44,208 nucleotides of DNA from Gaiellales bacterium (GTDB taxonomy: Bacteria; Actinomycetota; Thermoleophilia; RBG-16-64-13), in NCBI GenBank assembly GCA_012719395.1, contig JAAYAL010000071.1, positions 1 through 44,208 of the forward strand, read 5' to 3'. Positions 1 to 44,208 of the stretch are shown here, in pieces. Position numbers and translations under genes: made by a program. Position 1 is the first letter of the stretch. Each line of letters begins with the position of its first letter. Below the pieces are notes generated by a model. That model ran no database searches, was not told the origin of the DNA, and saw only the letters and a list, made by a program, of their open reading frames with translations.

Positions 1-108
1 CGCCGGAGCGTGCTGGGTACGCGCCAGTCTCGAACGCAGGGAGCGCGAATAGCAGCGCTATTTGCGTGACCGAGGACACAGAATGGCGCCGCCCAGCGCG
101 CTCCGGCG
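1..108. repeat. Long imperfect inverted repeat at the window edge
   Basis: The first ten bases (CGCCGGAGCG) are the exact reverse complement of bases 99-108. The arms continue inward through GCTGGG/CCCAGC and GCGCCA/TGGCGC blocks to a perfect 9-10 bp apical stem at 44-53/57-66 with a 3-nt loop, so the whole segment can fold into one hairpin of about 50 bp with internal mismatches. It lies 28 nt downstream of the reverse-strand DedA gene. It could be a structured terminator or RNA, or an end of a small palindromic repeat element. No coding signal was found in it. The structure may continue beyond the window. Confidence 0.6.
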
Positions 109-136
109 GCCGAGGTTGTTGTTTTTCGGCACCCTC

Positions 137-760
137 CTAAGCCTCGAAGTCACCTCGTTCCCGCCGGCGGCGGATCACTCTCCACGTCACGAACGCCACA
201 AGGCACGCGCCAAGCGCGACGTAGAAGACCGCGTTGTAGCGGTGGAACTGGGCTTGGAGCCCCTCCCAGTTCGAGCCGAAATACCAGCCCAACAGCGCGA
301 GCCCCATGTTCCAGGGGATAGCCCCCAGGAGAGAGTAGACCGCGAACTTGAGCGCGTTCATACGGCTCACGCCGGCGGGGACAGAGATGAAGGTGCGAAC
401 TCCCGGCATCATGCGCGTGAGGAAGACCGTGATCTCCCCGCGACGCTCGAACCATTGATCCGCCCGGGCCAGATGATGCGAAGAGATGAACAGAAACTTC
501 CCGTAGCGCTCGAACAAGGCCCGACCGCCATAACGCCCCGCCCCGTACGCAATCCCCGAACCCACCATATTGGCCAAGGTGGCCACTCCCACCACTGCCC
601 ACAGAGATTCATCCCCCCGGGCGGCGAGAACCCCACCGAACGGCACCACTATCTCCGAAGGAATGGGAATGCAGACGCTTTCCAGCGTCATGGTGACGAA
701 AATGGCCAACAGCCCGTACTCCACGAGTAAGGGCAAGAGGCGCTCCGAAAAGAATTCCAC
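137..760 (-). CDS. DedA/SNARE-associated family membrane protein
   Basis: Predicted inner-membrane protein of 207 residues, the usual length for DedA proteins, which are linked to lipid-carrier flipping and membrane homeostasis. The family signature PIPSEIVVPFGG lies near residues 32-43, and the conserved FLTRMMPGVRT segment followed by AG near residues 114-130. Hydrophobic stretches occur at about 10-30, 50-75, 140-160 and 175-195, with a basic tail (RRRRER). The start is GTG with a G-rich stretch upstream but no well-spaced ribosome site, so the exact start is uncertain. Family assignment is firm; the transported substrate is unknown. Confidence 0.9.
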   Translation of the reverse strand: MEFFSERLLPLLVEYGLLAIFVTMTLESVCIPIPSEIVVPFGGVLAARGDESLWAVVGVATLANMVGSGIAYGAGRYGGRALFERYGKFLFISSHHLARADQWFERRGEITVFLTRMMPGVRTFISVPAGVSRMNALKFAVYSLLGAIPWNMGLALLGWYFGSNWEGLQAQFHRYNAVFYVALGACLVAFVTWRVIRRRRERGDFEA

Positions 761-847
761 TCGCTACGCTAGCTCCCCCGGGACCGCCCACGGCGGCTGG
801 ACTCCGGCACCCGGCGACAGCCGGCAGATGTTACAAGGCAGGATACG

Positions 848-1204
848 CTATTCTCCTGTGCCGCGCCCACCCCGGGTTCTCTCGTCAGCATCAGGCCATG
901 TCCTCCCGCGCGCCACGAGCATGCACTCCCGCACGCGCACCGGCACCGACTCCTCGTTCAGCCGCTGCTTCATGCCGGGACCCTTGCGCAGCAGGTCCTG
1001 CTCTATCTCTCCGGCAATATGTTGGATCTCTGCGTCGAACTCCACGTCACTGAGCAGGTGACCTGCCGCTTCAGTTCGCGCAGCGAGGTACACCGTGCAG
1101 GAGAGAATGGTGTCGGTGGGATCGGCGACGCCGTAGCCGTGCAGTTGCAGGTAGTAGCTGGTGAAGTTGCGCTTGATCAGCAGGCGCAGCCTGGCGATGC
1201 TCAC
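848..1204 (-). CDS. Hypothetical protein, coupled to its upstream neighbour
   Basis: A 118-residue protein I do not recognise. It starts at GTG one base after the TGA of the gene at 1206-1679, so the two are very probably co-transcribed and translationally coupled. The N-terminal half looks folded (basic helix RLRLLIKRNF, then a hydrophobic/aromatic stretch and an acidic helix near 50-70). The last 25 residues are rich in Arg, Gly, Asp and Glu and look disordered. There is no signal peptide, membrane segment or Cys/His motif. Function unknown; confidence rests on the tight coupling and ordinary codon use. Confidence 0.65.
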   Translation of the reverse strand: MSIARLRLLIKRNFTSYYLQLHGYGVADPTDTILSCTVYLAARTEAAGHLLSDVEFDAEIQHIAGEIEQDLLRKGPGMKQRLNEESVPVRVRECMLVARGRTWPDADERTRGGRGTGE

Positions 1205-1205
1205 C

Positions 1206-1679
1206 TCAGGCGCGGAAGGCCACGTCGCCCCAGGAGGGGTGCGGAGGCATCCCTATCTCGCGAGAGCGATGGCCGGCAGGATAGTAGACGAACTCCATGC
1301 TTTCTTCGTCGAAGGCCACCTCAATCTGCTCTTCCATGAGTTGCAGATCAAGCCACGCACCGCGAAAGACCAGCTCACGCAGCCAGTACACCAGTGACTC
1401 GCCGTTCCGGTGCAGAATCTCATCACCCATGGTAACCAGGTAGTCGCCCAATTCGCTCAACGGCAGCCCGACCGTTCCCGTGGACGCCAGACGCACCAAG
1501 TCAACCAGACCTTCCTCGTCCAGTCGATCATCATCCACCAAGCCCAGCTCCAGCGCAGCCCGTCGGACACGCTGGGAGAAATCCACGGTGTTGAACCCGT
1601 AGCGGAACGAGCGGAACTCCAGCACGAAGTCCCCGCCTGACTGATAGTTGGGTTGGGCTTGCCGCCAGTCACGTGCCAT
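1206..1679 (-). CDS. Hypothetical acidic protein
   Basis: A 157-residue acidic soluble protein that I cannot place in a family. The ATG at 1679 is chosen because GGAG sits seven bases upstream; an upstream TTG at 1739 has no such site and its extension would be Pro/Gly rich. The middle is helical (RRAALELGLVDDD, then LVDLVRLAS), and the C-terminus has an alternating strand pattern (QIEVAFDEESMEFVYY). It is divergent from the lipoprotein gene at 1791, with about 110 bp between them, and is first in a two-gene unit with 848-1204. Confidence 0.65.
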   Translation of the reverse strand: MARDWRQAQPNYQSGGDFVLEFRSFRYGFNTVDFSQRVRRAALELGLVDDDRLDEEGLVDLVRLASTGTVGLPLSELGDYLVTMGDEILHRNGESLVYWLRELVFRGAWLDLQLMEEQIEVAFDEESMEFVYYPAGHRSREIGMPPHPSWGDVAFRA

Positions 1680-1790
1680 CCGCGTGCTCCGTCCTGTCGA
1701 TAGGCCGGCTCCTCCACATATTACCGGTGCCAACGGCAATCAAACACGTCCCGGGTTGTGGCCGTGCCTCCCTCACTCCATAATGGCCGT

Positions 1791-2543
1791 ATGGCACATG
1801 GATCTGCTCTTCGTATCCGGGTATGGCACGTATCACTGTCCGCCGCCGTTTCGCTGACCGTGCTGATCGTCCTGTGTCTGGGGCTGGTTCCCTCCGGCTG
1901 CGGGAAGCCCAGCGCTTCAGGCGCGGACGCCGGCGCGCTCTTGGCGGAAGCAGTTGCACCCATGGAGGCCCTCTCTTCCTTCCATTTTACCTACACGGTC
2001 ATTCGCCCCGCCGACGCGCCGGCTCCACCCGGGACGGAGATCGCCGGAATCGAGGGCGACGTGAGCCTTGAGGGTCTCATGGAGGCGGTGGTCGACGTCA
2101 ACCAGAGCGGGGTGCCACTGCAGTTCAAGTTCGTTGCCACCAACGACGTGCACTACGTGCAGAACCCGGCATCTCAAGAGTGGCAATCCGTCCCTGCCTC
2201 ACTGAGCCCGGTAGGAGACCTCAACCTTTCAGCGGGGGCCGTCCTCATCCTGGAGCGCGTCCAACAGCCCACCGAAGCCGGCGCGGAGAAGGTGGGGGAT
2301 ACGGCGTGCGTGAAGGTGGTGGGGAAGATCGCAGCCCAGGATATCGCCGACTTGGTGTCGGCCGCCGACGCTCAGGAGCTCTTGGACTGCACCATCTGGC
2401 TCGGCAAAGATGACCATCTGGTTCGCCGCATACAGACCGTGGGCGCGGCAGTCAGCGGAGAGGACAAGCGGCTCAAGCGCCTGATCGAGCTATCTGCCTT
2501 CAACGAAGCCGTAGACATCCAACTCCCCCCATCCACCGGCTAG
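1791..2543 (+). CDS. LppX/LprA/LprF/LprG-family lipoprotein (LprG-like)
   Basis: Predicted exported lipoprotein of 250 residues. A basic start and hydrophobic segment (residues about 10-34) lead to LVPSGC, so Cys37 is the likely lipidated residue, although Pro at -3 is unusual. After it come the hallmarks of the LppX_LprAFG fold: a SFHFTYTV strand, an IEGDVSLEG segment, W in QEWQSVP, an LILERV helix, VGDTACVKVVGKI, and CTIWLGKDDHLVRRIQ. Known members hold an acylated lipid in a hydrophobic pocket. The next gene, 5 nt downstream, is a DHA2-type exporter, the lprG-p55 arrangement of mycobacteria. An in-frame GTG at 1758 is an alternative start; neither has a good ribosome site. Confidence 0.85.
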   Translation: MAHGSALRIRVWHVSLSAAVSLTVLIVLCLGLVPSGCGKPSASGADAGALLAEAVAPMEALSSFHFTYTVIRPADAPAPPGTEIAGIEGDVSLEGLMEAVVDVNQSGVPLQFKFVATNDVHYVQNPASQEWQSVPASLSPVGDLNLSAGAVLILERVQQPTEAGAEKVGDTACVKVVGKIAAQDIADLVSAADAQELLDCTIWLGKDDHLVRRIQTVGAAVSGEDKRLKRLIELSAFNEAVDIQLPPSTG

Positions 2544-2548
2544 GAGCC

Positions 2549-4120
2549 GTGGCTGCCAAGGCCACCTTGGAAGGGGACAACGGCGCAGAAGGATCCGGTC
2601 GTCTCCTCGCCCCTGGGGCCCGGCGGACGCGGTCGCTGGCCCTCCTGGCAGTCTCGGCGGGCGTATTCGTGTCGGCCTTGGACCAGACCATGGTCGTTAC
2701 CGTGCTGCCCCCCATACTCCAGGACCTGCGCGTCCCTCTCACGCGGCTCGACAGCGCATCGTGGATCATCACCGGGTATCTGCTCGGGTACACGGTCGCC
2801 ATGCCCCTTTTCGGGCGCCTGGCGGATGTGCGTGGGCGTCGGATCATGTACATGGTGGCACTCGTGATCTTCACGGCCGGAAGCGCCGCGTGCGCCTTCT
2901 CGAGCGACCTACCCGCGCTGGTGGCTGCCCGCGTGTTCCAAGCGGCCGGCGGTGGCGCACTGGTACCGATCGGCATGGCAGTGGCAGCCGATCTATTCGA
3001 ACCCCGGCGCAGAGGCCTGGCTCTGGGCATCATCGGCGCAGCAGCCGAGGCAGGTGGGGTTCTGGGGCCCCTGTATGGCGCCGCCCTAACCCACCTTGGA
3101 GGTTGGAAGCTCATCTTCCTCGTGAACATCCCGCTGGGACTGGCGCTGGCAACGAGCGCGTGGCTCACCCTGACCGGGCCCATAGGGGGACGGAGGGTGC
3201 CGCAGGCAGGTCACTCCGTGGACTACATCGGCGCGGCGCTCCTGGCAGCGACGCTCACCTCACTCACCGTGGGACTGGGCGGAAACAGCCAGGTGGGGTC
3301 GGCCGTGGTGAAGCCCTGGTGGCTGACCGCTGCAGGCGTGGCCCTGCTCGTCTTCATTCTTTGGGAGAGGCAATGCCCTTCTCCCCTTATCAGCCTGAGC
3401 TTCTTCCGCCGCCGCGCGTTCGCCGCGGCCGTCCTGGCCAACCTGGCCGTCGGCGCCGCCCTCATCGTGGGTATGGTCGAAATCCCGCTCTACGCCTACT
3501 CGCTCTTGGGTAAGAGCGAGATACAGGGCGGGTTGCTCCTCATGCGTCTCACCGTCATGATCCCCGTCGGTGCCCTGATAGGCGGTTGGCTGGCCGACCG
3601 CGTTACCTACGCGCTGACAGCCACGATAGGCTTTCTGATGACGGGGGCGGCCTACGCGCTCATCGCCCACTGGCCGGCCGCTCCAGGGGAAATGCTGATG
3701 ACCCGAGACTTGGTCCTGGCGGGGTTAGGCTTTGGACTCGTTATCGCCCCCATCAGTGCGGCCGTCATCCGCTCCGTGGGGAATCGATTCGCCGCAACAG
3801 GATCTGCCTTCGTGACCGTCAGTCGCATGGTGGGCATGACCGTGGGACTCTCGGCACTCAGTTCTTGGGGGCTGCGCCGCTTCAACGCCTTGATTGCCAC
3901 CAGCCCGCTCCCCCTTCGAACGGCAGAGATGACCGACGCGGAGTACGCGGCGCAGAACGCCGCCTACCAGGACACGATCACCTCCGCGCTCCGCACCCTC
4001 TACGCGGACTACTTCCTGGTCGCCGCCGGAATTGCCGTCCTCGCGATCATGGCGGCCGCCTTCCTGGGCCGATCCGGCAGGCAATCCCACACGGGACACC
4101 CATTTCTGCCCCCACTCTGA
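2549..4120 (+). CDS. DHA2-family MFS exporter (EmrB/QacA type, P55-like)
   Basis: Proton-driven drug or lipid exporter of 523 residues, with about 14 membrane segments expected. Visible signatures are the DHA2 motif LDQTMVVTVLP (about residues 44-54), motif A GRLADVRGRR in the first cytoplasmic loop, and GGVLGPLYGAAL (motif C region) in helix 5. It starts at GTG 5 nt after the lipoprotein stop, with AGGAG overlapping that stop, so it is translationally coupled to it. Mycobacterial P55 (Rv1410c) has the same family, length and LprG partner, so a role in moving lipids or lipid-like compounds outwards is a reasonable inference; the substrate is not shown. Confidence 0.9.
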   Translation: MAAKATLEGDNGAEGSGRLLAPGARRTRSLALLAVSAGVFVSALDQTMVVTVLPPILQDLRVPLTRLDSASWIITGYLLGYTVAMPLFGRLADVRGRRIMYMVALVIFTAGSAACAFSSDLPALVAARVFQAAGGGALVPIGMAVAADLFEPRRRGLALGIIGAAAEAGGVLGPLYGAALTHLGGWKLIFLVNIPLGLALATSAWLTLTGPIGGRRVPQAGHSVDYIGAALLAATLTSLTVGLGGNSQVGSAVVKPWWLTAAGVALLVFILWERQCPSPLISLSFFRRRAFAAAVLANLAVGAALIVGMVEIPLYAYSLLGKSEIQGGLLLMRLTVMIPVGALIGGWLADRVTYALTATIGFLMTGAAYALIAHWPAAPGEMLMTRDLVLAGLGFGLVIAPISAAVIRSVGNRFAATGSAFVTVSRMVGMTVGLSALSSWGLRRFNALIATSPLPLRTAEMTDAEYAAQNAAYQDTITSALRTLYADYFLVAAGIAVLAIMAAAFLGRSGRQSHTGHPFLPPL

Positions 4121-4194
4121 GACGTCCCCAGCGATTGCTAGAATCACCCAGAGAGATTCGCCACGCGTGCGCCGGACATGGAGAGAGGGTCAGC

Positions 4195-5292
4195 ATGGAG
4201 CAGTTCAATTTCGATCTGGGGGGGATGAGCCCCACTGAGGCGCGACCCGGCCGGGAGACTCCATCACGGCAATCTCCCGCGGGCAACCACGTGCATGTCC
4301 CGGCGGCAGAACTGGTCGTGGGCACCGAAGTGAGAGACATCTATCTTGTCTCCACCAAAGAAGTGCGCACTACGAAGGCGGGGAAGCCCTACCTGAAACT
4401 ACGCATGTCTGACAGAAGCGGTGCCGTGGACTGCATGGTGTGGGAGAACGCCGAACGTGTGGGCGCCCGCTTCCAGGCAGGAGATCTGGTGGTGGTGTGC
4501 GCTCGGGTCTCGGAGTACGAGGGAAGGCCGCAGCTGGAGGCCTCCGTAATCGAGCCGGCCGCCTCCGGGGCAGCTGACCCGCGGGATTACCTGCCGTGCA
4601 CCTATCGTGACATAGAAGAGCTCAAGGGGTTCCTTCGCTTCCACGTCGATTCCGTCTACGACCGTGACTACTCCACTCTCCTGCACAGCTTCTTCTCCGA
4701 CCAGGCCTTTATGGACAGCTTTGCCACCGCTCCGGCAGCCAAGCACTTCCACCATGCCTACTTGGGTGGATTGCTTGAGCACACCGTGTCCGTCGCCAGC
4801 CTCTGCGAATCGTCGTCGCAGCAGTACTCTCGGGTCAATCGAGACCTACTTGTGACCTCAGCCTTGCTGCACGACATAGGCAAGGTGGAAGAGTTGACGT
4901 ACGAAAAAGCCATCGACTACAGTGACGCGGGGCGTTTCCTGGGCCATGTCTTGTTGGGCGTGAGCATGGTGAGGGACCACATACGGCAGTCGCCCGGGTT
5001 CCCGGAAGAGAAGGAGCAACTGCTGCTGCACGCCATTGCCAGTCACCACGGTGAGCTCGAGTGGGGGTCACCCAAAAGGCCAAAGACCATCGAAGCGCTC
5101 ATCCTGCACCACGTGGACAACCTGGACGCCAAGGCCAAGGGCTTCCTGGAGATCGTTGAGGGGTCCCGTAACGCCCAATGGACAGATCTCCGGAACCTCT
5201 TCCGCAGGCCCCTCCATATCCCGCGGGCCAGCCATCAGGAGGAGGGCTTCCTGCCCCCCTCGGAAGATGATTCGCTGAACGGCCCCATGTAA
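4195..5292 (+). CDS. YhaM-like OB-fold plus HD-domain 3'-5' exoribonuclease
   Basis: A 365-residue protein with the YhaM architecture. A nucleic-acid-binding OB fold (about residues 40-125, with TKAGKPYLKLRMSDRSG and CMVWENAE) is followed by a metal-dependent HD domain (about 175-320). The HD signature is ALLHDIGK with His226-Asp227; further ligand candidates are HHAYLGGLLEHT and ASHHGELEWG. Family members degrade single-stranded RNA or DNA from the 3' end. The ATG at 4195 is preferred because GAGAGGGT precedes it; the open frame continues upstream over the MFS gene without family similarity. TAGAAT at 4139-4144 is a possible -10, with no convincing -35. Confidence 0.88.
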   Translation: MEQFNFDLGGMSPTEARPGRETPSRQSPAGNHVHVPAAELVVGTEVRDIYLVSTKEVRTTKAGKPYLKLRMSDRSGAVDCMVWENAERVGARFQAGDLVVVCARVSEYEGRPQLEASVIEPAASGAADPRDYLPCTYRDIEELKGFLRFHVDSVYDRDYSTLLHSFFSDQAFMDSFATAPAAKHFHHAYLGGLLEHTVSVASLCESSSQQYSRVNRDLLVTSALLHDIGKVEELTYEKAIDYSDAGRFLGHVLLGVSMVRDHIRQSPGFPEEKEQLLLHAIASHHGELEWGSPKRPKTIEALILHHVDNLDAKAKGFLEIVEGSRNAQWTDLRNLFRRPLHIPRASHQEEGFLPPSEDDSLNGPM

Positions 5293-5303
5293 GGGAGACT
5301 GGG

Positions 5304-6329
5304 CTAGGTGTCTTCCGCAGACAACCCGGACTCGATGGTCTGATCCACATCCTCGTCCAGAGAGACCGGAGCAGGACCCGTCTGTCCCCCGTTGGTTCCC
5401 TCCGCCTGCGCCAGCAACGAGGTCTCCCCATTCATCATGGCATCGAACGCCTTCGCTTTGAGACGGCTGCGTGTCTCCTCGATGCGACGACGCATTGCCT
5501 CATAGTCAAACTCCCCTTGTTCAGCCGATGGTGCCGGTGTCGGTGCCGGAGCAACAGACTGTTCCGGAGTCATAGGCGCGGCTGCCGCCATGGGCGCCGG
5601 CTCAGACAGGCTCGGCGCAGTCGGAGCTTCATTCACGACAGGTGGAGCCGCCGGCGACGGAACGGGCTCCTCCCCCACCAGTTCCGCCACGTGGAAGGGC
5701 CGGTCGATCTCCTCTTGGATTCGGCGACGTGTCTCCTCGATTCGGGCGCGAAGATCCGTGCCCTCTGCGGCCGGTGGCGCCACCTCCTCCGCCGGAGGGG
5801 CCACTTCAGGTTCCACGGCCCGCTCCGGACCTACCTCGATCTCCTCCTCCAACAGGGCCTCAGATTCCACCGATACCGCCGTAATTGCCTGGTCTGCTGC
5901 CGACCAGGGCATGGGCTGGGACACAGCCTCGATCTCCGGCTCAAGCACCGGTTCCTCCGAAGGGTACGTTGGGGGCAGGGCTGCGGCCTCATCATGAGCA
6001 GCGGTCTCCCAGCCCGAGACGCCGGGAGACTCCTCTGCCATGGTCCCCGGCGCCTCCACGAGCGTGGCTTCCAACAGCGGGGCCGGCTCGGCAATGGGCT
6101 CAGATGGCTCACTCAGCTCAAGGGTTGCGGCGGCACCCGCCGGCGGCGATTCCGCCGGCGGCGTGAACATCGCCGGTGGAAGTGACCGCGGCGTTTCAGC
6201 GGACAGCGAGGGAGTCGATTCGCAGCCCAACAAAGCCTCGCGCACTTTCTGGGCTCGCTTGGGCGCCACCAAGAAGCCGAACGCGGCACCCACCAGGCCG
6301 CCCACCAAGTATTTGTACAGTCCCCTCAC
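5304..6329 (-). CDS. YtxH-like membrane-anchored protein with repeated RIEETR helices
   Basis: A protein of 341 residues. The N-terminus (RGLYKYLVGGLVGAAFGFLVAP followed by basic residues) is one short membrane segment of the YtxH type. A long Pro/Glu/Ala-rich, probably disordered region follows. Two similar helical segments then appear: ARIEETRRRIQEEID near residue 195 and RRIEETRSRLKAKAFD near residue 290. The GTG at 6329 is chosen because GGAGGG lies seven bases upstream. An in-frame GTG at 6386 overlaps the upstream stop as GTGA and is the alternative. It is convergent with the YhaM-like gene, 11 nt apart. Function unknown; envelope-associated scaffolding is only a guess. Confidence 0.7.
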   Translation of the reverse strand: MRGLYKYLVGGLVGAAFGFLVAPKRAQKVREALLGCESTPSLSAETPRSLPPAMFTPPAESPPAGAAATLELSEPSEPIAEPAPLLEATLVEAPGTMAEESPGVSGWETAAHDEAAALPPTYPSEEPVLEPEIEAVSQPMPWSAADQAITAVSVESEALLEEEIEVGPERAVEPEVAPPAEEVAPPAAEGTDLRARIEETRRRIQEEIDRPFHVAELVGEEPVPSPAAPPVVNEAPTAPSLSEPAPMAAAAPMTPEQSVAPAPTPAPSAEQGEFDYEAMRRRIEETRSRLKAKAFDAMMNGETSLLAQAEGTNGGQTGPAPVSLDEDVDQTIESGLSAEDT

Positions 6330-6382
6330 CGCAGAACCCTCCCTCCCGAAGTTGGGCCTGCTCTCAGGCCCTTCATTTCCTT

Positions 6383-6910
6383 TCACGAAAGCCGGCGAAG
6401 CGTGAGGCTTCCCCGTGGATCATCCCACGCCAGTACCGACCACGATTGTCCAAATCTCGCCGTGGCATGACCAACCACAACCCGAAGGGCATGATGCGCC
6501 CTGGGATCCAGCACGTACGACAGGGGGGTCAACGGCTTTGCCCCCAGTTGCACCTGCACCGTGCCCTGCTGGTCACAGGTCATGTAGACAGGAGCGTCCG
6601 CCACACCTGCCAACCCAACCCGGGCATCCGAAACCACCACCTCCCCGCCTGCCACGGCCGAGGTAGGGGATGCAGCCGGCTGGGCAGCAAGGGGAACCGG
6701 CTGGTTGACCGCAGTCGGTTCCTGGCCGAGCAACCTGTCGGTGCCGGTCTGGGCGGCCACCTCCTGATTGCGCACGAACTCCCGGAGGCGATCAGCGCTG
6801 GCGGCCGCCTGCCGCGAAGCCCGCGCCAGCCGAACACCGTAGTAGACCACCACCGCCAGGACAACGAGCAAGGCCACGACAAGCCCAGCCAAGAGGGCGG
6901 CTCCTGTCAC
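6383..6910 (-). CDS. Hypothetical single-pass membrane protein
   Basis: A 175-residue protein that I do not recognise. One strong membrane helix (residues about 4-27, rich in Leu and Val) is followed by a positively charged helix (RLARASRQAAASADRLREFV), a Pro/Ala linker, and a C-terminal globular part predicted to be mostly strands (about 88-175, including VQVQLGAKPL and LRVVVGHATARFG). It starts at GTG 24 nt after the rarA stop, and its stop is close to or overlaps the start of the YtxH-like gene, so rarA and these two membrane genes probably form one transcript. Confidence 0.65.
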   Translation of the reverse strand: MTGAALLAGLVVALLVVLAVVVYYGVRLARASRQAAASADRLREFVRNQEVAAQTGTDRLLGQEPTAVNQPVPLAAQPAASPTSAVAGGEVVVSDARVGLAGVADAPVYMTCDQQGTVQVQLGAKPLTPLSYVLDPRAHHALRVVVGHATARFGQSWSVLAWDDPRGSLTLRRLS

Positions 6911-6934
6911 AGCACACGACCTTTGCCCACGGCG

Positions 6935-8302
6935 CTACCCTTCCTCTTGATCCGCGTGCCGATCAGAGCTGAGCCGGCCGTCTTGGAATCTCAGTGTTCT
7001 CATCCTTTCTAAGAATTCGCGCATACGGTCCTCATATCCTCGGTTTCCCGGCGAATAGAAGGTGCGGTCCCGCAGCGATTCGGGCAGGTAGGCCTGTGTC
7101 ACGTAGCCTCCGTGATCATGAGGGTAAACGTACGTCTCCTCAGAGCGAAACGCCCGTGCCTGGCCGGAGCGCGCATCCTGGAGGTAGATGGGGGGTGCAA
7201 GCGGTCCCGTGGACTCCACCTCGGCAAGCGCCTCCTGTATGGCCAGGTAGGAGGCGTTGGATTTGGGGGCGCAGCTCAAGTATGTGACCGCTTGAGCCAG
7301 GTTGATGCGGCACTCGGGCACACCCACCAACTCCACCGCACGTGACACTGCCACCGCCACTTCCAGCGCACGCGGATCAGCGTTCCCAATGTCTTCACTG
7401 GCGAAAACAACCAGCCGGCGGGCAATGAACTTCGGATCCTCACCTCCCGAAAGCAGCACGGCCAAATAGTAGAGCGCGGCGTCCGGATCGGAACCACGCA
7501 GGCTCTTGATGAAGGCCGAGGCGTAGTTGTAGTGAGCATCCCCCAGGCGGCCGTAGGCCACCAGCGGCCTTTGGACGCTCTCGGCCAGAGTCTCCGCGTC
7601 CAGCTTCTCCAGCCCTTTTGCGCGAGCCAACTGCAAGGCCGTCTCCAGGATGCTCAAGCTGCGACGGGCATCTCCTTGGCCCATGGACACAATGCTCTGC
7701 ATCGGCCCTTTGCCCACGCCGGGCGAATCCGGGGGAAGGAAACCCTCTGTCAAGGCACGAGTGATAAGTGAAGCCGTCGCGTCTGGCTCCAGCGGTCTGA
7801 AGGGAAGAAGTCGGCACCGTGAGAGCAGCGCGGGGATAACCTCGAAATGAGGGTTCTCCGTCGTAGCGCCGATGAGAACCACCAGCCCGTCTTCCACGGC
7901 GTGGAGCAGCGCGTCCTGTTGCGCTTTGGAGAACCGATGTATCTCATCGATGAAGAGAACCGTGCGAAGGCCCCGCTCACCCAAGCGGCGGCGGGCGCGT
8001 TCCAGCACCCCCCTGACCTGCGCCACACCCGAATCCACAGCAGAGAGCTCCTCGAACTCGGCCCGCAACTGAGCCGCGACCAAGCGCGCCAGAGTAGTCT
8101 TGCCGGTGCCGGGGGGGCCATAGAAGACCATGGACCCAACCGATCCTGCTTCGAGTGCCTTGCGCAGCACACCGCGAGGGCCGACCAGATGGTCCTGGCC
8201 CACCACCTGCTGCAGAGTGCGTGGCCGCATCCGTGCAGCCAAGGGGGCGAGACGGTCGAGCCGCTCCTCCATTGAGGGGGTGAAGAGCTCCAGTGGTTCC
8301 AT
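6935..8302 (-). CDS. rarA: Replication-associated recombination protein RarA (MgsA/WRNIP1 family AAA+ ATPase)
   Basis: Clamp-loader-like ATPase acting at stalled replication forks, 455 residues, normal for the family. The Walker A GPPGTGKT is at residues 62-69, Walker B is LFIDEIHRF, sensor 1 is GATTENP, and the Arg-finger region is ALLSRCRL. The MgsA C-terminal part follows, with YYLAVLLSGGEDPKFIARRL and the DHGGYVTQAYLPESL tail typical of RarA. ATG 8302 matches the usual N-terminus (LFTPSMEERLDRLAPLAARMRP); an in-frame TTG six codons upstream is possible. It is divergent from the HNH gene and first in a unit with two small membrane-protein genes. Confidence 0.95.
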   Translation of the reverse strand: MEPLELFTPSMEERLDRLAPLAARMRPRTLQQVVGQDHLVGPRGVLRKALEAGSVGSMVFYGPPGTGKTTLARLVAAQLRAEFEELSAVDSGVAQVRGVLERARRRLGERGLRTVLFIDEIHRFSKAQQDALLHAVEDGLVVLIGATTENPHFEVIPALLSRCRLLPFRPLEPDATASLITRALTEGFLPPDSPGVGKGPMQSIVSMGQGDARRSLSILETALQLARAKGLEKLDAETLAESVQRPLVAYGRLGDAHYNYASAFIKSLRGSDPDAALYYLAVLLSGGEDPKFIARRLVVFASEDIGNADPRALEVAVAVSRAVELVGVPECRINLAQAVTYLSCAPKSNASYLAIQEALAEVESTGPLAPPIYLQDARSGQARAFRSEETYVYPHDHGGYVTQAYLPESLRDRTFYSPGNRGYEDRMREFLERMRTLRFQDGRLSSDRHADQEEG

Positions 8303-8356
8303 GTCCCCAGATTCTACCAATGCCGCTCACTCCGTCTCACGCGCCCGTCCCCTCTA

Positions 8357-8385
8357 TTGAGCCATAGCTTCCCGTTCGCTACAAT
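8357..8385 (+). promoter_or_regulatory. Sigma-70-type promoter for the HNH gene
   Basis: TTGAGC at 8357-8362 and TACAAT at 8380-8385 are separated by exactly 17 bases. Transcription would begin near 8392, about 20 bases before the GTG start. It lies in the only divergent intergenic stretch between rarA and the HNH gene. Confidence 0.65.
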
Positions 8386-8412
8386 TCAGCGGACGGCAAG
8401 AGAGAGGTGCGT

Positions 8413-8919
8413 GTGCCCCGACACGTCTTGGTTCTGAACACCACGTACGAGCCCATCAACGTGTGCTCCCTCAAGCGGGCCCTCATCCTTGTACTGAAGG
8501 ATCGAGCCGAAGTCCTGGAGTCAACTTCCCATCGCGTCCGGTCCGAGAAGCTCTCGCTGGCACGACCCACCGTTGTCCGACTGCGGACCTATGTCAAGAT
8601 CCCCCCGGGCGAAAGGCGACGCATATCCCGGCGGGCGGTGATGGCCCGTGACGGCTTCCGCTGTCAGTACTGTGGAAGCACGCGCCAACTGACCCTCGAT
8701 CACATCGTTCCCACAAGCCGAGGGGGCCGCACCACCTGGGAGAACCTGGTGACCTCCTGTGCGCCCTGCAACGTCAGGAAAGGAGCCAGATTGTTGGGAG
8801 AGATAGGGATGGCGCTCCACACCCGTCCCCGACCGCCGTCTCTCTCCGAGCTGCTGATGCCGGGCACTGGAGAGCTCCCGGATGACTGGATCACCTATTT
8901 GGCCCCCGCCACAACCTAG
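8413..8919 (+). CDS. HNH endonuclease family protein
   Basis: A 168-residue protein of the stand-alone HNH group common in Actinomycetota. It begins with the typical HVLVLNTTYEPINVCS N-terminus and ends with a zinc-supported HNH nuclease domain: CQYCGS, then LDHIVPTSRGG (catalytic Asp-His), N in WENLV, and CAPCNVRKG. The Cys pairs form the structural zinc site. GTG 8413 is preferred because GAGAGG lies five bases upstream; GTG 8407 is also in frame. Biological role unclear; members are usually chromosomal single genes without a restriction partner, and none is seen here. It is convergent with accA, 12 nt apart. Confidence 0.88.
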   Translation: MPRHVLVLNTTYEPINVCSLKRALILVLKDRAEVLESTSHRVRSEKLSLARPTVVRLRTYVKIPPGERRRISRRAVMARDGFRCQYCGSTRQLTLDHIVPTSRGGRTTWENLVTSCAPCNVRKGARLLGEIGMALHTRPRPPSLSELLMPGTGELPDDWITYLAPATT

Positions 8920-8931
8920 CCCGGCCTCAAC

Positions 8932-9876
8932 CTACCCGGCGAAGACACCCAAGTTCAGGTAGCGCTGACGCCGTAAGCGGCGGCGTACTTCGGGCGGCAC
9001 GGCCCCCAACTCCTCCAAGGAAGAAGACAGCGTCCGCTTGAGCCGCCGTGACATGACGCGGGCCTGCCCCGCCACCCCCCTGCGCGGTTCGGAGATGATG
9101 CCGTCAATGACGCCCAGAGTCAGCAGGTCAGGAGCCGTCAAGTGGAGTGCCTCGGCCGCTCGGGGCGCCTCCGACGCATCCCGCCAAACGAGGGCCGCAC
9201 AGGCCTCAGGGCTGATGACGGAGTAGATGGCGGTCTCCAGCATGAAGACCCGGTCGCAGAGACCCAGGGCCAGCGCGCCCCCCGAACCACCCTCCCCTAT
9301 GACAAAGGCCACCGTGGGTGACTGAAGACCTGCGAATACCTGCAGTGTGCGGGCGATGGCTCCCGCCTGGCCTCCACGTTCCGCCTCCACACCCGGGAAC
9401 GCACCGGGCGTGTCAATGAGGCACACCACCGGGAGCGAATGCCGTTCGGCGAGGAGGGCGAGACGCTGAGCCTTGCGGTACCCTTCCGGACGGGCCATCC
9501 CGAAGTTCCGCTGCTGCCTCTCCTTGAGGTCGCGGCCCTTCTGGTGACCCAAGAAGACCATGGCCTTGCCCGCAACACTCCCAACGCCGCCGACGATGGC
9601 CGGATCGTCCCCCGCCAACCTATCGCCGTGTAGCTCGATGAAGTCGGGTGCCAGGTGGGAGAGGTACTCCAGCGTTTGCGGCCTGCCCTGCGCCCGTGCC
9701 GCCTGCACCGTTTTCCAGGCGACGGTTGGCGACTCCTCTCCCCGCAGCTCCTCCAGTCTCCGCTGTAACCTAGCTATCTCCTCGCCGTAGCCAACTCCGG
9801 GCAGGGCGGGCAAGCTCTTCAGCTCGCGCAGCTGTTCGACCAAGCGTTCCGCTTCTCCACCAGGGCCTTTTCTCAT
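8932..9876 (-). CDS. accA: Acetyl-CoA carboxylase carboxyltransferase subunit alpha
   Basis: Carboxyltransferase alpha subunit, 314 residues; with AccD it transfers CO2 from biotin to acetyl-CoA to give malonyl-CoA. Family blocks are clear: FIELHGDRLAGDDPAIVGG, GHQKGRDLKE, NFGMARPEGYRKA, DTPGAFPGVEAE, and VIGEGGSGGALALG. ATG 9876 has GGAAGG nine bases upstream and gives the usual N-terminal coiled helix (RLVEQLRELK, then RLQRRLEELR). This start places the first 35 codons over the 3' end of accD in another frame. It is the last gene of the fab/acc operon. The biotin carboxylase and carrier genes are not in the window. Confidence 0.95.
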   Translation of the reverse strand: MRKGPGGEAERLVEQLRELKSLPALPGVGYGEEIARLQRRLEELRGEESPTVAWKTVQAARAQGRPQTLEYLSHLAPDFIELHGDRLAGDDPAIVGGVGSVAGKAMVFLGHQKGRDLKERQQRNFGMARPEGYRKAQRLALLAERHSLPVVCLIDTPGAFPGVEAERGGQAGAIARTLQVFAGLQSPTVAFVIGEGGSGGALALGLCDRVFMLETAIYSVISPEACAALVWRDASEAPRAAEALHLTAPDLLTLGVIDGIISEPRRGVAGQARVMSRRLKRTLSSSLEELGAVPPEVRRRLRRQRYLNLGVFAG

Positions 9877-10729
9877 CCGATCCAACCTTCCGGATACGTG
9901 TTTCCTCACCTCCCTGCAACAACACGATGAGGGCCGCAATCCGCCGCTTCAGCTCGCTGCGCGGCACCACCATGTCCACCTGCCCATATGAGAGCGACTC
10001 CTCTGCCCTGCCGAAGCCTTCAGGGAGTTTCTCCCTGGTGGTCTGCTCGATCACACGCGGTCCCGCGAAAGAGAGAAAAGCGCCGGGCTCAGCGATGATC
10101 ACGTCCGCCAACGTGGCAACACTGGCCAGCACCCCGCCCGTGGTGGGATCAGCCAGCACGGATATGAAGGGGAGACGACTCGCCCGTAGATCCTCCAGAG
10201 CCACTACCGTCTTGGCCATTTGCATGAGCGACAGAATGCCCTCCTGCATGCGCGCTCCTCCGGAGGAGGTCACCATGACCAGTGTGACCCTGTCGGCCAC
10301 CGCTCGGTTCACCAGCCTGATAATGGCCTCCCCCACCACGGAGCCCATTGATCCACCCAGGAAGCGAAAATCGAACACCCCCAGGGCTGCCGGCTGCTGA
10401 AGTATGTTGCACCGCCCGCCCACGAAAGCCTCCCGCAGGCCGGTCGAAGCCTGGGCGGCACGAATCCGATCCCTGTAGGGGCGGAGATCTCGAAAACCCA
10501 ATGGATCCAGTGGCTGGAGATCAGATCCCACCTCGTCCCACCCACCAAGGTCGGCCAGTTGGGCGATGCGCTCCAAGGCACTCAGAGGGCGATGATAGCC
10601 ACACAGCGGGCAGACGTTGAGAGAAGCCTTGAGCACCTCCGGGAGCACCAGACGCTCGCAATGCGGACACGCTTCCACGCACACATCCGCCGGGCCATCC
10701 ACCACCCGTGCCTCCCCCGAGTCGAGCAT
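9770..10729 (-). CDS. accD: Acetyl-CoA carboxylase carboxyltransferase subunit beta
   Basis: Carboxyltransferase beta subunit, 319 residues. The N-terminal zinc ribbon CPHC-x15-CPLC is intact, followed by the crotonase-like core: FLGGSMGSVVGEAI, VTSSGGARMQEG, SVLADPTTGGVLASVA, and SFAGPRVIEQTT. The typical family end (VDMVVPRSELKRRI) is followed by about 45 extra residues rich in Arg and Trp. That tail is read over the start of accA in a different frame. ATG 10729 has GGAGG directly upstream; a GTG overlapping the fabF stop is an alternative. Gap to fabF is 37 nt. Confidence 0.94.
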   Translation of the reverse strand: MLDSGEARVVDGPADVCVEACPHCERLVLPEVLKASLNVCPLCGYHRPLSALERIAQLADLGGWDEVGSDLQPLDPLGFRDLRPYRDRIRAAQASTGLREAFVGGRCNILQQPAALGVFDFRFLGGSMGSVVGEAIIRLVNRAVADRVTLVMVTSSGGARMQEGILSLMQMAKTVVALEDLRASRLPFISVLADPTTGGVLASVATLADVIIAEPGAFLSFAGPRVIEQTTREKLPEGFGRAEESLSYGQVDMVVPRSELKRRIAALIVLLQGGEETRIRKVGSDEKRPWWRSGTLGRTAARAEELARPARSWLRRGDS

Positions 10730-10766
10730 GCCTCCAGCCACCACTCCTTCCCGTGGGACTTCAGAC

Positions 10767-12029
10767 TCAGTCACCGGGCGCCCCAAGAACCACGCTGGCG
10801 TTGATGCCGCCGAACCCGAAGCCATTGGAAGCCGCGTAGCGGACGGACGCACGCCGGGGAATCAGAGGCACGAAATCGAGATCACACCTGGGGTCCGGAT
10901 GCACCAGGTTGATGGTGGGATGCACCACTCCCTCGGCGATGCTCATTACGGTAGCCACGGCCTCAATGGCGCCTGCCGCTCCCAGGCAGTGGCCGATCAT
11001 GCTCTTGGTGGAACTGACCAGCACTCGATCCGCCGCCGCGCCCATGACCAGCCGAATGGCTCGCGTTTCCATGGCATCTCCCAGAGGAGTGGAGGTCCCA
11101 TGGGCGTTGATGTAGTCGAGTTGTGACGGGGCGATCCCGGCCTTGGCCAGGGCCATGCGCATGGCGGCCGCGGGCGACTCGCCGGTCTCATCCGGTTCCG
11201 TAAGGTGGAAGGCGTCGGCCGACATACCGTAGCCTAGAAACTCAGCGTAGACGTGTGCTCCCCGCCGTATCGCCCGCCCCCTCTCCTCCAGAACCATGAC
11301 CGCCGCGCCTTCACCCATCACGAACCCATCACGCTCGGCGTCGAAGGGACGACTGGCACCGGAAGGATCATCGTTGCGGGTCGAGAGCGCGCGAAGCGCC
11401 GCGAAACCCGCCACGCCGGTCTCAGTCACGGGAGCCTCGGCCCCCCCGGCCAGCATGATGTCCGCATCGCCGCGCCGGATGACCTCGAAAGCGTCCCCCA
11501 GTGCGTTGGTGCTGGCGGCGCAGGCAGTACAGGCAGCGCTGATGGGCCCCTTGAGCCCCAATGCCATCGACAGGTGGGCGGAGGCCATGTTGGGGATCAT
11601 CATGGGGATGAAGAAAGGGCTCACCCGTGCCGGTCCGCGACGCAGCAGCGTGGCGGTCTGATCCTGGAAGGTTTGCAACCCACCTATCCCGGACCCGATC
11701 ATCACTCCGCACTTCCGCGTCTCTTCAGCACTCAGAGAGAGGGAGGCGTCCCCGTATGCCATCATGCCGGCTGCCACCGCCAGTTGCGCGTAACGATCCA
11801 TGCGCTTGACCGCCTTGCGGTCCGCAAACGCCGTGGGGTCAAAGCCCCTGACCTCCGCGGCTATGCGAACGGGGAAACCGGAAGCGTCGAAACGAGAAAT
11901 GGTAACCACGCCCGACCTGCCCGCCAGGAGAGAATCGAAGAACTCGCGCTTCCCTTGGCCGACGGGGGAGACCACTCCCAGCCCCGTCACCACCACACGC
12001 CGTTCACAAGCACCCTGTGGTGCCGCCAT
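10767..12029 (-). CDS. fabF: Beta-ketoacyl-ACP synthase II
   Basis: Elongating condensing enzyme of type II fatty-acid synthesis, 420 residues. The Cys-His-His triad is visible: Cys170 in CTACAAST, His310 in INAHGTSTPLGD and His347 in STKSMIGHCLGAAG, with the conserved Lys342. The NGFGFGGINASVVL end is typical. It lies 12 nt downstream of fabG, the slot often occupied by acpP, which is absent here. The start reads MAAPQGACERRVVVTG. Confidence 0.96.
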   Translation of the reverse strand: MAAPQGACERRVVVTGLGVVSPVGQGKREFFDSLLAGRSGVVTISRFDASGFPVRIAAEVRGFDPTAFADRKAVKRMDRYAQLAVAAGMMAYGDASLSLSAEETRKCGVMIGSGIGGLQTFQDQTATLLRRGPARVSPFFIPMMIPNMASAHLSMALGLKGPISAACTACAASTNALGDAFEVIRRGDADIMLAGGAEAPVTETGVAGFAALRALSTRNDDPSGASRPFDAERDGFVMGEGAAVMVLEERGRAIRRGAHVYAEFLGYGMSADAFHLTEPDETGESPAAAMRMALAKAGIAPSQLDYINAHGTSTPLGDAMETRAIRLVMGAAADRVLVSSTKSMIGHCLGAAGAIEAVATVMSIAEGVVHPTINLVHPDPRCDLDFVPLIPRRASVRYAASNGFGFGGINASVVLGAPGD

Positions 12030-12041
12030 TGGCCCTCCTCC

Positions 12042-12806
12042 CTACATGCCCAGACCACCGTCCACCGGGATCACGGCTCCGGTGATGAAGGAGGCCGCGT
12101 CTCCCGCCAGGAAGGCCACCAACTCCGCCACATCCACCGGGCGGCCCGCCCGACTCAAGGGCGTGGCTGTGATGATGGCTTCCTGGGCAGTCTCCGGCAA
12201 GGCCAGCGTCATCTCCGTCTCAATGAAGCCCGGGGCAACAGCGTTGACACGCACGTTGCGAGGAGCAAGCTCCCGGGCCAGGCTCTTGGTCAAGCCGATC
12301 AGACCCGCCTTGGCTGCCGCATAATTCGTCTGTCCCGCATTGCCCCGCATCCCCACCACGCTGCTCAGGTTCACGATGACGCCGTTACGGCGCTTCATCA
12401 TGCCGCGGGTGACCGCTTTGCTCACCAAGAACGACCCCTTGAGGCTGACGGACATGACGCGGTCCCAGTCTTCTTCACTCATTCGGGCAAACATGCCATC
12501 CCTGGTGATGCCGGCGTTGTTCACGAGAATCTCGATGGGGCCAAGCGAACGCTCCACCGCCGCCACCATGGCGACAACAGCTTCCTCTTGCGTCACGTCG
12601 GCGAACTCACAGACAGCCTTGACGCCCAGTCCCTGCAAGGCACGGACTGTCTCCAGCGCTGCCACCTCCGCAGCCGCCACGTCGTTGACCGCCACATCGG
12701 CCCCCAGTTCGCCCAGACGAATGGCGATCGCCCTCCCGATCCCCCGAGCGGAGCCCGTTACCAACGCCACCCTGCCGGTCAAGCTCTTCCCTGCCGCATC
12801 GCTCAC
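12042..12806 (-). CDS. fabG: 3-oxoacyl-ACP reductase
   Basis: NADPH-dependent short-chain dehydrogenase reducing 3-oxoacyl-ACP, 254 residues. It has the Rossmann motif TGSARGIG (17-24), NNAG (96-99) and the catalytic Ser148/Ser149-Tyr162-Lys166 set (NLSS ... NYAAAK). The C-terminus reads TGAVIPVDGGLGM, as in FabG. The GTG start overlaps the fabD stop as GTGA, so translation is coupled. Confidence 0.96.
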   Translation of the reverse strand: MSDAAGKSLTGRVALVTGSARGIGRAIAIRLGELGADVAVNDVAAAEVAALETVRALQGLGVKAVCEFADVTQEEAVVAMVAAVERSLGPIEILVNNAGITRDGMFARMSEEDWDRVMSVSLKGSFLVSKAVTRGMMKRRNGVIVNLSSVVGMRGNAGQTNYAAAKAGLIGLTKSLARELAPRNVRVNAVAPGFIETEMTLALPETAQEAIITATPLSRAGRPVDVAELVAFLAGDAASFITGAVIPVDGGLGM

Positions 12807-13771
12807 CGCCGCCCTCCTTGAGCCCTCAGATCACCCAGCGCCTCAGCCGCGGTGAGCAAAGACTTCTCGTCATTGGTGCTGATGACGGTGAGGCCGGGCG
12901 CGATCTTCTTCACCAGTCCGCCCAACACTCTCCCGGGACCCACTTCCACCACCAATTCCACCTGCTCCCGAACCGCCGCCACACTCTGTGCAAACCTGAC
13001 CGGCGCCACCACCTGCCTCGCCATCACCCGCGCCACCTCTCCCGGTCTGACGAATGCCACCTCCGTGCTGGAGAAGAAGGAACCGCTCTCAGCCGTGTCG
13101 GACACCTCTATGTCCGCGAGTGCCTTGGCCACGGTTGCGGACGCTTGCGCCATCAATGGGCTGTGGAACGCCCCGGATACGGCCAAGCGAACCACCTTTC
13201 GTGCACCCGCCGCCAGAACGGCCGGCTGGAAACGCTGCAGCGCGGTCTCTGTCCCGGAAACAACCACTTGGCCCGGAGAGTTGTAGTTGGCAGGCCACAA
13301 ACCGTCGATACCCCGACAGAGCTCGTCCACCACGGCGTCAGAACCGCCCAAAACTGCCATCATACCGCCGCGGCCGCCCTCCCCTGCCTCCTTCATGGCC
13401 CGGCCCCGTTGCACCACCACCTGCAGCGCCTGATCCGGCTGCAGAATGCCGGCGGCTACCACCGCCCCGTAGTCACCAAGCGAGTGGCCCATGAAGATGC
13501 TCCCAATCGCCGGGCGTGCCGTGTCCCAACGCGAGAGGTCGGTCAGCGCCGCCCAAGTGGCCATGCTGGTGGTGAAGATGGCCGGCTGGGCAATGTCCGT
13601 TCGGGTGAGCAGCTCAGGAGGTCCGTCCTCGCACACGGAGGCCAGATCAAAGGGCACAGCCGCCGCCGCGGCCACCAAGACGCGGGCGGCACCCTCGTAC
13701 GAGGCAAGCCACCCCGTCATCCCTACGGACTGGCTTCCCTGGCCCGGGAACAAGAAGAGCACTCCGCTCAC
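12803..13771 (-). CDS. fabD: Malonyl-CoA:ACP transacylase
   Basis: Loads malonyl groups onto acyl carrier protein; 322 residues. FLFPGQGSQ sits at the N-terminus, the nucleophile is Ser97 in GHSLGDYGA (Asp where Glu is more common), and the catalytic His is in SGAFHSPLM. VEVGPGRVLGGL is near the end. GTG 13771 is chosen because GGAGG is five bases upstream and it overlaps the fabH stop as GTGA; an upstream in-frame start would add an unlikely Gly-rich leader. Confidence 0.95.
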   Translation of the reverse strand: MSGVLFLFPGQGSQSVGMTGWLASYEGAARVLVAAAAAVPFDLASVCEDGPPELLTRTDIAQPAIFTTSMATWAALTDLSRWDTARPAIGSIFMGHSLGDYGAVVAAGILQPDQALQVVVQRGRAMKEAGEGGRGGMMAVLGGSDAVVDELCRGIDGLWPANYNSPGQVVVSGTETALQRFQPAVLAAGARKVVRLAVSGAFHSPLMAQASATVAKALADIEVSDTAESGSFFSSTEVAFVRPGEVARVMARQVVAPVRFAQSVAAVREQVELVVEVGPGRVLGGLVKKIAPGLTVISTNDEKSLLTAAEALGDLRAQGGRR

Positions 13772-14793
13772 AATGCCTCCCCCCTGGAAAGCCCTCCCCA
13801 ACGCAGCAGGCACGATCCCCAGCTCAGCCCGGCTCCAAATCCCAACAGCAGGACGAGATCCCCCGCCTGCACCCGCCCATGCTCATGCGCCTCCAATAGG
13901 CTCAGCGGGATGGACGCGCACGAAGTATTGCCGTAGCGATCCAAGTTGATGAACACCCGCTCCCAGGGAGCATGCAGCTTATGTGTCACGGCCTGGATGA
14001 TCCTGGTGTTGGCCTGATGCGGCACGATCAGCGCCACGTCCTCGATCTGTGCACCCGCCCTGTTCAGGACCGCGCGCGCGGAGCGGGGGACCACGCGGGT
14101 GGCAAACCGGTAGACCTCGCGGCCGTTCATCTTCATGAAGTGCAGCCGGCCGTCCACAGTCGCATGGCTGGCCGGGAGCCGCGAACCTCCGGCAGGAATG
14201 CTCAGCAGGTCCGCCCCCGATCCGTCCGTGCCCAGATCGAAGGCCAGTAGGCCCCCGACGCCATTCGTGGCAGAGACCAAGGCCGCCCCGCCGGCATCGC
14301 CGAACAGGACCGCGGTAGATCTGTCCTCCCAATCCAACACGCGAGAGATGGCCTCGCCGGCCACCACCAGCACGTGACGCATCATGGACGAGATTACAAG
14401 GCCGGCCGCCAGCGACAGCGCATAGACGAAACCGGAGCATCCGGCCGACACGTCCAGCGACCCGGCGTTGACGGCCCCCAGCCCGAAGGCCACACGGGCA
14501 GCTGCAGCCGGCATGAGGTGGTCCGGAGAGATGGAGGCCATGATCACCAGGTCTACGTCTTCCGGCACCAAGCCTGCCTGGGTGAGCGCAGCTTGCCCTG
14601 CGGGCAAGGCCAGATCGGAAGACGCCTGCCCCACCGCAGCCCTGCGCCGGGCGTGAATCCCGGTGCGCTGGCTGATCCACTCGTCGGAGGTGTCGAGCGT
14701 CAGTGAGAGCTCATCATTGGTGATCACCCTTTGGGGAAGGTAGGCACCGAGCCCAGATATGGTGGCCCCCGTGAGGCCCGCCGCCGGCGTCAC
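13768..14793 (-). CDS. fabH: Beta-ketoacyl-ACP synthase III
   Basis: Initiating condensing enzyme joining a short acyl-CoA primer to malonyl-ACP, 341 residues. The triad Cys119 (SAGCSGF), His259 (VPHQAN) and Asn289 (YGNTS) is complete. The N-terminal ITNDELS..LDTSDEWI..RTGI block is diagnostic. GTG start four nt after the fabZ stop. Primer preference (acetyl- or branched-chain) cannot be read from sequence alone. Confidence 0.95.
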   Translation of the reverse strand: MTPAAGLTGATISGLGAYLPQRVITNDELSLTLDTSDEWISQRTGIHARRRAAVGQASSDLALPAGQAALTQAGLVPEDVDLVIMASISPDHLMPAAAARVAFGLGAVNAGSLDVSAGCSGFVYALSLAAGLVISSMMRHVLVVAGEAISRVLDWEDRSTAVLFGDAGGAALVSATNGVGGLLAFDLGTDGSGADLLSIPAGGSRLPASHATVDGRLHFMKMNGREVYRFATRVVPRSARAVLNRAGAQIEDVALIVPHQANTRIIQAVTHKLHAPWERVFINLDRYGNTSCASIPLSLLEAHEHGRVQAGDLVLLLGFGAGLSWGSCLLRWGGLSRGEAL

Positions 14794-14797
14794 TCGC

Positions 14798-15229
14798 TCA
14801 GTGTCTGTCCGTGATGGCGAAGGTGATGAGCGCGGAACAGACAGAAGCCCCGCGCACCGACGCCTTCCCCTGACCCTGACCTACCGGACCCCGCATACGC
14901 GTCACGTCCACTTCCAACATCAGGGTATCGCCCGGGAGAACATTCCGGCGAAAACGGGCTTTCTCCACACCGCCGAATACGGCCAGTTTGCCCGCGAATT
15001 CTGGGAGGGAGAGCACAGCCACTGCCCCCGCCTGGGCCAGCGCCTCTATCAGAAGAACCCCGGGCATCACCGGGAACCCGGGGAAATGCCCCCGAAAGAA
15101 CTCCTCTTCCCCCGTGAGCGCCTTCTCAGCAACCACCCTGACCCCTGGCTTCAGTTCCAGCACGCGGTCAAGCAGGAGAAAGGGGTCACGATGGGGGATG
15201 ATGGTTTGGATATGCGCCTTATCAAGCAT
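14798..15229 (-). CDS. fabZ: 3-hydroxyacyl-ACP dehydratase
   Basis: Hot-dog-fold dehydratase of the fatty-acid cycle, 143 residues. IIPHRDPFLLLDRV leads into the active-site helix, with His48 in GHFPGFPVMPG and Glu62 in LLIEALAQAG. ATG 15229 has GGAG seven bases upstream. It is the first gene of the seven-gene operon fabZHDGF-accDA; the promoter and palindromes described separately sit directly upstream. Confidence 0.95.
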   Translation of the reverse strand: MLDKAHIQTIIPHRDPFLLLDRVLELKPGVRVVAEKALTGEEEFFRGHFPGFPVMPGVLLIEALAQAGAVAVLSLPEFAGKLAVFGGVEKARFRRNVLPGDTLMLEVDVTRMRGPVGQGQGKASVRGASVCSALITFAITDRH

Positions 15230-15239
15230 TCAGCAACTC

Positions 15240-15264
15240 CAAGCAGGTTGTAGTATTCTGCTTG
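15240..15264. promoter_or_regulatory. 25-bp palindrome, candidate operator of the fab operon
   Basis: CAAGCAG (15240-15246) and CTGCTTG (15258-15264) form a perfect 7-bp inverted repeat around an 11-base AT-rich centre. It covers the proposed -10 box and start point of the fabZ promoter, the position expected for a dimeric repressor of fatty-acid synthesis. No regulator gene is adjacent, and the sequence does not match a FapR or FabR site that I know. Confidence 0.5.
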
Positions 15265-15283
15265 ATGGGTCTGGGCTTTTCAA
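15255..15283 (-). promoter_or_regulatory. Sigma-70-type promoter of the fab/acc operon
   Basis: On the reverse strand TTGAAA (15283-15278) and CAGAAT (15260-15255) are 17 bases apart. The start point would be near 15248, about 19 bases before fabZ. The -10 overlaps the palindrome at 15240-15264, and the -35 lies inside a second inverted repeat. Confidence 0.5.
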
Positions 15284-15293
15284 GACAAAGCCC
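15273..15293. promoter_or_regulatory. Second inverted repeat in the fabZ/nuclease divergent region
   Basis: GGGCTTT and AAAGCCC form a perfect 7-bp inverted repeat with a 7-base centre. It overlaps the -35 of the fab promoter and ends six bases before the ATG of the divergent DnaQ-UvrC gene. It could be an operator half-site or an mRNA hairpin in front of the nuclease start. Confidence 0.4.
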
Positions 15294-15299
15294 TGGAGT

Positions 15300-17261
15300 A
15301 TGCAGCTTCAACTCTCCCTTACTCTCGCCAACGATCTCTACGATCTCCTCGCGCTCAGCGGGGAGCCCGTTGACTTCCTCTCCGCCGCGCGCACGCTGCT
15401 CGCGGCCAAAGAAGAGCAGGCCCCTTCCGGCATCTGCTACCAGATCATGGACGCGCTGGTACAGCAGGACGCCCGTTTCTGCTGGCAGAGCCCACAAGCC
15501 ATTGGGCTGCTGGACTGGGAGGCGATTGACCCCGATCTGGCCAGCGTCAGCTTCGTGGTGGTGGATGTGGAGACCACCGGCAGTAGGCCGGGCCCGGCCA
15601 AGATCACCGAGATCGGGGCCGTTCGAATCGAGGGTTTGCAGCAGGTATCGTCCTTTCACAGCCTCATCAACCCTCAGCGCCCTATCCCGCCCAAGATCGT
15701 TGAGCTCACCGGCATCACGCAGGACATGGTGTGCCGTGCGCCGCGTATAGACCAAGTGCTGCCCGCACTCATGGACTTCATGCGTGGAGCCGTCTTCGTG
15801 GGCCACAATGCCCACTTTGACTTGGCGTTCTTGAACTACGAGTTGGGCCGCCTCAACGGCCACCGCCTGGGCGACGGGGCCATTGACACCCTCAGGCTCT
15901 CGCGTTTGCTTGCGCCAGGTGTGCCGAACCACCGCTTGGCCACACTGGCTGTTGCGCTGGGGTCGCCGGTGTCGAATTTCCATCGCGCCCTGGAGGACGC
16001 CTCCGCCACCGCCCACGTCTTCCTGACGCTTCTGGGTCGATTGCAGGAACGCGGTATCACCAACCTGAACCAGGCCCGCAGCTACATCGACCCTGCACAC
16101 AAGCGTGACCGTCACAAGCTCGCCCTGACCCGCGACATACCCCGCGTTCCCGGCACCTACCTCTTCAAGGACGAAGCCGGGCAGATTCTCTACGTGGGCA
16201 AGGCGAACCGCCTGCGCGACCGAGTTCGGTCGTACTTCATCGCCTCCCCTGACCACTCGCGGAAAATCCGCCAAGCGCTGCGCCGCCTCCAGCGGATCGA
16301 TTGGGAGGAAACGGGCTCTCCGCTGAAGGCGGTGGTCCGGGAACAGGAACTCATCCTTGAACACCGTCCGCCGTGCAACGTGCTGGGCCAACGGCCGGAG
16401 AAGTACCTCTACCTCAAGGCCTCCCCGCGTGGACACGGATTGCGCCTGTACACCAGCCCCCGGCGCGCCGCACCCCGCGGCTCTGTGGTCCTTGGCCCAT
16501 TTCGAAGCCCCGGTCGGCTGAGAGCCGCCATCGATCTCCTCCAGCGCTGCTACCCCATCCGGCGCTGCACCGGGCTAAGGGGTGTCCTCTGCACGTTCGG
16601 GCAGACCAAACACTGCCTTGCACCCTGCACGGGCAAATCCGATGCCGTTCGCACCCACGACGCACTCCTCCTCTGCCTCTTACGGTGGCTCGCCGGCGAG
16701 CCTTGGGATCTCCTGGACCCGCCACCGGCGTTCACGGCCGACCCGGAGCGCGCCGCCATAGCGCTACGCGGTCGTCTGTCCCAGCAGGGGCGCTTCGAGG
16801 AGGCAGGCGATGTACAACGGGCCCTCGAGCACCTGCAGGCCACCCGACGCGCCTGCAGCGCCCTCCACGAGGCGCTGGGGCTCAACCTCGCGGTGGTCTG
16901 GGCCGACACGGGAGCGGGAGAAGATGGCGTCCACGTTGATCTTGTGTGGGAGGGCAGGCTGTGCTCGAGTATCAGCATGACAAGCTCGACGGCACCACTT
17001 GAGCTGGGCGTAGCGCTCCGAGCCCTGGCCGACCCAGCCCCGCCCTCGTTTCCAGTTGCCGTGGATCAGCTCGAAGTGGATGCCATGCTGGCGGTACGAC
17101 GCTGGCTTCTGGAGAACCCGGAGGCAGCGGTCGTACGGCTGTCTCTCGAGAGCGACCCCACAACGAGTCCCGGTGGTTCTCAGAGCGGCCTTGAGGGATG
17201 GCGACAACAGCTTCTCAAGGCGGTTGGCCTAGCCTCCCCCACCTGCCCGGGCGAAGGCTAG
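15300..17261 (+). CDS. DEDDh exonuclease fused to UvrC-like GIY-YIG nuclease
   Basis: A 653-residue fusion. After about 75 N-terminal residues comes a DnaQ-type 3'-5' exonuclease domain (about 80-250) with all motifs: VVVDVETTG (Exo I), GHNAHFDLAF (Exo II) and HRALEDASATAH (Exo III, DEDDh type). A UvrC-N/GIY-YIG endonuclease domain follows (about 278-360: PGTYLFKDEAGQILYVGKAN), then the UvrC-like middle region with conserved cysteines. The HhH and RNase-H-like C-terminus of full UvrC is missing, as in Cho. Such fusions are typical of Actinomycetota; a role in repair is inferred. ATG 15300 has GGAG one base upstream, so the start is somewhat uncertain. Confidence 0.9.
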   Translation: MQLQLSLTLANDLYDLLALSGEPVDFLSAARTLLAAKEEQAPSGICYQIMDALVQQDARFCWQSPQAIGLLDWEAIDPDLASVSFVVVDVETTGSRPGPAKITEIGAVRIEGLQQVSSFHSLINPQRPIPPKIVELTGITQDMVCRAPRIDQVLPALMDFMRGAVFVGHNAHFDLAFLNYELGRLNGHRLGDGAIDTLRLSRLLAPGVPNHRLATLAVALGSPVSNFHRALEDASATAHVFLTLLGRLQERGITNLNQARSYIDPAHKRDRHKLALTRDIPRVPGTYLFKDEAGQILYVGKANRLRDRVRSYFIASPDHSRKIRQALRRLQRIDWEETGSPLKAVVREQELILEHRPPCNVLGQRPEKYLYLKASPRGHGLRLYTSPRRAAPRGSVVLGPFRSPGRLRAAIDLLQRCYPIRRCTGLRGVLCTFGQTKHCLAPCTGKSDAVRTHDALLLCLLRWLAGEPWDLLDPPPAFTADPERAAIALRGRLSQQGRFEEAGDVQRALEHLQATRRACSALHEALGLNLAVVWADTGAGEDGVHVDLVWEGRLCSSISMTSSTAPLELGVALRALADPAPPSFPVAVDQLEVDAMLAVRRWLLENPEAAVVRLSLESDPTTSPGGSQSGLEGWRQQLLKAVGLASPTCPGEG

Positions 17262-17276
17262 GCGCACTTGTCGCGC

Positions 17277-17296
17277 CGCGGAGGCGCGCCTCCGCG
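17277..17296. terminator. 20-bp perfect palindrome between convergent genes
   Basis: CGCGGAGGCG/CGCCTCCGCG is a perfect palindrome, flanked by further GCGC pairs at 17273-17276 and about 17299-17302. It sits in the 43-bp gap between the convergent nuclease and 61-residue genes and so fits a two-way terminator. Neither strand has a T-run after it. Confidence 0.55.
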
Positions 17297-17304
17297 AGGC
17301 GCTG

Positions 17305-17490
17305 TCAGCAGGCAGCGGGCTGAGGGGCCGGCACAGCGAGACCCTTTGACCTCATCACAGCGGTGAGCAGGCTGCGATCCACTTTCCCCTTGTAGATCGG
17401 AATGCTTTCGCGCAGACAGAATGCAATGAGTTCCCGCGCATCCATGCCCAAGTCCTTCGCCAGCTCCTCCGGAGTGAAGTGGTTGGCCAT
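17305..17490 (-). CDS. Small helix-turn-helix/IF2_N-like protein
   Basis: A 61-residue protein. ATG 17490 is certain in practice because AAGGAG lies five bases upstream; the open frame extends upstream only through a terminator hairpin. FTPEELAKDLGMDARELIAFCLRE resembles the small helical domain at the N-terminus of IF-2 (AKELG...ELI), followed by a short beta turn (IPIYKGKVD) and another helix. It may bind nucleic acid. It is separated from moeA by an intrinsic terminator, so it needs its own promoter or is expressed by read-through. Function unknown. Confidence 0.75.
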   Translation of the reverse strand: MANHFTPEELAKDLGMDARELIAFCLRESIPIYKGKVDRSLLTAVMRSKGLAVPAPQPAAC

Positions 17491-17524
17491 CACGTCTCCT
17501 TTCGGGATGTCTGGAGGCCTTGCC

Positions 17525-17561
17525 GAAAAATTAAAGCCCGGCAGCAACCGCCACCGGGCTT
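17525..17561 (-). terminator. Intrinsic terminator or attenuator between moeA and the small gene
   Basis: Reading the reverse strand, AAGCCCGG (17561-17554), a 12-base loop and CCGGGCTT (17541-17534) are followed by TAATTTTT. It is the only hairpin with a clear T-run found in an intergenic position. It lies about 80 bp after moeA and about 35 bp before the start of the 61-residue gene. Confidence 0.8.
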
Positions 17562-17641
17562 GATTCCTCATCAAATTCAGCCACACCATTCATAGCACCC
17601 TCATCTTACCCCTCCCGGGGACGCGCCGCAATGACGCACCG

Positions 17642-18877
17642 TCATACCTCAGCCAAATCCTCCCCCAACACCAGCACGGCCACCTCTTCGCCGGCGAGAA
17701 GCCTCCTGCCGGGCGGGACAAAGGCCAGTGCGTTGGCCCCCACCATCGACCGTAGCCGGCCGGAACCCTGAGCGCCCGTGGAATAGGCCATGAGGAGCCC
17801 GGCGTCGCGGGAGACGTGCATGCGCACCACCCGCACCCAATCTGCCGTGGGGGACTCGTCCTGGGCCAGGACAGCCCTCTGCTCCGGACGAGCCACTGCC
17901 TGCCGCCCCATCATGCGCAGCACCGCCGGGCGTATGAACAGCTCAAATGACACCATAGCCGCCGCCGGGTTCCCTGGAACGCCAAAGACCAAGCAACGGC
18001 GCCCGTCGGGCCGTTCGAATACACCGAAGGAGAGCGGTTTGCCCGGCTTCATGGCCACCCGCCACAGACGACGTTGTACGCCCAGATCGTCCTGAGCCTG
18101 CTTGACGAAGTCGAACTCACCCACGGAGACGCCGCCCGAGGTGATGAGGATGTCGCCACTCAGGCCGCTCCTCATCAGATCAACTGTGACCTGGTAGTCA
18201 TCTCGTGCAATGCCGAGCCTCGCCGGCTCCAAGCCCAGCTCCCGGCACTGTGCCTCGGCCGTGTAGCTGTTGGAATTGCGGATCTGCCCGGGAGCCAATG
18301 GCGATCCCGGCTCCACCAACTCGCTGCCTGTTGCCAGGATGGACACGGACGGGCGTCCGAAGACACGTACCTCTCGCCGGCCTATGCTTGCCAGCACGCC
18401 AATCTCGGCAGGGCCAAGCACGTGCCCCTCATCCAGAACCACGGAGCCTACAGCAGAGTCCTCTCCTTTCGGGCGCACGTTCTCCCGCCGTGCAACGGTT
18501 CGCACCACCTCCACTGCGCCCGTGGCTTCACGCGTGGCTTCCGATTCCACCACCGCATCCGCGCCACGGGGCATGGGGGCGCCGGTCATGATCTTGGCCG
18601 CACACCCCGGCATGACCTCCACTGTACCCACCCTGCCGGCGGCGATGGTGTCAACGATCCGCAGGCTGACAGGAGAGCCCGGCAAAGCGCCCACGGTGTC
18701 CGCTGCCCTCACGGCATAACCATCCATAGCGGAGTTGTCGAAGGGGGGGATGTCCACGTCGGCGACAGCAGGCGAGCACAACACCCGTCCCAAGACCGCC
18801 GACAGCGGCAGTGTCTCCGCCGGCAGCGGCTCACACTCACTCAAGATGAGCTTTCGCGCCCGCTCGATACTGATCAT
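17642..18877 (-). CDS. moeA: Molybdopterin molybdotransferase MoeA
   Basis: Inserts molybdenum (or tungsten) into adenylylated molybdopterin; 411 residues. The typical order is visible: PPFDNSAMDGYAV near residue 45, PRGADAVV, ILATGSELVEPG (start of the MoCF-binding domain), SGGVSVGEFDFV, and MKPGKPLSFG with VFGVPGNPAAAMVSFE. A domain IV C-terminus follows. ATG 18877 begins at the family start ISIERARKLIL; a GGGGTG stretch is upstream. It probably serves molybdo-enzymes such as the hydroxylase whose end is at the right edge of the window. Confidence 0.95.
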   Translation of the reverse strand: MISIERARKLILSECEPLPAETLPLSAVLGRVLCSPAVADVDIPPFDNSAMDGYAVRAADTVGALPGSPVSLRIVDTIAAGRVGTVEVMPGCAAKIMTGAPMPRGADAVVESEATREATGAVEVVRTVARRENVRPKGEDSAVGSVVLDEGHVLGPAEIGVLASIGRREVRVFGRPSVSILATGSELVEPGSPLAPGQIRNSNSYTAEAQCRELGLEPARLGIARDDYQVTVDLMRSGLSGDILITSGGVSVGEFDFVKQAQDDLGVQRRLWRVAMKPGKPLSFGVFERPDGRRCLVFGVPGNPAAAMVSFELFIRPAVLRMMGRQAVARPEQRAVLAQDESPTADWVRVVRMHVSRDAGLLMAYSTGAQGSGRLRSMVGANALAFVPPGRRLLAGEEVAVLVLGEDLAEV

Positions 18878-18902
18878 GCAGCACCCCCGTCGACCACAGA
18901 GC

Positions 18903-18931
18903 TTGCCCTCGCCGTGATTCGTCCTTAGAAT
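18903..18931 (+). promoter_or_regulatory. Sigma-70-type promoter for the M28-like membrane gene
   Basis: TTGCCC at 18903-18908 and TAGAAT at 18926-18931 are exactly 17 bases apart. Transcription would start near 18938, 26 bases before the GTG. It lies in the divergent gap to moeA. Confidence 0.6.
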
Positions 18932-18963
18932 ACCGCTCTGTTCGTACAAGGGAGGCGGATGTA

Positions 18964-20790
18964 GTGCAACTCCCCGCTCGGCGGCGTATTGCCGACCGGA
19001 TCTGGCAGTGGAGGAAGACCGCATATGCCGTGAGTGTCCTTGTCGTGCTCGCGGTTCTCGTGCTCGTCTTCTTGTCCATCTCCACCCCTTCCGCCGCCGT
19101 AGAGATCCCGACCGACCTCACGTTCTTCGACTCCCAACGGGCCTTCCAGCGGGCCCAATCGCTGGCGCGACTGTACCCTGACCGGCAGCTGGGATCACAA
19201 GAGGCTTTGGGGGCGACGGCATGGTATGAAGACGTCCTCTCTTCGCAGGGAATCGAGTTTGCTCGCTTCCAGTACACCATGCCCCACGGAATGCAAGACG
19301 TGACGGTCACAAACATCGCCGTGATCCTTGCCGGGGCCGACCCGGAGACAATCGTTATCAGCTCGCCGCGAGACGCGCTGGAGGACGCCCAGGTCTCTCC
19401 GCTGGCGCAGGCCTCAGGGACCGCCACACTCCTCGACCTGGCGCGTGTGTTCGCCGAACGGGCCCATGACAAGACGCTTGTCTTCCTTTCCACGGAGGGT
19501 GGAGTGCAAGGCAGCCTGGGAGCCGCGGCCTTCCTCGCGAACTACGAAAGGCGCGCGGACGTCCAGGCGTTGGTCTCGATTCAGGCTCTCGGCATGGAAG
19601 GCCGCGACACGCTCTACGCCGGCACCATCGGACCGGGGAGCAGCACACCAGGGTGGATGGTGGAGTTGGCCACCAACATACTTGGCCAGATCAATGTCGA
19701 CCTGCGCGTCCCCAACTTGCAGCAGCAGATTGCCAGCCAGGCCTTGCAGGTTCTCCACGGAGAACAGGTGGCAGGACTGAGCCGGGGGATCGCCTCTCTC
19801 ACCATCTACGACCGTGGTGAGGGGGCAGTGACTGCTGCCGGCCTATCCAGCCAGGGGGCGGCCGTGGAGCGGCTCATCCTGGCGCTCGATCAAGCCGGAG
19901 CGTTCCCCCGCGACCCTGGAACAGCCGTCGTGCTGGGATCCGGCCGCTTCATCACCAAGACCACTTTGAACATCCTGGGCCTCATCTTTCTTGTCCCCCC
20001 CTTACTCATGGCCGCGGCCTGGCTGCTCGTCACCCGACTGAAGCCGGCAGGATGGCTGCGGCACCTGAGGAATCTCGCGTCTTTCCTGCTCCCGCTGGGC
20101 TTGATGCCACTGCTCGGGTGCCTGACGGCTCGGATCGGACTTCTGCCCATCTACGCCCGCCATGCCGTCCCTGTCAGCGGCTCTGCCGTCCAGCCCCAGT
20201 GGCCGATAACGCTCGTGTTGCTCTCACTCTTCCTCCTGGCATTCGTCTTGCTTCGCCACTTCCTCGGCTACCTACGGCCGCAAGAACCTCGTGCCGTGAC
20301 GGAGATGGCCAAGCTGACCGGAGGCCTGGTCCTCCTGGAAATCGGTCTGGCGTTGTTGGTGAGCAGCTCGCCTTTCTCGCTCTTGGGAGCCATCAGCGCC
20401 GCCTGGCTGTGGCCTTTCTGCACATGCTTCCTCGAACCACCCAGCGCCGCGGTCCCCTGGTGGCCGCAGCTGCGCACCAATGCTCACATCTTGCTGGCGG
20501 GGCTACTAGCATCTCTGGCCGTCTATGCCTATCTGGTTGTCACAACCGGCATCGGCTGGCTGAGGGGGTGGTGGTTCCTGCTGGTGCAGATGGTCTCGGG
20601 CACCTACGGGATTGCGGCACCGGCGGGCGTGGTGTTCATCGCATCGGCCTTCATCGTCCTTCTCGGATCACGCCGTATGCAGATCATCCCCGTGGAGACG
20701 CTGGTAGACGCGGACGGCGATGTCTCGGTGGTAATGGCGCCACCACCACGAGTGCTCAAGGTAGAGAAGAAGGAGCCTTCGAGCACCTGA
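18964..20790 (+). CDS. Membrane protein with a degenerate M28-peptidase-like domain
   Basis: A 608-residue protein. One N-terminal membrane helix (about 20-40) is followed by an extracytoplasmic domain (about 55-310) with the layout of M28 aminopeptidases: LYPDRQLGSQEALGATAWYEDVL, NIAVILAG...TIVISSPRDAL, ASGTATLLDLARVFAE, and KTLVFLSTEGGVQGSLGAAAF. About seven or eight membrane helices follow (about 325-570), then a charged tail. The usual metal ligands appear lost: SPRD replaces HxD, and EGG replaces EE. This suggests a non-catalytic or altered enzyme. GTG 18964 has GGAGG eight bases upstream. The 3' end overlaps the convergent MBL gene by 35 nt. Confidence 0.75.
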   Translation: MQLPARRRIADRIWQWRKTAYAVSVLVVLAVLVLVFLSISTPSAAVEIPTDLTFFDSQRAFQRAQSLARLYPDRQLGSQEALGATAWYEDVLSSQGIEFARFQYTMPHGMQDVTVTNIAVILAGADPETIVISSPRDALEDAQVSPLAQASGTATLLDLARVFAERAHDKTLVFLSTEGGVQGSLGAAAFLANYERRADVQALVSIQALGMEGRDTLYAGTIGPGSSTPGWMVELATNILGQINVDLRVPNLQQQIASQALQVLHGEQVAGLSRGIASLTIYDRGEGAVTAAGLSSQGAAVERLILALDQAGAFPRDPGTAVVLGSGRFITKTTLNILGLIFLVPPLLMAAAWLLVTRLKPAGWLRHLRNLASFLLPLGLMPLLGCLTARIGLLPIYARHAVPVSGSAVQPQWPITLVLLSLFLLAFVLLRHFLGYLRPQEPRAVTEMAKLTGGLVLLEIGLALLVSSSPFSLLGAISAAWLWPFCTCFLEPPSAAVPWWPQLRTNAHILLAGLLASLAVYAYLVVTTGIGWLRGWWFLLVQMVSGTYGIAAPAGVVFIASAFIVLLGSRRMQIIPVETLVDADGDVSVVMAPPPRVLKVEKKEPSST

Positions 20791-21559
20791 CCGAACGGCG
20801 CATCCCATCTTCGGCCAGATAGGTGAGGGGAAACACGGCCCTCGCCGCCGTCAGAACTCTCTCCAAGTCGCCGGCCGCAAGCAGAGGGTGGAGATGGCAC
20901 AGCAGCAGTTCACCGACCTCGCCTTGCGCGGCCACCTCCGCCGCCTCCCCGGCAGAACTATGGGGCGCGGGGTTCGTGCCGGCCGGGTCGGGCAGCGCCG
21001 TCCAGGCCTCGTGAATGAGAACGCGGGCTCCGTGGGCGAAGGCCCCCGCGTCCTCGCTGGGTGAGCAGTCAGTCAGCACAACAAGGGCATCTCCCAACCG
21101 ATATCCCAGGGAGCCACCGGGGTGCCTCTGCAGGCGCGCCGTGACCTCGCACTCCCCGATGGAGACCGCTCCCAGCTGCGCCCTCTTCAGCTGCAGGGGG
21201 AGGGGGAACTCACTCAGCGTATGCGGGAAGAAGGGGGGCCGGACCAGACGCTGCAACCAGACCGGTCCGTCCCCCGCGCGCCGCACGTCGGGAACGAACA
21301 ACGTGGTCCGGCGCCCGGGGAACAAGGCCGCGAGATACGTCACCCCCACGATATGGTCCAGATGCAAATGCGTGAGGAACACGGCTACCTCGAAATCGCC
21401 TTGGAGAAGCCAGGCATACTCAGGCTGCGCCAGCCGTGCCAGCCCGCTCCCCACGTCGAACAGGCAGAGAGTGGAGGGGGTTCGTACACACACGCACGTG
21501 GTCTGGCGCTCTGGCCGGGGGAACCAACCAGCGGAGCCCAACACAACCACTTCCATCAT
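20756..21559 (-). CDS. MBL-fold metallo-hydrolase (ribonuclease Z-like)
   Basis: Cytoplasmic metallo-beta-lactamase-fold hydrolase, 267 residues. The metal motif THLHLDH (His64, His66, Asp68, His69) is intact; the later ligands are probably His in RLQRHPGGSLGYRL, Asp in VVLTDCSPSED and His in LLLCHLHPLLAAG. The VVVLGSAGWFPRPERQTTC start resembles RNase Z-like and phosphodiesterase-like members, but the RNase Z exosite arm is not evident, so the substrate is unknown. It is downstream of corA in the same direction, with a 61-bp gap. Confidence 0.85.
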   Translation of the reverse strand: MMEVVVLGSAGWFPRPERQTTCVCVRTPSTLCLFDVGSGLARLAQPEYAWLLQGDFEVAVFLTHLHLDHIVGVTYLAALFPGRRTTLFVPDVRRAGDGPVWLQRLVRPPFFPHTLSEFPLPLQLKRAQLGAVSIGECEVTARLQRHPGGSLGYRLGDALVVLTDCSPSEDAGAFAHGARVLIHEAWTALPDPAGTNPAPHSSAGEAAEVAAQGEVGELLLCHLHPLLAAGDLERVLTAARAVFPLTYLAEDGMRRSVRCSKAPSSLP

Positions 21560-21578
21560 CGGCTGTTCCTTTCAGCCG
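21560..21578 (-). promoter_or_regulatory. Hairpin presenting the ribosome site of the MBL gene
   Basis: On the reverse strand CGGCTG-AAAGGAA-CAGCCG is a perfect 6-bp hairpin whose 7-base loop is the Shine-Dalgarno sequence itself, directly followed by ATGATG. Such a loop may set translation efficiency. It could also be chance. Confidence 0.4.
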
Positions 21579-21609
21579 CCGACATCGGCCCGCCGGCCTC
21601 GGCACACTG

Positions 21610-22548
21610 CTACAGATATCGCTTGCGCCAGAAGATTGCCGCCGCCGCCCCCGCCAGTCCCACGGAGATGAGCACAATCACCACAAAGGCAATCGGGCTC
21701 TTTTCGAACGGAAGGTGGACATTCATACCAAAGACTGAAGCCACGAGCGTAGGAACAGCTATGATAATAGTGATGGAGGTCAACAGTTTCATCACTATGT
21801 TCAGGTTGTTGGAAATGACCGACGCGAAAGCGTCCATCATGCCCGACAGAATGTTGGAATAGATCTGCGCCATTTCTATCGCCTGCTTGTTCTCGATGAT
21901 GACATCCTCAAGGAGATCTTGGTCCTCCTCGTACATGCGTATCTCTTTGGTGCGCACCAGCTTCTGAAGCACGGCCTCATTGGAGCGCAGCGACGTGCTG
22001 AAGTACACCAAAGCCTTCTCCAGCGTCAGCAGGTCGAATATCTCCTCGTTCTTCTGAGAAGCGCGCAATTCGCGCTCCAGTTTGTCGGTCTCGCGGTCGA
22101 TGCGCTTCAGGTAACGGAGGTAGAAACTGGAGACCCTCAGAAGAACCTGAAGAAGGAAGCGCGTTCTCTTGCTTGTGGTGAACCCCTTCACCGCGCCACG
22201 CTCGAAGTCCCCCAGGATGGGGTTGGTCTGCAAACAGGTGGTCACGATGCAGTCGGGGTGGAGCAGGATCCCCAAAGGGATGGTGTCATACCCTTGCTCG
22301 GAGGGTGTGCGCTCCACCACCGGGATGTCTACGATCACGTGGACCAAGTCAAGCTCGTCCTCCACGTCTATGCGCGACTTCTCTTCCCGGTCCAACGGGC
22401 CTGACAGGAAGGAGAGCGGAATGCCCAACGCCTCTGACACTCCGGCCAGCTCCTCTTCGCTGGGACTAACCAGGTCTATCCAGGCACCGGGCTCGATATC
22501 CTCCAGGCGTTCAAGACCCTCAGAGGTAGTCTTGAGGATGTTAAGCAT
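21610..22548 (-). CDS. corA: CorA-family divalent metal transporter
   Basis: Pentameric Mg2+ (or Co2+/Ni2+) channel of the CorA/MIT family, 312 residues. A large cytoplasmic domain (1-250) with long helices is followed by two membrane helices. The first ends in the selectivity motif VFGMN; the second (IAFVVIVLISVGLAGAAAAIF) is followed by a basic tail. ATG 22548 has AAGGAGG six bases upstream. Ion preference cannot be read from sequence. Followed by the MBL-fold gene in the same direction. Confidence 0.93.
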   Translation of the reverse strand: MLNILKTTSEGLERLEDIEPGAWIDLVSPSEEELAGVSEALGIPLSFLSGPLDREEKSRIDVEDELDLVHVIVDIPVVERTPSEQGYDTIPLGILLHPDCIVTTCLQTNPILGDFERGAVKGFTTSKRTRFLLQVLLRVSSFYLRYLKRIDRETDKLERELRASQKNEEIFDLLTLEKALVYFSTSLRSNEAVLQKLVRTKEIRMYEEDQDLLEDVIIENKQAIEMAQIYSNILSGMMDAFASVISNNLNIVMKLLTSITIIIAVPTLVASVFGMNVHLPFEKSPIAFVVIVLISVGLAGAAAAIFWRKRYL

Positions 22549-22745
22549 CGCTCACCTCCTTGACGGTAAGGCGCCCACCGGCCAGCCATCAGTGCCGCCG
22601 ATGGCGCGCTCTTGAGATTCCGCATATTGTCTCATCCGCCGGCACTCGCAGCCACGGGCCCCCAAGGCCGCTCGTACGGTGGCTGTTCCGCGTTGGTATC
22701 ATTCCGTAACTCTCCCATGAACCACCAGCAAGGGACCTACCGCAC

Positions 22746-25664
22746 ATGAGACCCACCATCAACGCGCTGGAGAAAGACCTTCGTCACCTGATTCGTGGCG
22801 ATGTTGAATTCGATGCCATCAGTCGCCACCTGTACGCCACGGATGGCTCCATCTACCAAATCGAGCCGCTCGGGGTAGTGGCTCCTCATGATGCCGAGGA
22901 TGTCGCCCGCTTGGTTCAGTACGCCTCCCAGAACGGCGTGCCGCTTGTTGCACGGGGCGCCGGCTCGGGCTTGGCCGGCGCCGCCATCGGCCGGGGCCTG
23001 CAGGTGGACTTCACCCGCTACATGAACCGCATCCTGGAATTCGCGTCTGATGGCTCCTGGGCTCGGGTTGAGCCGGGGGTCATCATGGGCGAACTGAATG
23101 CGCGGGCCAAGGCATACGGCCGTTTCTTCGCGCCCAACCCCTCCAGCGAGAACTATTGCAGCCTCGGCGGGATGATCGGCTGTAATTCCTCCGGCTCCCG
23201 CTCGGTCGCCTACGGTGGGACCAAGGACCACGTCCTGGATCTGCACGTGGCGCTGCATGATGGACAGGTGTTCCACGCGGGACCGGTCCCGCGTGACTCC
23301 GCTCAGTTCGCGCAGCTCATAGCCGGCAACAGCCTGGCCGCCACGGCCTTCGCCGACATGGTGGAGTTGCTGCAGACGAATGCCGACTCCATCAAGGCTT
23401 CTCTGCCCAGGGCCCCCAAGAACGCCTCAGGCTACCGTGTGGAAGAAGTTCTGGAGAACGATATCGTCAACCTCCACAAAATCTTCATAGGGGCGGAAGG
23501 AACTCTGGGGCTGGTGACTGAGGCCAAGCTCAACCTTGTCCCCCTCCCCGGCCGGCGAGCCATCGCCATGGTGTATTTCCCCAACGTCTTCTCCGCCGGC
23601 GAGGCCGTGTTCCCCATACTGGGCCTGAAACCGACGTCGCTCGAGATCATGGATGGCGGCTTCCTCCGCTTCGTGCGCCGCAACGATCCTCAGATCAACG
23701 CCATGGTCCCGGCGGAGGCGGACAGCGCCCTACTGGTGGAATTCGAAGCAGCGGATGACACGCAGCTCTCGGAACAGCTGGACTCCCTCGGCTCCTTGCT
23801 GACCGGCGGTGACGTGATGGCCATCAAGCCTGCCCTGGATCCCGCGGAGCAGAAGAAGCTGTGGGCGGTCCGTCAGGCGGCAGTGCCCCTGCTGAACAAA
23901 CTGCCGGGCCCCAAGCGCATCGCCGAGTTCATTGAGGACTGCACGGTACACCCGGATGTCCTGGCGCACTACATGAGCAATCTGGCCAAGATCATCGCTC
24001 GCTCGGGCTCGGAAGCCATCATGTACGGGCACGCCGGTGATGGGAACATCCACACGCGTCCGGTGCTGAACCTGAAAGAAGCAGAGGACCTTGACCTCAT
24101 GCAGTCCATGCTGGACGACGTCATTGACATGGTACTGGAGATCAAGGGCACACCCTCGGGAGAGCACGGGGACGGCATTGTCCGCTCCAAGTTTGTGCGC
24201 CGAGTGTACGGTGATCAGGTCTACAGTATCTTCACAGCCATCAAACATGCTTTTGACCCTACCGGCATACTCAATCCGGGAAAGAAGATAGTCGGACCGG
24301 CCGAAACCGCGGGCGTCAGCTACAACCTCCGCTACGGCCCCAACTACTGGACGTACGAGCAGAGCACGCTTCTGCGCTTTCCGGACGGAGAATATGAGCG
24401 CGAGATCGAGAAATGCCACGGCTGTGGCCAGTGCAAGAGTGCGGTAGGCACCACCATGTGCCCCACGTACAAGGCCACGCGGCGCGAGCACGCCTCCCCG
24501 CGGGCCAAGGCCAACCTGCTGCGCAACATCATCAGCGGCAAGCTCCACCCCTACAATACGTACACCACCGACGCCATGCGCGCCGTCACCGACTACTGCA
24601 TAGAGTGCGGTATGTGCGCCGTGGAATGCCCCTCCAATGTGAACATCCCCAAACTCATGTTGGAAGCAAAGAGCAAGATTCGCGGCGGCCGGCGACCGGG
24701 GCCCGCGGAACTCCTCCTGGGTAATGCCGGGCTGGTCTACCGCGCCGGCCAAGCACTGGCACCGGTGGCCAACCCCTTGCTGGCGCAGGCGGCGGTTCGC
24801 GGCATCGGTCAGAAGGTGGCCGGTATCGATCAGCGCCGTCGGTTGCCGCGTTTCGCCGGCCGGACTCTCACGCAGCAGGTGGCGGCACGCGATCGCCAAG
24901 GCGGGAAGGCCGCACCGGGGGTCTATCGCGGCCAGGTCGCCTTTTTTTGCGAAATGTACGTCAACTTCAACGACCCGGAGTTGGGGCTCATCATGGAGCG
25001 CCTGCTGCGCGCGCACGGAGTTGATGTGGTCTTCCCCGCTCAACGGAGCAGCGGCATCTTGGAGATGGCCTACGGACTTCCCGACAGAGCCCGGCAAACC
25101 GCCACCTTCAACGTGCACTCTGCGCTACCTCACGTCCAAGCGGGCTCACTGTTGGTGAGCGGGGAACCCACGGCGTCCCTGGCTTTCAAGGCTCACTACG
25201 CCGACTACCTGGATGATCCGGCCGTGGCGGTGGTTGCCAAAGCCACCCGTGACCTGGGTGAGTTCCTCGCCGCGTGGCGGAGGGCGAACCCGGACGTGGC
25301 CATGCAGCCCGCACCAACCTCGCTCCGGCTCGCCTACCACGACCCTTGTCACCTGAAGGCGCAGAACGTCGGCCTTTCCTTCTGGGACCTGCTGCGCGAG
25401 ATACCCGGCGTGGACCTCACCAGGCTGGAGGCCGGTTGCTGCGGCATGGCCGGGACCTTCGGCACCAAGGCGGGCTCTTTCGATTTCTCCATGGAAACGG
25501 GGCGCCCCGTGTTCCAGCGGATAGCTGAGATCCGGCCCGACCTGGTGCTTTCCGACTGCAGCTCCTGCCGCATGCAGATCCACCAGGGCACCGGCGCCTG
25601 GACCATGCACCCGGCCGAGTTCCTGGCCGGCCTGTATGGCATCTCTCCGTACCGGCCGGCCTGA
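22746..25664 (+). CDS. FAD-linked 2-hydroxyacid dehydrogenase fused to Fe-S (GlcD-GlcF type) subunit
   Basis: A 972-residue fusion. The N-terminal half (1-515) is a GlcD/D-lactate-dehydrogenase-type flavoprotein: the PCMH FAD-binding region has VPLVARGAGSGLAGAA and NPSSENYCSLGGMIGCNSSG, and GHAGDGNIHTRP and SGEHGDG lie in the FAD-oxidase C domain. The C-terminal half is GlcF-like, with cluster motifs CHGCGQCKSAVGTTMCP and CIECGMCAVECP, then CCG-type segments (DPCHLKAQN, AGCCGMAGTFG). This fits oxidation of D-lactate or another 2-hydroxyacid to a membrane or ferredoxin/quinone acceptor. The next gene is a LarA-type racemase 6 nt downstream, which supports lactate or a related acid as substrate. 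Confidence 0.9.
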   Translation: MRPTINALEKDLRHLIRGDVEFDAISRHLYATDGSIYQIEPLGVVAPHDAEDVARLVQYASQNGVPLVARGAGSGLAGAAIGRGLQVDFTRYMNRILEFASDGSWARVEPGVIMGELNARAKAYGRFFAPNPSSENYCSLGGMIGCNSSGSRSVAYGGTKDHVLDLHVALHDGQVFHAGPVPRDSAQFAQLIAGNSLAATAFADMVELLQTNADSIKASLPRAPKNASGYRVEEVLENDIVNLHKIFIGAEGTLGLVTEAKLNLVPLPGRRAIAMVYFPNVFSAGEAVFPILGLKPTSLEIMDGGFLRFVRRNDPQINAMVPAEADSALLVEFEAADDTQLSEQLDSLGSLLTGGDVMAIKPALDPAEQKKLWAVRQAAVPLLNKLPGPKRIAEFIEDCTVHPDVLAHYMSNLAKIIARSGSEAIMYGHAGDGNIHTRPVLNLKEAEDLDLMQSMLDDVIDMVLEIKGTPSGEHGDGIVRSKFVRRVYGDQVYSIFTAIKHAFDPTGILNPGKKIVGPAETAGVSYNLRYGPNYWTYEQSTLLRFPDGEYEREIEKCHGCGQCKSAVGTTMCPTYKATRREHASPRAKANLLRNIISGKLHPYNTYTTDAMRAVTDYCIECGMCAVECPSNVNIPKLMLEAKSKIRGGRRPGPAELLLGNAGLVYRAGQALAPVANPLLAQAAVRGIGQKVAGIDQRRRLPRFAGRTLTQQVAARDRQGGKAAPGVYRGQVAFFCEMYVNFNDPELGLIMERLLRAHGVDVVFPAQRSSGILEMAYGLPDRARQTATFNVHSALPHVQAGSLLVSGEPTASLAFKAHYADYLDDPAVAVVAKATRDLGEFLAAWRRANPDVAMQPAPTSLRLAYHDPCHLKAQNVGLSFWDLLREIPGVDLTRLEAGCCGMAGTFGTKAGSFDFSMETGRPVFQRIAEIRPDLVLSDCSSCRMQIHQGTGAWTMHPAEFLAGLYGISPYRPA

Positions 25665-25670
25665 GTCCAC

Positions 25671-26969
25671 GTGGAGAAGCTGATTAGAGTTCCGTTTGGC
25701 GATGGCTGGGCGGAGGCCCTGCCGCCCGCCGGCGCCACCGTCAGGGTGCTCGAGCCCGCGGTTCTTCCCTCCCTCCCGGAGGATGCCGTCATGACACGCG
25801 CGCTTCGGACCGCCGGGCTGGGCAACTCGTGGCCTCTCCGTTCACCCACCCAGTCAAGACCACTGACGATCGTCCTCAACGATGCTACCCGACCTACCCC
25901 CAGTGGACGCATCTTGGCCCACCTGGTGATGATGGGGCTCCTCCCCGAGCGGCCGGCCCTTGGCGCTGTTCGCGTCCTCATAGCCACCGGCTCCCACCGC
26001 CCAGGCGGAGCTGAGGATGTGCGTCATATTCTCCATGGGCTGCCGGACTCGCGGTGGCCGCACCTTGTCGAATGGCATGATGCACAGCTGAACAGCGCGC
26101 ACGTAGAGGTGGGCACCACCTCCCGCGGGACTCCCGTCCATATCGATCGCCGCGTGCTGGATTCCGGCTCACTCCTCCTGGTGAACTCCGTGGAACCGCA
26201 CTACTTCGCGGGCTACACGGGCGGCCGGAAATCGCTCATGCCGGGCCTGGCCGGGTTCGACACCATTGAGGCAAACCATTGCCTGGCCTTGCAACCCGCG
26301 GCAGACGTGCTATGCCTCACCGGCAACCCGATGCACGAGGATGCCGAGGAAGCAATCTCTCTGCTGCCGCTTCCCGACCTCCTGTCACTCCAGGTTGTGC
26401 TGGACCAACACCAGCACATCGCTTTCCTGGCCGCAGGCCCTCTGCACGCCACCTTTGAGGCGGCTGTGGCCGAGGCTGATCGCAGATATGTGGCCTCACT
26501 CCCCGAGGCTGCAGACATCGTGGTCAGCGCAGCCGCGCCCCCCATGGATTACGACCTCTACCAGTCGCAGAAAGCCGTGGACAACGCCGCCCGCGCCATT
26601 CGAGACGGAGGGACGCTGATCCTGGTGAGTTCCTGCCGCCACGGCATCGGCGATCCACGCTATTTCGACCTCTTGGCCTCCTCGGCCACTCCGGCGGAAG
26701 CTCAGCGCCGTATCGCGGACCACTACCTGCTGGGATACCACAAGGCCAACCGGCTGGCCGCCGCCGCCGCCCGGATCAACATCTTCTCCGTGACTCATCT
26801 ACCCGACGAAACCGCCCGTGCCGCCTTCTTCACACCGTTCGCCGATCTGCAGACAGCACTGCAAGAGGCGGTAGCGCGTTCCGGCTCAGCATCCGGCCTC
26901 CGCATAGCGGTGCTGCCGGATGGATGTGTGACCGTCCCCCGCGTGGAACAGACTGGGAGAGACCTTTGA
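25671..26969 (+). CDS. larA: LarA-type nickel-pincer 2-hydroxyacid racemase
   Basis: LarA-family enzyme of 432 residues. It matches the family at every key position seen in Lactiplantibacillus LarA: Asp71 and Arg74 in NDATRPTP, His109 in ATGSHRP, His177 and Lys187 in EPHYFAGYTGGRKSLMPG (Lys carries the nickel-pincer nucleotide), and His203 in EANH. Lactate, malate and other 2-hydroxyacid racemases share these residues, so the exact substrate is open. Cofactor genes larB/C/E are not in the window. GTG start 6 nt after the dehydrogenase; the stop overlaps the TTG of ridA. Confidence 0.88.
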   Translation: MEKLIRVPFGDGWAEALPPAGATVRVLEPAVLPSLPEDAVMTRALRTAGLGNSWPLRSPTQSRPLTIVLNDATRPTPSGRILAHLVMMGLLPERPALGAVRVLIATGSHRPGGAEDVRHILHGLPDSRWPHLVEWHDAQLNSAHVEVGTTSRGTPVHIDRRVLDSGSLLLVNSVEPHYFAGYTGGRKSLMPGLAGFDTIEANHCLALQPAADVLCLTGNPMHEDAEEAISLLPLPDLLSLQVVLDQHQHIAFLAAGPLHATFEAAVAEADRRYVASLPEAADIVVSAAAPPMDYDLYQSQKAVDNAARAIRDGGTLILVSSCRHGIGDPRYFDLLASSATPAEAQRRIADHYLLGYHKANRLAAAAARINIFSVTHLPDETARAAFFTPFADLQTALQEAVARSGSASGLRIAVLPDGCVTVPRVEQTGRDL

Positions 26970-27343
26970 AACGTACCATCGCCACCGATCGCGCCCCACG
27001 CGCCATTGGCCCATACTCGCAGGCGTTGATGGTGGGCAGCATGCTGTTTGTCAGCGGCCAGCTACCCCTTGACCCCGCCACCGACCGGTTCCCCGCCGGC
27101 GGCATCGCGGAACTCACCGAGCAGGCCCTGCGGAACGTGATGTCCATCGTCGAGGCGGCCGGCTTCACGCCCACCGACGTGGTCAAGACCACCTGCCTCA
27201 TGACGGACCTCGCGGATTTCCAGGACTTCAACGAGACGTATGCCCGTTTCTTCCCAACGGAACCGCCCGCTCGCGAAACCTACCAGGTGGCCGCTCTGCC
27301 TCGGGGAGCCCGACTGGAGATCTCGGCTATTTGCGCCCGGTAG
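26966..27343 (+). CDS. ridA: RidA/YjgF/YER057c/UK114 family deaminase
   Basis: Small trimeric enamine/imine deaminase, 125 residues, the standard length. The motifs RAPRAIGPYSQA, VSGQLPLDP, and the substrate-binding Arg in PARETYQVAALPRGARLEI are present. The TTG at 26966 is chosen because it overlaps the larA stop as TTGA and has GGGAGA upstream; the upstream part of the open frame belongs to the larA 3' end. Operon partner of the dehydrogenase and racemase. The last 17 bases overlap the convergent tetR gene. Confidence 0.92.
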   Translation: MKRTIATDRAPRAIGPYSQALMVGSMLFVSGQLPLDPATDRFPAGGIAELTEQALRNVMSIVEAAGFTPTDVVKTTCLMTDLADFQDFNETYARFFPTEPPARETYQVAALPRGARLEISAICAR

Positions 27344-27989
27344 AGCGCAGCCGCAACGCGGCACCCTCCCTCTTCGGCAGGCTGCACGCTACACCGGGCG
27401 AAAGCAGGGACTCCGCCGCATACTGCTCGCAGATGCGGTAGGCGTCGTTGAGGCTGAGCCTCTCTGGGTTGTATAGCCACTGAAGTATGAGTCCTTCCAT
27501 GGCCGCGATCAGCATGGAGGCCGCAGCGTGGGCGTCCGTGCGTCGGAATTCGCCACGCGCGATCCCATGCGCCACCGTCCGCTCCATGTACGAAAGGTGG
27601 GTCTGGTATATCACTCGAGTGTAGTCGCGAACCGCCTTCTCCCGTGGCGCTTCTGCCAGAAAATCGATGAGCACGGTGTAGTAACTACGTGTACGCCTCT
27701 CGCTGCCGAAGAGATTCTTCAGATTCAACTTCACCTGTTCCCAGGCAGGCAGCTCTTCGCGGCAGCACGCCTCCAAGTCCCGACGCAGTCGGTCCACGAT
27801 GCTCTCCAGCACGGCAAGGAACAGATGTTCCTTCTTGGGGAAGTAGTACGAGATCAAGCCCTTGCTCACGCCGGCCTGCACCGCCACCTGCCCCAGAGTG
27901 GTGTGCCCATAGCCGTTCTTCAGGATGAGCTTCTGCGCCGCCTTGACAATCCCTTCCCGCCGCTCCTCCTCCGACGCACGCGGGCTCAC
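27327..27989 (-). CDS. TetR/AcrR-family transcriptional regulator
   Basis: A dimeric repressor of 220 residues. The N-terminal HTH (about 10-57: IVKAAQKLILKNGYGHTTLGQVAVQAGVSKGLISYYFPKKEHLF, quoted here as its key elements AVQAGVSKG and YYFPKK) is complete. The ligand-binding domain follows, with ERRTRSYYTVLIDFLAEA and LIAAMEGLILQWL typical of the acyl-CoA- or drug-responsive subgroup. GTG 27989 follows a G-rich stretch. It lies at the end of the acyl-CoA/Hdr region and is a candidate to bind the palindrome at 37237-37258; the link is inferred. Confidence 0.93.
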   Translation of the reverse strand: MSPRASEEERREGIVKAAQKLILKNGYGHTTLGQVAVQAGVSKGLISYYFPKKEHLFLAVLESIVDRLRRDLEACCREELPAWEQVKLNLKNLFGSERRTRSYYTVLIDFLAEAPREKAVRDYTRVIYQTHLSYMERTVAHGIARGEFRRTDAHAAASMLIAAMEGLILQWLYNPERLSLNDAYRICEQYAAESLLSPGVACSLPKREGAALRLRSTGRK

Positions 27990-28030
27990 CAGCCACCCCC
28001 CGCCGCAGCCGACATTTCACGCGCCCCGGA

Positions 28031-28089
28031 GGTGATCCGAACGCAGGGCCCACCACTCATCATAGAGACAATCACCCGCGACCCTGCGT
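28031..28089 (-). other. Interleaved inverted repeats upstream of tetR (possible pseudoknot)
   Basis: On the reverse strand the order is ACGCAGGG (28089-28082), GGTGAT (28076-28071), CCCTGCGT (28048-28041), ATCACC (28036-28031). The two pairings (8 bp and 6 bp) interleave and cannot nest, as in an H-type pseudoknot; alternatively only one forms. The element lies 42 nt before the tetR start and 32 nt after the VOC gene, so it could act as leader RNA, operator or terminator. Confidence 0.35.
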
Positions 28090-28120
28090 CCGAACCCGTT
28101 TCTCTCCTATCGGCAACCAG

Positions 28121-28558
28121 TTACTTCTGGAGCTCTTCCCACTTGTAGTCGATGAGTTCCACCAGGATGCCATTCGTCTGCTTGGGATGCACGAAGGAGT
28201 ACTGGCAATCCCGGAAGGGAATTAGCTCGCCGTACTCACCGAACTTGATGATGGAATAGCCCTTGCCCTTGAGTTCCTCTACCGCCTCAGCAGTGCTGTC
28301 CACGTTGAAACCGACGATGTTGATGGACTCGCCGTGACGCTCTATCCACTTGGCCACGTCGCCCGTGCCATCGATGTCTTCCATCAGCTCGAAGCCGACG
28401 CCGCCGATCCAATAGCGGGCCACCCGGATCTTCGACGGGAGATCCTCATACGGGTCATCCGGGCCTTCCTTGCCCAGGATGGGTTCCCACATCTTCTTGG
28501 CGGCATCCAGATCCTTCACGCACATGCAAATGTGGTCAATCTTGTTGATCTTCGGCAC
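28121..28558 (-). CDS. VOC-superfamily protein, methylmalonyl-CoA-epimerase-like
   Basis: Glyoxalase-fold protein of 145 residues. The N-terminus INKIDHICMCVKDLDAA and C-terminus FVHPKQTNGILVELIDYK resemble methylmalonyl-CoA epimerases, with candidate metal ligands His in DHIC and Glu in LVEL. The second His of the usual GxHHI segment is replaced (GESINIVGF), so activity on methylmalonyl-CoA is doubtful and another CoA ester is possible. GTG 28558 has GGAGGT five bases upstream. It is last in the Hdr/OYE gene run and separated from the ferredoxin by two strong hairpins. Confidence 0.75.
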   Translation of the reverse strand: MPKINKIDHICMCVKDLDAAKKMWEPILGKEGPDDPYEDLPSKIRVARYWIGGVGFELMEDIDGTGDVAKWIERHGESINIVGFNVDSTAEAVEELKGKGYSIIKFGEYGELIPFRDCQYSFVHPKQTNGILVELIDYKWEELQK

Positions 28559-28592
28559 AGTGCACCTCCTGAATTTCAAAGGCCCCCACTCG

Positions 28593-28611
28593 GCGCGGCC
28601 GCAGACCGCGC
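28593..28611. repeat. Small GC hairpin before the VOC gene
   Basis: GCGCGG (28593-28598) and CCGCGC (28606-28611) flank a 7-base loop. It lies next to the larger hairpin at 28645-28678 in the 146-bp gap between the ferredoxin stop and the VOC start. Confidence 0.4.
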
Positions 28612-28644
28612 GGCAGAGGCCCTAGAGACACTCGACGTAGGTCG

Positions 28645-28678
28645 GTGGCGGTCCGGCCCCTGCGGGCCGGACCGCCAC
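28645..28678 (-). terminator. Perfect 15-bp hairpin after the ferredoxin gene
   Basis: GTGGCGGTCCGGCCC and its exact complement are separated by a 4-base loop, 27 nt after the ferredoxin stop on the reverse strand. No T-run follows, so it may be a U-less terminator, a processing or stability element, or a partial attenuator that reduces expression of the VOC gene relative to the redox genes. Confidence 0.65.
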
Positions 28679-28704
28679 ACCTGCAGTCAGTCAGAGCCTG
28701 ACGA

Positions 28705-28911
28705 CTAGAAGGTGACCATCTCCAACGGGATGTTGATTGCCTTGTCCGGGCAGGCCTTGCCGCACTCGTTGCAGTCTTCGCACAAGGCCTCGGTCAGAAC
28801 TGGGCGACCGTCTTGCACGCGGAGGGCGTTGTCAGGGCAGGCCTCAACACAACGCGTGTCCTGCAGGCCGCCACACATCGTGCACTTTTCGTAGTCGATT
28901 TGCGCTGCCAT
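28705..28911 (-). CDS. 2[4Fe-4S] ferredoxin with an expanded first cluster motif
   Basis: A 68-residue electron carrier. Cluster I cysteines are Cys10, Cys13, Cys21 and Cys25, i.e. C-x2-C-x7-C-x3-C, longer than the standard C-x2-C-x2-C. Cluster II is Cys44-x2-Cys47-x2-Cys50-x3-Cys54. Each motif ends in Cys-Pro. The expanded loop is like that of the low-potential Alvin-type ferredoxins. ATG 28911 has AGGAG five bases upstream. It lies downstream of the OYE-family reductase and is a likely electron partner for it. Confidence 0.9.
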   Translation of the reverse strand: MAAQIDYEKCTMCGGLQDTRCVEACPDNALRVQDGRPVLTEALCEDCNECGKACPDKAINIPLEMVTF

Positions 28912-28923
28912 TGGCTCTCCTAC

Positions 28924-29445
28924 CTATTCCTCAACCCAAAGACGACGGACACAGGCACCTTCGCCCTTCGGGATCGCCTTCGTGGTCTCGATCTTCAGCT
29001 TCTTGTTGGTGAAAGCAGCAAGCTGCTCCACGATGACTTCCAGGCCGCGGTTGCACCCGGCGAGGTCCTCTTCCATGCTGGCACCGTAGGACTTCGCAGT
29101 GGTCGGATACGGGCACCGATCCCAGATGATGAACACTTCGTTGTCGTTCTCACCCTTTTCCATGTGGATCTTGGCCCCACGCATCATCCAGGTGGCAACG
29201 ATGTTGCTCGCCAGACTCTGCAGCCAGTTCGGCTTGGACAGGTTTGTCCGCGGGAAGTAGCTCTTGGCCGTATCTATACCGATAACTTCCCAGGCCTTGT
29301 CGGCAACCTCCATCGGGTCGGCCTTGTCGCCCAGCAGTTCCAGAGCGGCTTGCCGCCACTGATAGAATGTCCGCCTCTGATCGTCTTGGACGCCGTGGAA
29401 CGCGCGCCAGAGACTGGTGATCTCTTTTTCCGCATCGAACGCCAT
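28924..29445 (-). CDS. Unknown protein, possibly ATC-hydrolase-like (DUF/V4R-type)
   Basis: A 173-residue soluble protein. The N-terminal half is helical (EITSLWRAFHGVQDDQRR, YQWRQAALELLG). The C-terminal half has a strand-rich part with WDRCPYPTTAKSYG, then EEDLAGCNRGLEVIVEQLA and CVRRLWVEE at the end. The CPY...C layout is reminiscent of L-2-amino-thiazoline-4-carboxylate hydrolase-like proteins found beside anaerobic flavoenzymes, but this is weak recall, not a firm match. It sits between the OYE-family enzyme (17 nt gap) and ferredoxin (12 nt gap), with GGAGG upstream of ATG 29445, so it is part of that unit. Confidence 0.8.
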   Translation of the reverse strand: MAFDAEKEITSLWRAFHGVQDDQRRTFYQWRQAALELLGDKADPMEVADKAWEVIGIDTAKSYFPRTNLSKPNWLQSLASNIVATWMMRGAKIHMEKGENDNEVFIIWDRCPYPTTAKSYGASMEEDLAGCNRGLEVIVEQLAAFTNKKLKIETTKAIPKGEGACVRRLWVEE

Positions 29446-29462
29446 TAGTGGTTTCCTCCCTC

Positions 29463-31466
29463 TCAGATCCGGAGACCGGTCTTGTAACCGTCGTGCACAG
29501 CCCCGGATACGCCGCGAGGAGTGGCAGCATCGCCAATGAGGCGGAACTCGATGCCATTCTCCTGGCAGGCTTCCTTCAGCGCGTTGTTCGACACCCGCTC
29601 GGCGTACACAATGGTGTCCGCCTTCACCGGGAACTTGACGCCATCGTAGTACCGCACGATGGCTTCGCCATCCCCGATTTCCTTGATGGTGGCGTCGCTA
29701 TAGACCTTGACACCGTTCTGAGCGAGGAAGATGGCGTAGCGCCAACGGAAGGACGGGTTGATGTCCTTGCCGGTGGTCTTCTCTTCGCCGACAATGGTGA
29801 CCTTCTTGCCCTTCTTCGCCAAGGCGAGAGCACAGCCGATGGCCGGCTTCTTGTTGCCCCAAACCACAACGTTGTCGCCAACCGGCTTGAGGTCGTTGAT
29901 GGCCTCGTGCAGCGAGATGATGTTCTCGCCTTCCCAGGCGGCAGGCTTGCTGTACTCGGCGCCTGTAGCGATGACCACGGCATCCGGCAGCTCATCAGCG
30001 ATCATATCGGCGGTCACTTCGGTGTTGTACTTGAACTCAACACCGCGCTTCTGGCATTGCGCCAGACCGAAGTGGGTGGTGACGTCGTACAACTCGTAGT
30101 CGTTGTACGGAGCCTGACGAGCATCGAGCAGCGTGCCTCCCGCTTCCGCGTTCTTGTCGAACACGGTGACCTTGTGCCCCCGCTCGGCGGCGGTCCAAGC
30201 CGCTTCCAGACCGGCAACGCCGGCGCCAACCACCCAGATGCTCTTGGGATCATCGGTGTGGACGTTCTCGGGGTACCAGTCAGGCTGCGACTCATGCGCG
30301 CAGGTGGGATTGATGTAGCAGGTCATGGGAGCATCGCGGAACAGACGGGCGAGGCAGACGTTGCAGGCCACGCACCAGCGGATGTCCTCTTCACGCCCTT
30401 CCAGGAACTTCAGAGGCATGAGCGGGTCGGCGATCTGCGGACGGCAGTTCTCCCAGTAGTCAATGACGCCGTCGGCAATGGCCTTGTCGGCCATCTCGGC
30501 CTTGAACAGGCGGTAGGCCATGGAGACCGGGGCCTTCAGGCCGAATTCCTTGGCCTTCTTCGGAACCCATAGCCAGGAGCCCTGATCCACGTCGCGGCTG
30601 ATGACCGGAACGGTGGATTCCTGCCAACCAACTGTGATGGAGATGGAGTCGCAGCCGGCTTCATTCGCCATGAGGTAGGTCTTCAGCGACTCTTCCATGG
30701 TGTTGCCGTTGACGTCGTCCAGCTGCTCCCATGCGCAGAGGCGGATGATGAGCGGCATGTCCTCGGGGATGGCGGCCTTCACCTTGCGGATGATGTCGCC
30801 CACGAACTTGAAGCGCTTCTCAACCGTGTCGCCACCATACTCATCGGTGCGGCGGTTGGTGTAGGTGTTGAGGTAGTTCGAAAGCAGGTAGCCGACGATG
30901 CCGGAGATCTCCATGATCTCGAACCCGGCTTCCACACCGAGCTCGGCCGAGAAGGCGTGCTGATCGATGCATTCCAGGATGCGGGCGTGGGACATCTCTT
31001 CTACCGGCTCAAACAGGCGGAGCCGTTGCGGAACGGCGGAGGGGCCTTCGGCCTTCTTGGCCCAGTGGCCACCGACGCGACCGCAGTGCATCAGCTGGTA
31101 GTTGGACACGGCCTTCTGTTCCTTGATGGCGTTGGCCATCTCGGTGAGACCGGGAAGGAACTTCCGGTCGGCGGCGCAGGCCTGGCCCTTGTAGCCCTGG
31201 CCCATCTTCAGCTCATCGGTGGTAACACCCTGCATGGTGCAGATACCACCGGCAACGCCCTTGGCCCGAGCGGCCATGTAGGCGATGTCTTCCTTGGTGA
31301 TGTAGCCGTCATGCGTATTGAGGTTGTCCTCAGTGGCGGCGTACTTGATCCGGCACGGAATCTCGAGTTTGCCGATCGTGATGGGGCTGAAGACGTGCGG
31401 GTACTTCTTCGCGCCCGGCATCGTCTCGTATTTCGCCCTCCACTCATCAAAGTACTTGCTCTTCAT
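29463..31466 (-). CDS. Old Yellow Enzyme-family FMN/FAD/4Fe-4S reductase (2,4-dienoyl-CoA/enoate reductase-like)
   Basis: A 667-residue enzyme with the 2,4-dienoyl-CoA reductase layout. An FMN TIM barrel (1-355) has QLMHCGR (His127) and the OYE motif NRRTDEYGG (204-212). A 4Fe-4S site follows at Cys365-x2-Cys368-x2-Cys371-x11-Cys383. The FAD/NAD(P)H domains (410-667) have GAGVAG (414-419), a linked DKN and VIATGAEYSKP. Relatives include DCR, clostridial enoate reductases, BaiCD/BaiH and 2-naphthoyl-CoA reductases, so the substrate is an activated C=C bond but not defined. ATG 31466 has GAGGA nine bases upstream and overlaps the stop of a 28-codon leader frame. Confidence 0.9.
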   Translation of the reverse strand: MKSKYFDEWRAKYETMPGAKKYPHVFSPITIGKLEIPCRIKYAATEDNLNTHDGYITKEDIAYMAARAKGVAGGICTMQGVTTDELKMGQGYKGQACAADRKFLPGLTEMANAIKEQKAVSNYQLMHCGRVGGHWAKKAEGPSAVPQRLRLFEPVEEMSHARILECIDQHAFSAELGVEAGFEIMEISGIVGYLLSNYLNTYTNRRTDEYGGDTVEKRFKFVGDIIRKVKAAIPEDMPLIIRLCAWEQLDDVNGNTMEESLKTYLMANEAGCDSISITVGWQESTVPVISRDVDQGSWLWVPKKAKEFGLKAPVSMAYRLFKAEMADKAIADGVIDYWENCRPQIADPLMPLKFLEGREEDIRWCVACNVCLARLFRDAPMTCYINPTCAHESQPDWYPENVHTDDPKSIWVVGAGVAGLEAAWTAAERGHKVTVFDKNAEAGGTLLDARQAPYNDYELYDVTTHFGLAQCQKRGVEFKYNTEVTADMIADELPDAVVIATGAEYSKPAAWEGENIISLHEAINDLKPVGDNVVVWGNKKPAIGCALALAKKGKKVTIVGEEKTTGKDINPSFRWRYAIFLAQNGVKVYSDATIKEIGDGEAIVRYYDGVKFPVKADTIVYAERVSNNALKEACQENGIEFRLIGDAATPRGVSGAVHDGYKTGLRI

Positions 31467-31549
31467 AGTCTCGTTTCCTCTTCCTCCGACTGCAGGCAAA
31501 CGGGTAAATACGGTCGCTTTACCAGGTCATATAAAGCGAACCCTATCAC
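31463..31549 (-). CDS. Possible 28-residue leader peptide overlapping the OYE start
   Basis: GTG at 31549 opens a 28-codon frame whose TGA overlaps the ATG of the reductase as ATGA. GAGGA lies six bases upstream of the GTG. The predicted peptide starts VIGFALYDLVKRP and ends in EEEETRL. The tight overlap and ribosome site suggest translational coupling, but the frame is short and could be chance. It also contains the inverted repeat at 31514-31539. Confidence 0.3.
   Translation of the reverse strand: MIGFALYDLVKRPYLPVCLQSEEEETRL
31514..31539. promoter_or_regulatory. 8-bp inverted repeat upstream of the OYE gene
   Basis: TCGCTTTA and TAAAGCGA, perfect complements, flank a 10-base centre in the 163-bp gap between the HdrC-GltD stop and the OYE start. 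It could be an operator for an internal promoter or an RNA hairpin. It is the AT-richest part of the operon's gaps. Confidence 0.45.
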
Positions 31550-31629
31550 CTCCCTTCCTCTGATCAGCCCGCGATGATGCCGGCGGGCGGCCTATGTCTG
31601 CGTCCGTATGTTGGTCGGCCCTGCCGTCC

Positions 31630-33378
31630 TCAGGCGGCCGGGCCGGAGCCATTGAGGGCCAGCTTGACTTCCAGATCACACTGCAGGCAGCGCTTTGCTT
31701 CCTGCACCGCCGCGTCTGCCTCGAAGCACCTGGCCACTTCGTTGAAGTTGCCCTTGCGCTCCTCCACCGGCAGCTTCTCGTACTCCCCACGGGGAGCCGA
31801 GGCAAAACCCTCGATCCGACGGCGCTCGTACGCGGCCACATCCGGACCCTGCCCCTTCCAGAGCTGCTCGTCGATGGCCCCGTCTCCGCCCAAAGCTTGG
31901 TCAATGGTAGAAGCGGCACGCCGCCCCGCTGCGATTGCCTCGATGATGGTGCCGGGAACACCGGGCGCCTTCGTGGAAGCATCGCCACCGGCGTAGACGC
32001 CCTGGGACGCTGCCTGGCTTGCGGTATCCACCTCCAGCAGCCCACCCTTCACGGGAGCATCCGCTCTCTCAGCCGCGAATCCCAGATCCGCCGCCTGCCC
32101 AATGGCCAGGATCACCTGATCCGCGTCCACGATCTTCTTGTCCTCCCCGAACATGGGGCAGAACGCTCCCGCATCATCGAAGACGGACGTGCACTGTACC
32201 AACTCCACCTGCTTGATGCTCCCACCGTCGGTGAGGATGCGGCTGGGACCCCAACCGGGCAACAGGTCCACGCCCTCCTCAACCGCCTCTTCGATCTCCC
32301 ACTCAAAGGCCGGCATCTCCTCCCTCGACTCAAGGGAGGCCATGACCACAGACTCGGCACCACAACGGAGCGCGGTCATGGCCACGTCAACCGCCACGTT
32401 GCCGCCGCCGATCACGACCACCTTGGGCTTGAGCGCCACCGCCTTGCCGTCCGCCACGTCCTTCAGGAACTCAACACCCCAGAGGACATCCGCCGCGTCG
32501 GAGCCTTCCAGCTGTATCTTGCGGCTCAACTGCAGGCCGGGAGCCAGGAAGATGGCCTCGTAACCCTGGGCCTTGAGATCATCAATGCCGAAATCGCGAC
32601 CCAGCTTCCGACCAAGCTTGATCTCCACGCCCAGGCCGGCGATGTCGGCGATCTCCTTGTCCAGGATGTCTTCCGGGAGCCGGGAGAACGGGATGCCGTA
32701 GCGCATCATGCCGCCGGCCTTGTCCTTCTCTTCGAACACGGTTACCGCGTGCCCCTTCTTACGAAGGTAGAAGGCCGTGGTCAGACCGGCCGGACCGGCA
32801 CCGATGACCGCCACCTTCTTGCCGGTATCCGGCGCCGTAACTCCCAGGTAGTCGCCGGCCCCATCCGCATGGTCTGCTGCATAGCGCTTGAGCGCGCAGA
32901 TCTGGATGGGTTCGTTGACCGCCGCACGCTTGCAGGTTGTCTCGCAGGGATGCGCGCAGACGCGGCCGAGCACGCCGGGGAACGGCACCTTCTCGCGGAT
33001 CACCGCGTAGGCCTCCGCCGGCTTCCCCTCCGCGATGAGGCGCAGATACTGCGGGATATTGATGTGCGCGGGACAGGTGTCCTGGCAGGGCGCCACAGAA
33101 GGCATGAGCTCTGCAGGCGTCAGCTTGCGCAGTCCGCGCGTGGTATCCATGATGAGGTAGCCGTTGGGGCACACCTCTTCGCAACGGCCGCACATAGTGC
33201 AGACCCATTGCACCCCGGTTTTGGCTACCATGTCGAGCAGATTGAGCTGCACGGCATGCTCGATGCGACGGATATTGAAACCGTCCACACCGGTGACCGG
33301 GCATGCGGAGGAGCACGTTCCGCACTGCTCGCAGGAGACAATCGGCTCCCTTATCTTCTGAACGTCCGGTGCTGCCAC
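31630..33378 (-). CDS. HdrC-like domain fused to GltD-type FAD/NAD(P)H oxidoreductase
   Basis: A 582-residue fusion. Residues 1-90 form an HdrC-type ferredoxin domain with two clusters: Cys16-x2-19-x2-22-x3-26 and Cys60-x2-63-x2-66-x3-70. Residues 95-170 are the Fe-S domain that precedes GltD (Cys98, 102, 141, 145, 149, 161). The FAD motif is GAGPAG (193-198) and the pyridine-nucleotide site is [14 protein letters not shown]. The stretch that often reads YRR in NADPH-preferring GltD is here [11 protein letters not shown], so NADH is possible. A last Cys pair is at 564/567. HdrB-type CCG domains are absent. It can pass electrons between NAD(P)H and the HdrA proteins. Confidence 0.88.
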
Positions 33379-33429
33379 TACCTCACCTCGTGACTCAGTG
33401 GTCTCTCTTCACGTACTGCGTGCCGGCTG

Positions 33430-35535
33430 CTACTCGAGGCCCAGGGCCTTGACCATTTCCTTCTGCGTGGCCACCCACTTGGGTCCCATGGCGGCGGAAA
33501 GCCAGACCTCCCAGACCTTGCTGGTGTCGTAGCCCTTCTTGTCCAGCTTCTTGCGGAGCTTCTCAAGCCGGTCCTTGCACTCGTAGTTGCCGGTGATGTA
33601 GTGGCAGGTGGGGAACTCACACCCTGCCACCAGAACGCCCGCCGCGCCCTTGTCAAGCGCGTGCTGCACGAAGCGCTGGGCCACCCGCGCCGAGCACATG
33701 ACCCGCACAATGCGCACGGGAGTGGGGTACTCCATGCGTCCCACACCCGCGATATCCACCGCGCCGTGGGCGCACCAGTGGCACACGAACGCGATGACTT
33801 TCTTCTCGGGGTTCTCCTCCAGGGCCGCATCCACCGCAGCCATGAGCTGCTCATCCGTGAAGTGGACGATCTGGATGCATTCCTTGGGGCAGTCGGCCGC
33901 GCAGGTGCCGCAGCCCTTGCAGAGCGCTTCGATGACCTGCGGGGTTTTGCCCTTCTCGCCGCCCAGCTTGATGGCGCCGTAGGGGCACTTCTTGGAGCAG
34001 ATGCCGCACTCGATGCAGTTGGTGTGGTCGATCTTGGCCACGATGCCTTCGGCTTCCACGAAGCCGCGGGTCATAGGAATGGAAGCGCGCATGGCCGCGC
34101 CGTAACCCTCGTCCCGCACGTCCTTCATTGGCTTGGGGTTGCGGGCGGAGCCGGCCAGGTAGATACCGGCGGCGGCGAAGTCCAGCGGACCCAACTTGAT
34201 GTGCTGTTCCTGATAGAAGTTGTCCGCATTGGCCGAGACCTTCAGCAGGCCGCGCAGATCCGAGACACCCTCCGGGCCGCAGAAACCAGTGGTCAGCACC
34301 ACCAGGTCCGCCGGCAACTCCACTTCTTGCCCCAGCAGGACGTCGTATACCTTCACTGCCAGGCTGCCGTCCGCCTTCTGCACCACCGGCGGCTTCTCCA
34401 CGTCGTAGCGGACGAAGTTGACGCCCTCCTTCATGACTTCCTTGAGGTGGACGTATTCTTCCTTGACCGTGATCATGTCGCGATAGACCACGTACACGTT
34501 GGCATCCGGGTCCGCCTGCTTGATGGCACGGGCGTTCTTGACCGAAACGGAGCAACCCACAGTGCAGCAGCCGCGCTGCTCATTCCGGGAGTTCACGCAC
34601 TGGATGAAGACCACGTTCTTCTTCTTGCCCTGGACCGCACCGTCTTTCAGCATGCCTTCCAGCTGCAGCTGGGTCACCACATTGGGGTCTTCGCCGTAGA
34701 GGAATTGGCCCATGCAGTCGATCTCGGCCATGCCGGTGGCCACGATGATGGTGTCGGCGCCAAACTCGGTCTCCTGGCCGTCAACCGAGACCTTGACCTT
34801 GTAGTTGCCGATGTAGCCCTCGATGTTCTCGATCTTGGCGCCCGTGAAGATGGTGACGTTGTCGTATTTCTTGACCGCATCCACCAGTGTGGCCTTGAGC
34901 TCGGCGGCCACATCGCCCTCGGGGGCCACAGTGCCGATCTTGTTCAGAAGGCCACCCAGCTCCTTCTCGCGCTCCACCAGGTAGACCTGGTAGCCCTGGG
35001 AGGCAACGGCCGCAGCCGCGGTCAGGCCGGCCGCCCCGCCACCGATGATGAGGCACTTCTGCCCCACAGGGAGGCGGATCTCTTCACCTGGCTCCAAGAG
35101 GCGGGCCTTGGCCACACCCATCTTGACCAGGTCTTTGGCCTTGTCTGTGGCCACGTCCTGGTTCGTGCGATGCACCCAGGACACCTGCTCGCGCGTGCTC
35201 ACGAACTCCAGCTGGTACGGGTTCATCCCGGCTTCAGCCACGGTCTTCCGGAAGAGCTTCTCGTGCGTGCGCGGGGTGCAACAGGCCACCACCACGCGGT
35301 TCAGGTTGTTCTCCTGGACGGACGCCTTCATCCGGTTGAGGAAGTCAACGGAACAGATCCATTTGCCTTCTTCAGCCGATACGACGCCCGGAAGGTCGGC
35401 GGCGAAATCCCGCACGTCGGCGCAGCGTACTGCTCCCTGGATATTGGAACCACAATCGCAGACGAAAACGCCTACGCGGGCTTCTTCTTCCCCGGTCCCC
35501 GCGGCCTCTTTCTTGACTTCAGTCTCGTCGCTCAT
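33430..35535 (-). CDS. HdrA-MvhD fusion (QmoB-like)
   Basis: A 701-residue protein. The N-terminal HdrA-specific Fe-S domain has VGVFVCDCGSNIQG, CS at 61-62 and ACCTPRTHE (Cys85/86). The FAD domain follows (GGGAAG 165-170, ERE linker, IVATGMAE). After a Cys-rich segment (QCVNSRNEQRGCCTVGCS) there is a 2[4Fe-4S] ferredoxin part (CIECGICSKKCP, CKGCGTCAADCP). The last 124 residues are MvhD/FlpD-like with VCHWC (585/588), MCSAR (614) and GCEFPTCHY (639/644). This is the QmoB architecture. ATG 35535 has AAGG eight bases upstream; the GTG at 35544 overlaps the previous stop. Confidence 0.92.
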   Translation of the reverse strand: MSDETEVKKEAAGTGEEEARVGVFVCDCGSNIQGAVRCADVRDFAADLPGVVSAEEGKWICSVDFLNRMKASVQENNLNRVVVACCTPRTHEKLFRKTVAEAGMNPYQLEFVSTREQVSWVHRTNQDVATDKAKDLVKMGVAKARLLEPGEEIRLPVGQKCLIIGGGAAGLTAAAAVASQGYQVYLVEREKELGGLLNKIGTVAPEGDVAAELKATLVDAVKKYDNVTIFTGAKIENIEGYIGNYKVKVSVDGQETEFGADTIIVATGMAEIDCMGQFLYGEDPNVVTQLQLEGMLKDGAVQGKKKNVVFIQCVNSRNEQRGCCTVGCSVSVKNARAIKQADPDANVYVVYRDMITVKEEYVHLKEVMKEGVNFVRYDVEKPPVVQKADGSLAVKVYDVLLGQEVELPADLVVLTTGFCGPEGVSDLRGLLKVSANADNFYQEQHIKLGPLDFAAAGIYLAGSARNPKPMKDVRDEGYGAAMRASIPMTRGFVEAEGIVAKIDHTNCIECGICSKKCPYGAIKLGGEKGKTPQVIEALCKGCGTCAADCPKECIQIVHFTDEQLMAAVDAALEENPEKKVIAFVCHWCAHGAVDIAGVGRMEYPTPVRIVRVMCSARVAQRFVQHALDKGAAGVLVAGCEFPTCHYITGNYECKDRLEKLRKKLDKKGYDTSKVWEVWLSAAMGPKWVATQKEMVKALGLE

Positions 35536-35540
35536 GCCCA

Positions 35541-36896
35541 TCACCTTTTGGAAACGGCCTTCATGCCGGCCGCGGTCGCCTGTGCCACCGATTCAGAGAT
35601 GTCGATGGGTCCCGTGGCCCCTCCGGCGAGGTAGATGCCGGGAACTGCCGTCTCCAGGGGCTTGCTCAAGGGCTCTGCTTCCTTGAAGAACCCGTTGTGA
35701 TCCAGTTCGATCTTGAGAACCTTCGCCAGCCGCTCGTTGCGCTCGTTCGGCACCAGGCCGGTCGAGAGCACCAGCATCTCGAATTCCTCTTCCTTGATCT
35801 CGCCCGTGGATTCGTCCTCGTAGCGAATGGTCAGATTGTGGGTCTCAGGGTCCTCCGTCACATCGAACGGTTTGCCCACGATGTACCGAACGCCCAGGGA
35901 GGAGGCCTTCTTGTAGAACTCGTCAAAGCCCTTGCCGTAGCAGGTCTGGTTGTTGTAGAAGACGGCGCACTCCACGTTGGGGTCGTGCTCCTTGGTGATG
36001 ATGGTCTGCTTGGCGGCAACCATGCAGCAGACCTTGGAGCAGTAGTTCAGCCCCTTCTCGCCACGGCCGGCGCACTGGATCCACGCGATCTTGTGGGCGT
36101 GATGCCCATCGGAAGGACGCACGATCTCGCCCAGCGTGGGACCGCCGGAGTTCATGGTCCGCTCGAAGTTCATGTAGTCGATGACATTGGGGTACACATC
36201 CAGGCCCCAGGTGCCCTTCTCCAGCGGAGCCGTCTTAACGCCGGTGGCCACGATGATGCTCTTGACCTTCAGGTCCAGCCATTGGTCCTTCTGCCACAGC
36301 ATGACGGCACCCTTGCCCTCATCCCGGCAGGCCTTCACGCACATGGCCACGCCGCACTCCCGGCATTGGCTGCAGTCCACCACGCACCCACCGACACAGG
36401 CACCCTTGTCCCGCATCTTGCCCGTGCGGCACAGGATGTTCACATAGTTCATGTTGGGTACTGCCTGCGGGAAGGGCACGGAGATCAGCTTGCGCGTGCC
36501 ACCGATGCGCGCATCCAACTCGTCGGGGATGGTCACCGGGCACTTCTCCACGCATTTGCCGCAGGCGTTGCACTTCTCTTCGTCGATGAAGATGGCTCGT
36601 TTGAGGACGCGCACCTTGAAGTGACCGTCCACCGCCTCCACCTTCCGCACGTCCGCATTGGCCACGATCTCGATGTTCTCGTGGCTCTTGACCTCATACA
36701 TCTTGGGGGCTTCGATGCAGATGGAGCAGTCGTTGGTGGGGAACGTCTTGTCCAGCCGGGCCATGAGGCCACCGATGCTGGGTGTGTCATCCAGCAGGTA
36801 GGCTTTGTAGCCGTAGTCCGCCACGTTGAGGGCAGCCGTGATACCAGCGATGCCTCCCCCTACAATCAGGACCGATTCCTTTTCCGCTTCAGACAT
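35541..36896 (-). CDS. HdrA-like flavoprotein (QmoA-like)
   Basis: A 451-residue protein. The FAD motif GGGIAG (13-18) is at the very N-terminus, so the HdrA Fe-S head domain is missing, as in QmoA. The HdrA hallmark GGLMARLDKTFPTNDCSICI follows (Cys57/60; quoted as its core). A cluster motif Cys109-x2-112-x2-115-x3-119 is intact. A Cys-rich stretch follows PFPQAVPNM, with Cys156, 167, 171, 175, 178, 181, 186 and 190, more than standard HdrA. Then come IQCAGRGEKG and YCSKVCC, and a C-terminal GGATGPIDISESVAQA. It pairs with the next gene as QmoA/QmoB-like partners. Confidence 0.9.
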   Translation of the reverse strand: MSEAEKESVLIVGGGIAGITAALNVADYGYKAYLLDDTPSIGGLMARLDKTFPTNDCSICIEAPKMYEVKSHENIEIVANADVRKVEAVDGHFKVRVLKRAIFIDEEKCNACGKCVEKCPVTIPDELDARIGGTRKLISVPFPQAVPNMNYVNILCRTGKMRDKGACVGGCVVDCSQCRECGVAMCVKACRDEGKGAVMLWQKDQWLDLKVKSIIVATGVKTAPLEKGTWGLDVYPNVIDYMNFERTMNSGGPTLGEIVRPSDGHHAHKIAWIQCAGRGEKGLNYCSKVCCMVAAKQTIITKEHDPNVECAVFYNNQTCYGKGFDEFYKKASSLGVRYIVGKPFDVTEDPETHNLTIRYEDESTGEIKEEEFEMLVLSTGLVPNERNERLAKVLKIELDHNGFFKEAEPLSKPLETAVPGIYLAGGATGPIDISESVAQATAAGMKAVSKR

Positions 36897-36926
36897 CCTC
36901 CGTACCTCGCCGTAGGTCTTTGGGTA

Positions 36927-37142
36927 CTAGATTTCGGTTATGGTGATCGCAGCTCCGGGGCACACGCCCACGCACCCCATGCAGCCGAGGCAGGATTCAG
37001 GCCTCACCGGCACCGCAATCCCGTCCTTCATCTCCCAGACATCTGTGGGACATATGAACACGCACTGGCCGCAGGATTCGCACTTCTCTTCCTCGACGCC
37101 GATGAGGTAGACCTCGTACTCGATTGGCCCAGGACGTCTCAT
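36927..37142 (-). CDS. 2[4Fe-4S] ferredoxin
   Basis: A 71-residue ferredoxin. Both clusters are regular: Cys21-x2-24-x2-27-x3-31 and Cys51-x2-54-x2-57-x3-61. The N-terminal 20 residues (RRPGPIEYEVYLIGVEEE) are unusually acidic and aromatic. ATG 37142 follows GAGGTGAGC. It is the first gene after the promoter at 37269-37296 and 30 nt ahead of the HdrA-like gene, so it is probably the acceptor or donor of that complex. Confidence 0.92.
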   Translation of the reverse strand: MRRPGPIEYEVYLIGVEEEKCESCGQCVFICPTDVWEMKDGIAVPVRPESCLGCMGCVGVCPGAAITITEI

Positions 37143-37236
37143 CGCTCACCTCTGCTCGTCAGGCGCAAGGGTACCGCGCTGTGCGGGCTTCACCGGGGGC
37201 CGCAGTGCGGTACACCCGTTTCCCACCTGCGCGGCA

Positions 37237-37258
37237 ACTGACCAACCGACCAGTCAGT
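37237..37258. promoter_or_regulatory. TetR-type operator palindrome before the ferredoxin/Hdr operon
   Basis: ACTGAC (37237-37242) and GTCAGT (37253-37258) are perfect inverted repeats around CAACCGACCA. The ACCGACCAGTCAGT core is like known TetR-family operators. It lies at about +5 to +26 of the proposed transcript, where a bound dimer would block initiation. The nearby TetR gene at 27327-27989 is the obvious candidate regulator. Confidence 0.6.
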
Positions 37259-37268
37259 CACCGGCGCC

Positions 37269-37308
37269 AGTATAGCACCAGGTTCAGTCAATGCAAGATT
37301 TCTTTTTG
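37269..37308 (-). promoter_or_regulatory. Strong sigma-70-type promoter with A-rich upstream element
   Basis: On the reverse strand TTGCAT (37296-37291) and TATACT (37274-37269) are 16 bases apart. The A-rich AAAAAGAAATC lies directly upstream (37308-37297) like an UP element. Transcription would begin near 37262 and run into the ferredoxin gene. The 344-bp gap 37143-37486 holds this promoter, the operator and the terminator at 37415-37454; between them (37309-37414) I see nothing further. Confidence 0.7.
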
Positions 37309-37414
37309 GCTGGACGGCCAGTTTTTCTTGGAGGCCCTATGAGGCTTTGCACTGGGGTTTTGAGCAGCGCAACAAAGCCACAACCACAGGCACGCCCGCG
37401 CAGAGCCGGGAAGA

Positions 37415-37454
37415 GAAGTGCGGTGTCGGAGCCTGAGTTCCGACACCGCACTTC
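37415..37454 (-). terminator. Perfect 16-bp hairpin after the HAD-ECH gene
   Basis: GAAGTGCGGTGTCGGA and its exact complement flank an 8-base loop, 33 nt after the stop of the HAD-ECH gene on the reverse strand. There is no T-run after it. It separates the thiolase/HAD-ECH transcript from the ferredoxin/Hdr promoter. Confidence 0.7.
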
Positions 37455-37486
37455 TTCTGTTCAGGTGTTTGATACGAGGGCAGCTC

Positions 37487-39523
37487 CTACATGCCGGAGA
37501 AATCAGGCTTCTTGCCGTTCAGGAACGAGCCGATGCCTTCCTTCGCCGCCGGGGTCGCCGCGATTTCCCCGAATGCCTTGTAGCCGACTTCCAGTGCGGC
37601 CGCCAAGCTCGGAGCCTTCACGCCGCCGCGAATTGCCGTGAGGATGATGCCCACCGCCTCCTTGGAGAGAGGCGTCCCATCCATGCCCGCGGCTTCCTGG
37701 TCCACCACGGCTTCCGGGGGGATGTCCACAGTCTCGGGCAGGCTCAACGGCACCATGCCCTTCAACTCGCGCACTTTGGCCACGGCCAGCTGCACGAGCT
37801 TCTCGTAGTCCTCCTCCAGTGCAGCCACCACACCCAGCTGCTGCGCCTCCTTCGCGCTCATGCGGTCGCCGCGGGCGAGCATGGCCGTGAACTTCGCGGC
37901 GGCCTGTGGCCACTTGCGATAGGGGATGACCAGACCACCGATGCCGGGCAGGATGCCCAAGGTGATCTCCGGGAACTGGAACATGGCTCTAGGGGTTGCC
38001 ACCAGCGCGTGGCATCGCATGGCGAGCTCCGCGCCCCCGCCCAGGGCCATACCGTTGACGGCCGCCACCACCGGCTTCTTCATCTGGTCGATGTGCACCA
38101 GGAGTCGGGAGCAGTCGCGCGCGTACTGCGCAGAGGCGGCCGTATCGCCAAGCATCTCCGGGAACCGACCGATATCCGCGCCGGCGCAGAAGGCACGCGT
38201 CCCGTAACCGGTGACAACAAACCCGGCCACCGAGGCATCGCCCTCGTACTGCTTCAACACGGACAGGATCTCATCCGTCACGCGATCGGTCAGCGCATTC
38301 ATCTGTGCCGGACGACGGATGGTGATGAGAATCACGTCCTCGAGCCGGTCAACCAGAATGTACTGCTTGAAATCGATCATGCCCGGCAGTTGATCAATCA
38401 CGCTCAGACCGGGCAGGCCGTGGCGTTCCTTGTCAAGCCGCTCCATGATGCGCTTGATCTCGTCGTAGCCGAGCTCCCCTGCCAATTCCAGCGGCCCCTT
38501 GCGGAACCCGAGCGCCAGTGCGCATCCCAGGTCGAGGTCTTCGGGGGTGCCTATCTCGCGAGCCACCACATCCAGAGACTGGCTGTAGAGGATCCCGAGG
38601 AGACGATCGTTCACGAGCTCCTGCTGCCCCGCGGTCATCTCCGTCTTCTCGCCTGGCTTCTTCGTGATCCAGCGATCCACGCTGTTGAAGACGTTCGCGG
38701 GCTTGTATGCCGGACTCTCTTCCATCTGTCGCTCGTTGGTCTCGACAATGATGGGGTTCCCGTTGGCCATGTTCAGAACAAAGAACGGACCGGCATAGAC
38801 GTACTTCTCCGCCACAGTGTCAATCTGCTTGGAGGTGGCCTCGGGCAGAAGCAGGGCGGCCTCGTTGCACCAGTTGTCGAAGATGCGATCCAGCATGAAG
38901 CACATCACGTCAGCCGTCACCACGGGAGTCTTGCCGGTGGCCGCAAAGAGCCAGCGCAGGTAGTCCACCACCCAGCGGTCACCCTTGGCCCAGGTGATCA
39001 CCTCTACCGCCGGGTTGCGCCAAGCCGGAGCGAAGAAGTGGGTAACCGTGGTCCGTTCCGGGTGCTTCATGTCGGAAAAGATGACCGCCGCGGGAATGGA
39101 GCTGGTGTTCGAGGTGATGACGGCGTCCGCCGCCACTCGATCCTCTATCATGCCGAAGATCTTCTTCTTGAGCGGAATACTCTCGGTGGCGGCCTCGATC
39201 ACCAACTCGGCGTCCGCAATGTCATCATAGTTGGTGGTGTACACAATGTTGGCAAGGATCTTGTCCGCCGCCTCCTGCTTCATCTTGCCCTTCTGGACGG
39301 CCTTGCCCGCGTAGCCCTCGTAGCGCGCCTTCGCGGCCTCCAAGGGCTTCTCCACCACGTCGATCAACGTGAGCTTGATGTCGGGAAGCGCTGCCTTCAA
39401 GTAGTAGCCGATGTCGGGGCCGATGGTGCCGGCCCCGACCATGGCGACGTGCTTGGGCAGAGTCTTCCGCGGCGCGCCCAGCAGCGGGTTCTTGAACCCG
39501 GGGTAGAGGGTGCTGTCTGCCAT
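37487..39523 (-). CDS. 3-hydroxyacyl-CoA dehydrogenase/enoyl-CoA hydratase fusion (HAD first)
   Basis: A 678-residue bifunctional beta-oxidation enzyme. The NAD-binding HAD part is first (GAGTIGPDIG at 30-39, catalytic His162 in THFFAPAW, Glu174 in NPAVEVI, Asn220 region). The enoyl-CoA hydratase part is second (about 392-678), with FCAGAD, GMALGGGAEL (Glu499) and FPEITLGILPGIGG (Glu519), so both catalytic glutamates are kept. In FadB the order is reversed; HAD-first fusions are known from archaea such as Archaeoglobus and Metallosphaera. ATG 39523 has AAGGAG eight bases upstream. It follows the thiolase after 15 nt. Confidence 0.93.
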   Translation of the reverse strand: MADSTLYPGFKNPLLGAPRKTLPKHVAMVGAGTIGPDIGYYLKAALPDIKLTLIDVVEKPLEAAKARYEGYAGKAVQKGKMKQEAADKILANIVYTTNYDDIADAELVIEAATESIPLKKKIFGMIEDRVAADAVITSNTSSIPAAVIFSDMKHPERTTVTHFFAPAWRNPAVEVITWAKGDRWVVDYLRWLFAATGKTPVVTADVMCFMLDRIFDNWCNEAALLLPEATSKQIDTVAEKYVYAGPFFVLNMANGNPIIVETNERQMEESPAYKPANVFNSVDRWITKKPGEKTEMTAGQQELVNDRLLGILYSQSLDVVAREIGTPEDLDLGCALALGFRKGPLELAGELGYDEIKRIMERLDKERHGLPGLSVIDQLPGMIDFKQYILVDRLEDVILITIRRPAQMNALTDRVTDEILSVLKQYEGDASVAGFVVTGYGTRAFCAGADIGRFPEMLGDTAASAQYARDCSRLLVHIDQMKKPVVAAVNGMALGGGAELAMRCHALVATPRAMFQFPEITLGILPGIGGLVIPYRKWPQAAAKFTAMLARGDRMSAKEAQQLGVVAALEEDYEKLVQLAVAKVRELKGMVPLSLPETVDIPPEAVVDQEAAGMDGTPLSKEAVGIILTAIRGGVKAPSLAAALEVGYKAFGEIAATPAAKEGIGSFLNGKKPDFSGM

Positions 39524-39538
39524 GCGGAAGGCTCCTTA

Positions 39539-40735
39539 CTATCCGACTTTGACGATGAGGGTGGCGCCGGTGTCGCCGGCGGCGCAGCCGGAAGCCGCGC
39601 CGTAGCCGCCGCCCTGGATGACCAACTGCTCGATCACCTCAATGATGTGCCGGCACATGGTCGCGGCATGCGGGTGCCCGTAAATGAGCGAACAGCCGTA
39701 ATCGTTGAAGTTCTTGTACGGGTCGATACCAAACTTCTTGGCCATATTCACATCGTTGACCGCGAAGGGGCTGTGCGTCTTCCACGCCTTGATGTCTGAA
39801 GCCTTCAGGCCGGCCTTCGCCAGCGCCATCTCGGTGGCCGGCACCGGTGCGGCACCCATACGCGCCTTGGGGGCGCGGGCGTAGCCGAAGGAGATGATCT
39901 GGATCTCTGGGCCATCTTCCGCCAGTTCCTTCGCCTTCTCCCGCGAACACACGGCAAGCGAGGCGTTGCCGTCGGCCGGGTGCGTCTGCGCGGCGAAAGA
40001 GTGCACGCCCCAGTCATTGACGGGCTTCAGCTTGGCAATGGCTTCCGGCGAAGTGGCGGTGATCCCCTCGTCGGCTTCCACCACGATAGTCTTCTTGCCC
40101 ACCTGCACCTCAACCGGGAACATGTAGCGCTTCTGGAACTCCCGGTCGTTGGCAATACCGTCCTGGTACTGCCGGTAACGCACCCATGACATCTCGTCGC
40201 ACTCTTCCTTGGTGATGCCCTCGTCCTGAGCCACGTAGTCGGCCGTGGTCACCATGGCGATCTGGCCGGTCCAAGGATCGGCGGCGAAATTGTCCATCAC
40301 CCAGTCTTCGCGCTCCGGGTAACCACCGGGGCCCAGCGGGTTGGGCCACACGGTATGCGGCCCGTTGGAAACGCGGTCACAGAGGACGCACTGCGCCCAC
40401 TCCGCCGCGCCCACTTCGCACGCCATAGCGGCCTGGAAAACGGCCGTGGTCCCAGTGGCGCAGGCCAGGCTCAGCCACACACCCACCGTGCGCTCGGCGC
40501 CCAACAGCGCGGCCACCCAGGGACCGTTCCAGAAGGCGTGCTTCATGGCCACGGTGGTGCCCATGAAGACATAGTCGATCTTCATGGGATCCCAGCCCGG
40601 ATGACGCTCGGCGATCCACCGCTTGCAGGTGGCGCCGGCCAACTTCACCGGGTGAGCGGTGGAGAAGCTACCCTGCCACCGGACAAAGGGGGAGGAGTAG
40701 TAGCCCTTGTAGGGAATGTACGCATTCTTGAACAT
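39539..40735 (-). CDS. Thiolase family protein (acyl-CoA acyltransferase)
   Basis: A 398-residue thiolase. The key residues are present: Cys92 in LACATGTTA (acyl-accepting Cys), His321 in KTHSPFAVND, His354 in IYGHPHAATM and Cys384 in SGCAAGDTG. The variant motifs (THSPFAV rather than HEAFA, CAAGDTG rather than CxGGGxG) mark it as a divergent branch, so it may act on branched or cyclic 3-oxoacyl-CoA rather than straight chains. ATG 40735 has GGAGG five bases upstream. It is between the TRAP genes and the HAD-ECH gene. Confidence 0.9.
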   Translation of the reverse strand: MFKNAYIPYKGYYSSPFVRWQGSFSTAHPVKLAGATCKRWIAERHPGWDPMKIDYVFMGTTVAMKHAFWNGPWVAALLGAERTVGVWLSLACATGTTAVFQAAMACEVGAAEWAQCVLCDRVSNGPHTVWPNPLGPGGYPEREDWVMDNFAADPWTGQIAMVTTADYVAQDEGITKEECDEMSWVRYRQYQDGIANDREFQKRYMFPVEVQVGKKTIVVEADEGITATSPEAIAKLKPVNDWGVHSFAAQTHPADGNASLAVCSREKAKELAEDGPEIQIISFGYARAPKARMGAAPVPATEMALAKAGLKASDIKAWKTHSPFAVNDVNMAKKFGIDPYKNFNDYGCSLIYGHPHAATMCRHIIEVIEQLVIQGGGYGAASGCAAGDTGATLIVKVG

Positions 40736-40801
40736 GTATGCCTCCGTTACTTTGCTTGCTGCTCCGTCCCCCCACCGGCAACACAGAATCTCCGGCGCCT
40801 G

Positions 40802-42100
40802 TTAGGCGGCGCTCACCACCGCCGTGATCAACTGCGGTATCGCAATCAACAGGACGATCACCAATATGTACGCTGGTACGAACCACATCGCCCCCTTCAT
40901 GATGGTGGCGATAGGGATGTCCGGCCGCAGATTCTTGACCACGTACAGGTTCACACCCACCGGCGGCGAGATGGCGCCGAACGTGGTGACAACCGTCACC
41001 AGGACGGCAAACCACACGATGTTGTAGCCCAACGCCTCCGCCAGCGGGAAGAACACCGGGACACTCAAGGTCAGGAAACCCAGGGCATCGCTGAACATGC
41101 CGCCGAGAACGTACACGATGATGATCACGAGCAGCACGGCCAGATTGGGAGCGTTGATACTGGTGACCCATTCCGCCAGGGCCGACGGAAGATACGCGGC
41201 GGTGAGGAAACGCCCCAGCACCACAGCGGAGGCCACGAGCAGGATGACCATGGTGGACGTGCTGATGGTGTCCCACAGTGCCTGCTTGAAGGCCGGCCAC
41301 TTCAGCTTGCCGCGCGCCACTCCGATGATGATGGCCCCGAAGCAGCCCACGGCCCCACCCTCGGTGGGAGTGAACCAACCCGCGAACATGCCTCCAATGA
41401 CCAGAACGAACAGGAGCAGGGTCTCGATCACCCCAAGGAGGGCCTTTATCTTCTCGCCGAACGTGGTCCTGGGTCCGGCGGGCCCGAGTTTGGGATTCCG
41501 CCAGCACAGAAGGAGCACGGTGATGGCGAACATCACGGTCAACAGAAGGCCGGCCGGCAACTCCGCCACGAAAAGCTTGGCGATGGAAAGATTGTACTGA
41601 ATACCGATGACGATGAGCACCACGCTGGGCGGAATCATGACCCCCAACGTCCCACCCACGGCCACCGACCCCGTGTTGAGCGAGTCGTCGTAGCCGAACT
41701 TGCTCATCATGGGCAGGGCAATGGTGCCCATGGTGGCAGCGGTCGCGGCATTGGAGCCGCAGATGGCCCCGAAGAAGGCCGATGCGATGACGGTGGTCAC
41801 GCCCATGCCACCGCGCACAGAACCCACCCACGAATAGGCCGCATGGAACAGGTCATTGGTCACGCCTGAGCGGAAGGCGATATTCCCCATGAGGATGAAG
41901 AACGGCACCACACTCATGCCGTAGGACGAGAACTGCTCCCAGATGTCCGAGCCGATGATGTTGAAGGCCTGCGCGCGACCCTGGATGATCCACAAGCCAA
42001 GGAACCCGACCACAAACATGCAGAAGGCAACCGGCATCTCCAGCAGCATGAGTACCACAAGAATGAGAATGCCCAAGAGGGCAACTGTCACGTCACTCAT
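40802..42100 (-). CDS. dctM: TRAP transporter large permease (DctM family)
   Basis: Large membrane subunit of a TRAP carboxylate importer, 432 residues with about 12 membrane helices. Family blocks are GNIAFRSGVTNDLFHAA, SAFFGAICGSNAATAATMGTIALP, GTLGVMIPPSV and GMFAGWFTPTEGGAVG, with FGAISPPVGVNLYVV near the end. The ATG at 42100 overlaps the dctQ stop as ATGA. It works with the adjacent DctQ and DctP subunits using a sodium or proton gradient. Confidence 0.95.
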   Translation of the reverse strand: MSDVTVALLGILILVVLMLLEMPVAFCMFVVGFLGLWIIQGRAQAFNIIGSDIWEQFSSYGMSVVPFFILMGNIAFRSGVTNDLFHAAYSWVGSVRGGMGVTTVIASAFFGAICGSNAATAATMGTIALPMMSKFGYDDSLNTGSVAVGGTLGVMIPPSVVLIVIGIQYNLSIAKLFVAELPAGLLLTVMFAITVLLLCWRNPKLGPAGPRTTFGEKIKALLGVIETLLLFVLVIGGMFAGWFTPTEGGAVGCFGAIIIGVARGKLKWPAFKQALWDTISTSTMVILLVASAVVLGRFLTAAYLPSALAEWVTSINAPNLAVLLVIIIVYVLGGMFSDALGFLTLSVPVFFPLAEALGYNIVWFAVLVTVVTTFGAISPPVGVNLYVVKNLRPDIPIATIMKGAMWFVPAYILVIVLLIAIPQLITAVVSAA

Positions 42101-42585
42101 TTGCCGATCGCCTCCTTGAACCTGAGGAGAGCGTCGATGAGCAGGCGGATCGCAAAGAGAGCGACGCATATGCCCAGGATCCACAGGAAGGGATAGTACG
42201 CTATCTGCAGCGTGTCGGACAGAATGCCACTGCGTTGCATCATGCCGGCGCGCACGAAGACCTGCCACGCGGCCATCGCGAACATGACCGTGCCGATCAG
42301 GTACCAGACACCGTTCAGGATGGCCCGCGGTCGCTTCGCGAAGTGGGAGGCCAGCACGTCGATGGCCACATGCGCCTTCTTCTTCTGCGAGTAGATCAGA
42401 GCCAGCGCAGTCAGAGTCGCCGCGGCGTAGCCTATCACTTCAGCCGTCCCCCCGAACGGGCTGCCGAACTGACGCAGCAGGATGTTGCCCACCGTCAGCA
42501 ACATCCCGCCCACAAGAATGATATTGGAGAGGATGCCTAGCCAGTCGCCGAACTTGTTATAGCCGGCACTAATCTTATCCAGCAC
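42097..42585 (-). CDS. dctQ: TRAP transporter small permease (DctQ family)
   Basis: Small membrane subunit, 162 residues with four predicted helices (about 17-37, 50-66, 87-110, 128-150). The central loop has YSQKKKAHVAIDVLASHF, typical of DctQ. ATG 42585 lies 172 nt downstream of dctP, with a strong hairpin between. Its role is to connect DctP and DctM. Confidence 0.9.
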   Translation of the reverse strand: MLDKISAGYNKFGDWLGILSNIILVGGMLLTVGNILLRQFGSPFGGTAEVIGYAAATLTALALIYSQKKKAHVAIDVLASHFAKRPRAILNGVWYLIGTVMFAMAAWQVFVRAGMMQRSGILSDTLQIAYYPFLWILGICVALFAIRLLIDALLRFKEAIGK

Positions 42586-42669
42586 TCCTCCCTCCTTTCT
42601 TCTCGGCCTTCAGCGGGCCCGCCCCTACGAGCCGGTCGCGTCAGGACCTCACGCTTTTCCCCGGATTCG

Positions 42670-42702
42670 GGGTCTCCGGCCGGCGTAGCCGGCCGGAGAC
42701 CC
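42670..42702 (-). terminator. Perfect 15-bp hairpin between dctP and dctQ
   Basis: GGGTCTCCGGCCGGC and its exact complement flank a 3-base loop, about 55 nt after the dctP stop. On the reverse strand no T-run follows. A hairpin here fits the common need for more binding protein than permease, by partial termination or by protecting the 3' end of dctP mRNA. Confidence 0.65.
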
Positions 42703-42757
42703 TTTTCAGACCTGGTGAGACCATTCCCCCAAGGGCAACAGCCTCCCCCAACTCCTG

Positions 42758-43867
42758 CTACTTGTTCTTCGCGCCGGCTTCCTGCAGTTGCTTGTAGAAG
42801 TCCTCGGCCGGCAGGCCCTTGGCTGCCACAGAGGCGATGAACGAATCTGTCAGCGGGGCAAGTGCGGCATCGAACTTGGCCTTCTCCTCGGCCGAGAGCT
42901 CTACCGTCTGGAGGCCCTGCTCGGCGGTGGACCATTCCAGTGACGTCTTGACCGCCGCATCCATGACCTCGCCACCCTTCTCGGCGAACGGCTGAGCGAG
43001 ATCGTCGATAGCCTTCTGCACGTACTCAGGTAGAGAATCGTACTTGGCCTTGGTCATGACCGCGAGGAAGGTAACCTGGCCCAAGGGATAATCGATGATG
43101 TACTTGCATTTTTCGGCGTACTTGAAGTCCTTCAGCACTTCGCGGGAGGACATGAGGCCCGCGATCACGTTGGTCTGCAGGGCCTGCGCGATCTCAGACT
43201 GCGGCATACCCACCTCAACCGCGCCCAAGGCTTCCAGGATCTTGGGGCCGCCCGGCGTGCGGAGTTCGGCACCCTTGAGGCTGGCCAGCGTCTCATACTT
43301 GTCGGTGGACATGATGTAGGCCGGTTCCATGGAGAACGCGGTCACAACATGAAAGTCCTTCAGTTCAGCCGCGTCCAGGTTGGCCTGCACCACATCGTAG
43401 ATCGCAAGGCTGCCCTGCAGGCCGGTGGTGTAAAGCCCGGGCAGGTCATTGAGGGACAGCAGCGGGAAACGTCCGGGCTCATACGTGGGGCAGGAGAGCC
43501 CGATGTCCGCTACGCCGGTCAGCACGCCGTCATACATGTTCTTCGCGGTCAGCAGGGTGCCACCCGGGAACCACTTGACCGTCACCTGACCATTCGTGGC
43601 CTTGCCGATTTCGTCGATCCACCAGAGCGATGCAACACCCGGGAAGCTGGTCTCGGGCGCGAAGAACGCAAAGGACAGCTCAACGGGCTCGCCCGCGGTG
43701 GTGGCGGTGGTTTCGCCACCTGCTGTCGTGGTGGTTTCGTCGCCGGCCGGTGCCGTGGTGGTGGCAGCAGCCGTAGTGGTGGTGGTCTCCCCGCCGCAGC
43801 CGGCGAGGACGAGGCCGAAGACTGAGAATACGAGGACTACTGCTACGATCCAACTAGCTTTCTTCAT
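42758..43867 (-). CDS. dctP: TRAP transporter solute-binding lipoprotein (DctP family)
   Basis: Extracytoplasmic carboxylate-binding protein, 369 residues. A signal peptide with lipobox LVLAGC (Cys24) is followed by a 35-residue Thr/Ala/Gly-rich linker, then the DctP fold. SFAFFAPETSFPG, FPGGTLLTAKNMYDGVLTGVADIG and LKGAELRTPGGPKILEALGA (short blocks of it) are typical; the conserved Arg of the carboxylate site is probably the one in ELRTPGG. ATG 43867 has GGAG six bases upstream. The 221-bp region before it (43868-44088) holds the terminator at 44035-44072 and another GC hairpin at about 43937-43954, without a clear promoter. Confidence 0.93.
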   Translation of the reverse strand: MKKASWIVAVVLVFSVFGLVLAGCGGETTTTTAAATTTAPAGDETTTTAGGETTATTAGEPVELSFAFFAPETSFPGVASLWWIDEIGKATNGQVTVKWFPGGTLLTAKNMYDGVLTGVADIGLSCPTYEPGRFPLLSLNDLPGLYTTGLQGSLAIYDVVQANLDAAELKDFHVVTAFSMEPAYIMSTDKYETLASLKGAELRTPGGPKILEALGAVEVGMPQSEIAQALQTNVIAGLMSSREVLKDFKYAEKCKYIIDYPLGQVTFLAVMTKAKYDSLPEYVQKAIDDLAQPFAEKGGEVMDAAVKTSLEWSTAEQGLQTVELSAEEKAKFDAALAPLTDSFIASVAAKGLPAEDFYKQLQEAGAKNK

Positions 43868-44034
43868 GAAACTCTCCCCATCCTTGACAGTACTGTGTGG
43901 CATCTCTCGGATTGAACCCATTTGGCTCGGCCGCCGAGCGGCGCAAGACCCTCGATATTGCCTACCCCTGTAGTCTCCCCGCAGCCGACACCTCCTTGTT
44001 AGCTTCTCTCCCCGGACAGCATAGCCCGTCCACC

Positions 44035-44072
44035 CGTGCAGGGTTGCCCCGCGTACGGGACCACCCTGCACG
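44035..44072 (-). terminator. Hairpin after the Mo-hydroxylase gene
   Basis: CGTGCAGGGT (44035-44044) and ACCCTGCACG (44063-44072) are a perfect 10-bp stem around an 18-base loop that can itself pair (CCC/GGG). It starts 17 nt after the stop of the partial gene at the right edge. No T-run follows on the reverse strand. Confidence 0.6.
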
Positions 44073-44088
44073 CACGTGTCGGACGGCC

Positions 44089-44208
44089 CTACGCCACCGA
44101 CCGCCCCTCCTTGGCCCAGATGGCCTCCAGGATACGGTCAGGCGTCATGGGCAACCGGTTGAGACGGATACCCACGGCGTCATAGAGGGCGTTGGCGATG
44201 GCCGGCGC
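44089..44208 (-). CDS. Mo-containing hydroxylase large subunit (xanthine dehydrogenase/CoxL family), C-terminal fragment
   Basis: The last 39 codons and TAG of a gene whose 5' part lies beyond the window. The visible APAIANALYDAVGIRLNRLP and TPDRILEAIW are the standard C-terminus of molybdopterin-binding subunits of the xanthine dehydrogenase family. Such enzymes hydroxylate aromatic or N-heterocyclic carbons or oxidise aldehydes or CO. It precedes the TRAP/thiolase genes in the same direction and could start the same catabolic unit; substrate unknown. Confidence 0.85.
   Translation of the reverse strand, partial: APAIANALYDAVGIRLNRLPMTPDRILEAIWAKEGRSVA

Follow-up and report, generated by a model that had tools for sequence, protein, structure and literature searches.

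The protein encoded at positions 31630..33378 (minus strand) of the window, the 44,208-nucleotide stretch of an Actinomycetota MAG analysed here, is an HdrC-GltD fusion that belongs to a six-gene cassette present in two phyla. Its constant tie to an Old Yellow Enzyme (OYE) resembling 2-naphthoyl-CoA reductase (NCR), to an ATC-hydrolase-like protein and to a VOC protein is the strongest clue to its function, and one that the preliminary description of this locus had missed. We give even chances to the proposal that a soluble flavin-based complex, formed by HdrC-GltD and the HdrA/HdrA-MvhD pair, links NAD(P)H, ferredoxin and the OYE reductase in a beta-oxidation pathway.

The HdrC-GltD Fusion Protein

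The fusion gene has a GTG start at position 33378 and specifies a protein of 582 aa, whose architecture was read from the open reading frame, Pfam and NCBIfam profiles, PDB matches, an AlphaFold2 model and a fold search. The N-terminal HdrC-like dicluster domain (residues 13-92, 33103..33342, minus strand), carrying cysteines 16/19/22/26 and 60/63/66/70, is recognised by the TIGR03290 and QmoC profiles, and a PDB search with this domain returned HdrC chains as top matches. With residues 15-87 scanned alone, the best NCBIfam model was TIGR03290 (CoB-CoM HdrC, 56.8 bits), followed by QmoC (NF038018, 35.4 bits), the HdrC portion corresponding to the cluster-bearing N-terminal half only (profile positions 3-75 of 144). 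It is followed by a GltD-like module (residues 93-568, 31675..33102, minus strand) composed of an N-terminal [4Fe-4S] region, a FAD domain, a nucleotide domain and a C-terminal RCxxC motif, which matches Fer4_20 and Pyr_redox_2 in Pfam (PF14691, PF07992) and, in the PDB, the NfnA/Nfn/Stn chains of bifurcating transhydrogenases above all others (best E 4e-97).

The residues expected to hold the cofactors are in place. In the FAD Rossmann motif GAGPAG (residues 193-198, 32785..32802, minus strand), G193, G195, P196, A197 and G198 are invariant, with position 194 being A or S, and the nucleotide Rossmann motif GGGNVA (residues 324-329, 32392..32409, minus strand) is invariant in five Actinomycetota orthologues. 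All 16 cluster-type cysteines, that is, the eight of the HdrC part plus C98, C102, C141, C145, C149, C161, C564 and C567, are kept in an alignment of the 14 complete orthologues (14/14). The C-terminal C564-x2-C567 pair (31678..31689, minus strand), which probably joins C98 in ligating the second [4Fe-4S] cluster, is found in 14/14 orthologues and in 58-59/59 members of the wider family. By likeness to DPD/Nfn, we take C102/C141/C145/C149 to bind one [4Fe-4S] cluster, and C98 and the C-terminal RCLQC pair are presumably among the ligands of the second. The AlphaFold2 model, computed from a 59-row alignment used instead of one of 5 rows that gave a pLDDT of 47.9, reached a pLDDT of 89.8 and a pTM of 0.90, and Foldseek ranked NfnABC and StnABC first among the solved structures. 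Profile, PDB, model and motif evidence thus agree with the preliminary description, which had seen a two-cluster HdrC domain joined to a complete GltD-like FAD/NAD(P)H module: the domain-by-domain profile search recovered HdrC followed by Fer4_20 and Pyr_redox_2, and both Rossmann motifs came out of the alignment intact.

At the position where NADPH enzymes have Y-R-R, the alignment places S348-L349-E350 (32329..32337, minus strand), with CLE or SLE being present in most HdrC-GltD proteins and L349-E350 invariant in the five aligned Actinomycetota orthologues. The lack of YRR pointed out earlier is therefore real, but it is nothing special, as CLE/SLE is a normal alternative in much of the GltD superfamily. 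CLE/SLE and YRR were the two common states among the 119 GltD modules surveyed, and CLE, being shared with GltD-inserted HdrAs and NuoG-GltD fusions, does not distinguish HdrC-GltD. Following Rossmann-fold rules, and with the pocket judged from the alignment, the window protein would be expected to prefer NADH. Two Desulfobacterota orthologues that are sisters in the tree (L145:9357-11114 and L146:5677-7434) carry YRR, which suggests a switch to NADPH within the HdrC-GltD family; the preferred nucleotide thus probably differs between cassettes.

Origin of the Fusion

In the phylogeny of GltD modules, in which Nfn and Hdr-linked homologues were included, a single clade (SH-aLRT 91) unites the 15 HdrC-GltD proteins and is surrounded by GltD fusions of the NuoG/Nqo3 type, with the GltD-inserted HdrAs and the Nfn-type modules of the PDB falling apart from it. 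This placement argues for a single origin, in which an HdrC domain probably took the place of a NuoG-type cluster domain. Descent from type III HdrA, in which GltD is inserted, was rejected since its GltD lies elsewhere in the tree. Likewise, full-length matches of 42-51% in Thermoplasmata, Actinomycetota and Desulfobacterota were discarded as candidate HdrC-GltD proteins, being NuoG(Fer2/Nqo3)-GltD proteins. No HdrC-GltD orthologue was found at E <= 1e-125 in 251 Chloroflexota and 249 Bacillota genomes, both partial samples that were searched without a positive control. In the same Actinomycetota family as the window, NuoG-GltD fusions (L059-L064) stand beside fumarate-reductase-like FAD proteins and sometimes distant OYEs, with a NuoF-type gene also adjoining the fusion in L059 and L064.

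A Six-Gene Cassette in Two Phyla

In the window the cassette comprises, in this order, the genes for a short HdrA, HdrA-MvhD, HdrC-GltD, the OYE, the ATC-hydrolase-like protein and the VOC protein, with the first two overlapping by 4 bases and the later gaps measuring 51, 130, 17 and 344 bases. The ATC_hydrolase-like protein (173 aa, 28924..29445, minus strand) scores below the Pfam cut-off and is conserved in the cassettes, and the VOC or methylmalonyl-CoA-epimerase-like protein (152 aa, 28121..28579, minus strand) scores below the TIGR03081 cut-off. A TetR regulator (open reading frame at 27327..27989, minus strand) adjoins the cassette, and homologues of it lie near the L053, L056 and L057 cassettes.

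Six genomes of one Actinomycetota family contain the cassette, namely that of the window, G002, G005, G011, G012 and G003; the G003 contig starts within HdrA-MvhD, leaving the short HdrA outside the sequence. In G005, HdrA-MvhD is split over two overlapping reading frames (L055:10903-13115) by a frameshift or an assembly error. The cassette recurs with a different gene order in nine or ten Desulfobacterota, eight of which (G444, G727, G586, G720, G606, G749, G753 and G515) have the OYE, ATC and VOC genes ahead of the Hdr genes, while those of G686 and G747 are interrupted by contig ends. In G707 (L195, 777-10224) both HdrAs, OYE, ATC and VOC are present and HdrC-GltD is missing from the locus, which makes this cassette a natural test of the need for the NAD(P)H module.

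The partnership of these genes is well supported by their conservation. Among 17 genomes of the Actinomycetota family, 6 carry the OYE as well as HdrC-GltD and 11 carry neither (Fisher p 8e-5, not corrected for phylogeny), and about 340 Desulfobacterota yielded the OYE (at least 56% identity) in 10 genomes, HdrC-GltD in 9 and both in 8 (p 1e-13, likewise uncorrected), the taxon sampling being partial and many of the genomes MAGs. Trees of GltD, the OYE and both HdrAs each gather the cassette genes in one clade with the same Actinomycetota/Desulfobacterota split, which indicates joint inheritance of the whole set.

As for the pathway in which it operates, the setting of the cassette is the anaerobic beta-oxidation of an imported acid, which is probably cyclic or unsaturated. 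The window also holds a fused 3-hydroxyacyl-CoA dehydrogenase/enoyl-CoA hydratase (HADH-ECH, 37487..39523, minus strand), co-located in L055, L138, L141 and L195 too. A thiolase and a TRAP transporter are encoded in the window as well. Further genes of the pathway are seen in the G444 cluster, which codes for two acyl-CoA dehydrogenases, EtfAB, FixC, a CoA-transferase III, a thiolase, an HMG-CoA-synthase-like protein and a homologous TRAP transporter.

The OYE Reductase

The OYE-family reductase (678 aa, 29463..31499, minus strand), whose true start may be an ATG 11 codons in, has the OYE barrel, [4Fe-4S] and FAD domain of NCR and would accordingly bind FMN, [4Fe-4S] and FAD. NCR is its nearest solved relative (376.6 bits, FadH scoring 226.7 bits), and where the tree divides DCR from NCR, it falls on the side of NCR. 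The candidate identity of NCR orthologue was nevertheless rejected, as the cassette OYEs constitute a separate clade of their own. The catalytic Tyr is kept, the position of DCR His252 is occupied by Gln and the NADPH-blocking Trp459 of NCR is absent, so the protein is no copy of NCR. At the GxGxxG nucleotide-binding position it has WGNKKPAIG (residues 547-555, 29835..29861, minus strand), and every cassette member of both phyla has WGN(K/R/M)KP(A/G)(I/V)G or a close variant there. NAD(P)H does not serve NCR itself as a source of electrons. For OYE-type acyl-CoA/aryl-CoA reductases the natural electron donor is unknown (PMC6502838, PMC13101529, PMC13365417), with the same gap being stated for the phenanthrene enzymes (PMC13101529, PMC13365417).

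Related OYEs (45-47%) in L198, L199 and L169 have a VOC partner 64-65% identical to that of the cassette and no Hdr genes nearby. Since VOC is kept where Hdr is missing, OYE and VOC resemble a catalytic core to which Hdr-GltD would have been added as an electron module, and such OYEs can use another donor.

The HdrA Pair and the Missing HdrB

The short HdrA (451 aa, 35541..36896, minus strand) includes the inserted ferredoxin domain, which is absent from the second HdrA (704 aa, 33430..35544, minus strand), where a C-terminal MvhD domain and two C-terminal [4Fe-4S] motifs are kept. Across all cassettes, the alignment shows invariant Glu356 and Lys409 equivalents in both subunits, the two positions to which PMC12054007 ascribes a key role in flavin bifurcation. 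The closest neighbours of the pair in a FastTree phylogeny are both halves of double HdrAs and the Alkanophaga HdrA pair, although the long branches make the exact sister groups insecure. Many frames of the Desulfobacterota HdrAs L221, L223-L226, L229-L234 and L237 hold one in-frame TGA, as in selenocysteine-containing HdrA.

A short HdrA, an HdrA-MvhD and a third subunit containing HdrC are also what composes QmoABC, but in the cassette GltD stands where QmoC has its membrane part: only about positions 17-97 of 360 of NF038018 match HdrC-GltD, the membrane cytochrome b part being absent. Identity of the HdrA pair with QmoAB was rejected as well, because the real QmoA and QmoB of two cassette-bearing genomes (operons L263 and L264, the QmoC of L263 scoring above the family cut-off) share 25-32% identity with the cassette HdrAs and lie on separate branches of that FastTree phylogeny.

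No CCG (HdrB) gene was found in the window operon, as noted before, or in any cassette read in the Actinomycetota and Desulfobacterota relatives, where an HdrB elsewhere in the operon was looked for. It follows that HdrC-GltD takes the place of HdrB. The earlier view of the fusion as "replacing HdrB/QmoC" hence holds for HdrB, with a pyridine-nucleotide site installed at the HdrC end, but not for QmoC, given that QmoAB is distinct from the HdrA pair. The genome of the window encodes an HdrB within another, complete HdrC-HdrB-HdrA-MvhD set on contig C18 (L068, 7981-12101), as well as two more CCG proteins outside the cassette, a FAD-oxidase in the window (22746-25664) and a 755-aa reading frame on contig C76. 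That FAD-oxidase (972 aa) is fused to an HdrC/CCG (GlpC-like) part and is followed by a gene that is LarA-like by eye (both within 22746-26969, plus strand), the two making a likely hydroxyacid dehydrogenase/racemase pair in which the racemase was read by eye.

Proposed Mechanism and Alternative Explanations

In the mechanism that we propose, HdrC-GltD would be the NAD(P)H-docking subunit on the heterodimer of HdrA and HdrA-MvhD. NAD(H) would meet the GltD FAD, and electrons would reach the HdrA flavins by way of both [4Fe-4S] clusters of GltD and then both clusters of HdrC. These flavins would bifurcate them (or confurcate them in reverse) between the MvhD outlet and ferredoxin, the ferredoxin being reached via the ferredoxin domains of HdrA. 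The MvhD outlet would serve the neighbouring OYE, where the path would run from FAD through [4Fe-4S] to FMN and the substrate would be an acyl-CoA, unsaturated or aromatic, of a beta-oxidation pathway. In the most likely net reaction, NAD(P)H would drive the reduction of the OYE substrate with coupled reduction of ferredoxin, like that of HdrABC-MvhD-MetVF or Bcd-EtfAB. Complex formation, the electron path, the use of ferredoxin, the direction and the substrate are all what we infer from sequence, and a contact between the OYE and the Hdr subunits is suggested by gene neighbourhood and co-inheritance. Speaking for the proposal are the conservation, co-occurrence and matching trees of the cassette genes, the invariant Glu356/Lys409 equivalents, the 16 kept cysteines, the bifurcating NfnABC and StnABC as solved relatives of the GltD module, and an OYE on the side of NCR whose GxGxxG is replaced. 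The Hdr-free OYEs and the G707 cassette devoid of HdrC-GltD at its locus count against this coupling of NAD(P)H to the OYE, as do the departures of the cassette OYE from NCR and DCR at the Trp459 and His252 positions.

The main rival, which we consider unlikely though deserving serious attention, has the system running in the oxidative direction: the OYE would be a dehydrogenase comparable to trimethylamine or histamine dehydrogenase, and Hdr-GltD would collect its electrons and deliver them to NAD(P)H, perhaps confurcating with ferredoxin. The catabolic gene sets around the cassette (acyl-CoA dehydrogenases, EtfAB/FixC, HADH-ECH, thiolase) speak for it, as do the dehydrogenases passing electrons on that are found among the PDB relatives of the OYE; however, the closest solved relative, NCR, is a reductase, and the conserved Tyr of the active site is in keeping with such an activity, even if sequence cannot show direction. 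It is improbable that the GltD FAD itself bifurcates as in Nfn/Stn, with the HdrAs acting as a conduit only. Homology of the module to the bifurcating subunit of NfnABC/StnABC would agree with this idea, yet the cassette lacks an NfnS-like or NuoE/NuoF-like partner and Glu356/Lys409 are invariant in both HdrA subunits.

It could be argued, too, that the HdrB encoded on C18 acts in trans, reducing the complex to an ordinary NAD(P)H-linked disulfide reductase. The presence of that gene in the genome of the window is what recommends this explanation, which we regard as very improbable because the protein belongs to its own complete set and HdrB is missing from every cassette of both phyla. Practically no credence is given to HdrC-GltD having no special role, whether as a neutral joining of domains or as an artefact of assembly: the window does derive from a MAG, but the same fusion is found in 15 separate assemblies of two phyla, in one clade and with all cofactor residues kept.

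Comparison with Known Systems

A literature search, which left most subscription papers (including the 2021 HdrA(BC) review) outside its scope, found no published HdrC-GltD fusion. It is a tentative possibility that the cassette encodes a dedicated NAD(P)H-to-OYE bifurcating machine, which would be both the first Hdr complex in which a pyridine-nucleotide module stands in for HdrB and the physiological donor system for the NCR-like OYE branch. If true, a low-potential, ATP-independent reduction would be powered by pyridine nucleotide and ferredoxin. By pairing an OYE with a complete HdrB-less Hdr that has its own NAD(P)H port, the cassette makes the question of the OYE-reductase donor directly testable. 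NCR and the other type III aryl-CoA reductases of the OYE family share with the cassette enzyme, of which NCR is the closest solved relative, an altered NAD(P) motif and the donor problem, differing from it in clade and in Trp459.

NfnABC and StnABC are the closest solved structures to the GltD module. Their GltD-type subunit has NuoE/F- or NfnS-like partners, whereas in the cassette the partners are HdrC and HdrA, and no NfnS partner with [2Fe-2S] and a second FAD was found in the cassettes of either phylum. HdrABC-MvhD-MetVF of Moorella is likewise an Hdr/MvhD complex with a dedicated NADH-linked reductase and proposed bifurcation (PMC5736913, PMC10553843); in the cassette the OYE stands for MetVF, HdrB is absent and the NAD(P)H site is on HdrC-GltD. 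With the heterodisulfide reductase HdrABC the cassette has in common an HdrA with FAD and Glu356/Lys409 and the two-cluster HdrC (N-terminal half), without the CCG of HdrB. In Alkanophagales (L048:5294-7972 and L046:3-2417), a GltD-HdrC-HdrB triple fusion of 892 aa is encoded beside HdrA and a second HdrA. GltD is thus also joined to HdrC next to two HdrAs, on branches near those of the cassette, but the domain order is reversed, HdrB is retained and HdrA2 lacks MvhD.

Finally, type III HdrA, described in ANME-1 and Bathyarchaeota with GltD/NfnB inserted in HdrA (PMC12054007, PMC9012536), is an Hdr subunit with a GltD module proposed as an NAD(P)H port. There GltD interrupts the HdrA ferredoxin domain, whereas in the cassette it follows HdrC and HdrB is absent. 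The cassette shows that the catalytic end of Hdr is exchangeable for a pyridine-nucleotide module at HdrC, a site that differs from the known insertion in HdrA.
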